A DNA stretch of 64,000 nucleotides from Corallococcus sp. EGB (GTDB lineage Bacteria; Myxococcota; Myxococcia; Myxococcales; Myxococcaceae): the NCBI RefSeq assembly GCF_019968905.1, contig NZ_CP079946.1:8963356-9027355 (forward strand), read 5' to 3'. The notes under the pieces are model-generated. The model had not been told where the DNA came from. It did no database searches and worked only from the letters and a program-made list of their open reading frames with translations. The position numbers and the translations under genes are program-made. Positions 1 to 64,000 of the stretch are shown here, piece after piece (positions within the stretch are counted from its first letter, which is position 1; every line of letters begins with the position of its first letter).

Positions 1-312
1 CCGGGGCGCGTCCGAACCCGTGCCGCGCCCCAGGGGTCCGTTGAGCGAGCCCGTCCCCTGCCCCATGAACGAGTGGAAGGTCGGAATCAGCGCCAGGATG
101 GCCGCGTGGGTCATCCGCTCGCAGTCCCCGTGCGCCACGCTGCCCGCGCGCGTCGCCCGGAAGGCCGCGTAGTGCGTCATCACCCGCGCCTGCATCATCA
201 GGAAGAGCTGCAGCGCCCCCAGAATCAGGAACGTCACCAGGGGCAGCGACAACGCCGCCTCCACCAGCGCCTGGCCGGATTCGCCTGATTCACGGGGGGA
301 TCGTGGGCTCAT
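1..312 (-). CDS. TadE/TadG-like pilus assembly protein, 3' end outside window
   Basis: The reading frame opens with ATG at 312 on the minus strand and runs without a stop to the window edge (104 codons seen). Residues about 10-40 contain the small-residue/hydrophobic run typical of TadE-like proteins: a Gly-Gln-Ala-Leu-Val-Glu motif followed by a single membrane segment. This is the type IV prepilin-like N-terminus of pseudopilins in the Tad (tight adherence) secretion machinery. Family assignment rests on that N-terminal pattern only. The C-terminus is missing, so TadE, TadF and TadG cannot be told apart. The next gene upstream is a sigma-54 activator on the same strand, 167 bp away. Confidence 0.7.
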   Translation of the reverse strand, partial: MSPRSPRESGESGQALVEAALSLPLVTFLILGALQLFLMMQARVMTHYAAFRATRAGSVAHGDCERMTHAAILALIPTFHSFMGQGTGSLNGPLGRGTGSDAPR

Positions 313-479
313 ACAGGGGGCCATCCTGCGGGACGGGGGAACCTCGCAGTATCCGTCAAGTGACCGCCGACACGCCGCGTCGCGGTCCAAAGGGGACCCG
401 GAGTGTCTCAGAGGACGGGCCCCGTGGAAACTTCCCGGGGATGTGTCACCCGCAGTAAAAACCATGCAACGGCGATGTT

Positions 480-1913
480 TCAGCGCGGTTTCAGGCCCTT
501 GGCGTCCAGCTGATACTTCTTCACCAGCCGCTCGATGGACTTGCGGTGCAGGCCGCTCTCCCGGGCGGCGCGGGACAGGTTGCCCTCGCAGCGGGTGAGG
601 ACGCTGGTGACGTACTCGCGCTCGAAGTTCTCCAGGAGCTGCTCCTTGGCGTCCTTGAAGGCCAGGTGCTCGTTGAAGGGCAGCGGGCCCTCGCGGGCCT
701 GGCCCCGGATGCGCGGGGGCAGGTGGGCCGGCAATATCTCCTCGCCCTCGGAGAAGGTCAGCACGTGGGAGAGGACGTTCATCAGCTCGCGCACGTTGCC
801 GGGCCAGGCGTAGGCCATGAGCAGCCCCAGGGCCTCCGCGGAGAAGCGCTTGCGGCCGTGCTTCTCCACCACCTCCGGCTCCGCCAGCGCCTGCTTGAGG
901 ATGAGCGGGATGTCGTCCCGGCGCTGGCGCAGGGGCGGCAGCTGGATGTGGATGACGGACAGGCGGAAGTAGAGGTCCTCGCGGAAGTTGCCCGCGGCGA
1001 TCTCCTTCACCAGGTCGCGGTGGGTGGCGGCGATGACGCGGCAGTCCACCTCGATGACGTCGTTGCCGCCCACGCGGCGCACCTCGCGGTTCTCCAGCAC
1101 GCGCAGGAGCTTGGGCTGCAGGTCCAGGCGCAATTCGCCCAGCTCGTCCAGGAAGATGGTGCCCCCTTGCGCGCGCTCGAAGGCGCCGGGGCGGCTGGAC
1201 GTGGCGCCGGTGAAGGCGCCCTTCTCGTGGCCAAACAGCTCGCTCTCGATGAGGTTGGGCGGGATGGCGCCGCAGTCCAGCACCACCATGGGGCCCTTCT
1301 TGCGGCCGGACAGCTCATGGATGGCGCTGGAGACCAGCTCCTTCCCCGTGCCCGTCTCCCCCTGGATGATGACGGAGACGTCCATGGGCGCGATGCGTTT
1401 GATCAGCCCGAACACCTGCCGCATCTTCACGCTCTGGCCCACCATGCCGCACAGCTCGCCCTCGCGGTCGGGCTCCACCGCCACCTCTTCGTCCAGGGGC
1501 GCGAAGGTGATGACGGAGGACCCGGCGCGGATCTGCGAGCCCGGGGACAGGTAGGCCCGTTCAATCCGCCGGCCGTCCAGGAAGGTGCCGTTGGTGGAGT
1601 TCAGGTCCACCAGCAGGTGGCCGCGCTCGGTGTACTGGACCTCGAAGTGGTGACGGCTGGCGGTGCGGTCCTCCACCAGCACCAGGTCGTTGCCCGGGTG
1701 GGCCCCGCAGCGCAGCCGCTCCTTGTCGCTGACCATGGAGCGCCCGGTGTCCGGCCCTGACGTCACCACGAGCCGGCACTTGTGCAGCTTCACGGTGGCG
1801 CGCGGATCCACCACCAGTGTCTCCCCCAGGAGGGGGGACTGGGACGACAGTTCAAGGCCGACGTCTCCGGGGTTGGTGTGGATGTCGTCGGGATGCGGGT
1901 TGGGGGCGGTCAT
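480..1913 (-). CDS. FHA-domain sigma-54-dependent transcriptional activator
   Basis: 477 residues. An FHA phosphothreonine-binding domain (about 45-140) includes the conserved SRHH and NSTNGT motifs. It is followed by a sigma-54 AAA+ domain with Walker A GETGTGKE (about 185-192), the sigma-54 contact loop GAFTGA (about 232-237) and Walker B GTIFLDE (about 251-257). A Fis-type helix-turn-helix sits at the C-terminus. There is no receiver domain, so the input is presumably Ser/Thr phosphorylation read by the FHA domain, as known for many myxobacterial enhancer-binding proteins (family knowledge). I chose ATG 1913 because the open frame upstream (to 2066) is non-conserved, Arg-rich and overlaps the divergent rimK gene. 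Target promoters are not visible. Confidence 0.93.
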   Translation of the reverse strand: MTAPNPHPDDIHTNPGDVGLELSSQSPLLGETLVVDPRATVKLHKCRLVVTSGPDTGRSMVSDKERLRCGAHPGNDLVLVEDRTASRHHFEVQYTERGHLLVDLNSTNGTFLDGRRIERAYLSPGSQIRAGSSVITFAPLDEEVAVEPDREGELCGMVGQSVKMRQVFGLIKRIAPMDVSVIIQGETGTGKELVSSAIHELSGRKKGPMVVLDCGAIPPNLIESELFGHEKGAFTGATSSRPGAFERAQGGTIFLDELGELRLDLQPKLLRVLENREVRRVGGNDVIEVDCRVIAATHRDLVKEIAAGNFREDLYFRLSVIHIQLPPLRQRRDDIPLILKQALAEPEVVEKHGRKRFSAEALGLLMAYAWPGNVRELMNVLSHVLTFSEGEEILPAHLPPRIRGQAREGPLPFNEHLAFKDAKEQLLENFEREYVTSVLTRCEGNLSRAARESGLHRKSIERLVKKYQLDAKGLKPR

Positions 1914-1990
1914 CAGTGAACGCGAGGATAGCAAAGGGTGCCCACGGGCCGTGCCTCCACGCCCGCGCGTGCTAGTGTCGCGCGCCCCGC

Positions 1991-3010
1991 ATGCCCCCCC
2001 GAAAATCCCAGCCGAAGAAGGCGCCCGTCCCGCCTGGCGCGCAGGCACCCGAGCGCGGTGACGCACCGCGACCCAAGCGGCCCCGCGCGAAGAAGACCGT
2101 GGCCATCCTGTCCCGCAAGCGCTCGCTGTATTCGACGCGCCGGCTGGTGGAGGCCGTCAAGGCGCGGGGCCACCGGGCGCTCGTCTTCGACACGCTGCGC
2201 TGCTGCCTGCTGCTGGCCCAAGGCCAGCCGCGCATGACCTACCGCGGCGCGGAGGTGAAGGGCGTGGACGTGGTGATTCCGCGCATCGGCGCGTCCATCA
2301 CCGCGTACGGCCTGGCGGTGGTGAACCACTTCGAGATGATGGACGTGCCGGTGCTCAACCCGCCCACGGCCATCGCGCGCAGCCGCGACAAGCTGCGCGC
2401 GCTCCAGTTCCTCGCCCGCGCGGGCCTGGACATGCCCCGCACGGTGATGGCCCACGACCGCGGCAACGTGCGCAAGCTGGTGCAGGAGGTGGGCGGCCTG
2501 CCGGTCATCATCAAGCTGATCAAGGGCACCCAGGGTGTGGGCGTGATGATCGCCCACACCTTGCCGGAGGTGCAGACCATCCTCGACACCTTCTGGGACC
2601 TGGGCCAGGAGATCGTCCTCCAGGAGTTCGTCGCGGAGAGCGAGGGCCGCGACGTGCGCGCGCTGGTGGTGGGCGACACGGTGGTGGGCGCCATGCGCCG
2701 CAAGGCGAAGAAGGGCGAGTTCCGCTCCAACATCCACCGCGGCGGCGAGGGCCGCGCCATCACCCTGCCCCCCGACTACATGGAGGCCGCGGTGAAGGCG
2801 GCGCGCATCATCGGCCTGGAGGTCGCGGGCGTGGACATGCTGGAGGGCCGCGAAGGCCCACGCCTGATGGAGATCAACTCCAGCCCCGGCTTCGAGGGCC
2901 TGGAGGGCGCCACCGGCAAGGACATCGCGGGCCACATCGTGGAGCACGCGTTGGTGTACGCGGGGACCCGGGCCAGCGCGTTGCGCACGCGGGCGGGCCG
3001 CGCGTCCTGA
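1991..3010 (+). CDS. rimK: RimK-family ATP-grasp ligase
   Basis: 339 residues. After a basic, Pro-rich extension of about 35 residues, the protein aligns with the RimK family: an N-terminal pre-ATP-grasp domain, then an ATP-grasp fold with a lysine-rich nucleotide-binding segment (IIKLIKGTQGVG), the acidic ATP-gripping strand and a metal-binding end motif (MEINSSPGFEGLE). RimK enzymes add glutamate to ribosomal protein S6, or act as glutamate or related peptide ligases. Family membership is clear; the substrate is inferred. E. coli RimK is about 300 residues, so only the N-terminal extension is unusual. It is divergent from the FHA/sigma-54 gene with about 77 bp between start codons. Confidence 0.88.
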   Translation: MPPRKSQPKKAPVPPGAQAPERGDAPRPKRPRAKKTVAILSRKRSLYSTRRLVEAVKARGHRALVFDTLRCCLLLAQGQPRMTYRGAEVKGVDVVIPRIGASITAYGLAVVNHFEMMDVPVLNPPTAIARSRDKLRALQFLARAGLDMPRTVMAHDRGNVRKLVQEVGGLPVIIKLIKGTQGVGVMIAHTLPEVQTILDTFWDLGQEIVLQEFVAESEGRDVRALVVGDTVVGAMRRKAKKGEFRSNIHRGGEGRAITLPPDYMEAAVKAARIIGLEVAGVDMLEGREGPRLMEINSSPGFEGLEGATGKDIAGHIVEHALVYAGTRASALRTRAGRAS

Positions 3011-3206
3011 AGCGAAGTGTCGCGTCGTGAGCAGGCGCGCGAGCACGACCTGCGTGCCTGCCCGCCTGCTCCATGGCGTGCGTGCGGGGCCTCACGGTGC
3101 GCACGGCGCCTTGGATGCTCCTCAGGAATACGGGAATGCATCCCGGCGCGGATTGTCAGGGGGTGTTGGCAGCGGCGGGGATGCGCCTCTAATCTGGCGA
3201 CCCCCG

Positions 3207-3878
3207 ATGAAAACGCTGCACAAGCCGCTGCAGATCACCGTCTACCAGGATGTGCTTTGCGCCTGGTGCTACCTCGCCGACCAACGGTTGGAGGTGCTTC
3301 GCCAGGAGTTTGGCGAAGCCGTCCGCTGGAGCGTGCGTCCCTATCCCCTGCGTCTTCACGACGTGCTGCCCACGGAGCGCGAAGTGCGCGGGCTGGTGGA
3401 AGAGGTGAAGCGCGCGCAGCGCGAGCCCGACCCCACCGCGTCGCTGCTCTCCACGGACCTGTGGCTGGGCGGTGATCCGCCGCGCTCCAGCGTACCGGCG
3501 CTGGCGGCGCTGGAGGCGGCGCGGTTGCAGGGTCCGCAGGCGCGGGCCTTCCTCGCGCGGGCCATGCAGCGGGCCGCGCTGGAGCAGGGCGTCAACGTGT
3601 CGCGCTCGGACGTGGTGTTCGAGCTGGCGTCGCGCGTGGGCCTGTCCATGAACCAGTTCTCCGCGGCCTTCCGTTCCGAGGAGACGCGCCGGCTCATCTA
3701 CGACGAGCACCGGCTGGCCGGCAGCCGCGGCGTGCGCGGCGTGCCCACGCTCGTGCTGGGCGGCCGGTGGATGCTGTGCGGCCTGCGCGAGCTGTCCGAG
3801 TACCGCGAGCACATCCTCGCGTGCCTGGGCAAGGTCGCCGTGCCCCGCTCGGGGTCCTCCGAGCGGCTGGTGCACTGA
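3207..3878 (+). CDS. DsbA-family (FrnE-like) thioredoxin-fold oxidoreductase
   Basis: 223 residues. A thioredoxin-like fold carries a CAWC active site at residues 18-21, directly after the first beta strand, followed by a helical insertion. A cis-proline segment (RGVRGVPTLVLGG) lies near residues 175-187. This matches the cytoplasmic DsbA/FrnE/2-hydroxychromene-2-carboxylate isomerase-like group. There is no signal peptide from the ATG at 3207, which suggests a cytosolic thiol-disulfide role. A longer in-frame start at 3027 was rejected because the extra 60 residues are Arg/Cys-rich and unlike the family. A strong hairpin follows the stop codon. Confidence 0.85.
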   Translation: MKTLHKPLQITVYQDVLCAWCYLADQRLEVLRQEFGEAVRWSVRPYPLRLHDVLPTEREVRGLVEEVKRAQREPDPTASLLSTDLWLGGDPPRSSVPALAALEAARLQGPQARAFLARAMQRAALEQGVNVSRSDVVFELASRVGLSMNQFSAAFRSEETRRLIYDEHRLAGSRGVRGVPTLVLGGRWMLCGLRELSEYREHILACLGKVAVPRSGSSERLVH

Positions 3879-3887
3879 GGTCCCCCC

Positions 3888-3920
3888 GCGCGCCTTCGCT
3901 TTGGATCCGCGAAGGCGCGC
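3888..3920. terminator. Bidirectional hairpin terminator between convergent genes
   Basis: A perfect 12-bp inverted repeat (GCGCGCCTTCGC at 3888-3899 and its complement at 3909-3920) with a 9-nt loop lies between the stop codons of the DsbA-like gene and the zinc-ribbon membrane-protein gene. It has no clear T-run, but its position between two converging genes fits a shared terminator. Confidence 0.7.
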
Positions 3921-3940
3921 ACTCCCGACCTCCCGAGTCG

Positions 3941-4939
3941 TCAGCCCCGGGAGGACTCCGAGGCATCCGCCCAGGGCGAGCGCACGGTCAGGTACATCCC
4001 CGCGATGAGCATCTGGGCCAGCGCCATGCCAGGGATGAAGCCAACGCAGCACAGGACAAGCCCCAGCAGCATGACGGCTCCCGTCATGAAGCCCACGCCC
4101 AGCATGGACAGCCGCTGCCCCCGCGCCGCTCCCCAGCAGCGGCGCAGCACCTCGACGGGTGAGGGCGGCGTGTCGTTGAAGGCGAGCTCCGGCTGGACCA
4201 GGTACAGCGGCAGCAGCAGGTACGTGAGGGGCCCCACCAACACCAGGAACGCCAGCCCCAGCACGCCCAGGAAGGGCGCCACCGCGTCCCGGATTGCCTG
4301 CGGCGAGGCGCCCGCGCCCGGGATGTCGCTCACCGACAGGCCCAGGACCGCGGCCACGAGGATGCCCAGGAGGGCCAGGACGAGCACCACCCCGAAGGAG
4401 ATGGCGAAGAGCAGGAGCATCGTCAGCGCGTAGGGCACCGCCTTGTTCATCTGGCTGAAGAGGCGCGCCAGGTCCGCTCGGCCTCCCTCCAGCACGTCGA
4501 AGCACACGCGCAGGAAGCCCAGTTGCATCAGGCCCTGCACCAGCTGCTGCGCCACGAGCCCCACGACGGCCAGCACCGCGGTGAGGACGACGCTGTCCAG
4601 CGAGCCTCCAATGGTCGTGGCCAGGTTGACGAGCATCTGTGCGCCGAAGGACACGCCCAGGGAGATCAACGTCGCGACGGACAGCATGACCCACTCGCGC
4701 TGGAACGCCACCGAGCACACGTCCCACAGCTTGCCGACGGACCACTTCTCCCGCCGCAGCGGGAACGTGTCCCCGAAGCGCTCCCGGCACGTGGGGCAGT
4801 GCTCCAACGCGCCGGACTCGCCGCAGGCGCCGCACATGAAGTTTCCGCAACGCGCGCAGGTGCCCGTGGCCTCTCGCCCCGGGTGCTGCGCGCAGGACGC
4901 TCCGACCGCGCGTCCGAAGTCCACATCCGACATCCGCAT
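3941..4939 (-). CDS. Zinc-ribbon/B-box-like multi-pass membrane protein
   Basis: 332 residues. The first 55 residues contain about six cysteines plus histidines in CxxC-type pairs, resembling a B-box or zinc-ribbon domain. Residues about 80-320 hold roughly five to six long hydrophobic segments, similar to DUF4013/glycerophosphodiesterase-membrane-type proteins. Similar 'zinc finger plus membrane' proteins of unknown function are common in myxobacteria. Its molecular role is unknown; metal binding by the N-terminus is inferred from the Cys spacing. The start at 4939 gives Met-Arg-Met-Ser; the internal Met at 4933 is equally possible. Confidence 0.75.
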   Translation of the reverse strand: MRMSDVDFGRAVGASCAQHPGREATGTCARCGNFMCGACGESGALEHCPTCRERFGDTFPLRREKWSVGKLWDVCSVAFQREWVMLSVATLISLGVSFGAQMLVNLATTIGGSLDSVVLTAVLAVVGLVAQQLVQGLMQLGFLRVCFDVLEGGRADLARLFSQMNKAVPYALTMLLLFAISFGVVLVLALLGILVAAVLGLSVSDIPGAGASPQAIRDAVAPFLGVLGLAFLVLVGPLTYLLLPLYLVQPELAFNDTPPSPVEVLRRCWGAARGQRLSMLGVGFMTGAVMLLGLVLCCVGFIPGMALAQMLIAGMYLTVRSPWADASESSRG

Positions 4940-5117
4940 GCCTCCCAGCGCGGCGTCTCAGGGCCGCGATCCGGGTGTCATATCAGGCGGGCCCCTTCCC
5001 CTCCCGGCGGGCGGGCGGCGTTCCGGATGAATTAACGGGGAGGCCAGCCGTCGGTGGGGCCAAGAGGTTGCGGAGCGGGACGCTTTGAGGGTCCACTTCC
5101 GCGCCAGGAGACCCATC

Positions 5118-6044
5118 ATGAACCGCTTGCTCGCCCTGGTCGTCCCCCTCGCCCTGTTGATGGGGACGGGCTGTGTCGTCGAGGCCCACTCGCACCGCCC
5201 CGTCCGCCGCGTGGCCTACGTCGAGCCCGCCCCCGTGGTGCAGTACCGGTTCGCCGGCGCGCACCCCGTCCCCGACGACTACGGCGGTGGCTGGTGCCCG
5301 GAGGACTACGCCCACGTCCACGACTACCAGCCGCCCCAGGCGTCCTACGTCTACACGGACGACGTGTACTACTACCGGGGCCCGACGGTGGTCTGGTACT
5401 GGGACTACCACCCCACCCCCAGCGGCGGTTACTGCAACCTCCACGGCCGCCACCAGCACGACTTCTACCCGCACGGCTCCTGGGGCGCGGGCTACTCCTA
5501 CGACCGCGGCAGCCGCGGCTACCGCTGGAGCAACAGCCACCAGGCCTCCGCGATCCCCGGCCGCAACAACGTCGCCCCCTCGCGGCCCGCGCCCGCTCCC
5601 GGCCCGGTCTACCAGGGCCGCAATCCGCCTCCGGGCGGCACGGGCACCGGCGCCCGTCCTCCCAGCGGCTCCGGCTGGGGCCGCAACAACGTCGCTCCCT
5701 CCAGCAACGGGCGGGACAACCGGGACGACGACAGGGACAACGACCGTGGCAACGGCGGCGGTTGGAACACGCCGGCCAGCAAGAGCCGCGACGATGACCG
5801 TGACAACAACCGCGGCAACGACCGTGGCAGCGACCGCGGCAACAGCGGCCGGAGCAGCGGCGGCTGGGACAGCGGGAGCAGCGGCGGCCGGGGCAGCAGC
5901 GGGAGCAGCAGCGGCAGTAGTGGCAGCAGCGGCCGGGGCAGCAGCGGCGGCAACGGAAGCAGCGGAAGCAGCGGCGGTGGGTGGAACACCGGCAGAAGCT
6001 CGGGTTCCTCGTCCGGCTCCGGCAGGAGCGGGTCGGGCTGGTAG
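5118..6044 (+). CDS. Tyr/His-rich putative lipoprotein with low-complexity Gly/Ser/Asp/Asn tail
   Basis: 308 residues. ATG 5118 has an AGGAG ribosome-binding site 8 nt upstream and gives a signal peptide ending in a Cys (LMGTGC), probably a lipoprotein although the lipobox is imperfect. Residues about 30-140 are unusually rich in Tyr, His, Trp and Pro. The second half is composed of Asp/Asn/Arg-Gly repeats followed by Gly-Ser runs. A longer TTG-started frame (5085) would bury the signal peptide and was rejected. No known domain was recognised; an extracellular or surface location is inferred from the signal and the low-complexity tail. Two nested stem-loops follow the gene. Confidence 0.8.
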   Translation: MNRLLALVVPLALLMGTGCVVEAHSHRPVRRVAYVEPAPVVQYRFAGAHPVPDDYGGGWCPEDYAHVHDYQPPQASYVYTDDVYYYRGPTVVWYWDYHPTPSGGYCNLHGRHQHDFYPHGSWGAGYSYDRGSRGYRWSNSHQASAIPGRNNVAPSRPAPAPGPVYQGRNPPPGGTGTGARPPSGSGWGRNNVAPSSNGRDNRDDDRDNDRGNGGGWNTPASKSRDDDRDNNRGNDRGSDRGNSGRSSGGWDSGSSGGRGSSGSSSGSSGSSGRGSSGGNGSSGSSGGGWNTGRSSGSSSGSGRSGSGW

Positions 6045-6076
6045 GCGCTCCGCTTCCACCTCGCTGGCGTGACCCG

Positions 6077-6128
6077 CGGCACCGGGCGCGGCCTTCCGAC
6101 ACTGGCGGAAGGCAGGCTCCCGGTGCCG
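6077..6128 (+). terminator. Nested double stem-loop, probable terminator
   Basis: An outer perfect 10-bp inverted repeat (6077-6086 with 6119-6128) encloses an inner perfect 8-bp one (6091-6098 with 6106-6113). It starts 33 nt after the stop codon of the low-complexity lipoprotein gene. A short T-stretch follows at about 6133. Confidence 0.65.
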
Positions 6129-6262
6129 ACGTGTTTTCAACACCCGGAGGGCCCGTCGTCCGGGGCGTACGGCCCGCGGGCGCGACGGTGCGTCGTGAAG
6201 GGGACGGACGGCGCCGGGGGGCGGATTGCGGCCATCCCCGGCCGTGAAGATGTTGCCGCGCG

Positions 6263-7111
6263 ATGAAACACTACATTCGGGCGGCGGGTGGGGCCGTGCT
6301 CGGGCTGCTGGCGGTGGCCTGTGGCGGCGGCGGATACACACCGGATCCTGGCGTGCGGACCGAGGACGCCGAGGCGGTGGACCTGGAGAACCTTCGCATC
6401 CTCGTGAGCGGCGAGGCACGCGTGTTCCCTGAAGCGGAGGGAATGACCGCCGTGCCCGCGTCGCTCACAGGCATGGCGCTCACCGTGGAGGAGCCGCTGC
6501 GCGTGGCCGTCAACGACTCGGCCGCCACCTTCGCCACCGGCGAGGTCTCCAAGGATGGCGCCTTCCGCATCACCGACGTGCCCGTGCGCGACGTGCACCA
6601 GGGGCTCGCGGTGGGCCTGGCGCACGACGGCCTCGTGCGCAGCACCACGCTCGTCTACGACACGGCCTTCACCGGCACCCGTCCGCGCACGGACATCATC
6701 GACGCGCACGTCTGGGCCCTGCCCACCGCGTTCGTGGATCATCTGGGCGCCGCCGTGGGTGCGCCGCGGCTTCAGGGGCACACCGGAGACCCGGAGGCCA
6801 CCCTGGCCTCCGCGGGCTTCGTGCTGGGGCGCGTGGTGGACCTGAGCGGTCAGCCGGTGGGCGGCGTGCGCGTGGCGCTCGACCGCGCCGACCTGGCGGA
6901 CCGCGTCTACTACCCGTCGGAGGATCTGACCTCCGTGAGCACCACGGGCACCGCGGCGAACGGGCTGTTCCTCTTCGTGCACTCGGGCGCCGGCGTTTCC
7001 TCCTTCCAGCTGTCCGTCGAAGGCACCGACGCCTATGTGCCACGCAACGTCGACGTGGGCCCGGGCCTGGGCGTGGTGCTCACCGTCTACCCGGGCCGCT
7101 ACCCGCCTTGA
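6263..7111 (+). CDS. Lipoprotein with carboxypeptidase-regulatory-like domain
   Basis: 282 residues. A signal peptide with lipobox (LLAVAC) is followed by a Gly-rich linker. Near residues 190-280 is a beta-sandwich segment of the carboxypeptidase-regulatory/transthyretin-like type (GRVVDLSGQPVGGVRVAL and a later TGTAANGLFLF turn), a fold common in surface proteins. A similar pattern occurs weakly around residues 65-120. Function unknown; an envelope location is inferred. It lies between a terminator-like hairpin and the histidine kinase on the same strand, 130 bp downstream. Confidence 0.78.
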   Translation: MKHYIRAAGGAVLGLLAVACGGGGYTPDPGVRTEDAEAVDLENLRILVSGEARVFPEAEGMTAVPASLTGMALTVEEPLRVAVNDSAATFATGEVSKDGAFRITDVPVRDVHQGLAVGLAHDGLVRSTTLVYDTAFTGTRPRTDIIDAHVWALPTAFVDHLGAAVGAPRLQGHTGDPEATLASAGFVLGRVVDLSGQPVGGVRVALDRADLADRVYYPSEDLTSVSTTGTAANGLFLFVHSGAGVSSFQLSVEGTDAYVPRNVDVGPGLGVVLTVYPGRYPP

Positions 7112-7241
7112 CGAACCCTGGACAGGCCTGACATCCCCGCCTAGAACGGACATCCTTCCAACCCCGGCGTCCCATTGCCGGGGCGCCCCCGAGACGTGAT
7201 GTTGTGGCAGGATGCAGGGCTGGCGTTCCGGGGGGACGCGG

Positions 7242-9227
7242 ATGATGAGCGGCCGATCCATGCCACGAAGCACGGCGTTGGTCCGTGCCCTTGCGCGCAG
7301 CTCCTCGGTGGCGGCCTGCCTGGTGGGCATGCTCGTGCTGGTGGGCTGGGCGCTGGACGTCATGGTCCTCAAGTCCATGGGCGCCGCGATCCCCGCCATG
7401 CGCCCCAGTGCCGCGCTCGGGTTGATGCTGGGTGGGGTGGCCCTGGGCCTGCGCCTGCCGGCCTCGACCCACCGCGCGCGCCACCGGCTGGGCACCGCGC
7501 TCGCGCTGGCCACGGCGCTGGTGGGCGCGGCGAGCCTCGTGGATGGCGTCGTCACCGGTGGCAACGGCGGCCTGGACGCGCTGTTCCTGCGCGCCTTCGG
7601 TGCGGACGGCGGCGCGCCCAGCGCCGCGGCGTCGCCGCTGACGGGGCTGTGCCTGATGCTGCTGGGCCCGGCGCTGGCGCTGGTGGACCGGGGGCACCCG
7701 CAGCGGCTGTCGTGGTCGGACGCGCTGGTGGTGCTGGCGCTGATGGCGGCGCTGACGGGCCTCAACAGCTTCCTGCTGGGCCCGCTGGTGACGCCCGCGG
7801 CCGCTCCGTACTTCCAGGAGCGCAGCCTGGGGCTGCACACCACGCTCGTGCTGATGCTGCTGGCCATGGGCACGCTGTGCGCCCGGCCGGAGCTGGGGCT
7901 GATGGCGCGGCTCACGCGGGACACGCTGGGCGGCTTCGTGGCGCGGCGGCTGGTGCCGGTGACGCTGCTGGGGCCGCCGGTGCTGGGGCTGACGCTGGTG
8001 CTGCTCGACCTGACGGGCGAGCTCAGCCACGACGCGAAGCTGCCGCTCTTCGCCACGGTGGTGGCGGCCGGAGGGGCCACGCTGGTGCTGCTGGCGGCGC
8101 GGGCGCTGGACGTGCTCGACACGGAGCGCATGCGGGCCACCGCCGCGCTGGAGGCCTCCGAGGAGCGCTTCCGCACCTTCCTGGACACCGCGCCGGACCC
8201 CATGGTGGTGGTGGACGCCAGCGGCCGCGTGCGCTTCGCCAACGCGGAGGCCGAGCGCGTCTTCGGCTACCGCCGGCAGGCGCTGCTGGGCCGCGAGGTG
8301 GCGCTGCTGGTGCCCGGAGGGCTCCAGGGGCCGTCCGCCGGCGAGGGCCCGGGGCGCGCCACCGGTGGACGGCTGGTGACGGGCCAGCGGCAGGACGGCA
8401 CCGGCGTGCCGCTGGAGGTGCGGCTGAGCCCGCTGGAGGGCGAGGACGACGCCACGCGCATCGCCATCCTGCGCGACGTCACCGAGCGCCGGGACCTGGA
8501 GAAGCTGCGCGAGGAGTACGTGGGGCTCATCTCCCACGACCTGCGCAACCCGCTGAACACCATCAACCTGCGCGCCCACCTGCTCCAGCGCGCGCTGCAC
8601 GAGCGGAAGCTGGAGCGCGAGGGCCACATGGCCCAGGCCATCATCCACAACGTGGAGTGGATGAGCACGATGATCGAGGAGCTGCTGGAGGGCTCGCGGC
8701 TGGAGTCCGGCCGGGTGACCCTGCACCGCGAGGCGCGCGACCTGGGCCGCTTCCTGGAGGAGGTGCTGGAGCGCGACGTGCCGCCCGACACGCGCGAGCG
8801 CTTCCGGCTGCACCGGGAGGAGTCCTTGCCGCCGGTGCCCATCGACGCCGCGCGGCTGGAGCGCGTGGTGACGAACCTGCTGACCAACGCGCTCAAGTAC
8901 AGCCCCAAGGGGACGCCGGTGGACGTGCGGCTGTCCGCCGTGCACGACCACGCCGTGGTGTCGGTGACCAACCAGGGCCCGGGGCTGTCCGCCCGGGACG
9001 CGGCGCGCCTGTTCGACAAGTACTACCGCACGGAGGACGGCCGCCTGCAGGACGGCAAGGGGCTGGGCCTGGGGCTCTACATCAGCCGGCTCATCGTGGA
9101 GGCCCACTCCGGCCACATCTGGGTGGAGAGCGAGCCGGACCGGGGCATCACCTTCTTCTTCAGCGTGCCCCTGCAGCTCCCCGGCGCCCCTACGAAGTCC
9201 GAGCCGCTGCGCCAGCGCACGGGTTAG
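7242..9227 (+). CDS. Membrane-bound PAS-domain sensor histidine kinase
   Basis: 661 residues. About eight membrane helices (first 285 residues, MASE-like) are followed by a PAS domain (about 305-410), a HisKA domain with phospho-acceptor His 432 in a SHDLRNPL motif, and an HATPase_c domain with N box (NLLTNALKYS) and G boxes (GKGLGLGLYI) near the end. It autophosphorylates and passes phosphate to an unidentified response regulator; none is adjacent, so it is an orphan kinase. ATG 7242 is preferred over 7212 because GGGGGGAC precedes it at a suitable distance. Its stop codon overlaps the stop of the convergent propeller gene by 4 bp. Confidence 0.92.
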   Translation: MMSGRSMPRSTALVRALARSSSVAACLVGMLVLVGWALDVMVLKSMGAAIPAMRPSAALGLMLGGVALGLRLPASTHRARHRLGTALALATALVGAASLVDGVVTGGNGGLDALFLRAFGADGGAPSAAASPLTGLCLMLLGPALALVDRGHPQRLSWSDALVVLALMAALTGLNSFLLGPLVTPAAAPYFQERSLGLHTTLVLMLLAMGTLCARPELGLMARLTRDTLGGFVARRLVPVTLLGPPVLGLTLVLLDLTGELSHDAKLPLFATVVAAGGATLVLLAARALDVLDTERMRATAALEASEERFRTFLDTAPDPMVVVDASGRVRFANAEAERVFGYRRQALLGREVALLVPGGLQGPSAGEGPGRATGGRLVTGQRQDGTGVPLEVRLSPLEGEDDATRIAILRDVTERRDLEKLREEYVGLISHDLRNPLNTINLRAHLLQRALHERKLEREGHMAQAIIHNVEWMSTMIEELLEGSRLESGRVTLHREARDLGRFLEEVLERDVPPDTRERFRLHREESLPPVPIDAARLERVVTNLLTNALKYSPKGTPVDVRLSAVHDHAVVSVTNQGPGLSARDAARLFDKYYRTEDGRLQDGKGLGLGLYISRLIVEAHSGHIWVESEPDRGITFFFSVPLQLPGAPTKSEPLRQRTG

Positions 9228-10345
9228 CGCGGCACGAACCAGCGGGGCAGCCAGTCCGCGCCCTTCGCCGTGGTGAGCCGCGTCTGGCCGGTGCCGTCCG
9301 CGCGCATGAGGTACAGGTCGGTGTCGCCGTCGCGCTCGGACACGAACACCAGCGCCTTGCCGTCCGGGCTCCACGCCGGCATGTCGTCGCGGTGCTGGCC
9401 ATCCGTCAGCGCCACCGGCGCGCCTCCCGCCACGTCCGCCACCCAGATGCGGCTCTTGCCGTCCGGCAGCCGCGCCACGTACGCAATTCTCTTCCCATCC
9501 GGGCTGAAGGCCGCCTCGCGCTCGTCGCCCGCGAAGCCCTCTCCGGAGACGGCGCTCAGGTCCGCTCCGTCCGCGCGCACCCGGTACACGCGCTCCTTGC
9601 GCTCGCGGTTGCTCACGAACAGGAGCCACCTGCCGTCCGGGCTCCACTGCGGCGTCCGGTCCTCCAGGTAGAACGTGGTGATGCGGCGGGGCTCGCCCGT
9701 GCCGTCCGCCCGGTAGACGTAGACCTCCGGGTCCCCGTCCCCGCTGCACACGCACGCCACCTCCGTGCCGTCCGGGGACACCGCGGGCTCGAAGCAGCCC
9801 TGCTTCACGTGCGTCAGCTGCGTGTCCACCGCGTTCGCCTCGGGCAGCACCCGCACCACGTCGCTGAAGCCCTGCGCGTCGGACTCCGCGACCAGCCACG
9901 TGCCGTCCGGCGCCCAGGCCGCGTTGCGCGCGCGGGGCCGGGGCGGATGCAGCGCCACGGAAGGACCTCCCGCGAGCGGCTGCAGACGCAGCTGCTGGAA
10001 GACGCGCCCGTTCGCCTCGCCCGACGCAATCACCAGCAGCGTGCGGCCGTCCGGCGACGGCGGGCCGGGGTACTCGTCCTCCGGCGCGGAGGTGACCTGC
10101 GTCTCCTCGCCCGTGGGCGTCACCCTCCAGACGTCCTTCTGCCCCGCCCTTTCGGAGAGGAAGACGATGGTGCCCGGCAGGGCCCGCCGCTCCGCCTCCG
10201 ACAGCGCGCCGGGCGCCGGGGCCGCGCCAGCGCCACCGCAGCGGCCCTGACACCCCATGGCGCCCAGCAGGGCGAGCAGGACCCAGCCCCACCGTGGCCG
10301 CGAGGGCCCGGAACGCGCCTTCCGTCCAAGGCCCTCGCGCCTCAC
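9224..10345 (-). CDS. TolB/WD40-like beta-propeller exported protein
   Basis: 373 residues. An N-terminal hydrophobic segment ends in Gly-Cys, a possible but imperfect lipobox. Then come six or seven repeats of the TolB/PD40 type, each with the Trp/Phe-Ser-Pro-Asp-Gly signature (for example FSPDGKRIAY, WSPDGKALVF). Such propellers act as periplasmic interaction scaffolds. The GTG start lies one base after the TGA of the upstream amidase gene (TGACGTG), so translation is probably coupled. That arrangement suggests the two products act together at the cell wall. Confidence 0.82.
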   Translation of the reverse strand: MRREGLGRKARSGPSRPRWGWVLLALLGAMGCQGRCGGAGAAPAPGALSEAERRALPGTIVFLSERAGQKDVWRVTPTGEETQVTSAPEDEYPGPPSPDGRTLLVIASGEANGRVFQQLRLQPLAGGPSVALHPPRPRARNAAWAPDGTWLVAESDAQGFSDVVRVLPEANAVDTQLTHVKQGCFEPAVSPDGTEVACVCSGDGDPEVYVYRADGTGEPRRITTFYLEDRTPQWSPDGRWLLFVSNRERKERVYRVRADGADLSAVSGEGFAGDEREAAFSPDGKRIAYVARLPDGKSRIWVADVAGGAPVALTDGQHRDDMPAWSPDGKALVFVSERDGDTDLYLMRADGTGQTRLTTAKGADWLPRWFVPR

Positions 10346-10346
10346 G

Positions 10347-11963
<1,617 letters not shown>

Positions 11964-12396
11964 GAGGGGAACTCCAACGTCGGGGGAGGAACTCCACGGC
12001 CCGCCCCCGCTTTCCCACGGAGACGGCTGGAGCCGCCTCCACAGCACCGTGCGTGCCAGCCGCCTCCGGCCCGTCACCTTCGTCCCGTTCTCTTCCGCGA
12101 CCGGTGCATGCATGCTCCACCCGCACGACGAGCGCGGTGTCGCAGGGAACCCCAACCACCTGAAATCACTGAATTACACACATGTCTTGACTCACCCATT
12201 TCACCCGGCGTCCGACATGGTGCATCCGTGCCGCACTGCCGTGTTTCAGGACATCCGTGGCGTAACGTCTTGTTACGCATTTTCCTGTATTAATCACTAT
12301 TTGAAGCCTTGGCGGACCCGGGGCCCGAGCCGTCCGGGCGGGCGGCGTGCGGGAAGAGCCGACACCGGGGCGGGCCATCCGGTATGACGCCGCACC
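11964..12396. other. 433-bp divergent intergenic region, promoter-bearing
   Basis: No credible gene. The segment from about 12160 to 12305 is clearly lower in GC than its surroundings and lies between the amidase (minus) and metallophosphoesterase (plus) starts, so it probably holds both promoters. The only distinct motif is the inverted repeat at 12260-12278. Confidence 0.6.
12260..12278. promoter_or_regulatory. Perfect 7-bp inverted repeat (GCGTAAC-N5-GTTACGC)
   Basis: Arms 12260-12266 and 12272-12278 with a 5-nt centre sit in the low-GC part of the divergent region, followed by an AT-rich stretch. The size and symmetry suit a dimeric repressor site; a weak hairpin is the alternative. A related GTAAC/GTTAC pair with an 8-nt centre occurs at 14932-14949, about 55 bp upstream of another gene. 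Confidence 0.4.
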
Positions 12397-13140
12397 ATGC
12401 GGCTCTTCGGTATTGGCGACACGCACCTGCCCTCCACCCGGCAGAAGGACATGCACCGCTTCGGCTGGACGGACCACCCGCTCCCGCTGCAGCGCGCGTG
12501 GGATGAACGGGTGCGGCCGGAGGACGCGGTCATCGTCGCGGGCGACATCTCCTGGGCCACCCGTCCCCACGAGGTGATGGAGGACCTGGCGTGGCTGGAC
12601 GCGCGGCCCGGCCGCAAGGTGCTGGTGCGCGGCAACCACGACTACTGGTGGGGCGACTCCGCGTCGAAGCTGCGCAAGCTGCTGGAGCCGTTCCGCACGC
12701 TGGAGGGCTTCCTGCACAACAACGCCGTGGTAATGGGGCCGTGGGTCATCGCCGGCTCGCGGCTGTGGACGGCGCCGGAAGCGCCGCCCATGCCCGGCGG
12801 GGAGATGGGCGACGAGCAGGGGGACTCCGGCTACGTGGAGCGCGAGACGCGCCGGCTCAACACCTCCATCGAGGACGCGCTCAAGAAGGAGGCGGCCCAC
12901 CCCACGCCGCTCACCCGGGTCGTGGCGGTGCACTTCCCGCCCGTGTACGCGAACGAGCGGGCCACCGCGTTCAGCGCGCCCATCGAAGCCTTCGCCCCCA
13001 AGGTCTGCGTGTACGGCCACCTGCACTCGAGCGGCATCCCCGCGGGCTTCACCGGTGAACGGGCGGGCGTGCGCTACGTGCTCGCGTCCTGCGACGCGGC
13101 CGGCTTCGCGCCGGTGCTGCTGGACGAGCGCGGACTGTGA
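12397..13140 (+). CDS. Calcineurin-like metallophosphoesterase
   Basis: 247 residues covering essentially the whole metallophosphoesterase fold. Motifs in order: GDTHLP (residues 7-12, metal ligands), VAGDISW (about 48), RGNHDYWW (about 78), a His in VAVHFPP (about 183) and GHLHSSG (about 207). The dimetal site is therefore complete. These enzymes hydrolyse phosphomono- or diesters; the natural substrate cannot be read from sequence. No signal peptide, so cytoplasmic. It is followed after 78 bp by the TIGR02265 gene. Confidence 0.9.
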   Translation: MRLFGIGDTHLPSTRQKDMHRFGWTDHPLPLQRAWDERVRPEDAVIVAGDISWATRPHEVMEDLAWLDARPGRKVLVRGNHDYWWGDSASKLRKLLEPFRTLEGFLHNNAVVMGPWVIAGSRLWTAPEAPPMPGGEMGDEQGDSGYVERETRRLNTSIEDALKKEAAHPTPLTRVVAVHFPPVYANERATAFSAPIEAFAPKVCVYGHLHSSGIPAGFTGERAGVRYVLASCDAAGFAPVLLDERGL

Positions 13141-13218
13141 GTGAAGCGCTTTGTCGACAGGTGAAAGGGGCCCGTTAAGCTGGCCCCGGGTTCGCCCGTG
13201 AACCAAGGAGTGGAAGGC

Positions 13219-13800
13219 ATGCCGTCGGACAAGGCCGAGCTCGCCGCCCGGATCGCCGTTCTGCAGTCGGGGGACTCCATCCGTGGACTCATCTTCAAGT
13301 CCGTCTTCGGCCTGGTGCAGCAGCACGCGGGCGCCATCGGGATGGAGAAGCTGCGCGTGGGGGAGCTGGACCACGACTACGCGGAGCTGCGCTCGTACCC
13401 GGCCCGGGAGTTCCTCACGCTCCTGTTCCACACGGCGGACCTGCTGGAGGGCGCGCTCGGCCCCGCGGACGCGGTGTTCCACGCGTGCGGCGAGGTGAGC
13501 ATCACCCGCTACTCCACCGGACCCGGCATGCTGGTGTTCGGCATCATCTCCCGGGGAGACCCCCAGAAGCTCTTCGCGGGCGCGCAGATGGCGTACAGCG
13601 CGGCGGTGTCCTACGGCAACCGCGAGTACCTCACGACGGGCCCCAAGTCCGGCACCCTGCGCATGCGCCGGGACATGATGCCGCCCGCGTACCACGTGGG
13701 CATCCTCACCGGCTCGCTGAAGGTGCTGGGGTTGACGGGCAAGGCCACCGCGAAGCCGCAGGGCATCGACCGCGTCGACTACGACATCGAGTGGACCTGA
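13219..13800 (+). CDS. TIGR02265/DUF2378-family protein
   Basis: 193 residues. ATG 13219 follows AAGGAG with 8-nt spacing, which fixes the start; the in-frame upstream GTG (13198) lacks a site. The protein matches my recollection of the Myxococcus-specific paralogous family TIGR02265 (DUF2378): an alpha-helical N-terminus with SIRGLIFKS, then a FxTLLF helix and a C-terminal beta-rich half ending in a VDYDIEW-like motif. This family is expanded in myxobacteria, with no biochemical role known to me. The fold is reminiscent of ligand-binding heme-NO/V4R-type sensors, but this is inference. Confidence 0.82.
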   Translation: MPSDKAELAARIAVLQSGDSIRGLIFKSVFGLVQQHAGAIGMEKLRVGELDHDYAELRSYPAREFLTLLFHTADLLEGALGPADAVFHACGEVSITRYSTGPGMLVFGIISRGDPQKLFAGAQMAYSAAVSYGNREYLTTGPKSGTLRMRRDMMPPAYHVGILTGSLKVLGLTGKATAKPQGIDRVDYDIEWT

Positions 13801-13864
13801 AGCGGGACGCGGGGCCGCGCGCCGGCAGCGCTTCGCGGGGACTTCCGGGAGGCTCCCGCGGACG

Positions 13865-14878
13865 TCAGTCGACGCGGGTGTAGGTCACGTCCAGCTGCGC
13901 CACCACGCGCTCACCGACGGACGCCCAGCAGGCGAAGGTGTGGTCCGCGCCGCGCACGTGGGTGCGGTGCGCGCCGAACACCACCGTCTGGCCCGCGTAG
14001 GCCAGGCTGTCCGCGGACAGCTTCACGTCCCTGGCCACGAAGCGGGCGCCAGGGGCCTGCTCCAGCTTGCGGCCCAGCGTGGTCGCCATGCGCGTCATGC
14101 CGCCCGCGACGACGGCCACCGGCATCACCGGGTGCATGGCGAAGTGGCCCTTGCACAGCTCCGAGGTGACCGTGAGCGACGCGGACATCAGGTCGCCGTC
14201 CATGCGGAAGTCCTGGAGGTCCAGCGGCTTGCTGTACGGGTTCTGCCGCAGCTTGGCCCACTCCTCCGGGGTGCGCTGCACGGTGTCCGCGGGGCGCGGC
14301 TCGCGGCGCATCTCCACGCGGGCCTCGCCGAACAGGCGGGCGAAGGCGGCGGCGGACAGCACGTTGTAGTCCACCTCCAGCCTGAACAGCGGCGTGCCGT
14401 CCGACGCGGACAGGAGCGTGCGCGCCGTGCAGGTGCGCTTGCCGGTGTACTCCGCCTGCGCCAGCGCCCACAGCATGTCCGTGGCGCGCTCCTGCGGCGC
14501 CGGCCGCAGCCACTGACCGCGCGCCGCGCTGGCCAGGTAGAAGTGCTGCCCGTCCTTGGGCGCCACCAGCGCCGCGCCGCACGAGCCCAGGATGGCCAGG
14601 TGCCGGCCCGCCTCGCCCAGCCCCAGCGGCATCGCCTCCGCGTCCGGCGCCATCTGCACCGGCACGCGCGCCACCACCTCGCCCGGCAGCACCGTCACGT
14701 CCTTCAGCGCGAAGTACGGATCACGCACGCAGATGCGCGGGTACAGCTCCTGGGCGCTCAGCACCGTGTACGGCGCCGCGTCCGACAGCGGCATCCGCGG
14801 CTCGGCCATCCACGGCATGACGGACTTCACCGGAGAGGCCGGGGACGACACGGGAGCGGAGACGGTGGCCTGGAGCAT
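13865..14878 (-). CDS. Putative tandem hotdog-fold protein (dehydratase/thioesterase-like)
   Basis: 337 residues, cytoplasmic. Two regions look like hotdog folds: residues about 70-190 (a central helix with GSCGAALV, then beta strands around the FRLEVDYNVL segment) and about 215-335. The latter contains HPVMPVAVVAGGMTRM, reminiscent of the 'hotdog' helix of FabA/FabZ 3-hydroxyacyl-ACP dehydratases. Catalytic residues are not certain, so the activity (dehydratase, thioesterase or ketosynthase-associated acyl binding) stays open. ATG 14878 was chosen over 14920 because the intervening residues are basic and unconserved. An unusually structured, low-GC region lies immediately upstream. Confidence 0.6.
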   Translation of the reverse strand: MLQATVSAPVSSPASPVKSVMPWMAEPRMPLSDAAPYTVLSAQELYPRICVRDPYFALKDVTVLPGEVVARVPVQMAPDAEAMPLGLGEAGRHLAILGSCGAALVAPKDGQHFYLASAARGQWLRPAPQERATDMLWALAQAEYTGKRTCTARTLLSASDGTPLFRLEVDYNVLSAAAFARLFGEARVEMRREPRPADTVQRTPEEWAKLRQNPYSKPLDLQDFRMDGDLMSASLTVTSELCKGHFAMHPVMPVAVVAGGMTRMATTLGRKLEQAPGARFVARDVKLSADSLAYAGQTVVFGAHRTHVRGADHTFACWASVGERVVAQLDVTYTRVD

Positions 14879-14931
14879 GGGGGACTGACCTCGTTTCAGA
14901 CGCCGGGTGCCGGGGGACACCTGGCCGCAGG

Positions 14932-15243
14932 GTAACCAAGGACTGTTACGACAGGGCAGGATTTTTCTCTGCCCCGCGAAATGATTCTCGATTTATCGGC
15001 GAAAGTGTTGCTGCCCCGCCATATTTTTCTGTCGGAACCGGAAAAACAGGGCGGAGGCGGTGTAATTTGAAGCAGGCAAGCCCCTGCGTAAAGGGCTGAG
15101 TAGCACCCACTGTCTGACACACATGGGTCTGAAATACCCCTCCCTTTAGGGCCGTGCCCATGTGTTTCCACGGGGTTACGAGGCGGAATAAACCTCAAGC
15201 CCCGCAAAACACGCGCAACACAGCCCGAGTAGGTTTTCTACTC
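14932..15243 (-). promoter_or_regulatory. Stem-loop-rich low-GC leader/intergenic region
   Basis: This region lies between the 3' end of kup and the start of the hotdog-like gene, both on the minus strand. It is markedly less GC-rich than the flanks and carries a series of inverted repeats: 14954-14959/14969-14974 (6 bp), 15016-15020/15050-15054 around a T5/A5 pairing, competing stems 15072-15076/15083-15087 and 15079-15083/15093-15097, a perfect 9-bp pair 15119-15127/15157-15165 enclosing a CCC-TTTA-GGG mini-hairpin, nested 15172-15175/15200-15203 with 15180-15183/15193-15196, and 15227-15232/15238-15243. No riboswitch class I know fits. It could be a structured 5' leader of the hotdog gene or a small RNA on either strand. 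Confidence 0.45.
15227..15243 (-). terminator. Small hairpin downstream of kup
   Basis: A perfect 6-bp inverted repeat (GAGTAG, 5-nt loop, CTACTC) lies 33 nt past the kup stop codon. There is no U-run on the minus strand, so it may be a weak terminator or part of the structured region that continues to 14932. Confidence 0.35.
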
Positions 15244-15275
15244 ATGGGGTGAAGTCATGGTGCGGCGTGGCCGGA

Positions 15276-17189
15276 TTACAGCTCCACCTGACTGCCCAGC
15301 TCCACCACGCGGTTGGGCGGAATCCGGAAGTAGGCGGTGGCGCTGCGGGCGTTGCGGCTCATCCAGGCGAAGAGGGCCTCGCGCCAGACGGCCATGCCGG
15401 GCTTCTTGGTGGGGATGAGCGTTTCGCGGCCCAGGAAGAAGCTGGTGCCCATGAGCTGGAACTGGAGGCCCTTCTCCCGGCAGCGCTTGAGGATGTCCGG
15501 GATGCTGGGGTTCTCCATGAAGCCGTAGCGGGCGACGACGCGCACGAAGCCCTGCTCCAGGGGCTCCACCTCCACGCGCTCGCCCGCGACGACGTGGGGA
15601 ATCTCCTCCGGGATGATGGTGAGGAGCACCACCTGCTCGTGGAGGATCTTGTTGTGCTTCAGGTTGTGCAGGAGCGCGGGCGGGGTGCCCTCCGGGTTGC
15701 CCGTCATGAAGATGGCGGTGCCGGGCACGCGCACGGGCGGGTGGTCCCCGAAGCTGCCCAGCAGGTCCTTGAGGCTGAGGCTGGCCGCGCGCAGCTTGCC
15801 GGCGAGGATGTCCCGGCCGCGCTTCCAGGTGGTCATCAGCGTGAAGATGCAGACGGCGAGCAGCAGCGGGAACCAGCCGCCGTCTGAAATCTTCACCGCG
15901 TTGGCGCCGAAGAAGGACAGGTCCACCAGCAGGAACAGCCCCGCGACGGGCAGGGCCACGGCGCGGCTGACGCCCCAGCGCTCGCGGGCCACCACGTAGG
16001 CGAGCACCGTGGTGATGGCCATGGTCGTCGTCACCGCGATGCCGTACGCCGCCGCCAGCCGGCTGGAGGAGCCGAAGCCCAGCACCAGCGACACCACGCC
16101 CACCAGGAGCACGCCGTTGAGGCCGGGCAGGTAGATCTGCCCCATCTCCTCCGCGGAGGTGTGCACCACCTCCATGCGCGGGCTGTAGCCCAGCTGCATG
16201 GCCTGGCGGGTAATGGAGAAGGAGCCGGAGATGAGGGCCTGGGACGCGATGACCGCGGCGCCGGTGGCCAGGGCCACCAGCGGGTAGCGGGCCCAGTCCG
16301 GAGCCAGGAGGAAGAAGGGGTTGCGGGCGGCCTCCGCGTGGCGCAGGAGCAGCGCCCCCTGCCCCAGGTAGTTGAGCACCAGCGAGGGCAGCACCAGGCC
16401 GAACCACGCGCGCTTGATGGGGCCCGAGCCGAAGTGGCCCATGTCCGCGTAGAGCGCCTCTCCGCCCGTCACCACCAGGAACACGGCGCCCAGCACCAGG
16501 AAGCCGTGCCCCCCGTTGTCGATGAAGAAGTGCACGCCGTGCAGGGGCGACAGGGACCAGAGCACCGCGGGGTTGTGCAAGAGCTCCTTCAAGCCCAGGA
16601 CGGCGATGACCACGAACCACAGGCTCATGAAGGGGCCGAACACCGCGCCGATGCCGCCGGTGCCCTTCCTCTGCACGAGGAACAGCAGCCCCAGGATGAT
16701 GAGCGAGATGGGCAGGACGTACGGCTCGAAGACGGGGGTGGCCACGCTCAGGCCCTCCACCGCGCTCAGCACGGAGATGGCCGGGGTGATGAGGCCGTCG
16801 CCGTAGAGCAGCGCCGCGCCGAAGATGCCCAGGGTGATGAGCACGGGCCGGGCGCGGTGGGACTGCCCCCGGGGCCGGTGCATGGCCAGCGCCATCAACG
16901 CGAGGATGCCGCCCTCGCCCCGGTTGTCCGCCCGCATCACGAAGATGAGGTACTTCACCGACACGACGATGATGAGCGACCAGAAGATGAGCGACAGCAC
17001 GCCCATCACGTTCGCCGGCGTCGGGGTGATGCCGTGCGGGCCGGTGAAGCACTCGCGCAGGGCGTACAGCGGGCTGGTACCGATGTCTCCGTAGACGATG
17101 CCCAGCGCGCCCAGCGCCAGCATGAAGATGCGTTTGGGAGAGTCCGGCCCTTCTGCAGGGGCGGACGGTGATTCCGAAGGTGCGTTCAC
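15276..17189 (-). CDS. kup: Kup/Trk-H low-affinity potassium uptake protein
   Basis: 637 residues from the GTG at 17189, close to the usual length of about 620-630. Twelve membrane helices occupy the first 450 residues, starting with the family signature LGALGIVYGDIGTSPLYALR. Other conserved stretches are GALLYGDGLITPAISVLSAVEG and the GDGGHG-like pore segments. A cytoplasmic C-terminal domain follows. The protein symports K+ with H+ across the inner membrane. The longest open frame starts at 17366, but its first 59 residues are unlike the family and collide with the divergent kinase promoter. It is divergent from a triple-GAF sensor kinase. Confidence 0.93.
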   Translation of the reverse strand: MNAPSESPSAPAEGPDSPKRIFMLALGALGIVYGDIGTSPLYALRECFTGPHGITPTPANVMGVLSLIFWSLIIVVSVKYLIFVMRADNRGEGGILALMALAMHRPRGQSHRARPVLITLGIFGAALLYGDGLITPAISVLSAVEGLSVATPVFEPYVLPISLIILGLLFLVQRKGTGGIGAVFGPFMSLWFVVIAVLGLKELLHNPAVLWSLSPLHGVHFFIDNGGHGFLVLGAVFLVVTGGEALYADMGHFGSGPIKRAWFGLVLPSLVLNYLGQGALLLRHAEAARNPFFLLAPDWARYPLVALATGAAVIASQALISGSFSITRQAMQLGYSPRMEVVHTSAEEMGQIYLPGLNGVLLVGVVSLVLGFGSSSRLAAAYGIAVTTTMAITTVLAYVVARERWGVSRAVALPVAGLFLLVDLSFFGANAVKISDGGWFPLLLAVCIFTLMTTWKRGRDILAGKLRAASLSLKDLLGSFGDHPPVRVPGTAIFMTGNPEGTPPALLHNLKHNKILHEQVVLLTIIPEEIPHVVAGERVEVEPLEQGFVRVVARYGFMENPSIPDILKRCREKGLQFQLMGTSFFLGRETLIPTKKPGMAVWREALFAWMSRNARSATAYFRIPPNRVVELGSQVEL

Positions 17190-17453
17190 GGCCCCCGACT
17201 TAGCTGAACCCGGGCCCACCGCAACGACTGCCGACACACTCCTTTGGTTTCCAACCGCTTCAGGTGCTCCCATGTGCGCGCACGGCTCCCTGCCCCCGGG
17301 GGTGCCGGGCCGTGGAACGAGGCGGGTGCCCGCCACCAACGCTTCCGGGGGGTGGGTGTCGAGCATCCACAGAAATCAGGGATGGCGGGACCTGAGACGC
17401 AGAGCGCGGTGGCCGCGTGCGTGTTCCCATGGCGGGTGCAACGGGGGGACGGC

Positions 17454-20024
17454 ATGACGAGGGTTGCATCCAGGCGGGAGGAGGCGCGGCAGTACGGGGC
17501 GCGGCTTCCGGAAATCGAAGAGCGGCTGGCGCTGCTGGCGGAAGCCTCGCGGGTGTTGGCGGACGCGTCGCTGGAGCCCCCGGCGGTGATGGAGCGGCTG
17601 TGCGGCCTGGTGGTGCCGCTGCTCGGCTCCGCGTGCGCGCTGCGGCTGCTGACGGAGGACGGGCTGTGGCTGCGCACGGTGGCGTCGGCGGCGGACGTGC
17701 CGGAGGCGCGCGTGCGGCTGCAGGCGCTGTTCACCCAGCGGGTGCGCGCGGACGAGGGCGTGTCGGCGGAGGTGCTGGACACGGGCGAGGCGCAGGCGGT
17801 GGAGGCGGTGCTGGTGCTGCCGCTGAGGGCCCGGGGCCGCCCGCTGGGGACGCTGACGGTGTGGCGGGAGGCGCCGGAGCCGGCGTCGTTCGAGTCCGGG
17901 GAGCAGCTGTTGCTGCAGGAGCTGGCGGACCGCGCGGCGCTGGCGCTGGACGTGGCGCGGGCCTACGCGGGGGAGCGGCAGGCGCGGCAGGTGGCGGAGG
18001 TGGCGGCGGGGCGGCTCGCCCGGCTGCAGCACGTCACGGCGGAGCTGTCGGAGGCGCTCACCGCGGCGCGCGTGGCGGAGGTGGTGCTGGAGCAGGGGCT
18101 GACGGTGGCGGACGCGCAGGCCGGGGCGCTGTGGGGCGTGGAGCCGGGCGCGGCGAGCGCCACGCTGCTGCGCTGCGCGGGCTGCACACCGGACGCGGCG
18201 GAGCGGCTGAAGCGGATGCCCCTGGAGGGGGGCTCGCCGGTGGCGCGGGTGCTGCGCGAGTCCCGGCCGGTGTGGCTCATGGACGAGGACGCGCTGGCGG
18301 GGCAGGAGCGGCCGGCGCCCTCGTCGGCGTGCCTGCCACTGGTGGCGGACGGGCGGGCGCTGGGGGCGCTGGTGTTCACCTTCGGCCTGCCGCACAGGTT
18401 CGATGAGGACGAGCGGGCCTTCCTCCAGCTGGTGGCGCACCACGCGGCGCAGGCGCTGGCGCGGGCGCGGCTGCTGGAGCGCGAGCAGCGGGCGCGGGCG
18501 GCGCTGCGCGAGGCGCACGGGACGCTGGAGGCCATCATCCAGGCGAGCCCCACGGCCATCATGCTGTTGGACCCGGACGGCACGGTGCGGCTGTGGAATC
18601 CGGCCGCGGAGCGGATGCTGGGGTGGACGGCGGAGGAGGTGCTGGGGAAGGTGCTGCCGGCGGTGCCGCCGGAGCACTGGGAGGCGTTCCGCCAGGGCCT
18701 GGAGCGCGCCACGCGGGGCACGGTGCTGGACGGGGCCCCGCTGGCGGCGCGGCGGCGCGACGGGGGCGCGGTGCAGGTGGCCATGTGGACGGGGCGCGTG
18801 CACCCGGCGAGCGGCCCGCCGCAGTGCCTGAGCGTGATGGTGGACATCACCGAGCGCCAGCGCGGCGAGGCGGCGCAGCGCTTCCTCGCGGAGGCCGGCG
18901 GGGTGCTGGCGGGGAGCCTGGAGGAGGAGGAGACGCTGGAGCGCGTGGCGCACCTGGCGGTGCCGCAGTACGCGGAGGCCTGCGGCGTGTTCCTGGAGGA
19001 CGAGTCCGGCGGCGTGCGCTGCGTGGCCACCGCGGGCGGCGAGGCCGGCGAGGTGCCGCCCCCGGGGCTCGCGGTGGTGGCGCGGGTCATCCAGTCCGGG
19101 AGGCCGGAGTCGCGCTCGGGGCTGTCGGGGGTGGACCCGTCGAGCGCTCGGGCGGGCGGGACGTGCGCGTACCTGTGCGTGCCGCTGCGGGTGCGGGGGC
19201 ACACGCTGGGGGCGCTGACGTTCGTGACGTCGAGGCGGGCCTATGACGCGCAGGACCTGGCGCTGGCGCAGGAGCTGGCGCGACGGGCGGCGCTGGCGCT
19301 GGACAACGCGAGCCTCTACCGGGACGCGCGGGACGCCATCCGCCTGCGCGAGGAGTTCCTGTCCATCGCGAGCCATGAGCTGAAGACGCCCATCAGCGCG
19401 CTGCAGCTCCAGGTGCAGAGCCTGCTGGCGGGGCTGGCGCGGTCCGGGGCGGGGCTCGACCCCGAGCGGCTCAAGCGCGGCCTGGAGCGGGTGGACCGGC
19501 AGGTGAAGCGGCAGACGCTGCTGGTGAACGACCTTTTGGATGTGTCGCGCCTGAGCGCGGGGAAGCTGGAGCTGGTGCTCCAGCCCCTGGAGCTGGGGAG
19601 CCTGGTGCGCGAGGTGGCCGAGCGCTTCGAGCCGGAGTACGCGCGCACGGGCACGCCGCTGGAGCTGTCCCTGGCGCCGGAGGTGCGCGGGCAGTGGGAC
19701 CGGCTGCGGTTGGATCAGGTCTTCACGAACCTGCTGTCCAACGCGCTGAAGTACGGCCGGGGCAACCCGGTGCGCGTGTCGCTGGAGGTGGACGGCAACC
19801 GGGCGCGCCTGAAGGTGCGGGATGGCGGCATCGGCATCGCGAAGGAGCACCTGCCGCGCCTGTTCCACCGCTTCGAGCGCGCGGTGTCCGAGCGCAACTA
19901 CGGCGGCTTCGGGCTGGGGCTGTGGATCGCCCGGCAGATTGTCGAGGCGATGGGCGGCTACATCGAGGTGGAGAGCGTCCTGGGCGAGGGCTCCACGTTC
20001 ACCGTGGAGCTGCCGCGCGGCTAG
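17454..20024 (+). CDS. Soluble GAF-GAF-PAS-GAF sensor histidine kinase
   Basis: 856 residues, no membrane segment. Domains in order: GAF (about 25-175), GAF (about 200-345), PAS (about 370-475, with the motif ASPTAIMLLDPDG), GAF (about 490-625), HisKA with phospho-acceptor His 641 in SHELKTPI, and HATPase_c with N box (NLLSNALKYG) and GFGLGLWIA. Coiled-coil linkers join the modules. This is a cytosolic multi-input kinase with no adjacent response regulator. Start ATG 17454 has GGGGGGAC upstream; the 70 codons before it are unlikely to be translated. Its stop codon shares a CTAG with the convergent Cys-rich gene. Local GC is extreme. Confidence 0.92.
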   Translation: MTRVASRREEARQYGARLPEIEERLALLAEASRVLADASLEPPAVMERLCGLVVPLLGSACALRLLTEDGLWLRTVASAADVPEARVRLQALFTQRVRADEGVSAEVLDTGEAQAVEAVLVLPLRARGRPLGTLTVWREAPEPASFESGEQLLLQELADRAALALDVARAYAGERQARQVAEVAAGRLARLQHVTAELSEALTAARVAEVVLEQGLTVADAQAGALWGVEPGAASATLLRCAGCTPDAAERLKRMPLEGGSPVARVLRESRPVWLMDEDALAGQERPAPSSACLPLVADGRALGALVFTFGLPHRFDEDERAFLQLVAHHAAQALARARLLEREQRARAALREAHGTLEAIIQASPTAIMLLDPDGTVRLWNPAAERMLGWTAEEVLGKVLPAVPPEHWEAFRQGLERATRGTVLDGAPLAARRRDGGAVQVAMWTGRVHPASGPPQCLSVMVDITERQRGEAAQRFLAEAGGVLAGSLEEEETLERVAHLAVPQYAEACGVFLEDESGGVRCVATAGGEAGEVPPPGLAVVARVIQSGRPESRSGLSGVDPSSARAGGTCAYLCVPLRVRGHTLGALTFVTSRRAYDAQDLALAQELARRAALALDNASLYRDARDAIRLREEFLSIASHELKTPISALQLQVQSLLAGLARSGAGLDPERLKRGLERVDRQVKRQTLLVNDLLDVSRLSAGKLELVLQPLELGSLVREVAERFEPEYARTGTPLELSLAPEVRGQWDRLRLDQVFTNLLSNALKYGRGNPVRVSLEVDGNRARLKVRDGGIGIAKEHLPRLFHRFERAVSERNYGGFGLGLWIARQIVEAMGGYIEVESVLGEGSTFTVELPRG

Positions 20025-21004
20025 CGGTGGAGGGCGGGGAGCCCCTCCGCGATGAAGCCGCAGCCCCGCTGGGCTTCGCGGTGGTGGAGGACGTGGCAGC
20101 GCTCGGGGGTGGGGCAGTCGGTGTCGCGGGTGCAGGGCTTGAAGCAGTAGCCGCTGGCCTCGTCGCAGGTGAGGCCCCTCTCGCAGGGGGCCTGGGCGTC
20201 ACAGCGGGTGCGGCACTCGAAGGCCTCGGTGTCGAGGGTGGGCTCGGCGAAGCCCCGCAGGCAGTCCTGGTGGGCGGCGCAGGGCGCGGCGTCCAGGCAG
20301 GCGGGGCCGATGAAGGGGCGGCAGGTGGGCACCGCTCCCGGGCCGTCCGTCTCACAGCGCTCGCCCGGGGGGCAGGCCCGGTCGCGGCAGCTGGGGACGC
20401 AGGCGCCGCGGACGCGGTAGGGATTGGGAGCGCACTCGGTGCCGGGGGCGCAGGCGTCCGGGTCGTGCACGCCGCACGGTGGGCCGCAGAACCCATGGAT
20501 GCAGAGGAGCCCGGGGGCGCAGCGGCCCTCCGGCTCCCGCGCGTCTCCCGCGCACCGGTCCCCGGCGCGCAGTCCTCCCTTCGGCACGCAGCGGCGGAGG
20601 ACCTGGCCTGACGCGGACGTGTCCACGGGGTGGCACGTGTCGGAAGGGGTGCAGTCCGACGCGTCGTCGCAGAAGCGGTGCAGGGGCTGGCAGTCGAGGA
20701 AGCCGAAGTCCGGGTGGTGCGCGCACACGGTGTCCGCGGGGCACGCGGAATCCGCGCCGCAGCGGTCCTCACACGCGAGGGAGCCCCGGGTGTCCGCGTG
20801 GCAGTTCGTGGGGACGTGGGTCAGCCGGACGCCGTTGCTCAGCACGACGGCGTCAGCGGCTTCGGAGCGCAGGTGGACGGGCTCGCCCGACAGGTCCGCC
20901 TGCGCGGTGAGGTCCGGTCCGGGCCACGCGAGCCACACGCCCGTGCCCACGGCGGTCACGAGCGCGAGGAAGGCGATGAGGAGGCTGAGCCTGCGCGGGT
21001 TCAC
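20021..21004 (-). CDS. Membrane-anchored, extremely cysteine-rich secreted protein
   Basis: 327 residues. One N-terminal membrane anchor or uncleaved signal (about 7-27) is followed by about 35 residues of beta-type sequence. The rest holds about 34 cysteines, mostly in Cys-x(4-7)-Cys pairs with many Pro, Asp and Gly, resembling eukaryotic-like EGF/Dickkopf-type Cys-rich modules found in myxobacterial surface proteins. The even cysteine count suggests multiple disulfides outside the cytoplasm. GTG start, 8 nt downstream of the preceding gene's TAA, so the two form an operon. Function unknown. Confidence 0.8.
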   Translation of the reverse strand: MNPRRLSLLIAFLALVTAVGTGVWLAWPGPDLTAQADLSGEPVHLRSEAADAVVLSNGVRLTHVPTNCHADTRGSLACEDRCGADSACPADTVCAHHPDFGFLDCQPLHRFCDDASDCTPSDTCHPVDTSASGQVLRRCVPKGGLRAGDRCAGDAREPEGRCAPGLLCIHGFCGPPCGVHDPDACAPGTECAPNPYRVRGACVPSCRDRACPPGERCETDGPGAVPTCRPFIGPACLDAAPCAAHQDCLRGFAEPTLDTEAFECRTRCDAQAPCERGLTCDEASGYCFKPCTRDTDCPTPERCHVLHHREAQRGCGFIAEGLPALHR

Positions 21005-21012
21005 CGCGGCGC

Positions 21013-21558
21013 TTATAGCGCCAGGAGCAGCAGCGACGCCTGCTCCGTGGGCGGAGCATTGATGAAGGCATCCGGCAGCGTGATTTGCGTAGGAGGCGTG
21101 GACGCGCGATCGCAGCTGCGCGGGCCCTCGTAGGTGCGGCCCGGCTCCTTCGCCTTCAGCCGGTACGTGCAGTCGTGCACGTACACCGTCAACTCCTGCG
21201 GCGACAACGTCAGGTTGGCGGGACGCCCGTGGAAGCCCCCCTTCGCCTTCAGCGCGTCACCTTCCTTCTTCACGTCCAGGTTCACCACCGAGGTCCCGAT
21301 GTTGCCCGTCACCTTCTCGTCCCCCAGCCTCAACTGCACCGGGCTGTCCGCCACCCGGCCGCGCAGCTCGTTGGGCAGGCGGGACACCTGGAACGAGGGG
21401 CCCGTGACGTCGTCCGGCGTCATCCGCAGGTTGAACTGCGTCCGCGCGACGCTGAAGGCCAGCTGGTCCTGCTCGGAACCCGCCAGTGCGCCGCCCACCC
21501 CCGCGAGCACCGTCAATACTCCCACTCCCCGCCGCAACGTCTGGCTGTAGCGCTTCAT
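21013..21558 (-). CDS. Secreted protein of unknown function, operonic with Cys-rich protein
   Basis: 181 residues. ATG 21558 with AGGGA upstream gives a typical signal peptide (cleavage about residue 27, after ALA). The mature part is a small beta-rich domain with alternating polar/hydrophobic strands and two cysteines (about 130 and 148) that could form one disulfide. No family recognised. It is the first gene of a two-gene operon with the Cys-rich anchored protein, which suggests a shared periplasmic or surface role. The 37 upstream in-frame codons are Arg-rich and rejected. Confidence 0.72.
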   Translation of the reverse strand: MKRYSQTLRRGVGVLTVLAGVGGALAGSEQDQLAFSVARTQFNLRMTPDDVTGPSFQVSRLPNELRGRVADSPVQLRLGDEKVTGNIGTSVVNLDVKKEGDALKAKGGFHGRPANLTLSPQELTVYVHDCTYRLKAKEPGRTYEGPRSCDRASTPPTQITLPDAFINAPPTEQASLLLLAL

Positions 21559-21679
21559 GGTCACGTCCCTTCTGGCCCTCCGGCCGCGCGCAAAACGACT
21601 GCCTCTCCCCATCAATCTGCAACGTCCCCGGGCCGCCGCCATACCGGCGGCCGCCCGCGACTCGAGCAATGGGGAGGGG

Positions 21680-23707
21680 CTACTTGCCGCCCGCCTGCCC
21701 GGCGTCCGGGCCCAGCAGGTGCTTCTCGAAGAACATCAGCGCCGTCGTCTGGGCCATGTCCCGGTTGGACTTCTTCTGGAACCCGTGGCCCTCGTCCGTG
21801 GCCAGCAGGTACCAGACGTCCGAGCCCTTCTTGCGCACGGCCTGGACGATCTGCTCCGCCTCCGACTGCGGCACGCGCGGGTCGTTGGCCCCCTGCTGCA
21901 CGAAGAGCGCCGCGCGGATCTTGTCCACCGACCCCAGCGGGGAGATGCGCTCCTGCACCTTGCGCACCGCCGGGTCGCGCTCGTCGCCGTACTCCGCGCG
22001 CCGCAAGTCCCTCCGGTACGCCTGCGTGTTCTGCAGGAACGACGGCAGCGACGAGATGCCCACCACGTCCACCGCCGCCTTGATGCGCTCCGGGAAGAAC
22101 GCCGCCGTCGCCAGCGTCATGTAGCCGCCGTAGGAGCCGCCGTAGATGCCCACCCGCGACGCGTCCAGCTCCGGCCGCGAGGCGACGAAGTCCAGCGTGG
22201 CCCCGATGTCCGCCAGGCTCGCCTCGCGCTTCACGCCGTCATCCATGGCGCGGTACGCCTTGCCGTAGCCCTCCGAGCCGCGCACGTTGGGCAGCAGCAC
22301 CGCCATCCCCAGCTCCGTCACCATCAACTGCGTCATGGCGCTGAAGCCGGGCTGGCTCTGCCCCTCGGGGCCGCCGTGGAACACCACCACCACGGGCACC
22401 TTCCCCTTCGCGTTCTTCGGCACGTACAGGAACGCCGGCACCTTCACGCCGTCCGTGGACGGGTAGCGCACCAGCTCCGGCTCCACGAACGTCTCCGGAT
22501 CCAACCCGCCCACCTCCGAGCGCGTCCAGCGCGTGGTCTTCTTCGTGCCCAGGTCCACCGTGAAGACGTCCAGCGGCACGCGCGCGGACGTCAGCGAGAG
22601 CGCCACCCGGTCCGACCGCTTGTCCGGGAAGCGGACCTGCGAAATCACCCCGCGCGGCGTCTCCAGCGGCGACAGCGCCTGCGTGCGCGTGTCCAGCAGG
22701 TACAGCCTGCCGAAGCCCTCTTCGTTGAAGGCCACCGCCAGCTTGCGCCCGTCCGGAGACAGCTCCAGGCCCTGCACGTTCCAGCGCACCGACTTCGTCA
22801 GCGACGGCGGCGCGGCCGGGGGCGCGCCCGTGAGCGGCAGCCGGTACACCTCCGCGAAGTCGCTGTAGCGGTCCGTGGCCACGTACACGCCCTGCCCGTC
22901 GTGCGTGAAGACGGCGGCCTCCACGCTGCCCTTGCCCTCCTTGGGCGTGAGCTGCGTGCGCGCGTTCGTCTTCAGGTCCACCACGCTCAGGTCCGCGTCG
23001 TCCGCCGCGCGGTACTGGCGCACCAGCAGCTTGGCGCTGTCCTGGGAGAACTCCAGCGGCGCCCAGCTGCCCTCCACCTCCGTCACCCGCTTCGCCTGCC
23101 TGGGGTCCGACGTGGGCGCCACGTACACGTCGGTGTCCTTGCCGTTGCGGCCCGTGCCCGCGTACGCGAGCCAGCGGCCGTCCTTCGACATCACCAGCTC
23201 CTCGTGCCGGCTCTTGCCGTCCGTCAGCAGCTCCGAGCGGCCCGTGCGCCGGTCCAGCTTGAACACCTGGAAGAACTCTCCGCCGCCCGTGTCCTGCAGG
23301 TAGAAGAGGATCTGCGGATTGCCCGGCAGGAAGCGCGCCTGGTTGATGGGCTCCTTCGTGAAGGTGAGCTGCGTGCGCGCGCCCAGCGGCATCTCCACCA
23401 CGTGCAGCTGGTTGACGTCCGCGAAGCGCGTGGAGATGAGCACCTGCTGCCCATCCCCGCTCAGGTCCAGGAGCTGTGCGGAGCGGGACTCCAGGTACTG
23501 CTGCACGCGCTGGGAGAGCGCGGGCGGCACCGGCGGCACGCCGCTCACCCACAGGTTGGGCAGGCCGGGCAGCGGGGCGATGCCGGGGACCGCGGACGGG
23601 GCCTTCGCGGCGGCCGGCGCGGGAGCCGCCGCCTTCGTCGATGGCGCGGGAGCGGGCGTCTGCGCCGTGAGCAGGGACACGATGAGCGGAAGGGACGCGA
23701 GGGTCAT
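21680..23707 (-). CDS. S9-family prolyl oligopeptidase-like serine peptidase, exported
   Basis: 675 residues. A signal peptide (1-18) and an Ala/Pro linker are followed by a seven-bladed propeller (about 60-400) and an alpha/beta-hydrolase catalytic domain (about 410-675). The nucleophile is Ser 525 in GGSYGG; the Asp is in GANDPRVP and the His in DEGHGF, so the triad is complete. It would cleave short peptides, usually after Pro or Ala, in the periplasm or outside, in line with a predatory proteolytic lifestyle. ATG 23707 was chosen because it starts the signal peptide; the longer frame to 24064 is spurious. Divergent from a DUF4397 lipoprotein. Confidence 0.9.
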   Translation of the reverse strand: MTLASLPLIVSLLTAQTPAPAPSTKAAAPAPAAAKAPSAVPGIAPLPGLPNLWVSGVPPVPPALSQRVQQYLESRSAQLLDLSGDGQQVLISTRFADVNQLHVVEMPLGARTQLTFTKEPINQARFLPGNPQILFYLQDTGGGEFFQVFKLDRRTGRSELLTDGKSRHEELVMSKDGRWLAYAGTGRNGKDTDVYVAPTSDPRQAKRVTEVEGSWAPLEFSQDSAKLLVRQYRAADDADLSVVDLKTNARTQLTPKEGKGSVEAAVFTHDGQGVYVATDRYSDFAEVYRLPLTGAPPAAPPSLTKSVRWNVQGLELSPDGRKLAVAFNEEGFGRLYLLDTRTQALSPLETPRGVISQVRFPDKRSDRVALSLTSARVPLDVFTVDLGTKKTTRWTRSEVGGLDPETFVEPELVRYPSTDGVKVPAFLYVPKNAKGKVPVVVVFHGGPEGQSQPGFSAMTQLMVTELGMAVLLPNVRGSEGYGKAYRAMDDGVKREASLADIGATLDFVASRPELDASRVGIYGGSYGGYMTLATAAFFPERIKAAVDVVGISSLPSFLQNTQAYRRDLRRAEYGDERDPAVRKVQERISPLGSVDKIRAALFVQQGANDPRVPQSEAEQIVQAVRKKGSDVWYLLATDEGHGFQKKSNRDMAQTTALMFFEKHLLGPDAGQAGGK

Positions 23708-24039
23708 GATGCCGACCCTACCAGCGCCGTCGCGTTCCCCGGCATCCACGCGCGCCGCTCTCCCCTCCCCGCGCGATGACGCGTGTTGAACACTGGATGG
23801 CCCGCGAAGGTCACCGCTTCGATGCCGCATCGCGGCGGCCGGGTGATCGCACGCGCGGTCTTCGTGGGGCCGTTGCGCCCGTGATGCCCGGGACTTGCGA
23901 CGTGCGCCGGTGCACAACGTCGCGGGCGGACAGTGGCCCGGGTGGGGGGGTTCGCCCGCGCGGAGGGGATGCCCACCCTTCCCCCTGTCGCCATCGGTGC
24001 CGAGCTGCGTGCGCGGCCCGCCGGGGAGGGGACTTCGAC
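23708..24039. other. 332-bp divergent intergenic region
   Basis: No credible gene. It separates the S9 peptidase (minus) from the DUF4397 lipoprotein (plus). The only notable symmetry is a 13-bp palindrome CGATGC-C-GCATCG at 23820-23832. No clear promoter hexamers were seen. Confidence 0.5.
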
Positions 24040-25527
24040 ATGGCCTGGATGCGGGGGAAGACACTGCTCGTCGTCGCGCTCACGTCGCTGGGCGTTTTCG
24101 CGCCCGCGTGCGGAGGCGGCGCGGCGGAGGACCCCGGGACGCCGCCCGCCCAGGACGGTCCGGTGCTCGTCCCGCCCACGCAGGCGCAGCTGCGCATCGT
24201 GCAGGCCTCGCCGGGCTCACCCGCGATGGACGTCTACCTCGCCGGGGACCCCACGCCCGTGGCCCGGGCCGTGGCCTATGGCGCCACCACCGCCTACCTC
24301 ACGCGCGACGCGGGCGCCGTCACCGTGGAGCTGCGGCCCACGGGCGCGACGGCCAGCTCGCCGCCCATCCTGTCCCAGCGCGTGGGCATGGAGGCCGGGA
24401 CGCGCTGGACGGTGGTGACCGCGGGTGCGTTCGGCGCCACGGACCCCAGCACGGCGATGCGCACGCTGGTGCTTCGCGACAACACCGTGCCCGCGGATGG
24501 CGGCCAGACGCGCGTGCGTATCGTCAACGCCGGCACGGACGCGCCCACGGTGGGCGTGGACCTGGGCAATGACGGCTCGGTGGAGGTGGAGTCGCTCGCG
24601 CGCTTCCAGGACTCGGGAGAGGCGGCGCTGGTGCTGCCGTCGGGCGCCGCGTTCCAGGTGGGGCTTCGCACGGGCGGCAAGGCGCTGACGTCCTTCACCG
24701 TACCCGCGGCCGGCTCCGGCACCGACACGCTCATCATCGCCACGGGCCTCATGTCCGCGCCCGCACGCGCGGGGGACGGCTTCTCGCTGCTCACCGCGGG
24801 CCGCGACGGCACGCTGGCCATCCTCCGGCAGAACCCGACGGTATACGTGCTGCACGCGGCTCCGGACGCGCCCGCGCTGGACCTCTTCGCCAGCGACCAT
24901 GAATTTTCCGGCGGGCTCTCCTACGGCGCGCTGTCCTCGCCGCTCCAGGTGCCGCCGGGCACGTACACCCTGGACTTCTTCGCCGCCACGCCCGGGACAC
25001 AGCGCCCCACGGGCGACCCGGTGGTGACGGCGACGACGCCCACGCTCGTCCCGGGGGAGCGCTACCTGATGGTCGCCGCGGGTTACCTCGTGCCGCCACG
25101 GCCGACGGCGTCGCGCTTCACGCTGCTGCCCCTGATGGATCGCTTCTCGAGCGACCCCGCCAACCTGCGCCTGCGCTGGGTGCACGCGGCGGCGGACACG
25201 CCCGCCGTGGACGTGGGCCCGCTGGGCTCGGAGCGCCGCGTGCTGCCGGACGCGCCCTTCCTCGACGTGCCCTTCGCCTCGGCCACCGCGCAGGACGGCC
25301 TGCCGCTGCCTCCGGGCGGCACCGTCACGCTGGGCGTGGTGCCGTCCAATGATGCCAACCGCGCGCCGCGCACGAGCTTCTCCGTGAAGCCCCAGCCGGA
25401 CACGCGCGCCTTCGCCGTGGCCACCGACACGCTCGGCTCCGCGCCCGGCAGCTGGGACCTGCAGCTCTTGTGGGTGGACGCCACCCGCACGCCGTGGACC
25501 GTGAGCACGCAGGCCCACGCGCCCTGA
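24040..25527 (+). CDS. DUF4397-repeat lipoprotein
   Basis: 495 residues. The signal peptide ends in the lipobox-like FAPAC. The mature protein consists of two or three DUF4397 immunoglobulin-like beta domains. Their hallmark (LRIVQASPGSPAMDVYLAG; VLHAAPDAPALDLF; LRWVHAAADTPAVDV) recurs near residues 48, 268 and 378. This family is found in secreted and surface proteins of unknown function. ATG 24040 follows GGGGAGGGGA. It converges with the beta-barrel gene with only 5 bp between stop codons. Confidence 0.87.
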   Translation: MAWMRGKTLLVVALTSLGVFAPACGGGAAEDPGTPPAQDGPVLVPPTQAQLRIVQASPGSPAMDVYLAGDPTPVARAVAYGATTAYLTRDAGAVTVELRPTGATASSPPILSQRVGMEAGTRWTVVTAGAFGATDPSTAMRTLVLRDNTVPADGGQTRVRIVNAGTDAPTVGVDLGNDGSVEVESLARFQDSGEAALVLPSGAAFQVGLRTGGKALTSFTVPAAGSGTDTLIIATGLMSAPARAGDGFSLLTAGRDGTLAILRQNPTVYVLHAAPDAPALDLFASDHEFSGGLSYGALSSPLQVPPGTYTLDFFAATPGTQRPTGDPVVTATTPTLVPGERYLMVAAGYLVPPRPTASRFTLLPLMDRFSSDPANLRLRWVHAAADTPAVDVGPLGSERRVLPDAPFLDVPFASATAQDGLPLPPGGTVTLGVVPSNDANRAPRTSFSVKPQPDTRAFAVATDTLGSAPGSWDLQLLWVDATRTPWTVSTQAHAP

Positions 25528-25532
25528 CGTCA

Positions 25533-26195
25533 TCAGAAGGCCCAGCCCACGTTGAGCAGGATGCGCTGGGTGAGGAGCCACGCGTGCTGGTGGATCCGCT
25601 TCATCTCCAGACCGCCGTTCAAGCTCCCGGTCAAGGAGTCGTAGGCCAGCGCCTCGCGGCGGGCCCCGAACCCCACGCCGCCCTGCACCGTGAAGCCGGG
25701 CTCCAGCACCACGCTGTACCCCACGACCGCCGCCCCGCCCACGGACCAGACCTTCGTGGGTTCGTTGTCGGGCGGCGTCCCCACCTCCGGGCTCACCACC
25801 GTCTCGTTGGTGGTGCGCCCCACGGCCACATCCAGGTGCGGTGAAACCCAGAGCCCCTGGGGCGCCCGGCCCGTCAGGTAGAAACGCACCGAAGGCGAGA
25901 GGCCGAGCTGCCAATTCCCGCTGTCGAAGCCCTCCACGCCGCCGGGCTGGACCTCGTCGAACCGCGAACGCACGTCCGTGAAGGATGCGAACACGCCCAA
26001 CCCCACGGAGAAGTGCTCCCCCATCACGCGCTCGCCCTCCAGGGACAGCTGATTCAAGCTCTGGAGGGGGACGGACACAGTCACCACGTTTCGCCGCTCC
26101 ACCGGGAACGACCCCGTGGTGACGCCCTCCTCCGCGAAGGCCCCCGCCGATACCAGCGCCAACGGCACCGCCAACTTCCACTGCATCGCGACCAT
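25533..26195 (-). CDS. Outer-membrane beta-barrel-like protein
   Basis: 220 residues. A short signal peptide (cleavage about residue 21, AFA/EE) is followed by alternating amphipathic beta strands with glycine/aromatic girdles and a C-terminal aromatic residue (VGWAF). That pattern is typical of small 8- to 10-stranded outer-membrane porin-like proteins. No specific family identified. The start could also be the ATG nine bases downstream (26186). Role unknown; localisation to the outer membrane is inferred from the C-terminal Phe signal. Confidence 0.72.
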   Translation of the reverse strand: MVAMQWKLAVPLALVSAGAFAEEGVTTGSFPVERRNVVTVSVPLQSLNQLSLEGERVMGEHFSVGLGVFASFTDVRSRFDEVQPGGVEGFDSGNWQLGLSPSVRFYLTGRAPQGLWVSPHLDVAVGRTTNETVVSPEVGTPPDNEPTKVWSVGGAAVVGYSVVLEPGFTVQGGVGFGARREALAYDSLTGSLNGGLEMKRIHQHAWLLTQRILLNVGWAF

Positions 26196-26321
26196 CTGAT
26201 GACCCCCGTCATGAAGCCGGACCCCCAAGGTCCGCCATGCCGGGGACGCCCTTCGCAATCAATGTGCCAGGTCAGCCTCCGGAGGGAGCGACGCGCCAGG
26301 TGCGTCTGACCTCATGACAAT

Positions 26322-26344
26322 GTGTCCCCGGCGTGCGGGGACAC
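26322..26344. terminator. Hairpin 3' of the permease/peptidase gene
   Basis: An 8-bp perfect inverted repeat (GTGTCCCC/GGGGACAC, 7-nt loop) begins 13 nt beyond the stop of the ABC permease-peptidase gene. It has no U-run; it is a candidate terminator by position. Confidence 0.45.
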
Positions 26345-26357
26345 GCGTGTCATCACG

Positions 26358-29300
26358 TCACGGAGGCGTGAGCTTCACCTGGGCCTGCTCGCGGCGCAGC
26401 TGGAGCACGCGCACGTCCGGGTCCACCAACACCCGCTCCGGCTCGAACTCCGAGCGCAGCGTCACCTGTACGGACTCGCCGGCTCCGGGCTCCACGCGCG
26501 TCAGGGCTTCCGCGATGCCCTCGGGCGCGGTGGACTCCCCGGCCTTGGTCACCGCCACCTCCACCGGCATGCGGCCCGTGCCCACGTTCGTCACCGTCGC
26601 CGTGGTCACCCACTGGCCGTGGTCCTTCGTCACGCGCGCGTCGGTGACGCGGTACTCGGGCACCACGACCTCGAAGAAGGCCTGCCGGGTGAAGCGGTCG
26701 AAGGCTTCAGGAGAGGGCGCGAAGGGGCGCATCACCCGAAGGAAGTCCTGCAGCACCGGGTGGTCCGCGTTGTTCATGTATTGCTCCAGGAAGGCCTGGA
26801 GGCCCGCGTGCATCGCGTCGCGCCCCATCAGGTCCTCCAGCATCCAGAACGTCCAGCCGCCCTTCTCGTAGAGGACCACCGTGTCGCCGTCGCGCGAGCC
26901 GTCCAGCTTCACCAGCGGCTGCTCCGCGTCCACGCGCCGCTCCTTGCCGTAGCGCTCCTCCAGGCGCTTCGCCATCTGGCGGCGCGCCTCCTGCCCGTCG
27001 AGCTGCTCCATGAGCTTCAGCGCCGAGTAGTGCGACATGCCCTCCGACAGCACGTTGCCGCCGGGCCCCTTGCCGGGGATGAGCAGGTTGCCCCACCACT
27101 GGTGCGCGGCCTCGTGCGCGGTGACGAGCAGCACGGCGTTCGACTCGGGCGTGGAGCGCGTGAGGAACCCGATGGACTCCGAGAAGGTGATGTCCGTGGG
27201 GAAGCCCTGCGCGTAGTTGTCCAGGCCGGCGAACTCGGACAGCTTCAGCTCCGCCCATGGGAACGGGTGGAACCACTCCGAGTAGTACCGGCGCGCGCCC
27301 TCCAGCCCCCGCATCATCTCCGGCACGTTGTAGCCATGGGCCGGGTCGTGGAACACCACCGAGCCCGCGCCCTCCACGCGGGTCCATTTCCCCGCGATGA
27401 CGTTGAAGAAGCTCACCGGATGGTCGCTCCGCCACACGGTGGTGCGGCGGCCGTCCTTCACCGTGTCGCTCTCGCGCACGCCCACGGAGTTGAGCGTGTA
27501 GGCCTCCGGGCCGCTCACGCGGATCCGGAGGGGGAACGGCCTGTTGCTGCCCCACGCGGACTCCGTGGGCCCTTCGTAGAAGTCGTCCGGGTACACGCGC
27601 GGCTCGTATTTGTTCTCCTTCGGGTCGATGCCGCGCTCCTCCTCGTAGCCCACCACCGGCGCGAACGTGGGCGTCTCGCTGGTGAGCACCGCGCCCGAAG
27701 GGAGGATGAACTCCTTGAGCGCGCCGCCCGCGCGGGACACGCCCGCGGGCACATGGCCCGAGTACTGGAAGCCCACCGTCACCTTCGCCCCGGGCGCCAG
27801 CGGCGTGGAGGGCGTGAAGACATACAACCCGGAGCGGTCCTCCGGCGTCACGTCCTGGCCGTCCAGGGTCCAGCGCACGTCCGTCCAGCCATCGCCGCCG
27901 CTCAGGGCGAAGCGCGGCAGCGCCACGGCGTGCCGGTTCATCAGCGTGTACGTGCCCTTCATGCGGAAGGCGCTCGCCTCCGGCTCCAGGTCCACGTCCA
28001 GGTCCACGTCCGCCAGCATGGGCTGCGGCGCGTCCTTCCACGTGGCCAGGTTCTTCTGCCAGTACTCCTTCGCGCGCTTCTTCGCCGCCGCGCCCTGGTG
28101 GCCCTGCCCCACCGCGATGCCCAGCCAGGTCAGCGCCACCACCGGCACGGCCAGAGACGGCGCCAGCCGCCACAGCCCACGCGCCAGGCCCGAGGGCTTC
28201 AGCCCCTCCAGCGTCGTCACCGAGTCGCGGACGCGCCGTCCATCCAGGCGCACCGCCAGCGCGGTGAAGAAGACGGCCCCGCCCAGCGCGGCCACGCGGT
28301 TGAGCACCAGCGCGGCGCGGTCCACCTGGAACGCGCCCAGGTCGGTCCACCGCACCGCGTCCCACAGCGGCCAGTTCGTCACCCAGTTGAGGTCACCCCG
28401 CACGGCCACGTAGCCGGTGAGGCCCAGGGCGGCCAGCGCCAGCGCATAGGTCCCGAAGCGGCCTCCCGTCACCGCGCGAGCGGCCAGGATGAAGCCCGTC
28501 CACAGGAGGAACGTGGGGAACAGCAGCAGCCCCCACACGAGCACGTACGGCGTCAACGACAGCGGCACCTTGCCCTGGGACAGCTGCACCAGCGTGCCCG
28601 CCACCGCCATGGCCACGAGCAGCGCCACCGCCACCAGGCTGTTCGCCAGCGCCTTGCCCAGCAGCACCGACAGCGTGCGCACCGGCGTCGCGTCGTGGAT
28701 GGGCGCGAAGAGGGAGGACTGCTCGCGCTCCAGCGACTCCACCACGTAGAACATCAACAACAGACACACGAGCACGGACGCCTGCCCCATCGTGCGCACC
28801 GCGAAGCGGCCGGGCACCAGCAGCACGCTCGTGTCGAAGGGGCCCACCGCCGTGGCACCCTCGGACACCATCTGCAACATCAGGAGCGGCAGGAACAGGT
28901 AGAGCCCCGGCTGCGACAAGAGGCCCCTCCCCTCCGCGCGCGCCACCGTCCACAGTCCCGCCCAGAAACCCGGCGGACGGACGCCCATGCGCAGCGCGGA
29001 CAGGGGCGCCTCCGCGTGCGACAGCGCCACCTGCTTGGGAGGCGCGTCCAAGACCGCCCCCCCGCTGGGAGCCTTCGTGCGCACCTCGCCGCGGAGCGCG
29101 CGGCGGAAGTGGCGTTCACTCCAGGCCACCGCGCCCAGGCCCAGGGCCATGAGCACGAAGCGGCTGGTGACGAAGAGGGCGTCCAGCCCCACGGGCTGCG
29201 TGTTGTAGAAGTCCACGCCCCGGTCCACCTTGATCCACGTCTCCGTGAGCCACCGGAAGCCGCCGGGGTCCAGCGCCATCAAGAAGCGGTTCACGCGCGG

Positions 29301-29939
29301 GTCCAGCCAGCCGGGGGACCAGTCCCAGAGGAAGAAGGCGCAGAGGAAGAACAGCCCCACCGGCAGGAAGTACACCGGCACCGCGCGGCGCGTGCGCTCC
29401 CCCGTGGCGAAGGCCATGCCCGCCATGAAGACGATGAGCGGCAGGCCGAACCACACCGCGGCGCTCACGTAGTTCCCCCACACGAGGGGCCCGCGGAACT
29501 CCGCGTCCGCGCCCGCTGGCACCACGTGGTGGAAGAAGACGAGCAGCCCCATCATCCATCCAAGCGCCAGCACGTATGCGCTCAGCACGCCCGCGAACTT
29601 GCCCCACACGTACTCCGCGGGCGTCAGCGGCGTGGTGTGCAGGACCGGCTGCACGCGGGCCTCGTCGTCGGAGATGACGGCCATGCCCGCGCCCACGGAC
29701 ACGAAGAAGGTGAACAGCATGAAGGTGAGCAGCAGCACCGCCTGCGCGACGGCGAAGGCGCTGGTGATCCACGCCTTCTTGCCCCCCACCTCCGAGCTGC
29801 CCGCTTCAATGGTGACGTTGCCGGAGGACACGCCCCACACCACCGCCAGGAGCAGCACGAGCAGCACCCAGAACAGCGGGCGCCGCACCTGGTGGCGCCA
29901 CTCGGTGCGCGCCACGCGCCAGAGCCGGGCTGCGTTCAT
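26358..29939 (-). CDS. ABC-2 type permease fused to M1-family aminopeptidase
   Basis: 1193 residues. The first about 620 residues form a double ABC-2-type permease: 12 or so membrane helices in two halves, each starting with a cytoplasmic helix and a large loop. Residues about 650-1120 are an M1 gluzincin peptidase with HEAAHQWWGN (zinc site His 942 and His 946) and a downstream SEGMSHY Glu. Similar fusions exist in Bacteroidetes and myxobacteria; they are thought to couple transport to peptide trimming, but substrates are unknown to me. The gene overlaps the preceding ATPase gene by 4 bp (ATGA), so the two form one transporter. Confidence 0.9.
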   Translation of the reverse strand: MNAARLWRVARTEWRHQVRRPLFWVLLVLLLAVVWGVSSGNVTIEAGSSEVGGKKAWITSAFAVAQAVLLLTFMLFTFFVSVGAGMAVISDDEARVQPVLHTTPLTPAEYVWGKFAGVLSAYVLALGWMMGLLVFFHHVVPAGADAEFRGPLVWGNYVSAAVWFGLPLIVFMAGMAFATGERTRRAVPVYFLPVGLFFLCAFFLWDWSPGWLDPRVNRFLMALDPGGFRWLTETWIKVDRGVDFYNTQPVGLDALFVTSRFVLMALGLGAVAWSERHFRRALRGEVRTKAPSGGAVLDAPPKQVALSHAEAPLSALRMGVRPPGFWAGLWTVARAEGRGLLSQPGLYLFLPLLMLQMVSEGATAVGPFDTSVLLVPGRFAVRTMGQASVLVCLLLMFYVVESLEREQSSLFAPIHDATPVRTLSVLLGKALANSLVAVALLVAMAVAGTLVQLSQGKVPLSLTPYVLVWGLLLFPTFLLWTGFILAARAVTGGRFGTYALALAALGLTGYVAVRGDLNWVTNWPLWDAVRWTDLGAFQVDRAALVLNRVAALGGAVFFTALAVRLDGRRVRDSVTTLEGLKPSGLARGLWRLAPSLAVPVVALTWLGIAVGQGHQGAAAKKRAKEYWQKNLATWKDAPQPMLADVDLDVDLEPEASAFRMKGTYTLMNRHAVALPRFALSGGDGWTDVRWTLDGQDVTPEDRSGLYVFTPSTPLAPGAKVTVGFQYSGHVPAGVSRAGGALKEFILPSGAVLTSETPTFAPVVGYEEERGIDPKENKYEPRVYPDDFYEGPTESAWGSNRPFPLRIRVSGPEAYTLNSVGVRESDTVKDGRRTTVWRSDHPVSFFNVIAGKWTRVEGAGSVVFHDPAHGYNVPEMMRGLEGARRYYSEWFHPFPWAELKLSEFAGLDNYAQGFPTDITFSESIGFLTRSTPESNAVLLVTAHEAAHQWWGNLLIPGKGPGGNVLSEGMSHYSALKLMEQLDGQEARRQMAKRLEERYGKERRVDAEQPLVKLDGSRDGDTVVLYEKGGWTFWMLEDLMGRDAMHAGLQAFLEQYMNNADHPVLQDFLRVMRPFAPSPEAFDRFTRQAFFEVVVPEYRVTDARVTKDHGQWVTTATVTNVGTGRMPVEVAVTKAGESTAPEGIAEALTRVEPGAGESVQVTLRSEFEPERVLVDPDVRVLQLRREQAQVKLTPP

Positions 29940-30865
29940 GTGCCCACCGCCGGGGCGGACTCCGGAGCCACGGGCGCCGGGGCCGTGGGCTCGGGCGCGT
30001 CCTTCATCAGCAGCAGGTAGGCGTCCTCCAGCGTGGGCGGCGTGCGCTCGAAGCCTGGGGGCACGGGCGTGCCCGGGGCCGCGTGGATGCGCACGCGGTT
30101 CCTGCCCTCGAAGAGCACGGCCTGGGTGACGCGGTGGGCCTGTTGGAAGGCGGCCATGTCGGCCGGGGGGACGGTGCCCTCGAAGAGGGTGTCGTGGAGA
30201 GCGGCCTTCGCTTCCGTGGGGCTGGTGATGGCCACCACGCGGCCCTGGCGGATGACGGCGAAGCGCGGGCAGAGCATGGCCACGTCCTCCACGATGTGCG
30301 TGGACAGGAGCACCGTGCGCTCATGGGCGACCTCCGCGAGCAGCCGGTAGAAGCGCTGGCGCTCCTCGGGGTCCAGGCCCGCGGTGGGCTCGTCCACGAT
30401 GATGAGCTTGGGGTCGCCGGCCAGCGCCTGCGCGATGCCCAGCCGCTGCCGCATGCCGCCGGAGTACTCCTTCACCTTGCGCTTCGCCGCGAAGGTGAGG
30501 TTCACGCGCTCCAACAGCTGGTCACACAGGACCTTCAGTCCCTGCGGCGCGGTGACGCCCTTGAGCTCCAGCAGGTAGCGCAGCATGTCCTGTCCGGAGA
30601 GGTACGGGTAGAAGCCGAACTCCTGCGGCAGGTAGCCCAGGTGCGGACGCAGCGCCTCCGGGTGGCGCACGAGGTCCAGGCCGTCGAGCGTCACCTCCCC
30701 AGAGGTCGGCTCCAGCAGGCCGGAGAGGATTTTCATCAGGGTGGACTTGCCCGCGCCGTTGGGCCCGAGCAGGCCGAACATCCCCTTGGGGACGTCCAGG
30801 TCCACGCCACGCAGGGCCGTCACCGGGCCCGGATACACCTTCACCAGATTGCGCAGGCTGAGCAT
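29936..30865 (-). CDS. ABC transporter ATP-binding protein
   Basis: 309 residues, one nucleotide-binding domain. Walker A GPNGAGKST is at residues 34-42, followed by a Q-loop (LPQEFGFYP), signature YSGGMRQR, Walker B LIIVDEP and an H-loop in LSTHIVEDV. The C-terminal 80 residues (after about 225) are the extra domain common in ABC-2/multidrug-type ATPases. ATG 30865 is the conserved start; 37 upstream codons are not family-like. Its stop overlaps the start of the permease-peptidase gene, and it is divergent from a small lipoprotein. Confidence 0.94.
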   Translation of the reverse strand: MLSLRNLVKVYPGPVTALRGVDLDVPKGMFGLLGPNGAGKSTLMKILSGLLEPTSGEVTLDGLDLVRHPEALRPHLGYLPQEFGFYPYLSGQDMLRYLLELKGVTAPQGLKVLCDQLLERVNLTFAAKRKVKEYSGGMRQRLGIAQALAGDPKLIIVDEPTAGLDPEERQRFYRLLAEVAHERTVLLSTHIVEDVAMLCPRFAVIRQGRVVAITSPTEAKAALHDTLFEGTVPPADMAAFQQAHRVTQAVLFEGRNRVRIHAAPGTPVPPGFERTPPTLEDAYLLLMKDAPEPTAPAPVAPESAPAVGT

Positions 30866-30974
30866 GTGGCCCGTTCTACGCCGAAGTCGGGTGCTCCATT
30901 TCCGGCTTCGTGCGAGAAGCGGGTACACGCTGCATCTGTAGACGCCTTCACGCGGCGTGATAGACAGCCAGACC

Positions 30975-31505
30975 ATGAACCTTCGACCTGTCTGTCTTTC
31001 TCTTGTGTTGGGTGCCTTCGCGGCCCTGGGCTGCTCGGGTCCGGCCTCTCTTCAGGGCCGGGCTCTGAAGCAGAACGAGTACCGGGGCTATGGCGAGTAC
31101 CTGCCCGAGCGCGACCGCGAGGTGCTGGCCCAGGCCGAGGCGGTGAAGGACGTAGCGTCGGTCATCTTCCTGCAGGAGACGTTTCCGGAGGGCATCGAGA
31201 TGACCCCTCAAATGCTCCAGGTGAAGGCCGGGTATTCGCACCAACTGCTGGGCAAACTGGCCTTCAGCCGGGGGCAGGTGGACTCCAAGCAGGACCTCAT
31301 CGAGCACGTGCGGCAGGTGGCAGTGGCGGCGGGAGGTGACGCGGCCGTCGGCATCTTCTTGCTCACGCCAGCCAATGACTACAGTCAGGCGCAGGCGGTG
31401 GAGGCGGTCATCATCAAGCTGGATCCCCGCGTGCGCGCGAAGCTGCGCCCTGCCGAGGCACCGGTGAAAGATGGCTCGCGCGCACCGGGCGTCGAGCAGA
31501 TCTAG
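30975..31505 (+). CDS. Small lipoprotein of unknown function
   Basis: 176 residues. The signal peptide ends in a lipobox-like AALGC. The mature part is an alpha/beta domain (about 35-155), with a possible catalytic-free fold, and contains the motif AAGGDAAVGIFLL. No family recognised. The ribosome-binding site before ATG 30975 is weak. It is transcribed divergently from the ABC transporter operon (109 bp between starts), which is too little context to assign a role. Confidence 0.65.
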   Translation: MNLRPVCLSLVLGAFAALGCSGPASLQGRALKQNEYRGYGEYLPERDREVLAQAEAVKDVASVIFLQETFPEGIEMTPQMLQVKAGYSHQLLGKLAFSRGQVDSKQDLIEHVRQVAVAAGGDAAVGIFLLTPANDYSQAQAVEAVIIKLDPRVRAKLRPAEAPVKDGSRAPGVEQI

Positions 31506-31538
31506 GCTTCGTGAGTCCCCTCCGTACGGGAGCCCGGT

Positions 31539-32591
31539 TCAAAACAGACGCTCTTCATCAGGGATGGTGTGAGGAGCCGCATGAACAGGCGCTCTCGGCA
31601 CGTCCTCCCCAATGCAGTCCCCCCGTGGCTCGCGGGAAGTGGGTTCAGTCGCAGCCGGGAGCCGTGGTGTTTCCCGGTCTGGCTCCCCAGGGAGGACCTC
31701 CCCATGAGGGAAGGGGGCACTCACCGGCGCCGTGTTGTCTTCAATTGCCGGCGCGGAATGGCCAACGCCCTGCCCCTCGTCACCAGGCAATGCCTCCGGC
31801 GATTCCTCCTGCGCGACTGGCACGGGATCGTTGGAGAAACACTCCTGAGCGCACGGGGACTCGGCGGAGACCGCTTCCTTCGGAACAGGAGCGAAGGCGT
31901 TCAGCAAGCGGTCATCGCAGGCCTTCATCAGCTTGGGCAGGTCCTGCTGGAGCGCCCGCGTGTCACGCTCTCTCAGGGCATCCGTCGCGCAAATCACCCA
32001 CTGGCGCAGCGCTTCACATTCCATGAAGGGCAGCAGTCGGGCCGGGCCGCCCAGGAAGGCCCGCTGCAGGGATTGAACGAGGAGGACATGCCCGGGCCGC
32101 TCCGCCACCCGGGCCGCCAGCCGGAGCAGCTCGAACTCCACCTGGGCGCACCGCTCTCCCAATTCCCACTTCGCCGCGTCCCAAAGCCTGAAGCAGAGGC
32201 TGCCCAGCACGTCCAGGTCCCGCTCGGAGGCCTTCGCGCAGCAGTCAACCAGCAGCTCCACCAGCACCTGCCGCCGGAGGCTGAAGTAGCCCTCCAGGAG
32301 CCACCGGGCCTCCGGCGAACGCGCGTCATGCAGCGCCAACCCCAGGTTCTCCAGGGTCAGCGACTCATCCAGTGCCACCGCGCGCGTCTTGCGTCCGGAG
32401 CGCTGCACCACCAGGCCCCGCGCCGCCAGCCGCCGCAGCGCCTCACGAATGGTGCCCCGACATACGTTATGGCGACGCGCCAGCTTCGCTTCCGAGCCGA
32501 ACTGCCCGCTGGGCGGCAGCCGCCCCAGAGCGATATCGCGCTCCAACTCCGCCTCCACGTATGCCACGAGCCCACCCCGCCCCATCCCCAT
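31539..32591 (-). CDS. GntR/FadR-family transcriptional regulator with long C-terminal tail
   Basis: 350 residues. A winged-helix GntR DNA-binding domain (about 5-75, with FGSEAKLARRHNVCRGTIREALRRLAA-type helices) is followed by an all-helical FadR_C/FCD-like effector domain (about 85-230). The last 110 residues are Pro/Glu-rich and probably disordered, which is unusual: FadR-type regulators normally end near 240 residues. ATG 32591 follows GGAAGGGGGA; the long frame upstream to 32810 includes the palindrome and is rejected. Likely autoregulated through the palindrome at 32710-32738. Target genes unknown; the divergent acyltransferase is the first candidate. Confidence 0.82.
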   Translation of the reverse strand: MGMGRGGLVAYVEAELERDIALGRLPPSGQFGSEAKLARRHNVCRGTIREALRRLAARGLVVQRSGRKTRAVALDESLTLENLGLALHDARSPEARWLLEGYFSLRRQVLVELLVDCCAKASERDLDVLGSLCFRLWDAAKWELGERCAQVEFELLRLAARVAERPGHVLLVQSLQRAFLGGPARLLPFMECEALRQWVICATDALRERDTRALQQDLPKLMKACDDRLLNAFAPVPKEAVSAESPCAQECFSNDPVPVAQEESPEALPGDEGQGVGHSAPAIEDNTAPVSAPFPHGEVLPGEPDRETPRLPAATEPTSREPRGDCIGEDVPRAPVHAAPHTIPDEERLF

Positions 32592-32709
32592 TCCCCCTTC
32601 CTCGTCCCAGCATCGCCATCCAACCACAGGGGTCTGACATGGATGGATGCGCAGGCCCGCCGTCCGAGCCGCCCGCGTGGCCGGCGTGCCCCCCGGGGCG
32701 CGGGCTGCG

Positions 32710-32738
32710 AAAACCTGTCCGACTGTCGGACAGGTTTT
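32710..32738. promoter_or_regulatory. 29-bp perfect palindrome, candidate GntR operator
   Basis: AAAACCTGTCCGAC at 32710-32723, a single central T, and its exact complement at 32725-32738, lie 119-147 bp upstream of the GntR start in the divergent region. The core TGTCCGAC-T-GTCGGACA resembles the odd-centred operators of FadR-type regulators (family knowledge). A second copy of the core is at 33009-33023. Confidence 0.55.
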
Positions 32739-33008
32739 GAGACAGCGCGCCCGGCGGGCGGCTCTGCCCGGGGTCCCGAATCGTCGTCCGCGCGGGCACA
32801 CCGTTCGCATTCACCGCGCCACGGAGAGAGGTGCCCGTCCCTGGCCTGAGGCTGCGACGCTCTCTCCGACAGCCACGGGTTTTCGGGAAAGTGCGTCCGG
32901 CTGGGGACGCTGGCCGTGGTCTCACCTCCGCGCCCCCGCGGGTCCGTCTCGCGGTCCGCCGCGGTGTTTCTCAATGCGTGCGCCCCTGGGCTCCTGCGAC
33001 TCGAACGT

Positions 33009-33023
33009 GTCCGACTGTCGGAC
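33009..33023. promoter_or_regulatory. Second copy of the GTCCGAC-T-GTCGGAC palindrome
   Basis: A perfect 7-bp inverted repeat with a central T, 96-110 bp upstream of the acyltransferase start. Sequence similarity to the first copy extends about 20 bp beyond the core on the right side, so these are related elements, not chance matches. Confidence 0.5.
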
Positions 33024-33118
33024 GGGGTTGGAGAATGCGTCTCCCCTGCAGCCGAGCAGCTCCACGGTGCAGGGTCTGATTGAGGGACGCGCGGGGGGCT
33101 GCGAGACTCGCGGCCGTC

Positions 33119-34297
33119 ATGGCTTCCTCCCGGCAGCAGCTGGATGCGCTCACGGGGCTGCGGTTCCTCGCGGCCGCGCACGTCGTCGCCTACCACGTGT
33201 ATCACCTGGTGTTCACCGGCGCGGAGGCACCACCGGCGCTGCATGGGCTGCTCGACAGCGGGTACGTGGGCGTCAGCTTCTTCTTCGTCCTGTCGGGCTT
33301 CATCCTTGGCTACAACTACCTGGAGCGGCCGCCGGACACGCGTGAGGCGCGCAAGGCATTCTGGGTGGCCCGCTTCGCGCGCATCTATCCCGTCTATGTG
33401 TTGGGCCTGGCCATCGCCGCGCCCGCGTACCTCAAGGGGCTGCGCGACGCGTGGGCAGTGGAGCCGTCGGAGGCGTTGCGGCAGGCGGAGGCGTTGGTGC
33501 TCACGCCGCTGCTGCTCCAGAGCTGGACGCCGTGGACGGCGCTGGTGTGGAACGGCGCGGGCTGGTCGCTGGCGGTGGAGGCGGTCTTCTACGCGCTCTT
33601 CCCCTTCCTGGCGGGGCGGATGAACCGGCTGGGGACCCGAGCGCTCACGGTGGGCGTGGTGCTCGCGTATGGGGCCGCGCTGTTGCTGCCGGCGCTCTAC
33701 ATGGTGGTGGATCCGGATCGCACCGGGGGCACGGCGTCCGCATACAACTCCGGACCGTGGATGCTGGCGCTGCGCTTCAACCCGCTGGCGCGGGTGCCGG
33801 AGTTCGTCCTGGGCATCCTCGCGGCCCGCCTCTTCATGCTGCGCGCGGGAGCGGCGCCGCGTCCGCGTCCGGTGCTGCTGGCGGTGGTGGGAGGCGGGGT
33901 CGTCGCGGCGCTCCTGGGGAGCACCTCGCTGCCCTTCCCGCTGCTGCACAATGGGCTGCTGGCGCCGGTGTTCGCGGCGTTGATCCTCCTGCTGGCTCGG
34001 AGCGAGGGCGTGGTGGCGCGGGTGCTGGCCTCCCGGCCGCTGCGTCTGCTGGGAGAGGCGAGCTACGCGCTCTACCTGCTGCACATGCCGCTGCTGTTCG
34101 CCTGGAAGTCGGTGCTCAAGCGGCTGGGTGCGTCGCCCACGTCGGTTTGGGCGGTGGCGGTGTTCTGCGTGGGGACGGTGTGCACGAGCGTGCTCGCGTA
34201 TGAGCGCGTGGAGAAGCCCGCGCGCGGATGGATCCGCGACCAGTGGGTGCGCCGGGGCGCGGGGCAGCGCGACGCGGGCCTCCAGCCTCGGACGTAG
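33119..34297 (+). CDS. Acyltransferase_3 family membrane protein (OafA/YrhL-like)
   Basis: 392 residues with about 10 membrane helices over its full length. The N-terminal motif DALTGLRFLAAAHVVAYH contains the family's conserved Arg and His, and FFFVLSGFIL is the second hallmark. These integral membrane proteins O-acylate sugars, lipids or antibiotics using acyl donors from the cytoplasm. Substrate unknown; envelope polysaccharide or a secondary metabolite are typical. ATG 33119 is chosen; the upstream frame from 33080 is short and unlike the family. It converges with the broken hybrid kinase. Confidence 0.88.
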   Translation: MASSRQQLDALTGLRFLAAAHVVAYHVYHLVFTGAEAPPALHGLLDSGYVGVSFFFVLSGFILGYNYLERPPDTREARKAFWVARFARIYPVYVLGLAIAAPAYLKGLRDAWAVEPSEALRQAEALVLTPLLLQSWTPWTALVWNGAGWSLAVEAVFYALFPFLAGRMNRLGTRALTVGVVLAYGAALLLPALYMVVDPDRTGGTASAYNSGPWMLALRFNPLARVPEFVLGILAARLFMLRAGAAPRPRPVLLAVVGGGVVAALLGSTSLPFPLLHNGLLAPVFAALILLLARSEGVVARVLASRPLRLLGEASYALYLLHMPLLFAWKSVLKRLGASPTSVWAVAVFCVGTVCTSVLAYERVEKPARGWIRDQWVRRGAGQRDAGLQPRT

Positions 34298-34303
34298 GAA
34301 CGA

Positions 34304-35862
34304 CTACGCGCTCATTGACTGGGACCTGCGGTGCGGAGCGCACTTGACGGGTCCCAGCTGCGCGAGCAACCGGCCGATCTCCACCAACTCCACGGGCTTG
34401 ACCAGGTGCAGATCGAAGCCGGCGTGCTCGCTGCGGGCCCGGTCCTCCGGCGTCCCATACGATGAGGTGCGCGTCCGAGGCCACGCGCCCCCGCAGCTCC
34501 TGCGCCATCTGATAGCCGTCCAGGCCCGGCAGACCGATGTCCAGGATGATGACGTCGAAGGTGCCAGGGGTCGCCATGGCGAGCGCCTCCGAGCCGTCCG
34601 AGGCGACCTCGACGGTGTGGCCCCACATCTGGAGCATCTCGCGCAGGCCTTCGCGCGCGTCGGGGTTGTCATCGACCAGGAGGATGTGTCACTTGCCCCT
34701 GCGGGACTCGATGCGCTCCACGGTGGCTTCAGGCCGCGCACCCTCCGTGAGCAGCGGCAGCGTGACGGTGAACGTGCTGCCCTGGCCCCGGCCCTCGCTG
34801 AAGACCTCCGCCTGGCCGCCGTGCTCCTCCACCAGGTGGCGCACCAGCGTCAGGCCAATGCCCAGTCCGCCCCGGCTGCGCGCGAGCCCCGCGTCCAGCT
34901 GCGCGAAGAGCTCGAAGATGCGCTCCTGGTACTCTGGCCACAGGCCGATTCCTGTGTCCTGCGCGGAGACGCGCACCCGGGAGCCCTCGGCCACGTGGGC
35001 GCCCACGGTGACGATGCCGCCTTCAGGCGAATCCTTGGAGGCGTTGTCGAGCAGGTTGGTGAAGACCTGCTCCAGGCGCGTCCGGTCGCCGTCCCCCCAA
35101 CAGGGTCCGGTGGAGAGGGCTTCGCGCAGGATGAGCTTGCGCTCCTCCATCACGGGCCGCGCGGCGGCGAGCGTGTGTTGCAGCACGGAGTGGAGGTCCA
35201 GCCGGCCGCGGCGCAGGGCGTACTTGCCCCGGGTGATGCGGCTGACGTCGAGCAGGTCATCCACCAGGTGGCGCAGGTGGCTCACCTGCCGCTCGAGGAT
35301 GGCGCGGCGGCGCGCGGCGGCCGCGGACAGGCCATTGGAGTCCTTCTGCCCGAGCAGTTGCACCGCGACGGAGATGGCGGCCAGGGGGTTGCGCAGCTCG
35401 TGGGCGAGCATGGCGAGGAACTCGTTCTTCTTGCGGTCGGCCTCCTCCAGGCGGGCGGCGTTCGCCAAGGCCTCGCGCTCCACGCGTCGCAGGCGCAGGA
35501 CGCTGTTGACGGTGGCGATGAGCTCTCCGGGGTCGAAGGGCTGGGTGAGGTAGACGTCCGCGCAGGCCCGCGACCTTCTTCTCCGCGGTGATGAAGGTCG
35601 CGGAGGTGTGGATGATGGCGATCTCCCGGGTGCGGGGGTCCTCCTTCAGCCGCCGGCACACCTCGTAGCCGCTCATGTCGGGCAGCTTCACGTCGAGCAC
35701 GATGACGTCCGGGTGCGAATCGACGGCGAGCCGCAGGGCCTCCCCGCCGGTGACCGCCTCCAGCATGTCGTAGCCCGCCTGGCGCAACGAGAAGGTGCCC
35801 ACGTAGAGGCTCGCGGGCGTGTCGTTGACGTGGAGGACGGTGGCTTTGATGGCAGCGAGCAC
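34304..35862 (-). pseudogene. Broken hybrid two-component protein: receiver - HisKA/HATPase - receiver
   Basis: Three intact-looking modules are read in sequence on the minus strand but not as one frame. (1) A receiver from GTG 35862 (VIVLDVKLPDMSGYEV has the phospho-Asp) runs to about 35575, where the frame shifts. (2) A HisKA/HATPase kinase (MLAHELRNPLAAI; GGLGIGLTL) runs from about 35565 and ends at TGA 34689-34691. (3) A second receiver (HILLVDDNP; VIILDIGLPG) continues in the same frame directly after that TGA, then shifts frame near 34460, where several residues of the beta4 strand are missing, and ends at TAG 34304. Three independent lesions, one with missing bases, argue for a decayed hybrid kinase over sequencing error. 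Confidence 0.75.
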
Positions 35863-35998
35863 GGCGACGCTCCCAGGGAGGAGCCGAGCCGGCTTCTACC
35901 GCGCGCCAGCGACGCACGCGACCTGGGATCATCCCACTCCCCGCCCCCTTACGCGCAGCGCGTTCCAGGCGGGCGGAGAGTGTTGGAACCGCGACGGC

Positions 35999-36364
35999 TC
36001 AAGGCTCCGTCCACACCGCCAGTTCGTTGCCCGTGGGGTCCGTGAAGTGGAAGCGCTTGCCTCCGGGGAAGGAGAACGTGTCCTTCACGATGCGCCCTCC
36101 GGCCTCGCGCACCTTGGCCAGCGTCGCGTCCAGGTCCTTCGAATAGAGCACCAGCAGCACGCCGCCCTTGGATACCTGGCGCTCCTTGTCGAAGCCACCG
36201 TTCAGCCGCCCGTCCATGAAGCTCGTGTAGTCCGGGCCATAGTCCTCGAACCTCCAGCCGAACACGGCGCCGTAGAAGCGCTTCGCCTCCGAGATGTCCT
36301 TCGCGGGAAGCTCGATGTAGTCGATGCGGTGGTGCTGCTCGGCCTGCTGCGGTGCGGCGGACAT
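35999..36364 (-). CDS. Glyoxalase/VOC-superfamily protein
   Basis: 121 residues, one vicinal-oxygen-chelate fold built of two beta-alpha-beta-beta-beta halves. The conserved end motif FTDPTGNELAVW holds the usual metal-ligand Glu; the first half has the IDYIELPAKDI strand. This small single-module type includes antibiotic-resistance and lactoylglutathione-lyase-like proteins; the substrate is unknown. ATG 36364 has a strong GGAGGAG ribosome-binding site. It lies 32 nt after the AraC regulator gene and could be transcribed with it. Confidence 0.86.
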   Translation of the reverse strand: MSAAPQQAEQHHRIDYIELPAKDISEAKRFYGAVFGWRFEDYGPDYTSFMDGRLNGGFDKERQVSKGGVLLVLYSKDLDATLAKVREAGGRIVKDTFSFPGGKRFHFTDPTGNELAVWTEP

Positions 36365-36396
36365 GGGTGTCTCCTCCAAGTGGGAACACCCCCACC

Positions 36397-37173
36397 TTAC
36401 GCACCCGCCTCCTGGGAGGATTGGACGAATCCGACCTGCCGCGCCTGCTCGCGCACGTATGCCCCCGGCGTCAGGCCTGTCAGCGCCCGGAATTCCCGCA
36501 CCTGGTGCGCCTGGTCGTAGTACCCCGCAGCCAACGCCCACTCCGCGCCCTCCAGCCCGCGCGACAACTCCACCGCGTGCTGCATCCTCGCGATGCGGCA
36601 CAACACCTTCGGCGACAGTCCCACCGCCGCGTGGAAGCGCCGCTCCACCTGGCGCGTCCCCACCCCCACCACCGCCTCCAGCGTGCGCACCGGCACCTGG
36701 CCCCTCGCCCCCAGGATGTGGTCCACCGCGCGCCGCACCCCCGCGTCCCCTTCCTGCCCGGGCAGCCGGCCCAGCAACAACCGCTCCAGCAGGGCGAAGC
36801 GCGCCGCCGTCCCCGGCGCTTCCGCCAGCCGCTCCCGCCACTCGCGCGCCTCGGGCGGCCAGAGGTCCCCCAGCGCCACCTTCGCGTCCGTCAGTTCGTT
36901 CAAGGGCAGCCGCAGGAACGGCTGCGCGCCTCCGGGCCGGAAGCGCACCGCGACGAAGGCCGCGCGCGGAGACAACGGCACCACCTCCGCCTTCCGCATG
37001 GCCCCCACCACGTGCAGCCCCACCCCACCCGTCAGGTCCACCAGGATGTCCAGACACCCATCCGGCAACACCCGGTGCACGCCCACTGGCGCCTCGCCCG
37101 ACAGCTCCAGCGCCCAGTAGCACTGGACGTACGGCGCCAGCGCCGTACAAGGGAGTGCCTCCACGTAGCGCAT
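36397..37173 (-). CDS. AraC-family transcriptional regulator
   Basis: 258 residues. An N-terminal DUF6597-like/AraC effector domain (about 1-140, starting with APYVQCYWALE) is followed by a C-terminal HTH_AraC pair of helix-turn-helices (about 160-245, ending in EFRALTGLTPGAYVREQ). It starts at 37173, where its ATG overlaps the TGA of the upstream Cache-domain kinase by one base (TGATG), so it is translated as the last gene of a kinase-kinase-regulator unit. AraC proteins are not phospho-acceptors, so the coupling suggests co-expression, not phosphotransfer. Confidence 0.88.
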   Translation of the reverse strand: MRYVEALPCTALAPYVQCYWALELSGEAPVGVHRVLPDGCLDILVDLTGGVGLHVVGAMRKAEVVPLSPRAAFVAVRFRPGGAQPFLRLPLNELTDAKVALGDLWPPEAREWRERLAEAPGTAARFALLERLLLGRLPGQEGDAGVRRAVDHILGARGQVPVRTLEAVVGVGTRQVERRFHAAVGLSPKVLCRIARMQHAVELSRGLEGAEWALAAGYYDQAHQVREFRALTGLTPGAYVREQARQVGFVQSSQEAGA

Positions 37174-37730
37174 CAGACCGCTTCCGCGACAGCCGAGCGG
37201 GGCAGCCACACCGTGAAGCATGTGCCCTGCCCCGGCCCCTCGCTGCGCGCCTCGATGCGGCCTCCGTGCCGCTCCACGATTTCGCGGCAGATGGCCAGGC
37301 CCAGGCCCAGTCCTCCGGCGTAGTGCTCCGCCGCGTTGCGCGCTCGGAAGAAGGGCGTGAAGAGCTGCGACAGGCTCTCCGCCGGAATCCCGATGCCCCG
37401 GTCCTCCACGTCCACCCGCACCTGCCCTTCCTCCTCGCGCACCCGCACGGCCACCGGCATCCCCGGCGGCGAATAGCGCAGGGCGTTCTCCACCAGGTTC
37501 GTCAGCAGCTGATCCAACCGCTGCTCGTCCCACCGCCCCACCAGCGGCGCGTCCGGGACCTCCAGGGACAACAACCCCTGGCGCTCAGGGCGCGTGACCT
37601 GGATGCGCTCCACCACCTCGCGCGCCAGCGCCACCAGGTCCATGGGCGCCACCGTCAGCGTGAAGCGCCCGGACTGCAACCGCGACACGTCCAGCATGTC
37701 GCCAATCAGCCGCGTCAGCCGGTCCACCTG
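37173..37730. repeat. 558-bp near-identical repeat, copy A
   Basis: The 3' end of kinase copy 1. Aligned by eye with 39725-40282 (constant offset 2552 bp), it differs at only 3 bases, all missense. A second identical block follows at 37794-37948, matching 40346-40500, separated by a divergent stretch of about 60 bp. Confidence 0.9.
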
Positions 37731-39653
37731 TCGCGTCAGCCGCTCCAGGCTGGCGCGCTGCCGCTCCGGCGTCATCCCCGCGCTGGACTCCACCTGACGG
37801 ATGAGCAGCTCCAGCGTGGCCTTCAGGGGCGTCAGCGGCGTGCGCAGCTCGTGGCTCGCCATGGAGAGGAATTGATCCCGGATGGCGATGGCCTCGCGCA
37901 GCTCCTTCTGCGTCCGGTCGATGCGCGCCGCCATCTCGTTGAAGCCCGATGCCAACTGCGCCACCTCGTCGTCGCCCCGGGCCTGCACGCGCTGCTCCGC
38001 GGACGGCGTGCCCAGCACGGCGAAGCCATCCCGGAGACTCTCCAGCCGCACCGCCACGTCCCGCCCCACCCACTGCGACAGGAGCAGTGAGATGGCCCCC
38101 GCCAGCGCCGCGATGGCCACCACCCACCCGCCCATGCGCGTCACCGGCGCGAACGCTTCGCGCAGCCCCGCCGTCACCACCACCGTCCAGGGCGTGCCCT
38201 CCACCTGCGCGTGTGCCACCAGCAGGCGCCGCCCGGACGCGCCGAACGCCTCCCGCATCCCCTCCGGCGCCGCCAGCGCCTCCTCCCCGATGAAGTCCAG
38301 CACCGGCGCCCGCATGAGCACGTCGCCCCGGTCCGTCTCGCGCAGGAGCGTCCCATCACGGCGGTCGAACAGCTCCACGTGGTAGCTGCGCGAGGCGAGC
38401 GTCGGCTGCAGGCCCAGGCGCTTCAGGGACAGCCCGCCCACCAAGACCAGGCGCCTGCCGTCCCCCAGCTCCACCGGCGCGGTGAAGACCACGAAGGGCA
38501 CCCCGGCCCGGGAGAGGAAGGGCTTGGACAGGGACACCTGGTCGCCGCCCTTCAACGTCTGCTGGAAGTATTCCCGTTCCGCGAAGTTGCCGGTGCGCCG
38601 GTTCAGCTTCACGGAGGGCACCAGCGTCTCCCCCGCCGAGTCCAGCAGCCACGTCGCGTCGAACAGTCCGGAGTCGAACTCCAGCAGCTCCACCCGCTCG
38701 CGCAGGACCTCCAGGTTCCCCGTGCGCGCCGCGGCGATAAAGGCCGGGTCCCGGCTCTGCGCGCCCAGGAGCGCGCGCGCCAGCGACGCCGTCTGCTCCA
38801 GCCACGCCTTCTCCGCGACCACCGCCTGCTGCGCCTTGCCGCGCAGCTCCACCTCGAGCGCCCGCTGCGCCACGTAGGACGTCACCGCCCCCAGCCCCAG
38901 GATGGGCAGCACCGACGCCAGGGCCATGCCCCGGAACAGCCGCCAGCGCACCCCGGACAGCACGGGCAGCTCGCGCATCCCCAGCAACAGCACACAGGAC
39001 AAGGCCAGCACCGCGTACACGCCCATCCCGGCCCAGGAGCCCCGCGACCCCAGCGCGAGCGTCATGTTCAGGAACAGGATGCCCAGGCCACCCAAGGCGA
39101 TGCGGCAGGCCCGGCCGTGGCGTCTCCACAGGCCCACCGCCAGCAGCGCTCCCGTCGCCAGGAAGGCCCCACCCAGGAGCCGGACGAACGGCCCGAACGC
39201 CAGCAGCGACATGCGGATGAAGCTGCTGGGAATCAGGACCATCAGTCCGCCGAAGCTCAGCGCCACGCAGGCGATGAGCACCGACAGCAGGCCCCGCTCC
39301 TGGAAGCGGCGGGTCCGCTCCAGCAACAACAGGCCCGCGAGCAGCGGGTAGAGCACGAAGCCGGTGATGCCCCGGGGCAGCACCGTGGCGCCCCACCAGT
39401 AGAACGCCACCGCTCCCAGGAAGAGCGCCCGGCCCAGCCACCCCACGAACGGGGGCCAGGTGGGGTACAGCATCGCGGCGAGCATCGTCGCCGAGCCCAC
39501 CAGGAAGAGGCTGCCGAGCGGGCGGACGTACGGGTAGATGAGCTGGAAGATGCTGGCCCCGAATTCGTAGGGCACGAAGACCATCGTGGTGCCCACGACG
39601 AGGCCGAAGGCCGCCGCGAACCACTCCACCCGTGCCCGCTCCAGGATGCCCAC
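37173..39653 (-). CDS. Cache-domain membrane sensor histidine kinase, copy 1 (downstream)
   Basis: 826 residues from GTG 39653, a start chosen by alignment with the tandem paralogue. The N-terminal region has about eight membrane helices (about 1-240). A dCache-like extracytoplasmic sensor (about 270-480, including REYFQQTLKGG and FLSRAGVPFVVFTAPV) ends at a transmembrane helix. HAMP, HisKA (phospho-acceptor His 601 in SHELRTPL) and HATPase_c (GGLGLGLAI) follow. It likely senses a small extracellular ligand. The last 558 bp match the tandem copy with only three differences. Overlaps the AraC regulator start by one base. Confidence 0.9.
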   Translation of the reverse strand: MGILERARVEWFAAAFGLVVGTTMVFVPYEFGASIFQLIYPYVRPLGSLFLVGSATMLAAMLYPTWPPFVGWLGRALFLGAVAFYWWGATVLPRGITGFVLYPLLAGLLLLERTRRFQERGLLSVLIACVALSFGGLMVLIPSSFIRMSLLAFGPFVRLLGGAFLATGALLAVGLWRRHGRACRIALGGLGILFLNMTLALGSRGSWAGMGVYAVLALSCVLLLGMRELPVLSGVRWRLFRGMALASVLPILGLGAVTSYVAQRALEVELRGKAQQAVVAEKAWLEQTASLARALLGAQSRDPAFIAAARTGNLEVLRERVELLEFDSGLFDATWLLDSAGETLVPSVKLNRRTGNFAEREYFQQTLKGGDQVSLSKPFLSRAGVPFVVFTAPVELGDGRRLVLVGGLSLKRLGLQPTLASRSYHVELFDRRDGTLLRETDRGDVLMRAPVLDFIGEEALAAPEGMREAFGASGRRLLVAHAQVEGTPWTVVVTAGLREAFAPVTRMGGWVVAIAALAGAISLLLSQWVGRDVAVRLESLRDGFAVLGTPSAEQRVQARGDDEVAQLASGFNEMAARIDRTQKELREAIAIRDQFLSMASHELRTPLTPLKATLELLIRQVESSAGMTPERQRASLERLTRQVDRLTRLIGDMLDVSRLQSGRFTLTVAPMDLVALAREVVERIQVTRPERQGLLSLEVPDAPLVGRWDEQRLDQLLTNLVENALRYSPPGMPVAVRVREEEGQVRVDVEDRGIGIPAESLSQLFTPFFRARNAAEHYAGGLGLGLAICREIVERHGGRIEARSEGPGQGTCFTVWLPRSAVAEAV

Positions 39654-39724
39654 GGAAGGAGAGTACACAACCCGGGCGGAAGCGCACGGCCCGGTTGTCG
39701 CCGCCGCTCGCTCCCTGTCGCGTA

Positions 39725-40282
39725 TCAGGCCGCTTCCGCGACAGCCGAGCGGGGCAGCCACACCGTGAAGCATGTGCCCTGCCCCGGCCCCTCGCTGCGC
39801 GCCTCGATGCGGCCTCCGTGCCGCTCCACGATTTCGCGGCAGATGGCCAGGCCCAGGCCCAGTCCTCCGGCGTAGTGCTCCGCCGCGTTGCGCGCTCGGA
39901 AGAAGGGCGTGAAGAGCTGCGACAGGCTCTCCGCCGGAATCCCGATGCCCCGGTCCTCCACGTCCACCCGCACCTGCCCGTCCTCCTCGCGCACCCGCAC
40001 GGCCACCGGCGTCCCCGGCGGCGAATAGCGCAGGGCGTTCTCCACCAGGTTCGTCAGCAGCTGATCCAACCGCTGCTCGTCCCACCGCCCCACCAGCGGC
40101 GCGTCCGGGACCTCCAGGGACAACAACCCCTGGCGCTCAGGGCGCGTGACCTGGATGCGCTCCACCACCTCGCGCGCCAGCGCCACCAGGTCCATGGGCG
40201 CCACCGTCAGCGTGAAGCGCCCGGACTGCAACCGCGACACGTCCAGCATGTCGCCAATCAGCCGCGTCAGCCGGTCCACCTG
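39725..40282. repeat. 558-bp near-identical repeat, copy B
   Basis: The 3' end of kinase copy 2; see copy A at 37173-37730. Direct-repeat orientation, so recombination between the copies could delete one kinase or give a chimera. Confidence 0.9.
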
Positions 40283-42205
40283 CCGGTTCAGCCGGGCGAT
40301 GGTGTCTCGCTGCCGCTCCGGGCTCGCCTCCCGGCCGGAGCTGAGCTGACGGATGAGCAGCTCCAGCGTGGCCTTCAGGGGCGTCAGCGGCGTGCGCAGC
40401 TCGTGGCTCGCCATGGAGAGGAATTGATCCCGGATGGCGATGGCCTCGCGCAGCTCCTTCTGCGTCCGGTCGATGCGCGCCGCCATCTCGTTGAAGCCCG
40501 CGGTGAGCTGGGCAATCTCATCATCGCCCCGGGCCTGCACGCGCTGCTCCACGGACGGCGTGCCCAGCACGGCGAAGCCATCCCGGAGACTCTCCAGCCG
40601 CACCGCCACGTCCCGCCCCACCCACTGCGACAGGAGGAGCGAGACGGCCCCCGCGAGCAACGCGATGGCCACCACCCACCCGCCCATGCGCGTCACCGGC
40701 GCGAATGCCTCGCGCAGCCCCGCCGTCACCACCACCGTCCAGGGCGTGCCCTCCACCTGCGCGTGTGCCACCACCATCCGGCGCCCCGTGCCGTCGAATG
40801 CCTCCACGAGCCCCTCCGGCCGCGCCAGCGCCTCCGCCCCGATGAGGTCCAGCACCGGCGCCCGCGTGAGCACGTCGCCCCGGTCCGTCTCGCGCAGGAG
40901 CGTCCCATCACGGCGGTCGAACAGCTCCACGTGGTAGCCGGGTGAGGCGAGCGCCGGCTGCAATTCCATCCGCTTCAGCGACAGCGCGCCCACGAGGAAG
41001 GCGCGCCGGCCCGCGCCCAGGTCCATGGGCACCGTGACCACGACGAAGGGCAGGTTCGCGTGGGAGAGGAAGGGCCGAGACAGCAGCACCTGGGCGCCGC
41101 CCCTCATCGCGTCATGGAAGTAGGCCCGGTACGCGAAGTTGCCGCTCACCCAGTTGAGCCGCACGGAGGGCATCAGCGTGTCGCCGGTGTCATCCAGCAG
41201 CCAGGCCGCGTCGAACAGCCCGGACTGCCCCTCCAGCAGCGCCAGCCGCTCCCGCATGCCCTCGCGGTTCCCCGCGCGCACCAGGGCGACGAAGCCGGGC
41301 CCCTGGCTGTACACGCGCAACATCGAGCTCGCCATGGCGGCCGTCTGCGCCAGCCACGCGGTCTCCGCGGCCACCGCCTGCCGCGCCTTGTCGTGCAGCT
41401 CCGCCTCCAGGGCCTTCTGCGCCAGGTACGACGCCATCGCGCCCACGCCCATGATGGGCAGCACCGACGCCAGCGCCATGCCGCGGAACAGCCGCCAGCG
41501 CACCCCTGCCAGGACCGGCCACCGGCGCACCCCCGCCAGCAGCGCGCACACCACCGTCAGCACGGCATACACGCTCATCCCCGACCACGAGCGCCGCGAC
41601 ACCACCGCGAGCGTCATGTGCAGGAACAGGAGGGCCAGGCCGCCCAGGGCCAGCCGGCACTGCACCGGCTTGCGGCGCCACAGCCCCACGGCGAGCAGCG
41701 TCCCCTTCAGCAGGAAGAGGAACCCCACCCACCGGAGGTAGGGCCCCAGCGACGCCAGGGCGAAGCGCACGAAGTCCTGGGGCGCCCAGAGCATCAGCGG
41801 CCCGAAGCACAGCGCCACGCACGACAGGAACACCGGCAGCAGGCCCCGCCCCCGGCGCAGGGTCCGCGGCTCCATGACGAGCAGGGCCATCAGGAACAGG
41901 TAGACGACGGTGCCCGTGAGGCTGACGGGCAGGACGCAGACCGCCCACCAGTAGACCGCGACCGCGGCCAGCACGAACGCGCGCCCCACCCACCCCACGA
42001 AGGCAGGCCAGGCCGGATACATGCGCGCGACGAGCATCAGCGCCGCGCCAACGAGGAACAGGCTCCCCAGCAGCCGGATGTGCGGATAGATGTATTGGAA
42101 GAGGACGGAGCCGAACTCATAGGGCACGAACACCATCGAGGTGCCCACCACGAGGCCCATCGCCACCGCGAACCACTCAATGCGCGCCCGCTCCAGGAGT
42201 TCCAC
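39725..42205 (-). CDS. Cache-domain membrane sensor histidine kinase, copy 2 (upstream)
   Basis: 826 residues, exactly the length of its neighbour, from GTG 42205. The alternative GTG at 42214 adds three residues. Same architecture: about eight membrane helices, a dCache-like sensor (about 270-480), HAMP, HisKA (His 601) and HATPase_c. The sensor half is clearly diverged from copy 1 while the kinase half is nearly identical. That mosaic points to a tandem duplication followed by gene conversion in the kinase region, and implies two sensors feeding the same output. Gap to copy 1 is 71 bp. The frame upstream to 43012 is a shadow. Confidence 0.9.
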   Translation of the reverse strand: MELLERARIEWFAVAMGLVVGTSMVFVPYEFGSVLFQYIYPHIRLLGSLFLVGAALMLVARMYPAWPAFVGWVGRAFVLAAVAVYWWAVCVLPVSLTGTVVYLFLMALLVMEPRTLRRGRGLLPVFLSCVALCFGPLMLWAPQDFVRFALASLGPYLRWVGFLFLLKGTLLAVGLWRRKPVQCRLALGGLALLFLHMTLAVVSRRSWSGMSVYAVLTVVCALLAGVRRWPVLAGVRWRLFRGMALASVLPIMGVGAMASYLAQKALEAELHDKARQAVAAETAWLAQTAAMASSMLRVYSQGPGFVALVRAGNREGMRERLALLEGQSGLFDAAWLLDDTGDTLMPSVRLNWVSGNFAYRAYFHDAMRGGAQVLLSRPFLSHANLPFVVVTVPMDLGAGRRAFLVGALSLKRMELQPALASPGYHVELFDRRDGTLLRETDRGDVLTRAPVLDLIGAEALARPEGLVEAFDGTGRRMVVAHAQVEGTPWTVVVTAGLREAFAPVTRMGGWVVAIALLAGAVSLLLSQWVGRDVAVRLESLRDGFAVLGTPSVEQRVQARGDDEIAQLTAGFNEMAARIDRTQKELREAIAIRDQFLSMASHELRTPLTPLKATLELLIRQLSSGREASPERQRDTIARLNRQVDRLTRLIGDMLDVSRLQSGRFTLTVAPMDLVALAREVVERIQVTRPERQGLLSLEVPDAPLVGRWDEQRLDQLLTNLVENALRYSPPGTPVAVRVREEDGQVRVDVEDRGIGIPAESLSQLFTPFFRARNAAEHYAGGLGLGLAICREIVERHGGRIEARSEGPGQGTCFTVWLPRSAVAEAA

Positions 42206-42591
42206 GGCGCGCACCCTGACACAACCCGCCCCGAGGCGCGGGGCGCGGGTGTCGGGCGACCACGCCGTTCGTCCAATGCTTGGCGCCGCCCCTTCGGCTC
42301 GCATCCTCCGGGTGTCACGCTCCCTCACGCCCGGGCCGCTCCCACATGCGGTGCGGCCTTCGTCTTGTTGATGATCAAAAAGTCCGACTGCGTAATACCG
42401 GCCCCGCCCTTGCGAAGCACCTTGTCGCCGCCGCGCTCCACGACCCCATCGTGAAGGCCCGCTGCGAAGCGTTGCGCCGGTGAGGCTTGTCGCGCGCGTC
42501 GCAAGGCCCCAGAGCGGCGCGGGCGGGCCAGTTCCTCCACGGCCAATGTCTGGCATTGCGTCCAACGGCGGCGTGGCTGGGCCCGAGGTCG
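42206..42591. other. 386-bp region upstream of kinase copy 2
   Basis: Presumed promoter region of the kinase operon. A locally A/T-richer stretch near 42362-42400 could be a promoter, but no confident -10/-35 pair was found. No gene is visible. Confidence 0.4.
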
Positions 42592-43060
42592 CCGGGCAAG
42601 GACAAGGCCCCTGCGGTGCGTCCGGAGATTGTCCAGGTGTGCCAGGAGCTGAAGCAAGAGGTGCTGCGCGACACGGCCCCGGACGACCACCTGATGGTAA
42701 TCCTCCGCACGGGCCGCGGCGGTGGCCACCCGGGTGTGAAAGTGCAGGACTTCGAGCCCATCGACAGCGGCTCCTTCGCGCAGAAGCTGTTCGACGGCAC
42801 GAAGGAGAACGGCCACTACCGCATCGGCCTGCGCACGCCGGGCGAGGCCGCGGAGGGCCATGCGCTGGGCCTTCCACGACGAGGGCCTGTCGGATGCGCA
42901 GGCCGAGCATTGGCGAGGCGACGGTCAGCCGCGCCCGGTGCCCGTACCGAGAGACTGGAGACGAAGTGCCGCGGCCCAAGGCTGCGGCAACTTCTCGCAA
43001 AGAGTCCTTCACCGCCTGCGAGCGCGACGCGCCGCAAAACCCGGAACAGGTCCTGGAGCC
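42592..43060 (+). pseudogene. Frameshifted remnant of an unrecognised gene
   Basis: Coding-like text spans three frames in order: a hydrophilic domain (about 42600-42858, for example [18 protein letters not shown]), a continuation after an apparent one-base insertion near 42857 ([17 protein letters not shown]), and a Lys/Glu-rich tail in a third frame from about 42965. No complete frame, start codon or ribosome-binding site joins them. I do not recognise the family. The region between the kinase start (42205) and this remnant holds nothing else I can support. Confidence 0.35.
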
Positions 43061-43066
43061 GCAGCA

Positions 43067-43735
43067 TCAGTGGCGCGGGCGCCGGGGCTTCCTCACGGCG
43101 CGAACCGTGCGGCTCGCCCCTCCACCCGCGTAGAAGATGTCGCCACCGTCCGACTCGAGCCCGGTGACCGTCATGCCCTCGGGCAGCGTGAGCCGGACAA
43201 GCACGCGACCGTCTTCCGGGTCGATGCGTCGGATGTCACTCGAATCACCTTCCGCGGTGCCGTGCCACAACTCGCCCTGCGTCCACGTCACGCCCGTGAC
43301 GAAGCGCTTGGATTCAAGGGTGCGCAGGACAGCGCCCGTCTCGGGGTCGATTTGATGAATCACCCGGCCGCGAAACTGCCCCACCCATAGAAACCCCTCG
43401 GCCCAGGTGAGCCCCGAGTCGTTGCCATTGCCGGGGGCAGGCACGGTCTTCAGAACCTGTCCCGTCCCAGGGTCGATCTTCCGGATGCGGCCCTCGCCGA
43501 GCTGAAAGAGGTGCCGACCATCGAAAGCGGTTCCCGCGTCGCATGGAACGTCGAGGGTGCGCACAGGTTCACCGCTCACCGGGTCGAAGGCCTGGAGTCT
43601 CTCGCCTCCGGCGAACCAGACGTTCGCGCCGTCATACGTCACGCCATGGACGCGCGAGGCGACATCAAATGGGCCGTACTCACGGAGAATCTCCGCTGGC
43701 TGTGTCTCCTCCGCCTCGCTCCGCGTCTTGTCCAT
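43067..43735 (-). CDS. Beta-propeller (Vgb/glutamine cyclotransferase-like) protein
   Basis: 222 residues. Five to six blades are marked by repeating strands such as GVTYDGANVWFAGG, GLTWAEGFLWVGQF and GVTWTQGELWHG, each with a Trp-Val or Leu-Trp turn. This resembles glutaminyl cyclotransferase and virginiamycin B lyase-like propellers. No signal peptide is visible from the ATG 43735, so it is likely cytosolic. ATG 43735 has GGAG seven bases upstream and is preferred to the GTG 43741. It lies downstream of the winged-helix regulator on the same strand (26 bp gap). Confidence 0.72.
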   Translation of the reverse strand: MDKTRSEAEETQPAEILREYGPFDVASRVHGVTYDGANVWFAGGERLQAFDPVSGEPVRTLDVPCDAGTAFDGRHLFQLGEGRIRKIDPGTGQVLKTVPAPGNGNDSGLTWAEGFLWVGQFRGRVIHQIDPETGAVLRTLESKRFVTGVTWTQGELWHGTAEGDSSDIRRIDPEDGRVLVRLTLPEGMTVTGLESDGGDIFYAGGGASRTVRAVRKPRRPRH

Positions 43736-43761
43736 GTCCACGCTCCATCCCGCGCCCCGCT

Positions 43762-44982
43762 CTACTCAAAGAGAGTGGAGGCTGGGAGTAACAAAGCCGT
43801 CGTGAAGCCACTGACAGGGGGTGCCACCCAGCGGCGCGCGCGGCCACTGCCGAGCGCGCGCACCCGTCCGTCCTCCGCCAGCGAGGAGAGGGCGCGTTGC
43901 ACCGTGCGTTGACTTGCACCGAGCACGAGCGCGAGCGCCGAAGTCGACCAATGTTCGCCGTCCGCGAGCAGCGCCAACACAGCACCGCCCGCTCCCTCGA
44001 CGGGTGGCGCGAGGACCCGCACCTCCATTGAATGCCGCGGAGCCAGGGCGAAGCCAAGAGGCGTTGCCCGGATATCCGCCAGGTCGCGCAACTGGGCTCT
44101 CAGGCGGCCCAGCTCGACGCGCAGGCGCACGCGATAGGATGCGTTCACGCGCCGCGCTCCGAATACGTCCCGGGCAAGGTCATCTCGCGAGGCCGCGCCA
44201 GGCCAGGCCTCGGCCAGTACGCGCAGGAGTTCGAACAACACGGGGCGGGTGGCCAGCGTCACGACGCGCGCGCGTGCGTGGACCGTTCGACGGCAGGCGT
44301 TGACGACGAGGTGCCCCGAGCCCAGCAGCGACTCGACCTCATCGAGCATGACCAGGCTCGCCTCGCCCCGGACGATGACTCGCGCGGCGGGGAGGCGCAG
44401 GACACGAGCGGCATGCTCGACCTCGGCGTCGAGCGAGGGGATGCGCGCACGTTCGGCGGCGCTCCGCGCGTGTCCGAGCGCGACGCGGGCGGCATGGGTG
44501 GCCCCTCGCCGCAGCGCCACCTCGAATTCCAGCAGACGCGCGACAGCCAGGGTCATCGCGGATGCACCCAGGAGGTCGAGCTCGGCCACGGCCCGCTCGG
44601 CCTCATCGACGCGCCCCAGCAACAGGGCTCGCCGCGCCTGCAACAACCGCGTGTAGCGCGCGTTCCGCCAGTCACCGTGGCGAATGAAGGTGCGCAGCGC
44701 TTCGCCGAGCGTGCGGCCGGCCCCTCCGAGGTCCCGAGACGCGAGTGCCACCTCGGCCTCCGCGACGTTGCAGCGAGCCCGCGCGAGGGCGTCGCTGGAG
44801 CCGTAGGCGCGAGCCGCGCGCCGCAGGAGCTGCGTCGCCTGCGCGAATCCCCCCATCTGCGCCATGGCGATGCCCCTCATGGCCAACGCTGGCGCGTCCT
44901 CTCGGAGTGCCACGCGCTGGAGTGCACCCAGGGGGTCTCCCTCCTCCAGTGCCCGAGCCGCCGCCATGGTGAGTGCATCCAT
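43762..44982 (-). CDS. TPR/winged-helix transcriptional regulator
   Basis: 406 residues. An N-terminal helical repeat (TPR-like, about 5-190) is followed by an OmpR/SARP-type winged helix with an Arg-rich recognition helix (about 265-330) and a second helix-turn-helix near the C-terminus (about 345-400, ALVLGASQRTVQRALSSL). Two DNA-binding modules in one protein are unusual. ATG 44982 is used because GAGG lies nine bases upstream. It is divergent from the DUF899 gene with 114 bp between starts, so it probably regulates that locus. The propeller gene follows it. Confidence 0.75.
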   Translation of the reverse strand: MDALTMAAARALEEGDPLGALQRVALREDAPALAMRGIAMAQMGGFAQATQLLRRAARAYGSSDALARARCNVAEAEVALASRDLGGAGRTLGEALRTFIRHGDWRNARYTRLLQARRALLLGRVDEAERAVAELDLLGASAMTLAVARLLEFEVALRRGATHAARVALGHARSAAERARIPSLDAEVEHAARVLRLPAARVIVRGEASLVMLDEVESLLGSGHLVVNACRRTVHARARVVTLATRPVLFELLRVLAEAWPGAASRDDLARDVFGARRVNASYRVRLRVELGRLRAQLRDLADIRATPLGFALAPRHSMEVRVLAPPVEGAGGAVLALLADGEHWSTSALALVLGASQRTVQRALSSLAEDGRVRALGSGRARRWVAPPVSGFTTALLLPASTLFE

Positions 44983-45096
44983 GACGCACATCCTCTGGCA
45001 CCCCTTCCGTGTTGGGAAGCCCGTCGCGTTTGTTACTCCCGGCTCGCGCTTCCCGTCCATTACGTCTGGGGCATCCACCCCAGCAGAGGAATCACG

Positions 45097-45804
45097 GTGA
45101 CACACGCCATTACGGAGTCGAGGAGTGAGTGGCTGGCCGCGCGCAAGGAGCTGTTGGCGAAGGAGAAGGCCCTCACGCGCATGCGCGACGAGCTGAGCGC
45201 CACACGCCGCACCATGCCCTGGCTGCGTGTGACCGAGCCATACGTGTTCGATGGCCCCGAGGGCAGGGAGACGCTTGCGCAGCTCTTCGCGGGCCGAAGC
45301 CAGTTGCTCGTCTACCACTTCATGTTCGCCCCCGAATGGGAGGCCGGTTGCAAGAACTGTTCGTTCTGGGCCGATTCCTTCAACGGAGTCGTCGAGCACC
45401 TGAGTCAGCGGGACGTCAGCTTCGTCGCCATCTCACGCGCGGAGCTGCCGAAGCTGCAGGCCTTCCGGCAGCGGATGGGCTGGCGCTTCAAGTGGGTGTC
45501 ATCGCATGGAAGCGAGTTCAACTTCGACTTCCAGGTGTCCTTCCGAGCAGACGCCGTGGCGCGTGGCGACGCCGTCTACAACTACGGACCGCTGCCGCAC
45601 TCCGCTTCAGACATGCCAGGCTTCAGCGTCTTCTCGAAGGATGAACGCGGCGACGTCTTCCACACCTACGGGACCTACGGGCGAGGCATTGATCCGCTCA
45701 ACACGGGCTATCAGCTCCTGGACCTCGTCCCGAAAGGCCGAGCCGAGGACGGATTGCCCTCGCCGATGCACTGGGTTCGCCGGCGGGACGAGTATGGCCC
45801 CTGA
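45097..45804 (+). CDS. DUF899-family thioredoxin-like protein
   Basis: 235 residues from GTG 45097, with AGAGGA six bases upstream. The family is recognised by its N-terminal helix (EWLAARKELLAKEKALTR), the conserved LLVYHFMF stretch, the GCKNCSFW motif with a CxxC pair near residue 87-90, and the central HGSEFNFDF segment. DUF899 proteins have a thioredoxin/AhpC-like fold; no substrate is known to me, though a thiol redox role is plausible from the CxxC. It overlaps the downstream small membrane protein by 11 bp and is divergent from the winged-helix regulator. Confidence 0.88.
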   Translation: MTHAITESRSEWLAARKELLAKEKALTRMRDELSATRRTMPWLRVTEPYVFDGPEGRETLAQLFAGRSQLLVYHFMFAPEWEAGCKNCSFWADSFNGVVEHLSQRDVSFVAISRAELPKLQAFRQRMGWRFKWVSSHGSEFNFDFQVSFRADAVARGDAVYNYGPLPHSASDMPGFSVFSKDERGDVFHTYGTYGRGIDPLNTGYQLLDLVPKGRAEDGLPSPMHWVRRRDEYGP

Positions 45805-46081
45805 GCATGAGGCAGGCCCACGGGTGGAGCGCCGCCCGGCAGTGCGTGCTCCCGCGGTATCGCTGGTCCTGGGGCTCATGGCCGCGCTCCTCCCGAAATG
45901 CCCGCTGTGCCTCGTCGCGTACCTGCCGGTGCTCGGAGTGACGGTCGGTGTCGCGGGAACCCTCAGCGCGATGCTGCGCCCCGCGGGCTTCGCCGTGGCG
46001 ACCCTCTCACTGGGATTCATCGTTGTTCGTCACATGCACAGACGGACGTCCGTTCAACGAGCCCCACGGCGGACGACCTGA
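45794..46081 (+). CDS. Small membrane protein with CPLC motif
   Basis: 95 residues with two hydrophobic segments (about 22-45 and 50-78) and a Lys-Cys-Pro-Leu-Cys motif inside the first. Such CPxC motifs occur in small metal-handling or redox membrane proteins. The ATG overlaps the 3' end of the DUF899 gene by 11 bp, so the two are translationally coupled and may work together in a redox or metal-linked process at the membrane (inference). Confidence 0.65.
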   Translation: MAPEHEAGPRVERRPAVRAPAVSLVLGLMAALLPKCPLCLVAYLPVLGVTVGVAGTLSAMLRPAGFAVATLSLGFIVVRHMHRRTSVQRAPRRTT

Positions 46082-46114
46082 CCCGCCACAGCCCCGGCAA
46101 CCGCGCCATCGCGG

Positions 46115-46354
46115 AGGAGACGGGCCGCTCCCGCGTGGAGGGGGCCGCCCTGCCAGGGCGACAGCAGCACCGGCCGCTTCGAGTCCCGTGGCTCCGTGCG
46201 GGCGGCGGGCCGCTGGGAGAGCACCGAGGCGAGCCTGAACAGCGGCAACGCGATGTCCACTCTTGCCGCCACCGGGGCCATGCATGGCACGCACCCTCCC
46301 CCTGGACCAGGAGGGCGTCCTGCGCGGCGAGGTCTGGGAATCCTTCGGCCTGTA
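46115..46354 (+). pseudogene. Possible remnant of a surface-protein gene 3' end
   Basis: A Ser/Thr-rich, coding-like segment (GRWESTEASLNSGNAMSTLAA-type text) is interrupted by a frame change near 46280 and followed by a plausible C-terminus ending in TAG at 46354. It has no start codon, and upstream text sits in yet another frame. Probably a decayed exported-protein gene, but this is weakly supported. Confidence 0.3.
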
Positions 46355-46576
46355 GCCCTCCGCGCTACAACCGGCGGGCTTCACGTAACGCGAAGAGATA
46401 CATCTCCTACGCAAAAAAAGTTTTCGGAGCCATCGTGGAAAACCACGCATTCCCTCTGAAAACAGTCACAATCCCAAACATGATTCAATCCCTGGCACGG
46501 GACCTGCTCTGACAGGGCACCACCCTCCGGCGCCCCACGCCGGAGGGGGACCCCATTCTCCGTCAGGGATTGCCCC
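46355..46576. other. Low-GC intergenic promoter region
   Basis: 222 bp with clearly lower GC at 46380-46480 (A-runs). It most likely carries the promoter and leader of the secreted protein gene at 46577. It ends in the hairpin at 46523-46547. Confidence 0.45.
46523..46547 (+). promoter_or_regulatory. Strong hairpin in the 5' leader of the secreted-protein gene
   Basis: A perfect 10-bp inverted repeat (CCCTCCGGCG/CGCCGGAGGG, 5-nt loop) ends 29 nt upstream of the start codon at 46577. With no T-run it could be a leader hairpin, an attenuator, or a terminator of the remnant upstream. Confidence 0.5.
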
Positions 46577-47974
46577 ATGCCCCATCATTCCTCGCGAGTC
46601 CTGTCAGGCCTCGTTCCGTCCTGGCTTCGCTCGCTGACCGTCTCCTCCTTCGCGCTCGGAGGGCTGCTGCTGGGCGCCCCGGCCCACGCCGCGGACCCGC
46701 AGGAAGAGCACCCGCCGGTCGCCACCATCCTCGACGTGACGCTGGAGGACGGAGAGCTGACCGCGCGCATCCTGTGGACGGACCGGCAGGAGGACCTGCC
46801 CGCGTTCTCGAAGCTCGTCTCCCATGACGGCAACGACACCGTCAACGCGGGCGTGGAGGTGACACCGAAGGCGGGCGAGACCTCGCAGGTGAAGCTGTTT
46901 GGCGCGCTGGACAAGCCCTGGGAGACGGGCTGGGCCCAGCGACTGGTGCTGGAGGACCCGAAGGGCGAGGCGCTGGCCACCCAGCCCTACGACGTGAGCC
47001 TGGACTGCTCGAACGAGAAGGAGTGCGGCCTCACGGTGTCCGCCGGCGCAGGGTCGGACAAGGGCGTGATGCACGTGAGCAGCGAGCTGGACGCCGCCGT
47101 CGCGGAGCTCGACGCGAAGTTTGGCCAGGGCGAGTACGACCTGGTGCAGGAGGTCTCCAAGAACTTCCCGGCCCTGCGCGGCGAGGCCATGGTCTACGCC
47201 CAGCAGCTCTACTGGTGGTTTCCGCGCTCCGGCCCCTGCACGTGCAGCTGGCAGTCGGTGACGGCGCGCACCCCCAACGTCACCCAGTTCATCTTCCAGT
47301 CGTACCCGAACCGGAGCCTCTACGGCTGGAACGGGCCGGGCGCGAAGCACACGCTGAGCGCCAACGCGCTGACGGCGTACCCCATCAGCCTCAACCGGAC
47401 CGCCACCGGCGTCAGCCAGCTGTCGCTGCGGCTGAGCTGCTCGCGCTGGGTCTACTACTACTGGTGGGACCTCATCATCCACCGGCCGGGCGGGCTGTTC
47501 CCGGTGCGCTTCCCGTTCCCCGTCAACGTGCCCTGCACCTCGCCGTGCGCGGCCCGCTTCGACCACCTGGGGCGCGTCAGCGGCCGGACGACCATCAGCG
47601 GCGTGGCCACGGCGCAGGAGCAGGGCGCGTGGCGCGTGAACGGCGGCGCGCCGCTCATCAACCAGACCATCACGCAGAACAACGCCTTCGACAGGACCGC
47701 GACGTCCACCGCGTTCGCGTTCGTGAGCAACTACAACGCGGTCAACACGACCGGCACGGTGACGGTGCCCTCGACGTCCGGCATGGCGAGCGCCATCACC
47801 ACCAACGGCCATGCCCAGGCCATCCACGGCCGGCTGTCCTGCTCCAGCATCCCCGGCCTGGCGGACGCGGCCGTCTGGGATTACGGGACGACGCAGGGCA
47901 CGCCCCAGCAGAACAGCCTGCGCTCCAGCATCCAGGGCTTCTTCCTGGGCTACGGCATCCTCACCTTCCCGTAG
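46577..47974 (+). CDS. Secreted protein of unknown function
   Basis: 465 residues. A long basic N-region and signal peptide (cleavage about residue 38, AHA/AD) lead into an N-terminal beta domain (about 45-140). The larger C-terminal part (about 190-465) has six or so cysteines and is rich in aromatic and Thr/Ser/Asn residues. I did not recognise a family. The strong signal and composition suggest an extracellular protein. It is preceded by a low-GC promoter region with a hairpin and followed by a bidirectional terminator. Confidence 0.75.
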   Translation: MPHHSSRVLSGLVPSWLRSLTVSSFALGGLLLGAPAHAADPQEEHPPVATILDVTLEDGELTARILWTDRQEDLPAFSKLVSHDGNDTVNAGVEVTPKAGETSQVKLFGALDKPWETGWAQRLVLEDPKGEALATQPYDVSLDCSNEKECGLTVSAGAGSDKGVMHVSSELDAAVAELDAKFGQGEYDLVQEVSKNFPALRGEAMVYAQQLYWWFPRSGPCTCSWQSVTARTPNVTQFIFQSYPNRSLYGWNGPGAKHTLSANALTAYPISLNRTATGVSQLSLRLSCSRWVYYYWWDLIIHRPGGLFPVRFPFPVNVPCTSPCAARFDHLGRVSGRTTISGVATAQEQGAWRVNGGAPLINQTITQNNAFDRTATSTAFAFVSNYNAVNTTGTVTVPSTSGMASAITTNGHAQAIHGRLSCSSIPGLADAAVWDYGTTQGTPQQNSLRSSIQGFFLGYGILTFP

Positions 47975-47995
47975 CGCGCGGGGTCCGTGAATGAA

Positions 47996-48042
47996 GACAC
48001 CCCGGAGGCCGGGCCCGTGAAGGGTCCGGCGCCCGGGGTGTC
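47996..48042. terminator. Nested bidirectional terminator
   Basis: An outer perfect 10-bp stem (47996-48005 with 48033-48042) encloses a second stem around GCCGGGCCC/GGGTCCGGC (one mismatch). It sits between the convergent secreted-protein and small-lipoprotein genes. Confidence 0.65.
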
Positions 48043-48078
48043 GGGGCCTTCGCGTCGCGCCCGGGCGCGGCGGAGGGA

Positions 48079-48282
48079 CTACTTGTCCGTCGCGTCCTCG
48101 ATCTTGTCGCCGGCCTTCTCCGCGGCGTCGCCCGTGGCCTCGGCAGCGTCCTCGGCCTTGTTCTTCACGGTGTCGCCAGCCTGCTCCATGTCGTCCTTGG
48201 CGGACTCGCGGGTGTTGCGGTGGCAGCCCACGCCCACGGAGAGGGCGCCCAGCGTCAAGGCCAGCAGCGTCAGCTTCTTCAT
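48079..48282 (-). CDS. Small charged lipoprotein
   Basis: 67 residues. ATG 48282 follows AAGGAG. The signal peptide ends in a Gly-Cys (VGVGC), and a 45-residue mature helix is rich in Asp, Glu, Lys and Ala (DTVKNKAEDAAEATGDAAEKA-like), resembling small YtxH/late-embryogenesis-abundant-like helical proteins. No function known; possibly stress-related by analogy only. The longer frame (to 48594) is a shadow of the divergent gene's promoter. Confidence 0.72.
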   Translation of the reverse strand: MKKLTLLALTLGALSVGVGCHRNTRESAKDDMEQAGDTVKNKAEDAAEATGDAAEKAGDKIEDATDK

Positions 48283-48499
48283 GCGGTGTGACTCCTTCGC
48301 TTGAGGGGGGGAGCAGTATGCGTTCCGCCGTCCCCCGTGCGCGGCGCAAGGTAGGCACTGTTCACCCACTGCCAAGTGGCCAGCCCCCGGGGACATCGCG
48401 CGCCGGGTCCTGGGAGCCCCGCTGAAGGCGTCGGGGCGCGCTGCTAGCGTGAGCCCTTCACGGGGGGCCCGCGTCCCGCCCCCGGAGGCCCACCCATCC

Positions 48500-50059
48500 A
48501 TGTCGTCGTCCGTCCGGCTCTCGCGGCCCACCCTGTTGCTCGTCCTGGCGCTGACGGCCCTCTGGGGCTGTTCCTCGGACGACCCGAAACCCACCGAGCA
48601 GCCCTACTCCGACGTCCAGTTCGACCTCACCGTTCCGCCGGAGACGCCGGTGGACGCGGAGCTCTTCCTCAAGGGCCCCAGCGCCACGTTCGGCGGCACG
48701 GACGGGCGGGGCCTGGAGCTGGTCTATCAGGGCGGCCGGGTGTTCAGCCAGAAGGCCCGGGTGCTCAAGGGCACCGCCTTCACCTACGCCGTGCGGATGA
48801 CGGCGCCCACGGCCCAGGTGGCGCTGGACGCCCAGGGAGCGCCGGAGGCGGACCACACCCTCATCGTCCAGGAGAACGAGGAGAACGTCGCCCTGACGGT
48901 GGAGCGCTTCGGCGCGGAGGGAGGGGAGACAAGCGCGAAGACCGTGTTCATTGTCCACGTCCCGGACATCACGCCGGTGGATGCGAAGGTGTGGCTGACC
49001 GGGGACCTGCCGGAACTGGGGGGATGGAATGGCGCGGAGGTGGAGCTCTACAAGGCCGTGGACAGCGCCTACGCGGGCGCCCTCTCCTTCGCCGCGGGCA
49101 CGGGCATGGAGTTCAAGGTGACGCGCGGTTCGTGGGAGCAGGTGGAGAAGAGCAGCACCGGCGCGGAGGTGAGCAACCACACCTTCACCACCGGCGGCGG
49201 CTTCGAGCGCGTGTCCATCGTGGTGGGCGGGTGGGCGGACCTCACCACCCCGCCGCCCCCGACCCACACGCTCACCGGAGATGTGCGCTACCTGAGCAAC
49301 GTCACTCCCACGGACGCCACCCTCAAGCCGCGCGACGTCATCGTCTGGCTGCCGCCCGGCTACGACGCGGACGCCACGCGCCGCTACCCGGTGCTCTACA
49401 TGCACGACGGCCAGAACCTGATGGACGCCAGCACCGCGTTCGCGGGGGAATGGAACGTGGATGAGACGGCGCAGGCGCTGGTGGAGTCCGGCCAGGTGGA
49501 GCCGCTCATCATCGTGGGCATCTACAACGCCGGGGCGGACCGCATCGCGGAGTACACGCCGGTACCGTTCCCTCCGGAGTACCCGAACGCGGGCCGCGCG
49601 GACGTGTACGGCCGCTTCCTCATCCAGGAGCTGAAGCCGCGCATCGACGCGGAGTTCCGCACGAAGCCTGAGGCGGAGTACACGGGGCTCGCGGGCTCGT
49701 CGCTGGGCGGGCTCGTGTCCATGTCGCTGGGGCTCAAGCACCCGGACGTCTTCAGCCGCCTGGGCGTGGTGTCGCCGTCCGTGTGGTGGGCGGACCGCGA
49801 AATCATCGCGGAGGTGAATGCGCTCACCGCGAAGCCCGCGCTGCGCATCTGGGAGGACATCGGCACCCACGAGGGCACCGGCAGCCAGGCGGAGACGGTG
49901 GCGGATGCCCAGGCGCTGCGCGACGCGCTGGTGGCCAAGGGCTGGGTCGTGGACAGCGACCTCAAGTACACCGTGGTGGACGGAGGCCTGCACAACGAGG
50001 CCGCGTGGAGCGCCCGCTTCGGTGACATCCTCCGCTTCCTGTATCCCGTGAAGAAGTGA
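48500..50059 (+). CDS. Esterase lipoprotein with starch-binding-like domain
   Basis: 519 residues. The signal peptide ends LWGC, so a lipoprotein. An N-terminal beta domain (about 30-130) is followed by a CBM20-like starch-binding-type module (about 145-250; WLTGDLPELGGWNG). A C-terminal alpha/beta-hydrolase of the esterase D/feruloyl-esterase type (about 265-515) has the nucleophile motif GSSLGG. This combination suggests hydrolysis of esterified polysaccharide or storage material at the cell surface; the substrate is unproven. ATG 48500 is preferred over 48449 because it begins the signal peptide. Confidence 0.85.
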   Translation: MSSSVRLSRPTLLLVLALTALWGCSSDDPKPTEQPYSDVQFDLTVPPETPVDAELFLKGPSATFGGTDGRGLELVYQGGRVFSQKARVLKGTAFTYAVRMTAPTAQVALDAQGAPEADHTLIVQENEENVALTVERFGAEGGETSAKTVFIVHVPDITPVDAKVWLTGDLPELGGWNGAEVELYKAVDSAYAGALSFAAGTGMEFKVTRGSWEQVEKSSTGAEVSNHTFTTGGGFERVSIVVGGWADLTTPPPPTHTLTGDVRYLSNVTPTDATLKPRDVIVWLPPGYDADATRRYPVLYMHDGQNLMDASTAFAGEWNVDETAQALVESGQVEPLIIVGIYNAGADRIAEYTPVPFPPEYPNAGRADVYGRFLIQELKPRIDAEFRTKPEAEYTGLAGSSLGGLVSMSLGLKHPDVFSRLGVVSPSVWWADREIIAEVNALTAKPALRIWEDIGTHEGTGSQAETVADAQALRDALVAKGWVVDSDLKYTVVDGGLHNEAAWSARFGDILRFLYPVKK

Positions 50060-50279
50060 CGAAGCCGCCGTCCCCTCCGGATGGACGCGACCTGGGGTGG
50101 ACGGACGGCGCGCCGGACGTCCATCGGCGGCGCGTCCAGCTCACGCCCTCCGCCGCCTGGTTCCAGGGCCGGTCCTGAGGCCTCGTGAACCCGTTGTGAC
50201 TTGAACGCCTACCTCCAGATGTGAAACAGGCTTCCGTGTCTCAAGCTGTATTTCCACCAAGACACGAAGGACGTGTTTC

Positions 50280-51539
50280 ATGCGTCACGCCTGGAATCGG
50301 CTGTGGTGGCTGGTGCCGTCGCTGTTCGTGGCGGCGTGTGGTCCGTCGCAGGAGCCGGTGGCTTCGCCGGAAGCGCCCGCGGAGGTCGGCGCGAGCACGC
50401 AGTCCGTGCTGTATCCGCCGCCAGTGCCCGCGAGCGGTAACATCGTGGACAGCACCGCGTACCTGGGCCCGGTGGGGCTGAACGACTCGGTGCAGACGCA
50501 GTTCACGACGAACCCGCAGTACCTGTCCTTCAGCTTCAACGTGGCGGCGGGGGCTCGGGTGAGCCTGGAGGTGACGCACCTGGGCAGCAGCATGTACCTG
50601 GACACGGGCCTGTTCATCTACGGCCCGAAGAACGCCAACGGCAGCTATGGCACCACGGTGCTCGCGCAGGATGACGACGCGGGCTATGGCGAGCTGTCCA
50701 AGGTGGCCAACCTGACGCTGGCGCAGGGCGGCGAATATCTGGCGGTGGTGAGCACCGGCACGGGCGCGGGCAAGCGGCTCCGTCTGGCGTTGGGCTGCGT
50801 CAACGGCGCCTGCGCGCAGGACGACCTCTTCACCGCGTGCGACCTGGACGTGGCCACGCGCATCGAGGTGTGTGACGAGAGCGTGGTGGAGACGCAGGGC
50901 GTGGCGCCCGCGCAGGCGCTGCCCCCGTGCACGGACGCGCAGGACGCGCACGACGCCTGGGTGTCCCAGTGCGTGATGCCCTCTGGCCAGAAGGCCTGGT
51001 GCGCCAACGGCGAGGCGGCCTTCACGTCGCGGATGTGGCCGGTGTGCAAGGACTTCTACCAGCGCTACTACGGCGCGGGCCCGCTGCCGCTCACGGAGCT
51101 GGCCCACTCCTCCGCCATCGACGCGGCCCGGGCCGCGGGCCACACCCGGTGCAAGGCCGGCGAGAATTACTGCGACGAGCTGCTCTGGACGCTCAACGTC
51201 CCGTCCATCGCGGGCACGCAGCCCACGCAGCTGGACTGGGTGGTGGAGGGCGCCTTCGCCACGCTGCCGGAGCTGTCCTCCAACCAGCGCGTGCGGTTCA
51301 CGCGGCAGGCGGACCTGACGTACGCGGACTTCGCGAGCCGCATCGCGTGGATGTTCCCGGAGCTGGGCCAGGTGCTGCCGCAGGAGCTGGGCAACGGCAC
51401 GGAGGTGCCCGTGGTGGCGCACCTCTACGATGACCCGCTGGTGGCCCCGGGCGCGCACGACTTCCACAACCTCTACATCGTCTACTTCCCCCAGTCGCAC
51501 CGCACCGCGGTGTTCTGGCTCATCCAGCACGAGTACTGA
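50280..51539 (+). CDS. Lipoprotein with beta-sandwich domain and Cys-rich C-terminal domain
   Basis: 419 residues. The signal peptide ends FVAAC. Residues about 50-180 form a PPC-type/discoidin-like beta-sandwich (VAAGARVSLEVTHLG-like strands). The C-terminal half has several cysteines (DACDLDV, PPCTDAQD, VSQCV, AWCANG, PVCKDF) and a helical region. No catalytic motif recognised. It is probably a surface protein with one structural and one disulfide-stabilised domain. It converges with the radical SAM gene. Confidence 0.75.
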   Translation: MRHAWNRLWWLVPSLFVAACGPSQEPVASPEAPAEVGASTQSVLYPPPVPASGNIVDSTAYLGPVGLNDSVQTQFTTNPQYLSFSFNVAAGARVSLEVTHLGSSMYLDTGLFIYGPKNANGSYGTTVLAQDDDAGYGELSKVANLTLAQGGEYLAVVSTGTGAGKRLRLALGCVNGACAQDDLFTACDLDVATRIEVCDESVVETQGVAPAQALPPCTDAQDAHDAWVSQCVMPSGQKAWCANGEAAFTSRMWPVCKDFYQRYYGAGPLPLTELAHSSAIDAARAAGHTRCKAGENYCDELLWTLNVPSIAGTQPTQLDWVVEGAFATLPELSSNQRVRFTRQADLTYADFASRIAWMFPELGQVLPQELGNGTEVPVVAHLYDDPLVAPGAHDFHNLYIVYFPQSHRTAVFWLIQHEY

Positions 51540-51567
51540 GCGGAGAGGTCCGCCGGGGGCGGTGCGC

Positions 51568-52698
51568 CTAGAAGGCGTACCGCACCCGGCAGTACGGCAG
51601 GTGCTTCGCGAGCAGGGCCTGGAACTCCGCCACGTGGCGGCCCTTGAAGCCGGTGCGGTAGCGCACGTTGACGCCGCCACCCTGGGACACCTTCGTCTCC
51701 TGGATTTCAGGCCGCCACAGCAGCGCCTCCGCCTTCGGGTGCCAGCGCAGGTTCACCTCGTGCAGGCCCGCGTTGTGCGTGAGGAAGATGATTTCGCACG
51801 CGAGCTGCTGCTTCGCCCGCTCGCCGATGCCGGCGTCCACCTGCTGGAACAGCTCCACGTAGGCGTCCTGCCAGCCCTCGTGGAGGATGACGGGGGAGAA
51901 GTTGAGGTGCACCTCGTAGCCCGCGGCCACGAAGTCGTCGATGGCGGCGATGCGCTCCGCGATGGAGCTGGTGCGCACGTCCAACAGCTTCGCCTGCGCT
52001 TGCGGCATCAGGCTGAAGCGGATGCGCGTCCGGCCCTGGGGCTCGTAGGTGAGCAGCTCGCGGTTGACGAGCTTGGTGGCGAAGCTGGCCTTGGCGTTGG
52101 GCAGCGTGGTGAACAGCCGCACCAGGTCCCGCACGTTGTCGCTGATGGCGGCATCCGCGGCGCAGTCGCTGTTGCACCCGATGTCGTAGACCCACGCGTG
52201 CGGATCCACGGTGTTGGGCTCCCGCTTGGGCCCGTGCTTGTACGCGTGCTTGCGGATGGCCTCTTCGATGCGGTCGATGTTCACGAACACCGTGACCGGG
52301 TTCGCATAGCCCTTGTTGCGCGGCACGTAGCAGTACGCGCACGCCATGACACAGCCGTTCGCCGTGGAGGGCGCGATGAAGTCCGAGCTGCGGTCATTGG
52401 CGATGAAGGACAGCGTCTTCTTCACGCCCAGCACCAGGGTGCTGCCCTTGATGCGGTTCCACGCCTCCACATTGCCTTCGTTGCCGAAGAGGCCGGGGAT
52501 GTGCTGGTGAGAGGCCACCTCCACCCGCTCCGCCTCCGGGTACCTCGCCAATATCTCCCTCCCGCGCGCGTGCTCCCGCACGGCGGGCTCCAGGTAGATG
52601 CGCGACACCCTCAACAGCCGGTCGAGCGGGCCAGGGCCCGCCGGGACGGGGGCCGGGCGCGGAGCGGCTTCCGGGAGGAAGAGGTCCAGGTTCTTCAC
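51568..52698 (-). CDS. Radical SAM protein, spore photoproduct lyase family
   Basis: 376 residues. The radical-SAM cluster motif is Cys 116-x3-Cys 120-x2-Cys 123 (CVMACAYC), followed by a TIM-barrel-like body with the HLNFSPV strand and a C-terminal FKGRHVAEF-like segment. The overall length and arrangement fit spore photoproduct lyase (SplB), which repairs UV-induced 5-thyminyl-5,6-dihydrothymine. This would fit a spore-forming myxobacterium, but myxospores differ from Bacillus spores, so another DNA-repair substrate is possible. Downstream of an aldo-keto reductase, 87 bp away. Confidence 0.82.
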   Translation of the reverse strand: MKNLDLFLPEAAPRPAPVPAGPGPLDRLLRVSRIYLEPAVREHARGREILARYPEAERVEVASHQHIPGLFGNEGNVEAWNRIKGSTLVLGVKKTLSFIANDRSSDFIAPSTANGCVMACAYCYVPRNKGYANPVTVFVNIDRIEEAIRKHAYKHGPKREPNTVDPHAWVYDIGCNSDCAADAAISDNVRDLVRLFTTLPNAKASFATKLVNRELLTYEPQGRTRIRFSLMPQAQAKLLDVRTSSIAERIAAIDDFVAAGYEVHLNFSPVILHEGWQDAYVELFQQVDAGIGERAKQQLACEIIFLTHNAGLHEVNLRWHPKAEALLWRPEIQETKVSQGGGVNVRYRTGFKGRHVAEFQALLAKHLPYCRVRYAF

Positions 52699-52785
52699 GC
52701 GGCGGATGTAACCGCGTTCCGTCCGCCATGCACCCGCCTCCCGTCACAGGGCCTCGAGCAGGGGCGGGGGGACGCGGGGTGCCCC

Positions 52786-53904
52786 CTACCCGGCCCGGGG
52801 TGCCACGCCGGTGAAGACCGGCGGCGCGTAGCCCGCGGGCTTGTCCCCCACCGCGGCGTTGCCGTGCAGGTTCAGCTGGTAGGGATTGGTGAACATGCCG
52901 TGGGGGAACGGCGCGGGCGGCGCGCTGGCCTCGTCCAGCTGGCGGCGCAGCTCGGCGGGGAGGGTGAAGTCGAGCGCGGCGAGGTTGCCGTCCAGTTGCT
53001 TGGGATTCGTGGCGCCGATGATGACCGAGCCCACTCCGGGCTGCGTGGCCACCCAGTTCAGCGCCACCTGGGACATGTCCCGGCCCAGCTCCTTCGACAC
53101 GCGCTCCAGCGTACCGACGATGCGCCAGTTGCGCTCGGTGAAGAGGCCCAGCTGGTTGCCGCCGATGGCGGAGTTGAGGCGGCCATCGCCGTGGGCGCCG
53201 GCCTCGCTCGGCCGGTATTTGCCGGAGAGCAGCCCCGCGCCCAGCGGGCTCCAGGTGGTGATGCCCAGGCCCAGCGTCTGGGCCAGCGGCACGTACTCGT
53301 GCTCCAGGCTGCGCTCCACGAGCGAGTACTGGAGTTGCAGATTGATGAGCGGCGTGAGCGCGTGCGCCTCCGCCCAGGTCTGCGCGCGCGCCGCGTACCA
53401 GGCCGGCACGTCGGACAGGCCCGCGTAGCGGATCTTCCCCGAGCGCACGAGGTCGTCGAACGTGCGGACCACCTCCTCCGCCGGAGTGAGCCGGTCCCAC
53501 GTGTGCAGGAGGTACAGGTCGATGTAGTCCGTGCGCAGCCGCTTCAGGGAAGCCTCCACCGCGCGCATCATGTTCTTGCGGCTGTTGCCGCCCGCGTTCG
53601 GGTCCCCCGGCTGGGTGCTGTTGTACGAGTACTTGGTGGAGATGACGACGCGGTCCCGGCTGCCGCGCTCCTCCAGGAACTTCCCGATGAGCGTCTCACT
53701 GGTGCCGTGCGTGTAGAGGTCAGCGGTGTCCACGAAGTTGCCGCCCGCGTCCAGGTAGCGGTTGAACAGCGTCCGGGACATGTCCTCCGTGGAGCCCCAG
53801 GGCCCTCCGTAGGTCCCGTCCTTCCCGAACGTCATCGTGCCCAGCGACAGCGGGCTGACGCGCAGCCCCGAACGGCCCAACAGGTAGTAGCGGTCCATCG
53901 ACAT
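52786..53904 (-). CDS. Aldo/keto reductase
   Basis: 372 residues, an (alpha/beta)8 barrel. The catalytic tetrad is visible: Asp and Tyr in VDTADLYTHG, Lys in STKYSY and His in YLLHTWD. NADPH-binding residues occur near the C-terminus (GATNPKQLDGN). It belongs to the aryl-alcohol dehydrogenase/YajO-like group and reduces aldehydes or ketones. ATG 53904 has GGGAG nine bases upstream and sits beside the candidate TetR operator, so it is probably the repressed target of the adjacent TetR regulator. Confidence 0.88.
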   Translation of the reverse strand: MSMDRYYLLGRSGLRVSPLSLGTMTFGKDGTYGGPWGSTEDMSRTLFNRYLDAGGNFVDTADLYTHGTSETLIGKFLEERGSRDRVVISTKYSYNSTQPGDPNAGGNSRKNMMRAVEASLKRLRTDYIDLYLLHTWDRLTPAEEVVRTFDDLVRSGKIRYAGLSDVPAWYAARAQTWAEAHALTPLINLQLQYSLVERSLEHEYVPLAQTLGLGITTWSPLGAGLLSGKYRPSEAGAHGDGRLNSAIGGNQLGLFTERNWRIVGTLERVSKELGRDMSQVALNWVATQPGVGSVIIGATNPKQLDGNLAALDFTLPAELRRQLDEASAPPAPFPHGMFTNPYQLNLHGNAAVGDKPAGYAPPVFTGVAPRAG

Positions 53905-53928
53905 GGTGTTGCTCCCTTCCAGCGGAAT

Positions 53929-53950
53929 ATCTGGACTGAACAATCCAGAT
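53929..53950. promoter_or_regulatory. Candidate TetR operator, upstream of the aldo-keto reductase
   Basis: A perfect inverted repeat ATCTGGA-N8-TCCAGAT, 25-46 bp upstream of the reductase start codon. The half-site TCTGGACTGA is repeated at 54606-54615 in front of the adjacent tetR gene, supporting a shared repressor. Confidence 0.55.
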
Positions 53951-54003
53951 TCAGGCATGCGAAGACGTCACGCGGGGCTTCCCGCGGCGAAAACCGGTGG
54001 GTG

Positions 54004-54588
54004 CTACTGGGCCTCGAGGCCCGCCAGCGCGAAGTCCACGACGGCGCGCAGGGTTTCCGGCGGGGTGCCGGCCTTGGCGCTCAGGCGCAGCCCGCTGATG
54101 GTGGACAGGAGGAAGGTGGCGGCGACGCCCGGGTCCAGCCTGGGGTTCAGCTCGCCCTTGCGCTGGGCATCCTTCACGACACGCTCCAGCGTGCCCTGGC
54201 CCAGGGCGCCTCCGGTCTTGAGCAGCGTGGCGACGTCCGCGTCCACGTGCGCGAGCTCCGCCGTGGCGTTCACGAAGAGGCAGCCCCGGGCGCGCACCTT
54301 CTGCGTGCCATTGGGGATGGAGAGGAGGTACTCGCGGATGGCGCCCAGGGGCGACGGGCGGGAGCGCAGGCACTCCATCAGGTTGGCGCTGTACTCCGCC
54401 TGGTAGGCGCGCAGGGCCTCCAGGTAGAGGCCGTGCTTGTCCCCGAAGGTGTCGTACATGCTCTGCCGGCCAATGCCCATGGCGCGCAGCAGGTCGTCCG
54501 TGGAGGTGGCCTCATAGCCCTGCTCCCAGAAGACCTGCATCGCCCGGCGCACCGCCTCGTCGCGGTCGAACTCCTTCGTGCGTGCCAT
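54004..54588 (-). CDS. TetR-family transcriptional regulator
   Basis: 194 residues. An N-terminal TetR HTH (about 8-55; STDDLLRAMGIGRQSMYDTFGDKHGLYLEAL) and a C-terminal TetR_C-like helical domain are visible. It closely resembles regulators that control aldo-keto reductases or other xenobiotic-response genes. ATG 54588 has a GGGGG site just upstream. Its own start lies 18 bp from a copy of the proposed operator half-site, so autorepression is likely. The reductase follows 99 bp downstream on the same strand. Confidence 0.88.
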   Translation of the reverse strand: MARTKEFDRDEAVRRAMQVFWEQGYEATSTDDLLRAMGIGRQSMYDTFGDKHGLYLEALRAYQAEYSANLMECLRSRPSPLGAIREYLLSIPNGTQKVRARGCLFVNATAELAHVDADVATLLKTGGALGQGTLERVVKDAQRKGELNPRLDPGVAATFLLSTISGLRLSAKAGTPPETLRAVVDFALAGLEAQ

Positions 54589-54605
54589 GCCCCCTACGTA
54601 ATGAT

Positions 54606-54615
54606 TCTGGACTGA
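54606..54615. promoter_or_regulatory. Second half-site matching the AKR operator (TCTGGACTGA)
   Basis: An exact 10-base match to 53930-53939 lying 18 nt upstream of the tetR start codon, consistent with autoregulation. Confidence 0.4.
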
Positions 54616-54650
54616 CCTGTCAAACAAACCCGCCCGGGGGACCCGGGTGG

Positions 54651-56447
54651 CTAGAAGCCGGGCGGGCGCTCGCCGGCGACGCCGGAGGCCCGTTCCAGCG
54701 CGATGCCCACGCGGCCCAGGGTGCCCTCGTCGAAGAGCTGGCCGATGAGCGTCACGCCGTGCGGGACGCGGCGCGGGGTGGCGAAGGTGGGCATGGGGCG
54801 CTTGGGGTCCGGGGCCCAGTCGCTGCGGGCCTGGGACACCTCCACGAAGCCGGTGCGCAGCGTGAGCGACGGGTGGCCCGTATGGTTGGTGATGGTGAGG
54901 GCCTCGTCGCGCAGCGAGGGCACGAGCAGCACGTCCACCTGCGACATGATGCGCGCCATCTCCTGGGCCACCTTGCGGCGCAGCCGGTCCGCCTGGACGA
55001 AGTCCACCGCGGAGAGGAAGCGGGACTGGCGGAAGAGGTTGGGCCACGCGTCCGGCGTCTGCATCTTCAGCGCGTCCACGCCGTGGCTGAGCGTGAGCTC
55101 CTCGAAGGCGGCGGCGGCCTCCGCGAAGAGGATGACGTTGAGGGCGGAGTACGGCCAGTCGGGGAACTTCACCTCCACCGGCGTCAGGCCCAGCCCCTTG
55201 AGCGTCTCCAGCGCCTGGCGGTCCACGTCCGTGGCGGGGTTCTCCTTCATCCACGCGGGCACGTAGCCCACGCGCAGCCCCTTCACGGGCGCGTTCGCGT
55301 CGAAGTCCAGCTTCGCGGGCACGCTCGCCACGTCGCCCGCGTCCGGTCCGTTGAGCGCCGCGAGCACCAGCAGCGTGTCCTCCACCCCGCGCGTCATGGG
55401 CCCCAGCTTGTCCAGCGACCAGCACAGCGTCATCGCGCCCGTGCGCGGCACGCGGCCGTAGGTGGGGCGCAGGCCGGTGATGCCGCAGCGCATGGACGGC
55501 GACACGATGCTGCCGCCCGTCTCGCTGCCCAGGGAGAAGCCCACGAGCCCCGCCGCCGTCGCCGCGCCCGGCCCCGCGCTGCTGCCAGAGGAGCCCTCCT
55601 CCAACAGCCACGGGTTCTTCGTCTCACCGCCGAACCAGATGTCGTTGAGCGCGAGCGCCCCCAGGCTGAGCTTCGCCACCAGCACGGCGCCCGCCTGGTG
55701 CAGCCGGGCCACGGTGGTGGCGTCCGTGGTGGGGACGCGGTCGCGGAACGGCTCCGCGCCGTAGGTGGTGCGGATGCCCGCGGTGTCCACCAGGTCCTTC
55801 GCTCCCCAGGGGATGCCGTGCAGCGGGCCCTTGTAGCGGCCCGCCGCGATGTCGCGGTCCGCCTGCCGCGCCTGCTGGAGCGCCAGCTCCTCCGTCAGCG
55901 TGATGACGCACTGGAGCTTCGGGTCGTGGCGCTTCAGCCGTGCAAGGTAGAGCTGCGTGAGCTGCTCGGACGTGATGGCGCGCGACTCCACCCAGCGCGA
56001 CAGCTGCGTGAGCGGCGCGAAGGCGATGTCCTCCTCCTTCGCGGGCAGCGGCACCTTCGTGGCGCGGCTGCGCACGAAGCGGTCCTTGGGAGGCGCGGTG
56101 GGCTTGAGCCCCGGCAGCGAGGGGTTCCACTGCGACGCGGGCGACAGCGTGGGCTCCAGCGCGAGCTTGCGAGGGCCGGCGCGGCGCTCGTGCAGCGGGG
56201 CCAGGGACACGCGCCAGTTGCTGGCGGCCTGGGCGCGCTCGGCGGGCGTGAGATGCACCTGCATCAGCTTTTCCGCCTCCGCGAAGGTGGTGGGGGTGAC
56301 CTCCGGCCCCACCGTGGGGCCCGCGCCGAAGGTGGGCGGCGCACCGGCCGGCGGCGTGGACGTGCCCGCGTCCGGCGCCGCGGAGACAGCGGTGCTCGCG
56401 AGTCCAATCACGGTGTGGGTCAGGAACTGCCGACGCGAGCTGGCCAT
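54651..56447 (-). CDS. Tat-exported amidase-signature family hydrolase
   Basis: 598 residues. The N-terminus SRRQFL within a short signal (about 4-22) is a twin-arginine export motif. The amidase signature contains the catalytic Lys 217 (WGAKDL), Ser 290 in GSSGSSAGPG and nucleophile Ser 313 in GSETGGSI, so the Ser-Ser-Lys triad is complete. The region of about residues 25-140 is Pro-rich and family-specific. It would hydrolyse amides or act on peptides or secondary metabolites in the periplasm. Same strand as tetR, 62 bp upstream of it. Confidence 0.87.
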   Translation of the reverse strand: MASSRRQFLTHTVIGLASTAVSAAPDAGTSTPPAGAPPTFGAGPTVGPEVTPTTFAEAEKLMQVHLTPAERAQAASNWRVSLAPLHERRAGPRKLALEPTLSPASQWNPSLPGLKPTAPPKDRFVRSRATKVPLPAKEEDIAFAPLTQLSRWVESRAITSEQLTQLYLARLKRHDPKLQCVITLTEELALQQARQADRDIAAGRYKGPLHGIPWGAKDLVDTAGIRTTYGAEPFRDRVPTTDATTVARLHQAGAVLVAKLSLGALALNDIWFGGETKNPWLLEEGSSGSSAGPGAATAAGLVGFSLGSETGGSIVSPSMRCGITGLRPTYGRVPRTGAMTLCWSLDKLGPMTRGVEDTLLVLAALNGPDAGDVASVPAKLDFDANAPVKGLRVGYVPAWMKENPATDVDRQALETLKGLGLTPVEVKFPDWPYSALNVILFAEAAAAFEELTLSHGVDALKMQTPDAWPNLFRQSRFLSAVDFVQADRLRRKVAQEMARIMSQVDVLLVPSLRDEALTITNHTGHPSLTLRTGFVEVSQARSDWAPDPKRPMPTFATPRRVPHGVTLIGQLFDEGTLGRVGIALERASGVAGERPPGF

Positions 56448-56494
56448 GGCGCAACCTCTCGGATGGAGCGAAGGGAGCGCCAGTGTGCCACCGC

Positions 56495-57214
56495 CTACGA
56501 GCGGTGCACGTCGCGGAAGGCGAGCATGTCCCCCAGCCGCTGCTCCTTCGCGTCATCGAAGCCGCACGTGGCGTCCCAGGTGGCGGGGTTCTCGTAGGTG
56601 CCGAACAACATGTCCCAGAGGGGGAGGTCGCCGTAGTTGTTCTTGTGCTTGCCGTACTCGTGGTGGATGCGGTGCATCTCCGGCCGCTGGAAGAACCAGC
56701 CCACCCAGCGCGGGGTGCGGATGTTCGTGTGATAGAAGTATTCGCCCAGCGCGCAGCAGGCCGTGTAGATGGCGCCCGCCGCCGGACTCAATCCCAGCAC
56801 CGTGTAGACGAGCAGCCCGCCAATGAGGCTGTTCGCCGTCATCTCCAGCGGGTGCTTGTAGAAGCTGGTGATGACCTCCAGCCGCTGCGGGCTGTGATGG
56901 ATTTGATGGAAGAACCGCCAGAGCACGTCGCTCTCGTGCCGGGCGCGGTGCCACCAGTAGAAGACGAACGTGGCGATGAGATAGGCCAGCACCCCGCCCA
57001 CCACCGGGTTCACGTGCTGGGACAGGTGGAAGAGCGAGGACGCGGAGAACCACCGGTCCCAGGTGAAGCCGCCCAGCACCACCACCCCCACCTGCGCCAG
57101 GTTGATGAGCACCACCCGCACGTGCCAGCCGCGCACATGGGGCAGCTTCCACCCCAGGGACAGCTGTTCAATGAGCAGACAGAAACCGGCGATGAGGATG
57201 AGCCAGGGCAGCAT
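56495..57214 (-). CDS. Fatty acid hydroxylase/sterol desaturase family protein
   Basis: 239 residues with four or five membrane segments. Di-iron histidine clusters are present: HRARH (about 88), HQIHHS (about 103) and HRIHHE (about 180). These enzymes hydroxylate or desaturate lipids using O2. Myxobacteria make sterols and unusual lipids, so either substrate class is possible. It is 47 bp from the amidase gene on the same strand and divergent from the winged-helix gene. Confidence 0.88.
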   Translation of the reverse strand: MLPWLILIAGFCLLIEQLSLGWKLPHVRGWHVRVVLINLAQVGVVVLGGFTWDRWFSASSLFHLSQHVNPVVGGVLAYLIATFVFYWWHRARHESDVLWRFFHQIHHSPQRLEVITSFYKHPLEMTANSLIGGLLVYTVLGLSPAAGAIYTACCALGEYFYHTNIRTPRWVGWFFQRPEMHRIHHEYGKHKNNYGDLPLWDMLFGTYENPATWDATCGFDDAKEQRLGDMLAFRDVHRS

Positions 57215-57343
57215 GGAAATCCCTCGGAGAAATCAGGCTGGCTCCTCATACGAATGACGCGCCCGGAGATGTCTAAATGCCTGACGGACACTGTCACCTG
57301 AGAGGCTTGGGACGGGAGGAATGGAGCTGGCATCCTGGCGGGC

Positions 57344-58195
57344 ATGGCTCGGAACAGCACCCTGACGGCGCGGTTGGGCTACATCGACACGCAGGCCACC
57401 TTCGTGCAGGCGGCGCTGCTCGCGGCGCATGGAGCGGGTGCGCGAGCGGGAGGCTTCCGCGTGTCGGACGTGCGCTTCTACTTCCTCTTGTTCACCAACT
57501 GGGTGGAGCACGACGTCACCCGGCCCTCGCAGGACATCGACCTGACGCAGGTGCGGCGGACGCTGGAGCGGCTGGTGCGCGCGGGCCACGCGGAGGCGAG
57601 CACCAGCGCGCCGGTGAAGGGAATGCCCCGGGGACGGCGGTACGTGCTCACCGGCGAGGGGCTGTGCGCGCTGTCGGAGGGGCTGGCCGCGCGGGAGCGG
57701 GCGCCGCTGGAGGAGGCGCTGTTCGTGGTCTGCTTCGCGGCGAGCTACCGGGACGCGGTGCTGTCGCGCGTGGAGGGACGGGCCCGGGCGCTGTCTCCGG
57801 CGGTGCGCAGGCGCGTGGAGCGGGCGTTGGATCCGCTGCGGCTGGTGAAGGAGGCGCAGCGCACGGCGGCGGCGGTGCTCGCGGACCTGGAGGAGCGCGT
57901 GGAGGCGGGCCTGCGATACGAGGAGCAGTCCCGCGAGGCCATGGCCCGCGCGGAGCCCGTGGCGGACGTGGTGCGCGCGCTGGAGGCAGCGGGTTCGTAC
58001 CAACTGCACCGGGTGCGGCCGCTGGGCGAGGTGCTGCTCGCGTTGCCGGAGGACCTGCGCCAGTTCGAATTGACGGAAGGCATGGGCCTGCGCTCGCGGC
58101 TGCTCTTCGCGCCCCTGGCGGAGCGGGCGCGGGCGGAGCACGCGGTGCTGACGCGGTTGGAGGCGCGGCTCACCGCCGGCAAGGCGCCAGGGTGA
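57344..58195 (+). CDS. Winged-helix regulator-like protein
   Basis: 283 residues, mostly helical. Residues about 40-110 fit a winged-helix module with the wing motif GMPRGRRYVLTGEG, similar to PadR/MarR-type domains. Residues about 120-260 are a helical effector-like domain with long Arg/Glu-rich helices. I do not recognise the exact family. ATG 57344 has a weak site. Divergent from the lipid hydroxylase with 129 bp between starts, so it could regulate it; convergent with the DUF4126 gene. Confidence 0.68.
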   Translation: MARNSTLTARLGYIDTQATFVQAALLAAHGAGARAGGFRVSDVRFYFLLFTNWVEHDVTRPSQDIDLTQVRRTLERLVRAGHAEASTSAPVKGMPRGRRYVLTGEGLCALSEGLAARERAPLEEALFVVCFAASYRDAVLSRVEGRARALSPAVRRRVERALDPLRLVKEAQRTAAAVLADLEERVEAGLRYEEQSREAMARAEPVADVVRALEAAGSYQLHRVRPLGEVLLALPEDLRQFELTEGMGLRSRLLFAPLAERARAEHAVLTRLEARLTAGKAPG

Positions 58196-58210
58196 GCCGC
58201 GAGGTGGTGC

Positions 58211-58690
58211 CTAACGCAGCGCCCGGGTGAGGCGCGCGCCCAGGGCCAGCGCGAGGCCGTCCTCGACCAGGCCCGCAGCCACGTTCGGCACCCGCAGCCG
58301 CTGCGTCAGGAGGTGGCGGAAGCCATAGAAGACGTAGCTGGAGGCGATGGCGGCGGCGGCGCCAATGAGGGCGAAGCCAAGCCTCGCGCCCTTGCGGTCG
58401 CGCGATGCCGCGGCGCCGGTGATGGCCCCCGAGAGGACGCGGCCCGTCAGGATGGGGAAGGCGGTGCGCGCCGGCGTCGCGGGAGACTTGTCACCCACCA
58501 GCTCGCCGAGCGCCAGGAGGCCCAGACGCCGCGCCGTCCGCTTCGAGGTGAGGCCCGGCAGGGCCCGCTTCAGTGCGCGCGTCGGCTTGCGCGACAGCTC
58601 CTGCGCGAGGAACGCGGGCGCCGTCAGGCTCCGCATCCCGGCCAGGACGCCGAAGCCCGCAGCCGTCCAGACATCGTTGTTCGTTCGCAT
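58211..58690 (-). CDS. DUF4126-like small membrane protein
   Basis: 159 residues with three or four short hydrophobic segments rich in Gly and Ala. The arrangement of AGMRSLTAPAF near the start, the ALGELVGDKSP motif and the GALTGAAA-like helix matches DUF4126. Function unknown. ATG 58690 is chosen over a TTG at 58699. It lies 15 bp from the convergent winged-helix gene and close to the next minus-strand membrane-protein gene. Confidence 0.7.
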   Translation of the reverse strand: MRTNNDVWTAAGFGVLAGMRSLTAPAFLAQELSRKPTRALKRALPGLTSKRTARRLGLLALGELVGDKSPATPARTAFPILTGRVLSGAITGAAASRDRKGARLGFALIGAAAAIASSYVFYGFRHLLTQRLRVPNVAAGLVEDGLALALGARLTRALR

Positions 58691-58772
58691 GGATTCCAAC
58701 CCCCAACTGGGTGGTGAAAACTGGAGGTTGGGGGCGCCGCGCCCGTGCGGCTACCACCGGGCGGGCAGGCGC

Positions 58773-59582
58773 TCAGGCGGCCGGGGGGACGTCCGATCCG
58801 GAGGGCTTCGGCGTGCGGAGCAGCCAGCCCGCGAGCAGCGAGCCCAGCGCGGACACCAGCGTTCCGCAGTTCTCATACACATGCATGGGGAGCACGCCCC
58901 ATACGAGTCCCAGGACGCCCAGGCCCAGGAAGGCGCGCCGCACCAGGGTTCGGTCCCACACCGTCGTCGCGACGGTCGTGGCGAAGTAATAGAGGGCCGC
59001 CGCTCCGAAGACCTGGACCCAGGGCACCAGGGGCCGCACGGGCCACCACGCCACCATCTCCAACCTGTCGAGGAAGCCATCCACCGGTGGGGGGTGCAGG
59101 CCGGCTCCTCCCGCCAGTTGATCAGCGGTGAGCCCGTGGAGCATGAGCCGCGTGTCATCCGCCAGGACGAAGGAGACGGCTTGAAGCAGGGTCGCCAGGG
59201 CCAGCACCGTGAACATCCGCCCCTTGGGCGCGGGAGGGGCGACGGACGCGCGCTGCAGGCGCAAGGCCTCCAGGTGCTCCGGAGCGACCTCCAGCGGGTG
59301 CGGATAGGACAGGCTCAGCATGGCCTGGGTCGCGGCGATCCTGACGGACGTGCCCTGCCCGTCCAGCAGCCGCTTCGCGTCCTCCCTCGACAGCAATGAC
59401 TGCAACGCGGGCGCGAGCGCCGCCGGATCCGCGGACTGCGAGAGCTGACCGATGATGGCATTGAGGTGGCCCGCCTTCAGCGCGCGCTCGGAGTCGTCGG
59501 GGTCACGCAAGGCCTCCTCGAACAGCGGCACGAGCTCATCGACAGAAGGCGCGACGGGGGACGGCTGTAATCGCGTGCTCAT
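58773..59582 (-). CDS. Hypothetical membrane protein
   Basis: 269 residues. A helical, soluble N-terminal half (about 1-120, HEAT-like) is followed by four hydrophobic segments (about 125-255). No family recognised. The ATG at 59582 is the first Met after the divergent context and no better start was seen. It sits on the minus strand between the DUF4126 gene and the truncated haemoglobin gene. Nothing around it gives a role. Confidence 0.6.
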   Translation of the reverse strand: MSTRLQPSPVAPSVDELVPLFEEALRDPDDSERALKAGHLNAIIGQLSQSADPAALAPALQSLLSREDAKRLLDGQGTSVRIAATQAMLSLSYPHPLEVAPEHLEALRLQRASVAPPAPKGRMFTVLALATLLQAVSFVLADDTRLMLHGLTADQLAGGAGLHPPPVDGFLDRLEMVAWWPVRPLVPWVQVFGAAALYYFATTVATTVWDRTLVRRAFLGLGVLGLVWGVLPMHVYENCGTLVSALGSLLAGWLLRTPKPSGSDVPPAA

Positions 59583-59637
59583 GGCGTGAGTCTACGCCGG
59601 GCCGGCGCCATTCGTATCCAGTTGGACTCCGAGGACC

Positions 59638-60078
59638 TCACCCTTCCGTGTTGCGAAGGAAGTCCGCCACCTGCGCGAAGCGGTCATCCAGGAAGCCTCG
59701 CAGGCCGCCGGTGACGCCGCGCTTGTCCATGGCCTTCTGCATGCATCGCAGCCACGCGTCCCGCATGGCCGTGTCCACCGGCAGGTGGCCGTGGCGCATG
59801 CGCAGCCGGGGGTGGCCGTGCGTCGCGCTGTAGTGCTGTGGCCCACCCAGCCAGCCCACCAGGAACATGCCGAAGCGCTGGCGCGTGCCGCGGTTCACCT
59901 TGCCCTGCGCGTCCAGCTCGTGAATCGACGCGAGCGCGGGCTCCTCCGCGTCCATCACGTCGTAGAAGGTCTCCGCCAGCGCGTGGACGGCCTCCTCGCC
60001 GCCCATGCGGGTGAAGGGGGTGTCGTCCAGCGTGGGGACCCAGCCGTCCGCCGGCGGGGGCTTCAATTCCATGCTCAT
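59638..60078 (-). CDS. Truncated haemoglobin, group II
   Basis: 146 residues. The globin core has the group II truncated haemoglobin pattern: FGMFLVGWLGG, then the conserved proximal-His segment (RMRHGHLPVD) and a C-terminal Trp/His-rich helix. Proposed roles are oxygen or peroxide sensing, NO detoxification or electron transfer. The start ATG 60078 has AGGAAG nine bases upstream; 60072 is an alternative. It lies 7 nt from the 5'-3' exonuclease stop codon, so the two are co-transcribed, though no functional link is apparent. Confidence 0.85.
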   Translation of the reverse strand: MSMELKPPPADGWVPTLDDTPFTRMGGEEAVHALAETFYDVMDAEEPALASIHELDAQGKVNRGTRQRFGMFLVGWLGGPQHYSATHGHPRLRMRHGHLPVDTAMRDAWLRCMQKAMDKRGVTGGLRGFLDDRFAQVADFLRNTEG

Positions 60079-60085
60079 GTCTTCC

Positions 60086-60970
60086 TCATGCCGCCCAGCG
60101 CCTTGGCCGGCGCTGGAGGCTCTTCAATCCCAATCCTTCACAGAACGCCTTGAAGCGCGCTTCCGGCACGCCCTTCCACTCCAGGTCCGCGAGCGACGCC
60201 GTGCCCGGCAGCGGCGCGTCCTCCACCAGGGTGGCCAGCGTGCGGTACAGCCGCGCGTCCTCGCGGTGCGCCTTCAGCGTCGCCGCCAGCTTGTCCGCGC
60301 CCCGCACCTTCACCGTCCACTCCTCGGCGGAGTCCGGGATGGCTTCCAGCTTCCCATACGCCTGGAGCACCGCCGCCGCGCCCTTCGCCCCGAAGCCGGG
60401 CAGCCCCGGGATGCCATCCGCGTCATCGCCCATCAGCGCCAGCAGGTCCGGCACGCTCTCCGGCGCCACGCCCAGCTTCGCCTTCACGCCCTCCGCGTCC
60501 ATCACCTTCTGCTGCCGCCGGTCCACCTGCACCACGCGCTGGCCGCGCACGCACTGGCCCAGGTCCTTGTCCGGCGTGAGCAGGCGCACCTGCTCCACCT
60601 CGCCCGCCCAGCGCGCCGCCGCGGTGGCCAGCGCGTCATCCGCCTCCTGGTCCTTCATGGACCAGACGCGCACACCCAGCGCCGCCACGGCCTCCTCCAC
60701 CAGGTCGAACTGCGCGTGCAGCTCCGGAGGCACGCCCTCGTCACTCTTGTAACCGGCGAACAGCGCGTTGCGGAACGAGCGGATGGGGTTGTCGAACGCC
60801 ACCGCCACATGCGTCACGGCCTCCTCTTCGTCGTGCAGGAGGGCGAGCAGGGAGTCCATCACGCCGGCCGTGGCCTTCACGTCGCGCCCATCCGGCGCGG
60901 TGGTGCCCGGCCGGGGCGAGTAGTGGGCCCTGTACAACTCATACGTGCCGTCCACGAGGTGCAGGCGCAT
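60086..60970 (-). CDS. 5'-3' exonuclease (PIN/FEN-like, Pol I N-terminal domain type)
   Basis: 294 residues, a stand-alone version of the 5'-nuclease domain of DNA polymerase I. Conserved acidic metal ligands are visible in DGTYELY, LLTPDKDLGQ and the MGDDADGIPG region; the helix-hairpin-helix GFGAKGAA follows. It would trim flap structures or RNA primers. No polymerase domain is attached. The GTG-free start ATG at 60970 is consistent with the divergent region. Transcribed ahead of the truncated haemoglobin. Confidence 0.88.
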   Translation of the reverse strand: MRLHLVDGTYELYRAHYSPRPGTTAPDGRDVKATAGVMDSLLALLHDEEEAVTHVAVAFDNPIRSFRNALFAGYKSDEGVPPELHAQFDLVEEAVAALGVRVWSMKDQEADDALATAAARWAGEVEQVRLLTPDKDLGQCVRGQRVVQVDRRQQKVMDAEGVKAKLGVAPESVPDLLALMGDDADGIPGLPGFGAKGAAAVLQAYGKLEAIPDSAEEWTVKVRGADKLAATLKAHREDARLYRTLATLVEDAPLPGTASLADLEWKGVPEARFKAFCEGLGLKSLQRRPRRWAA

Positions 60971-61221
60971 GTCCCCCCTCTAGCGTCCCTGCCGCCGCAC
61001 GGCCAGCAGCCCGTGCTCGGGCGCTCCAGGGAGTGGCCCTGCGCGGCGTCTCCCGCCTGTGCGCCTCGTTCCCTACACGACGCCTGTCAACCCCCTTGGC
61101 CAGCGTGCCTTGTGGGGACGGGTCGCCGATGCCGACGGGGGGCACACCGCCCATCTTCTGAGCCGACTCCCTCTGGGCCGCGCCGGAGCGTCCCAGCGTT
61201 TCCACCGGCATGAGGTGATCC

Positions 61222-61587
61222 ATGCGCCCGAAGCTGTTCGCCGCCACCCTGCTCTCCGTCGCGGCCCTTGGCTGTGCAGGAGGCAGGCAGGTGATTGCTA
61301 CGTCCACCCATCAGCAGCGCGTCCAGGCGGAGGCGGCGCTCCGCTCGGCGGAGAACTCGCAGGCGCCGAAGGTGCCCGAGGCCGCCCGGCATCTGGAGTA
61401 CGCGCGCCAGCAGATCGCCGATGGCGAGCGGCTGATGCGGGACGGTGAGCAGGAGGCCGCGGAGCTGCGGTTCCGCCAGGCGGCCGCGGACGCGGACCTC
61501 GCGGCGGCGCTGGCCCGCGCGGTGCCCATGAAGGACGAGGCGCGGCGGGCCTCCGAGCAGGCCGAGTCCCTGCGCCGCGGTCAGTGA
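61222..61587 (+). CDS. DUF4398-like lipoprotein
   Basis: 121 residues. The signal peptide ends in a lipobox (AALGC). The mature part is a single helical DUF4398 domain (about 25-115), a helix-rich protein common in the Myxococcales. It is the first gene of an operon with the OmpA-like protein (33 bp apart) and probably forms part of an envelope complex. Confidence 0.82.
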   Translation: MRPKLFAATLLSVAALGCAGGRQVIATSTHQQRVQAEAALRSAENSQAPKVPEAARHLEYARQQIADGERLMRDGEQEAAELRFRQAAADADLAAALARAVPMKDEARRASEQAESLRRGQ

Positions 61588-61620
61588 GTCCCCCACCTCT
61601 AGCCTTGTGAGGAGTGAGTC

Positions 61621-62850
61621 ATGCAGCGTTGGAAACTTGGATGGTTGGCGGTCGCGGGAGTCACCTCGCTCTCCGTGGGGTGTGCCCATGGTCCGCCGCC
61701 GAGCGAGCTGACCGCGGCGCGCCAAGCCTACCACGAGGTGGCCAGGAGCCCCGAGGGACGCGAGCGCCCCGCGGACGTGGCGGCGGCCCGGGCGGCCCTG
61801 CAGGAGGCGGAGAACGAGTACGCGGAGAGCAAGGGTTCGGTGAAGACGCGCTCGCTGGCGTACGTGGCCTTGCGCAAGGCGGAGATCGCCCAGGCGCGCG
61901 GCGAGGCGGACCTGGCCGCGCAGCAGCGGGCCCAGGCCGAGGCGCTCCTGCGTCAGGAGCAGGAGTCGCGCGCGCAGCTGCTGGCGCGTCAGCAGGAGGA
62001 GGAGCGCGCGAGGTACGAGCAGCAGCGCCAGCAGTATGAGCAGCAGCGTCAGCAGTACGAGGCGCAGCGCCAGCAGTACGACGCCCAGCGCCAGCAGGAG
62101 GCGGAGCGCCTGCGCACGGCGGACGCGCAGCAGCGTCAGCAGTTGGAAGCGGAGATGCAGCGGCGCACGGAGCAGCAGCAGGCCGAGGCGCAGCGGCTGG
62201 CGGAGCTCAACCAGCAGCTCCAGCAGCGCACGCAGGAGCTGGAGCAGGAGCGACAGGCGCGGCTTCAGGCGGAGCAGCGCGCGTCGCAGGCGCTGACGCG
62301 GCTTCAGGACCAGAACCTGAAGGTGCGCGAGGAGGCGCGCGGCACGGTGGTGACGTTGTCGGGCAGCGTGCTGTTCGCGACGAACGCGACGGAGCTGTTG
62401 CCCGCGGCGCGCGACCGGCTGTCGGACGTGGCGACGGCGCTGAAGCAGTCGAACAGCCCGTTGCTCATCGAGGGTCACACGGACGCGCGAGGGTCGGCGG
62501 AGTACAACGACCAACTGTCGGAGCGCCGCGCGGAGAGCGTGAAGAACTTCCTGGTGAACCAGGGCGTCCCGGCGGACCGCATCGAGATCCGGGGCATGGG
62601 GAAGAGCCGCCCGGTGGCCTCGAACAGCACGGCGGAAGGCCGCGCGAACAACCGCCGCGTGGAGATCGTCGTGGAGCGCAACGTGGCGGGAGCGCAGCCG
62701 TCGCGCACGGGAGGCGTGGGCGGCAGCGGCACGGAGGCGAAGCCGCACGGAGCGGGCATCGACCACCAGAGCCCCCAGCCCGAGCAGGGCACGGGCGACG
62801 GTTCCGCGCAGCAGCAGGTGCCCCAGCAGCCCATGGACCACGGGCAGTAG
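61621..62850 (+). CDS. DUF4398-OmpA lipoprotein with coiled coil
   Basis: 409 residues. The lipobox ends in VGC. A DUF4398 domain (about 25-110) is followed by a long Gln/Arg-rich coiled coil (about 115-235) with a clear heptad repeat (YEQQRQQ type, four copies at 62014-62097), an OmpA_C peptidoglycan-binding domain (about 240-345; IEGHTDARGSAEYN and NRRVEIVVE) and a Pro/Gln-rich tail. It would anchor the outer membrane to peptidoglycan, with the coiled coil as spacer. It ends in a good Rho-independent terminator. Confidence 0.9.
   Translation: MQRWKLGWLAVAGVTSLSVGCAHGPPPSELTAARQAYHEVARSPEGRERPADVAAARAALQEAENEYAESKGSVKTRSLAYVALRKAEIAQARGEADLAAQQRAQAEALLRQEQESRAQLLARQQEEERARYEQQRQQYEQQRQQYEAQRQQYDAQRQQEAERLRTADAQQRQQLEAEMQRRTEQQQAEAQRLAELNQQLQQRTQELEQERQARLQAEQRASQALTRLQDQNLKVREEARGTVVTLSGSVLFATNATELLPAARDRLSDVATALKQSNSPLLIEGHTDARGSAEYNDQLSERRAESVKNFLVNQGVPADRIEIRGMGKSRPVASNSTAEGRANNRRVEIVVERNVAGAQPSRTGGVGGSGTEAKPHGAGIDHQSPQPEQGTGDGSAQQQVPQQPMDHGQ
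62014..62097 (+). repeat. Four tandem 21-bp coding repeats (heptad coiled coil)
   Basis: Four 7-residue units starting with Tyr (Y-E/D-x-Q-R-Q-Q) in the coiled-coil region of the DUF4398-OmpA lipoprotein. Copy number could vary between strains by slippage. Confidence 0.7.
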
Positions 62851-62877
62851 CGCACGCTCGCGCGCCTTGCGCACGAG

Positions 62878-62909
62878 GGTCTCCATCCCGCTTGGATGGA
62901 GACCTTTTT
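62878..62909 (+). terminator. Rho-independent terminator
   Basis: A perfect 11-bp stem (GGTCTCCATCC/GGATGGAGACC, 5-nt loop) is followed directly by five T, 27 nt after the OmpA-like gene's stop. A classical intrinsic terminator. Confidence 0.92.
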
Positions 62910-62974
62910 CTTTCCGTGCTTCAGGCACGCATGTCCTAAAGGGGGGCGCGTAACCCCTGAAGCCCGGCTCCGCC

Positions 62975-63568
62975 ATGACCGACAAGTCGCCCGTCCTGCT
63001 CACCACCGAGCGCCTGCACCTGATGCTGCTGCCGCCTGACGCGGCGGAGCGGGTGCTCGCGTACCACGTGGCCAACAAGGACCACCTGGGCCCGGTGTCT
63101 CCGGCCCGCCCGGCGACCTTCTTCTCCACCGCCTACTGGCGCACGCGCCTGGCCCAGGACCGCGAAGACTTCCGCCATGACGTGTCCCTGCGCGTCTTCC
63201 TCCTCCCCAGAGGCCAGCCTCTCGCGCTCTCTCCCGTCATCGGCAACGCCACGCTCGCCCACATCCGCCGGGGGCCGCTCCAGGCCGCGGACCTGGGCTA
63301 CGGCCTGGATCACCGCCACGAGGGCAAGGGCCTCATGACCGAAGCCCTCCGCGCCTTCTGCGACTTCGCCTTCAGCGCCATGGGCCTGCACCGGCTCCAG
63401 GCCAACCACCTGCCGGAGAACCTGCGCAGCGCCGCCGTCCTCCGCCGCCTCGGCTTCATCCCCGAGGGCTACGCCCGCGACTTCCTCCTCATCAACGGAC
63501 AGTGGCGCGACCACGTGCTCAATTCGCTCGTGGCCCCCGGCGAGCCCGGCCTCCGCGGCGGCCCCTGA
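62975..63568 (+). CDS. GNAT-family acetyltransferase (RimJ-like)
   Basis: 197 residues, a complete GNAT fold. Motif A is at about 105-130 (LGYGLDHRHEGKGLMTEALR with the Gln/Gly-x-Gly/Ala-like acetyl-CoA loop). The C-terminal region (ENLRSAAVLRRLGFIPEG) matches RimJ/RimI-type N-acetyltransferases of ribosomal or other proteins. The substrate is unknown. The stop codon abuts that of the convergent peptidase gene. Confidence 0.88.
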   Translation: MTDKSPVLLTTERLHLMLLPPDAAERVLAYHVANKDHLGPVSPARPATFFSTAYWRTRLAQDREDFRHDVSLRVFLLPRGQPLALSPVIGNATLAHIRRGPLQAADLGYGLDHRHEGKGLMTEALRAFCDFAFSAMGLHRLQANHLPENLRSAAVLRRLGFIPEGYARDFLLINGQWRDHVLNSLVAPGEPGLRGGP

Positions 63569-64000
63569 TCAACGCGCGGGCGCACGCACCCGCGGCTTCG
63601 GCTCCGCCGCCGGCAGGTTCTCGTCGAACCAGTCCAGCGTGCGGATCAGCCGGTCCTTCTGGTGTTCGGGCTTGCGCAGGCCGTGGCCTTCGTCCGCGTA
63701 GATGACCAGCTGGGTCTTCACCCCCAGCGTCTTCAGCGCCTTGTAGAACTCGTAGCCCTGCGACGCGGGCACCTCCACGTCCCGCTCGCCGTGCAACACC
63801 AGCGTGGGCGCCTTCACCTGCTTCACCCCGTTGATGGGCGAGGAGCGCGTGTACACCTCCGGCTCGTCGTACACCGAGGCCCCGAAGTACGGCAGCATCC
63901 ACGTGTCGATGTGGTTCGTGCCGTAATAGCTCTGCCAGTTCGCGATGCCCGCGCCCGCCACCGCCGCCTGGAAGCGCTGCGTCCGCGTCACCGCCCACAT
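63569..64000 (-). CDS. S9-type prolyl oligopeptidase, C-terminal part (partial)
   Basis: The last 143 codons of a peptidase that continues beyond the window edge. Present are the end of the catalytic domain with HGERDVEVP (Asp region) and the catalytic His in DEGHGLRKPEH; the nucleophile lies outside. The Met at the boundary is internal, not a start. It is the second S9 peptidase in this window and resembles the one at 21680-23707 in its end region. Confidence 0.85.
   Translation of the reverse strand: MWAVTRTQRFQAAVAGAGIANWQSYYGTNHIDTWMLPYFGASVYDEPEVYTRSSPINGVKQVKAPTLVLHGERDVEVPASQGYEFYKALKTLGVKTQLVIYADEGHGLRKPEHQKDRLIRTLDWFDENLPAAEPKPRVRAPAR

Follow-up and report, generated by a model that had tools for sequence, protein, structure and literature searches.

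A likely RNA leader and a candidate promoter upstream of a double-hotdog gene in Corallococcus sp. EGB

Genes and composition of the locus

The window analysed here is a stretch of 64,000 nt from the one-contig, 9.43-Mb genome of Corallococcus sp. EGB. The segment studied, 14932–15243 (312 nt), occupies the gap between kup and a gene with its ATG at 14878, both on the minus strand:

13198–13800, plus strand: gene for a DUF2378 protein (Pfam 5.8e-47), convergent with the hotdog gene
13865–14878, minus strand: gene for a double-hotdog protein of 337 aa, its second half FabZ/FabA-like (NCBIfam FabZ 9.8e-5, below cut-off)
15276–17366, minus strand: kup, a K+ transporter (Pfam K_trans 6.7e-186, K_trans_C 2e-58), with a provisional start codon position

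The first-pass annotation, made from the sequence by eye, had called the gene at 14878 hotdog-like, and rightly so. The FabZ similarity is weak, the Pfam match to FabA is below threshold and a PDB match to (3R)-hydroxymyristoyl-ACP dehydratase has an E-value of 0.015, while the AlphaFold2 model (pLDDT 79.5) contains two hotdog units. Foldseek gave TM values up to about 0.5 of the query, and among the matches listed most were double-hotdog acyl-CoA or acyl-ACP thioesterases, together with LnmK and a mycobacterial dehydratase.

The segment had also been described as low in GC and as carrying at least six inverted repeats, and both statements hold. Its GC content is 0.538 (53.8%) against a mean of 0.702, a value as low in 0.2% of the 312-nt windows in 464 kb of sampled sequence (the window together with 20 stretches of 20 kb each), and a repeat search counted six inverted-repeat pairs within 14880–15280. 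Nine perfect Watson-Crick stems have 6 bp or more (loops of 3–60), compared with 3.58 ± 1.80 in 300 dinucleotide shuffles, four of which reached nine; for stems of at least 7 bp (2 vs 0.84, reached by 60/300 shuffles) or at least 8 bp (1 vs 0.21, reached by 58/300) the excess is not significant. The minus strand of the 312 nt folds at -132.2 kcal/mol with a z-score of -5.88 (-5.5 in a second run), below all 88 control strands drawn from windows with a GC of 0.62 or less (minimum -4.01), and the plus-strand fold is weaker (z -3.14). Part of the minus-strand stability is owed to hairpins at 15162–15212 that most relatives lack.

Two direct repeats of 20 nt, 80% alike and 42 nt apart, lie at 14969–14988 and 15011–15030 on the plus strand. 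The segment is single copy in the genome, with other matches limited to 18–33 nt at E-values of at least 0.22, and a dispersed repeat was rejected.

Hairpins on the kup side

Of 96 family genomes, 22 have DNA similar to the segment, among them the full set of 16 from the genus (one of these a Myxococcaceae MAG). Comparison divides the segment into a kup 3' hairpin, a putative promoter and a predicted leader of about 179 nt that reaches the ATG at 14878, so that the functional unit extends below 14932, as far as the start codon at 14878–14876. The part nearest to kup contains the following:

15227–15243, minus strand: hairpin GAGTAG-AAAAC-CTACTC after the kup stop codon, with at least 80% of the stem retained in 14 of the 15 other genus genomes
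15162–15212, minus strand: long imperfect hairpin, conserved in part of the genus only
15119–15165, minus strand: 9-bp stem with a mini-hairpin, the stem found in 1 of 15 relatives

In the first of these, 16 of 22 changed cells in the alignment of the 15 relatives still pair, and the hairpin, which has no U-tract, is probably the 3' end of the kup mRNA. The outer GTGTTT/AAACAC arms of the long hairpin occur in 7/15 relatives and its middle CGGGG/CCCCG stem in 1/15. The perfect 9-bp stem enclosing a mini-hairpin, reported in the first-pass annotation, is present (15119–15127/15157–15165, with CCC/GGG at 15142–15151 inside); only 13 of its 74 changed cells are paired among the relatives, and the mini-hairpin CCC/GGG is retained in eight of the 15.

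Upstream of the leader (15111–15140, minus strand), GGGTG-N6-CACCC and, after it, TTGAC and GCGTCG form a block recognised by eye. It is retained in Myxococcus, Pyxidicoccus and part of Corallococcus (also in L053, L059 and L068), also occurs where kup is no longer adjacent to the leader, and could serve as an operator or an additional promoter.

Candidate promoter

Between the kup-side hairpins and the predicted leader are two short boxes and a pair of overlapping stems:

15087–15092, minus strand: putative -35 box TTTACG, identical in 16/16 genus genomes, with fixed 17-nt spacing
15064–15069, minus strand: putative -10 box CAAATT, CANNTT in 16/16 genus genomes
15072–15097, minus strand: overlapping stems that span the -35 box and the greater part of the spacer

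TTTACG-N17-CANNTT ends 183–186 nt upstream of the ATG in all 16 genus genomes. Nine of them have an identical or nearly identical spacer and seven a different one, and a search of 800,000 control strand-bases found the combination nowhere. A generic sigma-70 scan did not have the site among its calls. The sequence at 15092–15064 is best read as a promoter, with a predicted transcription start at about 15057. An earlier guess, CAGACA (15116–15111) with CTTTAC (15093–15088), was rejected: its -35 element is not kept across the genus, unlike TTTACG/CANNTT.

The overlapping stems, 15072–15087 (stem a) and 15079–15097 (stem b), are where the first-pass annotation had placed them. Their interpretation as the competing stems of a riboswitch or attenuator is not supported, since both fall within the candidate promoter. 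Because they lie inside its -35 box and spacer they are probably outside the transcript. Stem a is found in 11/15 relatives, eight of them with the same letters, and 4 of 18 changed cells pair; stem b is not simply lost, being found in 13/15 with pairing in 16 of 25 changed cells.

Predicted leader

The promoter would initiate an mRNA near 15057, with a 5' leader of roughly 179 nt in which an upstream hairpin is followed by a P1-P2 hairpin, by P3, and then by the Shine-Dalgarno sequence and the ATG at 14878. The predicted elements, in order of transcription, are:

15016–15054, minus strand: PA, first hairpin of the predicted leader, from the repeat search; by eye it recurs in many relatives with other arms
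14987–14993, minus strand: P1 5' strand AATCGAG, in 15/15 relatives, 4/5 changed cells paired
14934–14940, minus strand: P1 3' strand CTTGGTT, partner of 14987–14993; P1 encloses P2
14949–14978, minus strand: P2 hairpin (CGCGGGGCAG ... CTGCCCTGTCG), 7-bp core in 15/15 relatives
14906–14921, minus strand: P3 hairpin GGTGTC-CCCC-GGCACC, in 15/15 relatives, 4/7 changed cells paired
14885–14899, minus strand: weak CTGA/TCAG hairpin with the Shine-Dalgarno GAGG (14892–14889) in its loop, in 11/15 relatives

Within the genus, 24 of 25 changed cells of P2 still pair, mostly as G-U. PA shows no strand preference, its z-score being equal on both strands; its inner stem occurs in 8/15 genus relatives (0/30 changed cells paired) and its outer stem in 7/15 (21/44 paired). 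None of the six changed cells of the CTGA/TCAG hairpin is paired in the 15 relatives, and P3 is broken in one Myxococcus clade of 11 leaders, where its predicted pairing is 0.07. For a further outer stem, P0, good predictions come from clade C only, and from Citreicoccus when the context is shorter; its mean predicted probability in the genus is at most 0.05.

A minus-strand ORF of 103 aa (14896–15207) was rejected as coding, with in-frame stops in at least 10 of 15 genus relatives. Among short ORFs of at least five codons whose end lies no more than 6 nt beyond the main ATG, the most frequent start column is shared by 24/45 leaders and preceded by a Shine-Dalgarno sequence in one, and a leader peptide was set aside.

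Distribution and linkage

An orthologue of the hotdog gene was found in 57/96 family genomes, and upstream regions were taken from 56 of these, excluding G087 (a split match). The leader alignment comprises 45 of the 56; the other 11 (six of g3, which is Archangium, four of g6, and G050) were unalignable by eye and were left out. A covariance model covering the 135 nt immediately upstream of the ATG, built from the 45 leaders, had no match at E ≤ 0.01 in the 11 excluded regions. It gave one strong match per genome (E ≤ 8.6e-18), immediately upstream of the hotdog orthologue, in 45/96 family genomes. Since the model was built from those same leaders, these matches are expected, and the informative part is the weak matches elsewhere: there were 12, with E-values of 0.04–0.96 and 34 candidates scored per genome. 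Across the class, a threshold of E ≤ 0.01 recovered the same 45 of 147 genomes and no further one.

Among ten chosen genomes, six (G073, G079, G063, G056, G054 and G070) have 2.5–4.6 kb between kup and the hotdog gene, and in these the leader still adjoins the hotdog gene. The element therefore belongs to the hotdog gene. The kup matches in G056, G063, G057, G054 and G070 are interrupted by one or two stops within the alignment, and may be N-terminal over-extensions or broken copies. A low-scoring tRNA (32.9 bits) lies upstream of the hotdog gene in G079 (L066 865–937).

Orthologues of the Archangium group and g6 (L072–L081) carry a different leader, in which by eye a TAGGGT/TAGAAT box lies near a GTGTCGG-NN-CCGACAC hairpin resembling P3. 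This is possibly an ancestral short leader.

Rfam searches found nothing at the gathering threshold in the whole window, one chance microRNA match (E 9.5) in 14800–15300, and only tRNA in the 14 relatives searched out of 45. The first-pass annotation had matched no known RNA class by eye. No terminator-like site was found in 14800–15400.

Conservation of the predicted structure

In alignment A3, 77.9% of cells pair, compared with 32–48% when slid. Paired cells, doubly changed cells and the covariation score were each above 500/500 shuffles, under a null that ignores the tree, with no excess for pairs with double changes or for pair types (reached by 397 and 336 of 500 shuffles). A phylogeny-aware covariation test, modelled on R-scape (G-test with APC, null alignments simulated on the tree), found 0/34 pairs significant in A3 and in A4, which is without a minus-strand match inside L053 (E 0.0069); the best pair had an E-value of 0.2. 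Identical rows were counted once in the shuffle and covariation tests, leaving 42 of the 45 leaders. Mutual information between columns was dropped because it was dominated by differences between clades.

Alifold predicted P1, P2 and P3 from the genus alone, and again from clades C, D and E together; among single clades, D alone lacked P1 and E alone lacked P3. At the aligned columns the predicted pair probabilities are 0.16 for P1 in D, 0.07 for P3 in E and 0.23–0.45 for P2 in C. Scored in the held-out clades, P1 had 69/109 changed cells paired (0.633; null 0.286; p 0.006), and its changes comprise 30 G-U and 3 A-C, as in an RNA on the coding strand. P2 had 57/163 paired (p 0.09), with more A-C (35) than G-U (17), a bias not expected of an RNA helix, or else a sign of misalignment. 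For the whole genus structure the held-out result is modest (200/581, p 0.013), and for changes on both sides p is 0.17. Judged by P1, pairing is retained beyond chance where the sequence changes.

At 135 nt the 45 leaders average a z-score of -2.25 for the coding strand and -1.18 for its complement, compared with -0.55 for 300 control strands of 135 nt; the leaders are related to one another and the controls all come from the Corallococcus sp. EGB genome. At 200 nt the means are -3.11 and -1.93, the controls being matched at 135 nt only. The window's own 135-nt leader has a z-score of -2.15, as low as in 33/300 control strands (11%). Folding is above composition-matched controls for the 45-leader set and for the 312-nt segment, and not for the window's 135-nt leader alone.

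The first-pass annotation had named absent compensatory substitutions and unalignable homologues as observations that would speak against a structured RNA, and each turned out mixed: 0/34 pairs covary significantly, yet P2 pairing persists in nearly all changed cells of the genus, and the unalignable upstream regions are 11 of 56, against 45 that align.

Interpretation

We favour reading the segment, with moderate confidence, as a region that regulates the minus-strand double-hotdog gene, made up of a promoter and a folded 5' leader; an RNA leader upstream of this gene is likely. Our confidence is slightly reduced by the weak model matches, the z-score of the window's leader, the single-clade folds and the shuffle results. 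Of the two roles first suggested for the region, a structured leader for the 14878 gene or a free small RNA, the former is the best reading and the latter is not supported. The leader would most likely act in cis on the translation or stability of this one mRNA, perhaps via a protein or metabolite linked to acyl metabolism.

An unlikely alternative is that a transcription factor binds the inverted repeats as DNA operators, with the promoter further downstream and P1 and P2 not RNA at all. P2 is palindrome-like and conserved in sequence, and its held-out changes have no G-U bias; PA is equally stable on both strands, and covariation does not reach significance. However, the strong G-U bias of the P1 changes (30 vs 3), the persistence of P2 pairing within the genus, the stronger folding of the coding strand and the conserved boxes at fixed 17-nt spacing upstream of P1 and P2 all argue against it.

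Somewhat harder to sustain is a conserved promoter and spacer whose folding is incidental. It would account for the 0/34 significant pairs, for a predicted fold that shifts from clade to clade and for the unremarkable z-score of the window's own leader, but not for the held-out pairing of P1 or the mean z-score of the 45 leaders relative to the control strands.

A metabolite riboswitch or attenuator would be a special case of the leader reading, and we think it improbable. Stretches such as GCAAC and GAAT are conserved and unpaired in the model, a GGAAGC/GCTTCC-type stem could by eye compete with P1 in two clades, and P0 could compete with the Shine-Dalgarno hairpin. Yet the competing stems are not common to all clades (P0 being barely predicted in the genus), Rfam gave no riboswitch match in the window or the 14 relatives, no terminator-like site was found in 14800–15400, and a single gene per genome is involved, the element having no strong match before other genes. 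A free small RNA between kup and the hotdog gene would suit the strong minus-strand folding but is highly improbable, given conservation that runs on through the Shine-Dalgarno into the ATG and the lack of a terminator-like site in 14800–15400. Both the riboswitch and the free small RNA are unsupported.

Our verdict is that the leader is of an ordinary kind, lineage-restricted and without earlier description; a search of literature listings found no account of such a leader. More speculatively, and with little probability in our view, Corallococcus, Citreicoccus and Myxococcus/Pyxidicoccus could share in it an undescribed class of regulatory RNA. Such an RNA would respond to a signal from acyl metabolism, be it a metabolite or a protein, and act as a switch on translation of the double-hotdog enzyme, P0 or P1 exchanging with alternative stems near the ribosome-binding site. 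What the analysis provides is a leader RNA open to testing and a precisely placed candidate promoter, both belonging to a FabZ-like double-hotdog gene that is uncharacterised and that social myxobacteria conserve. It also illustrates that striking competing hairpins can turn out to be promoter sequence.

Comparison with known systems

Bacterial promoters of the primary-sigma type consist of a -35 box, a 17-nt spacer and a -10 box. TTTACG-N17-CANNTT resembles them in its exact spacing in 16/16 genomes, but its -10 box is far from TATAAT and the generic scan did not call it. The predicted leader shares with riboswitches its position and its conserved unpaired stretches, and differs from them in that no Rfam match, second regulated gene, terminator-like site or strong sequestering stem was found. 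Structured 5' leaders that act in cis on their own mRNA include those of ribosomal-protein genes. Here the downstream gene is instead that of a FabZ-like double-hotdog enzyme, and Rfam has no matching family, but the leader resembles this group in serving one gene, in its one strong copy per genome, in adjoining the Shine-Dalgarno sequence and in being restricted to a lineage.
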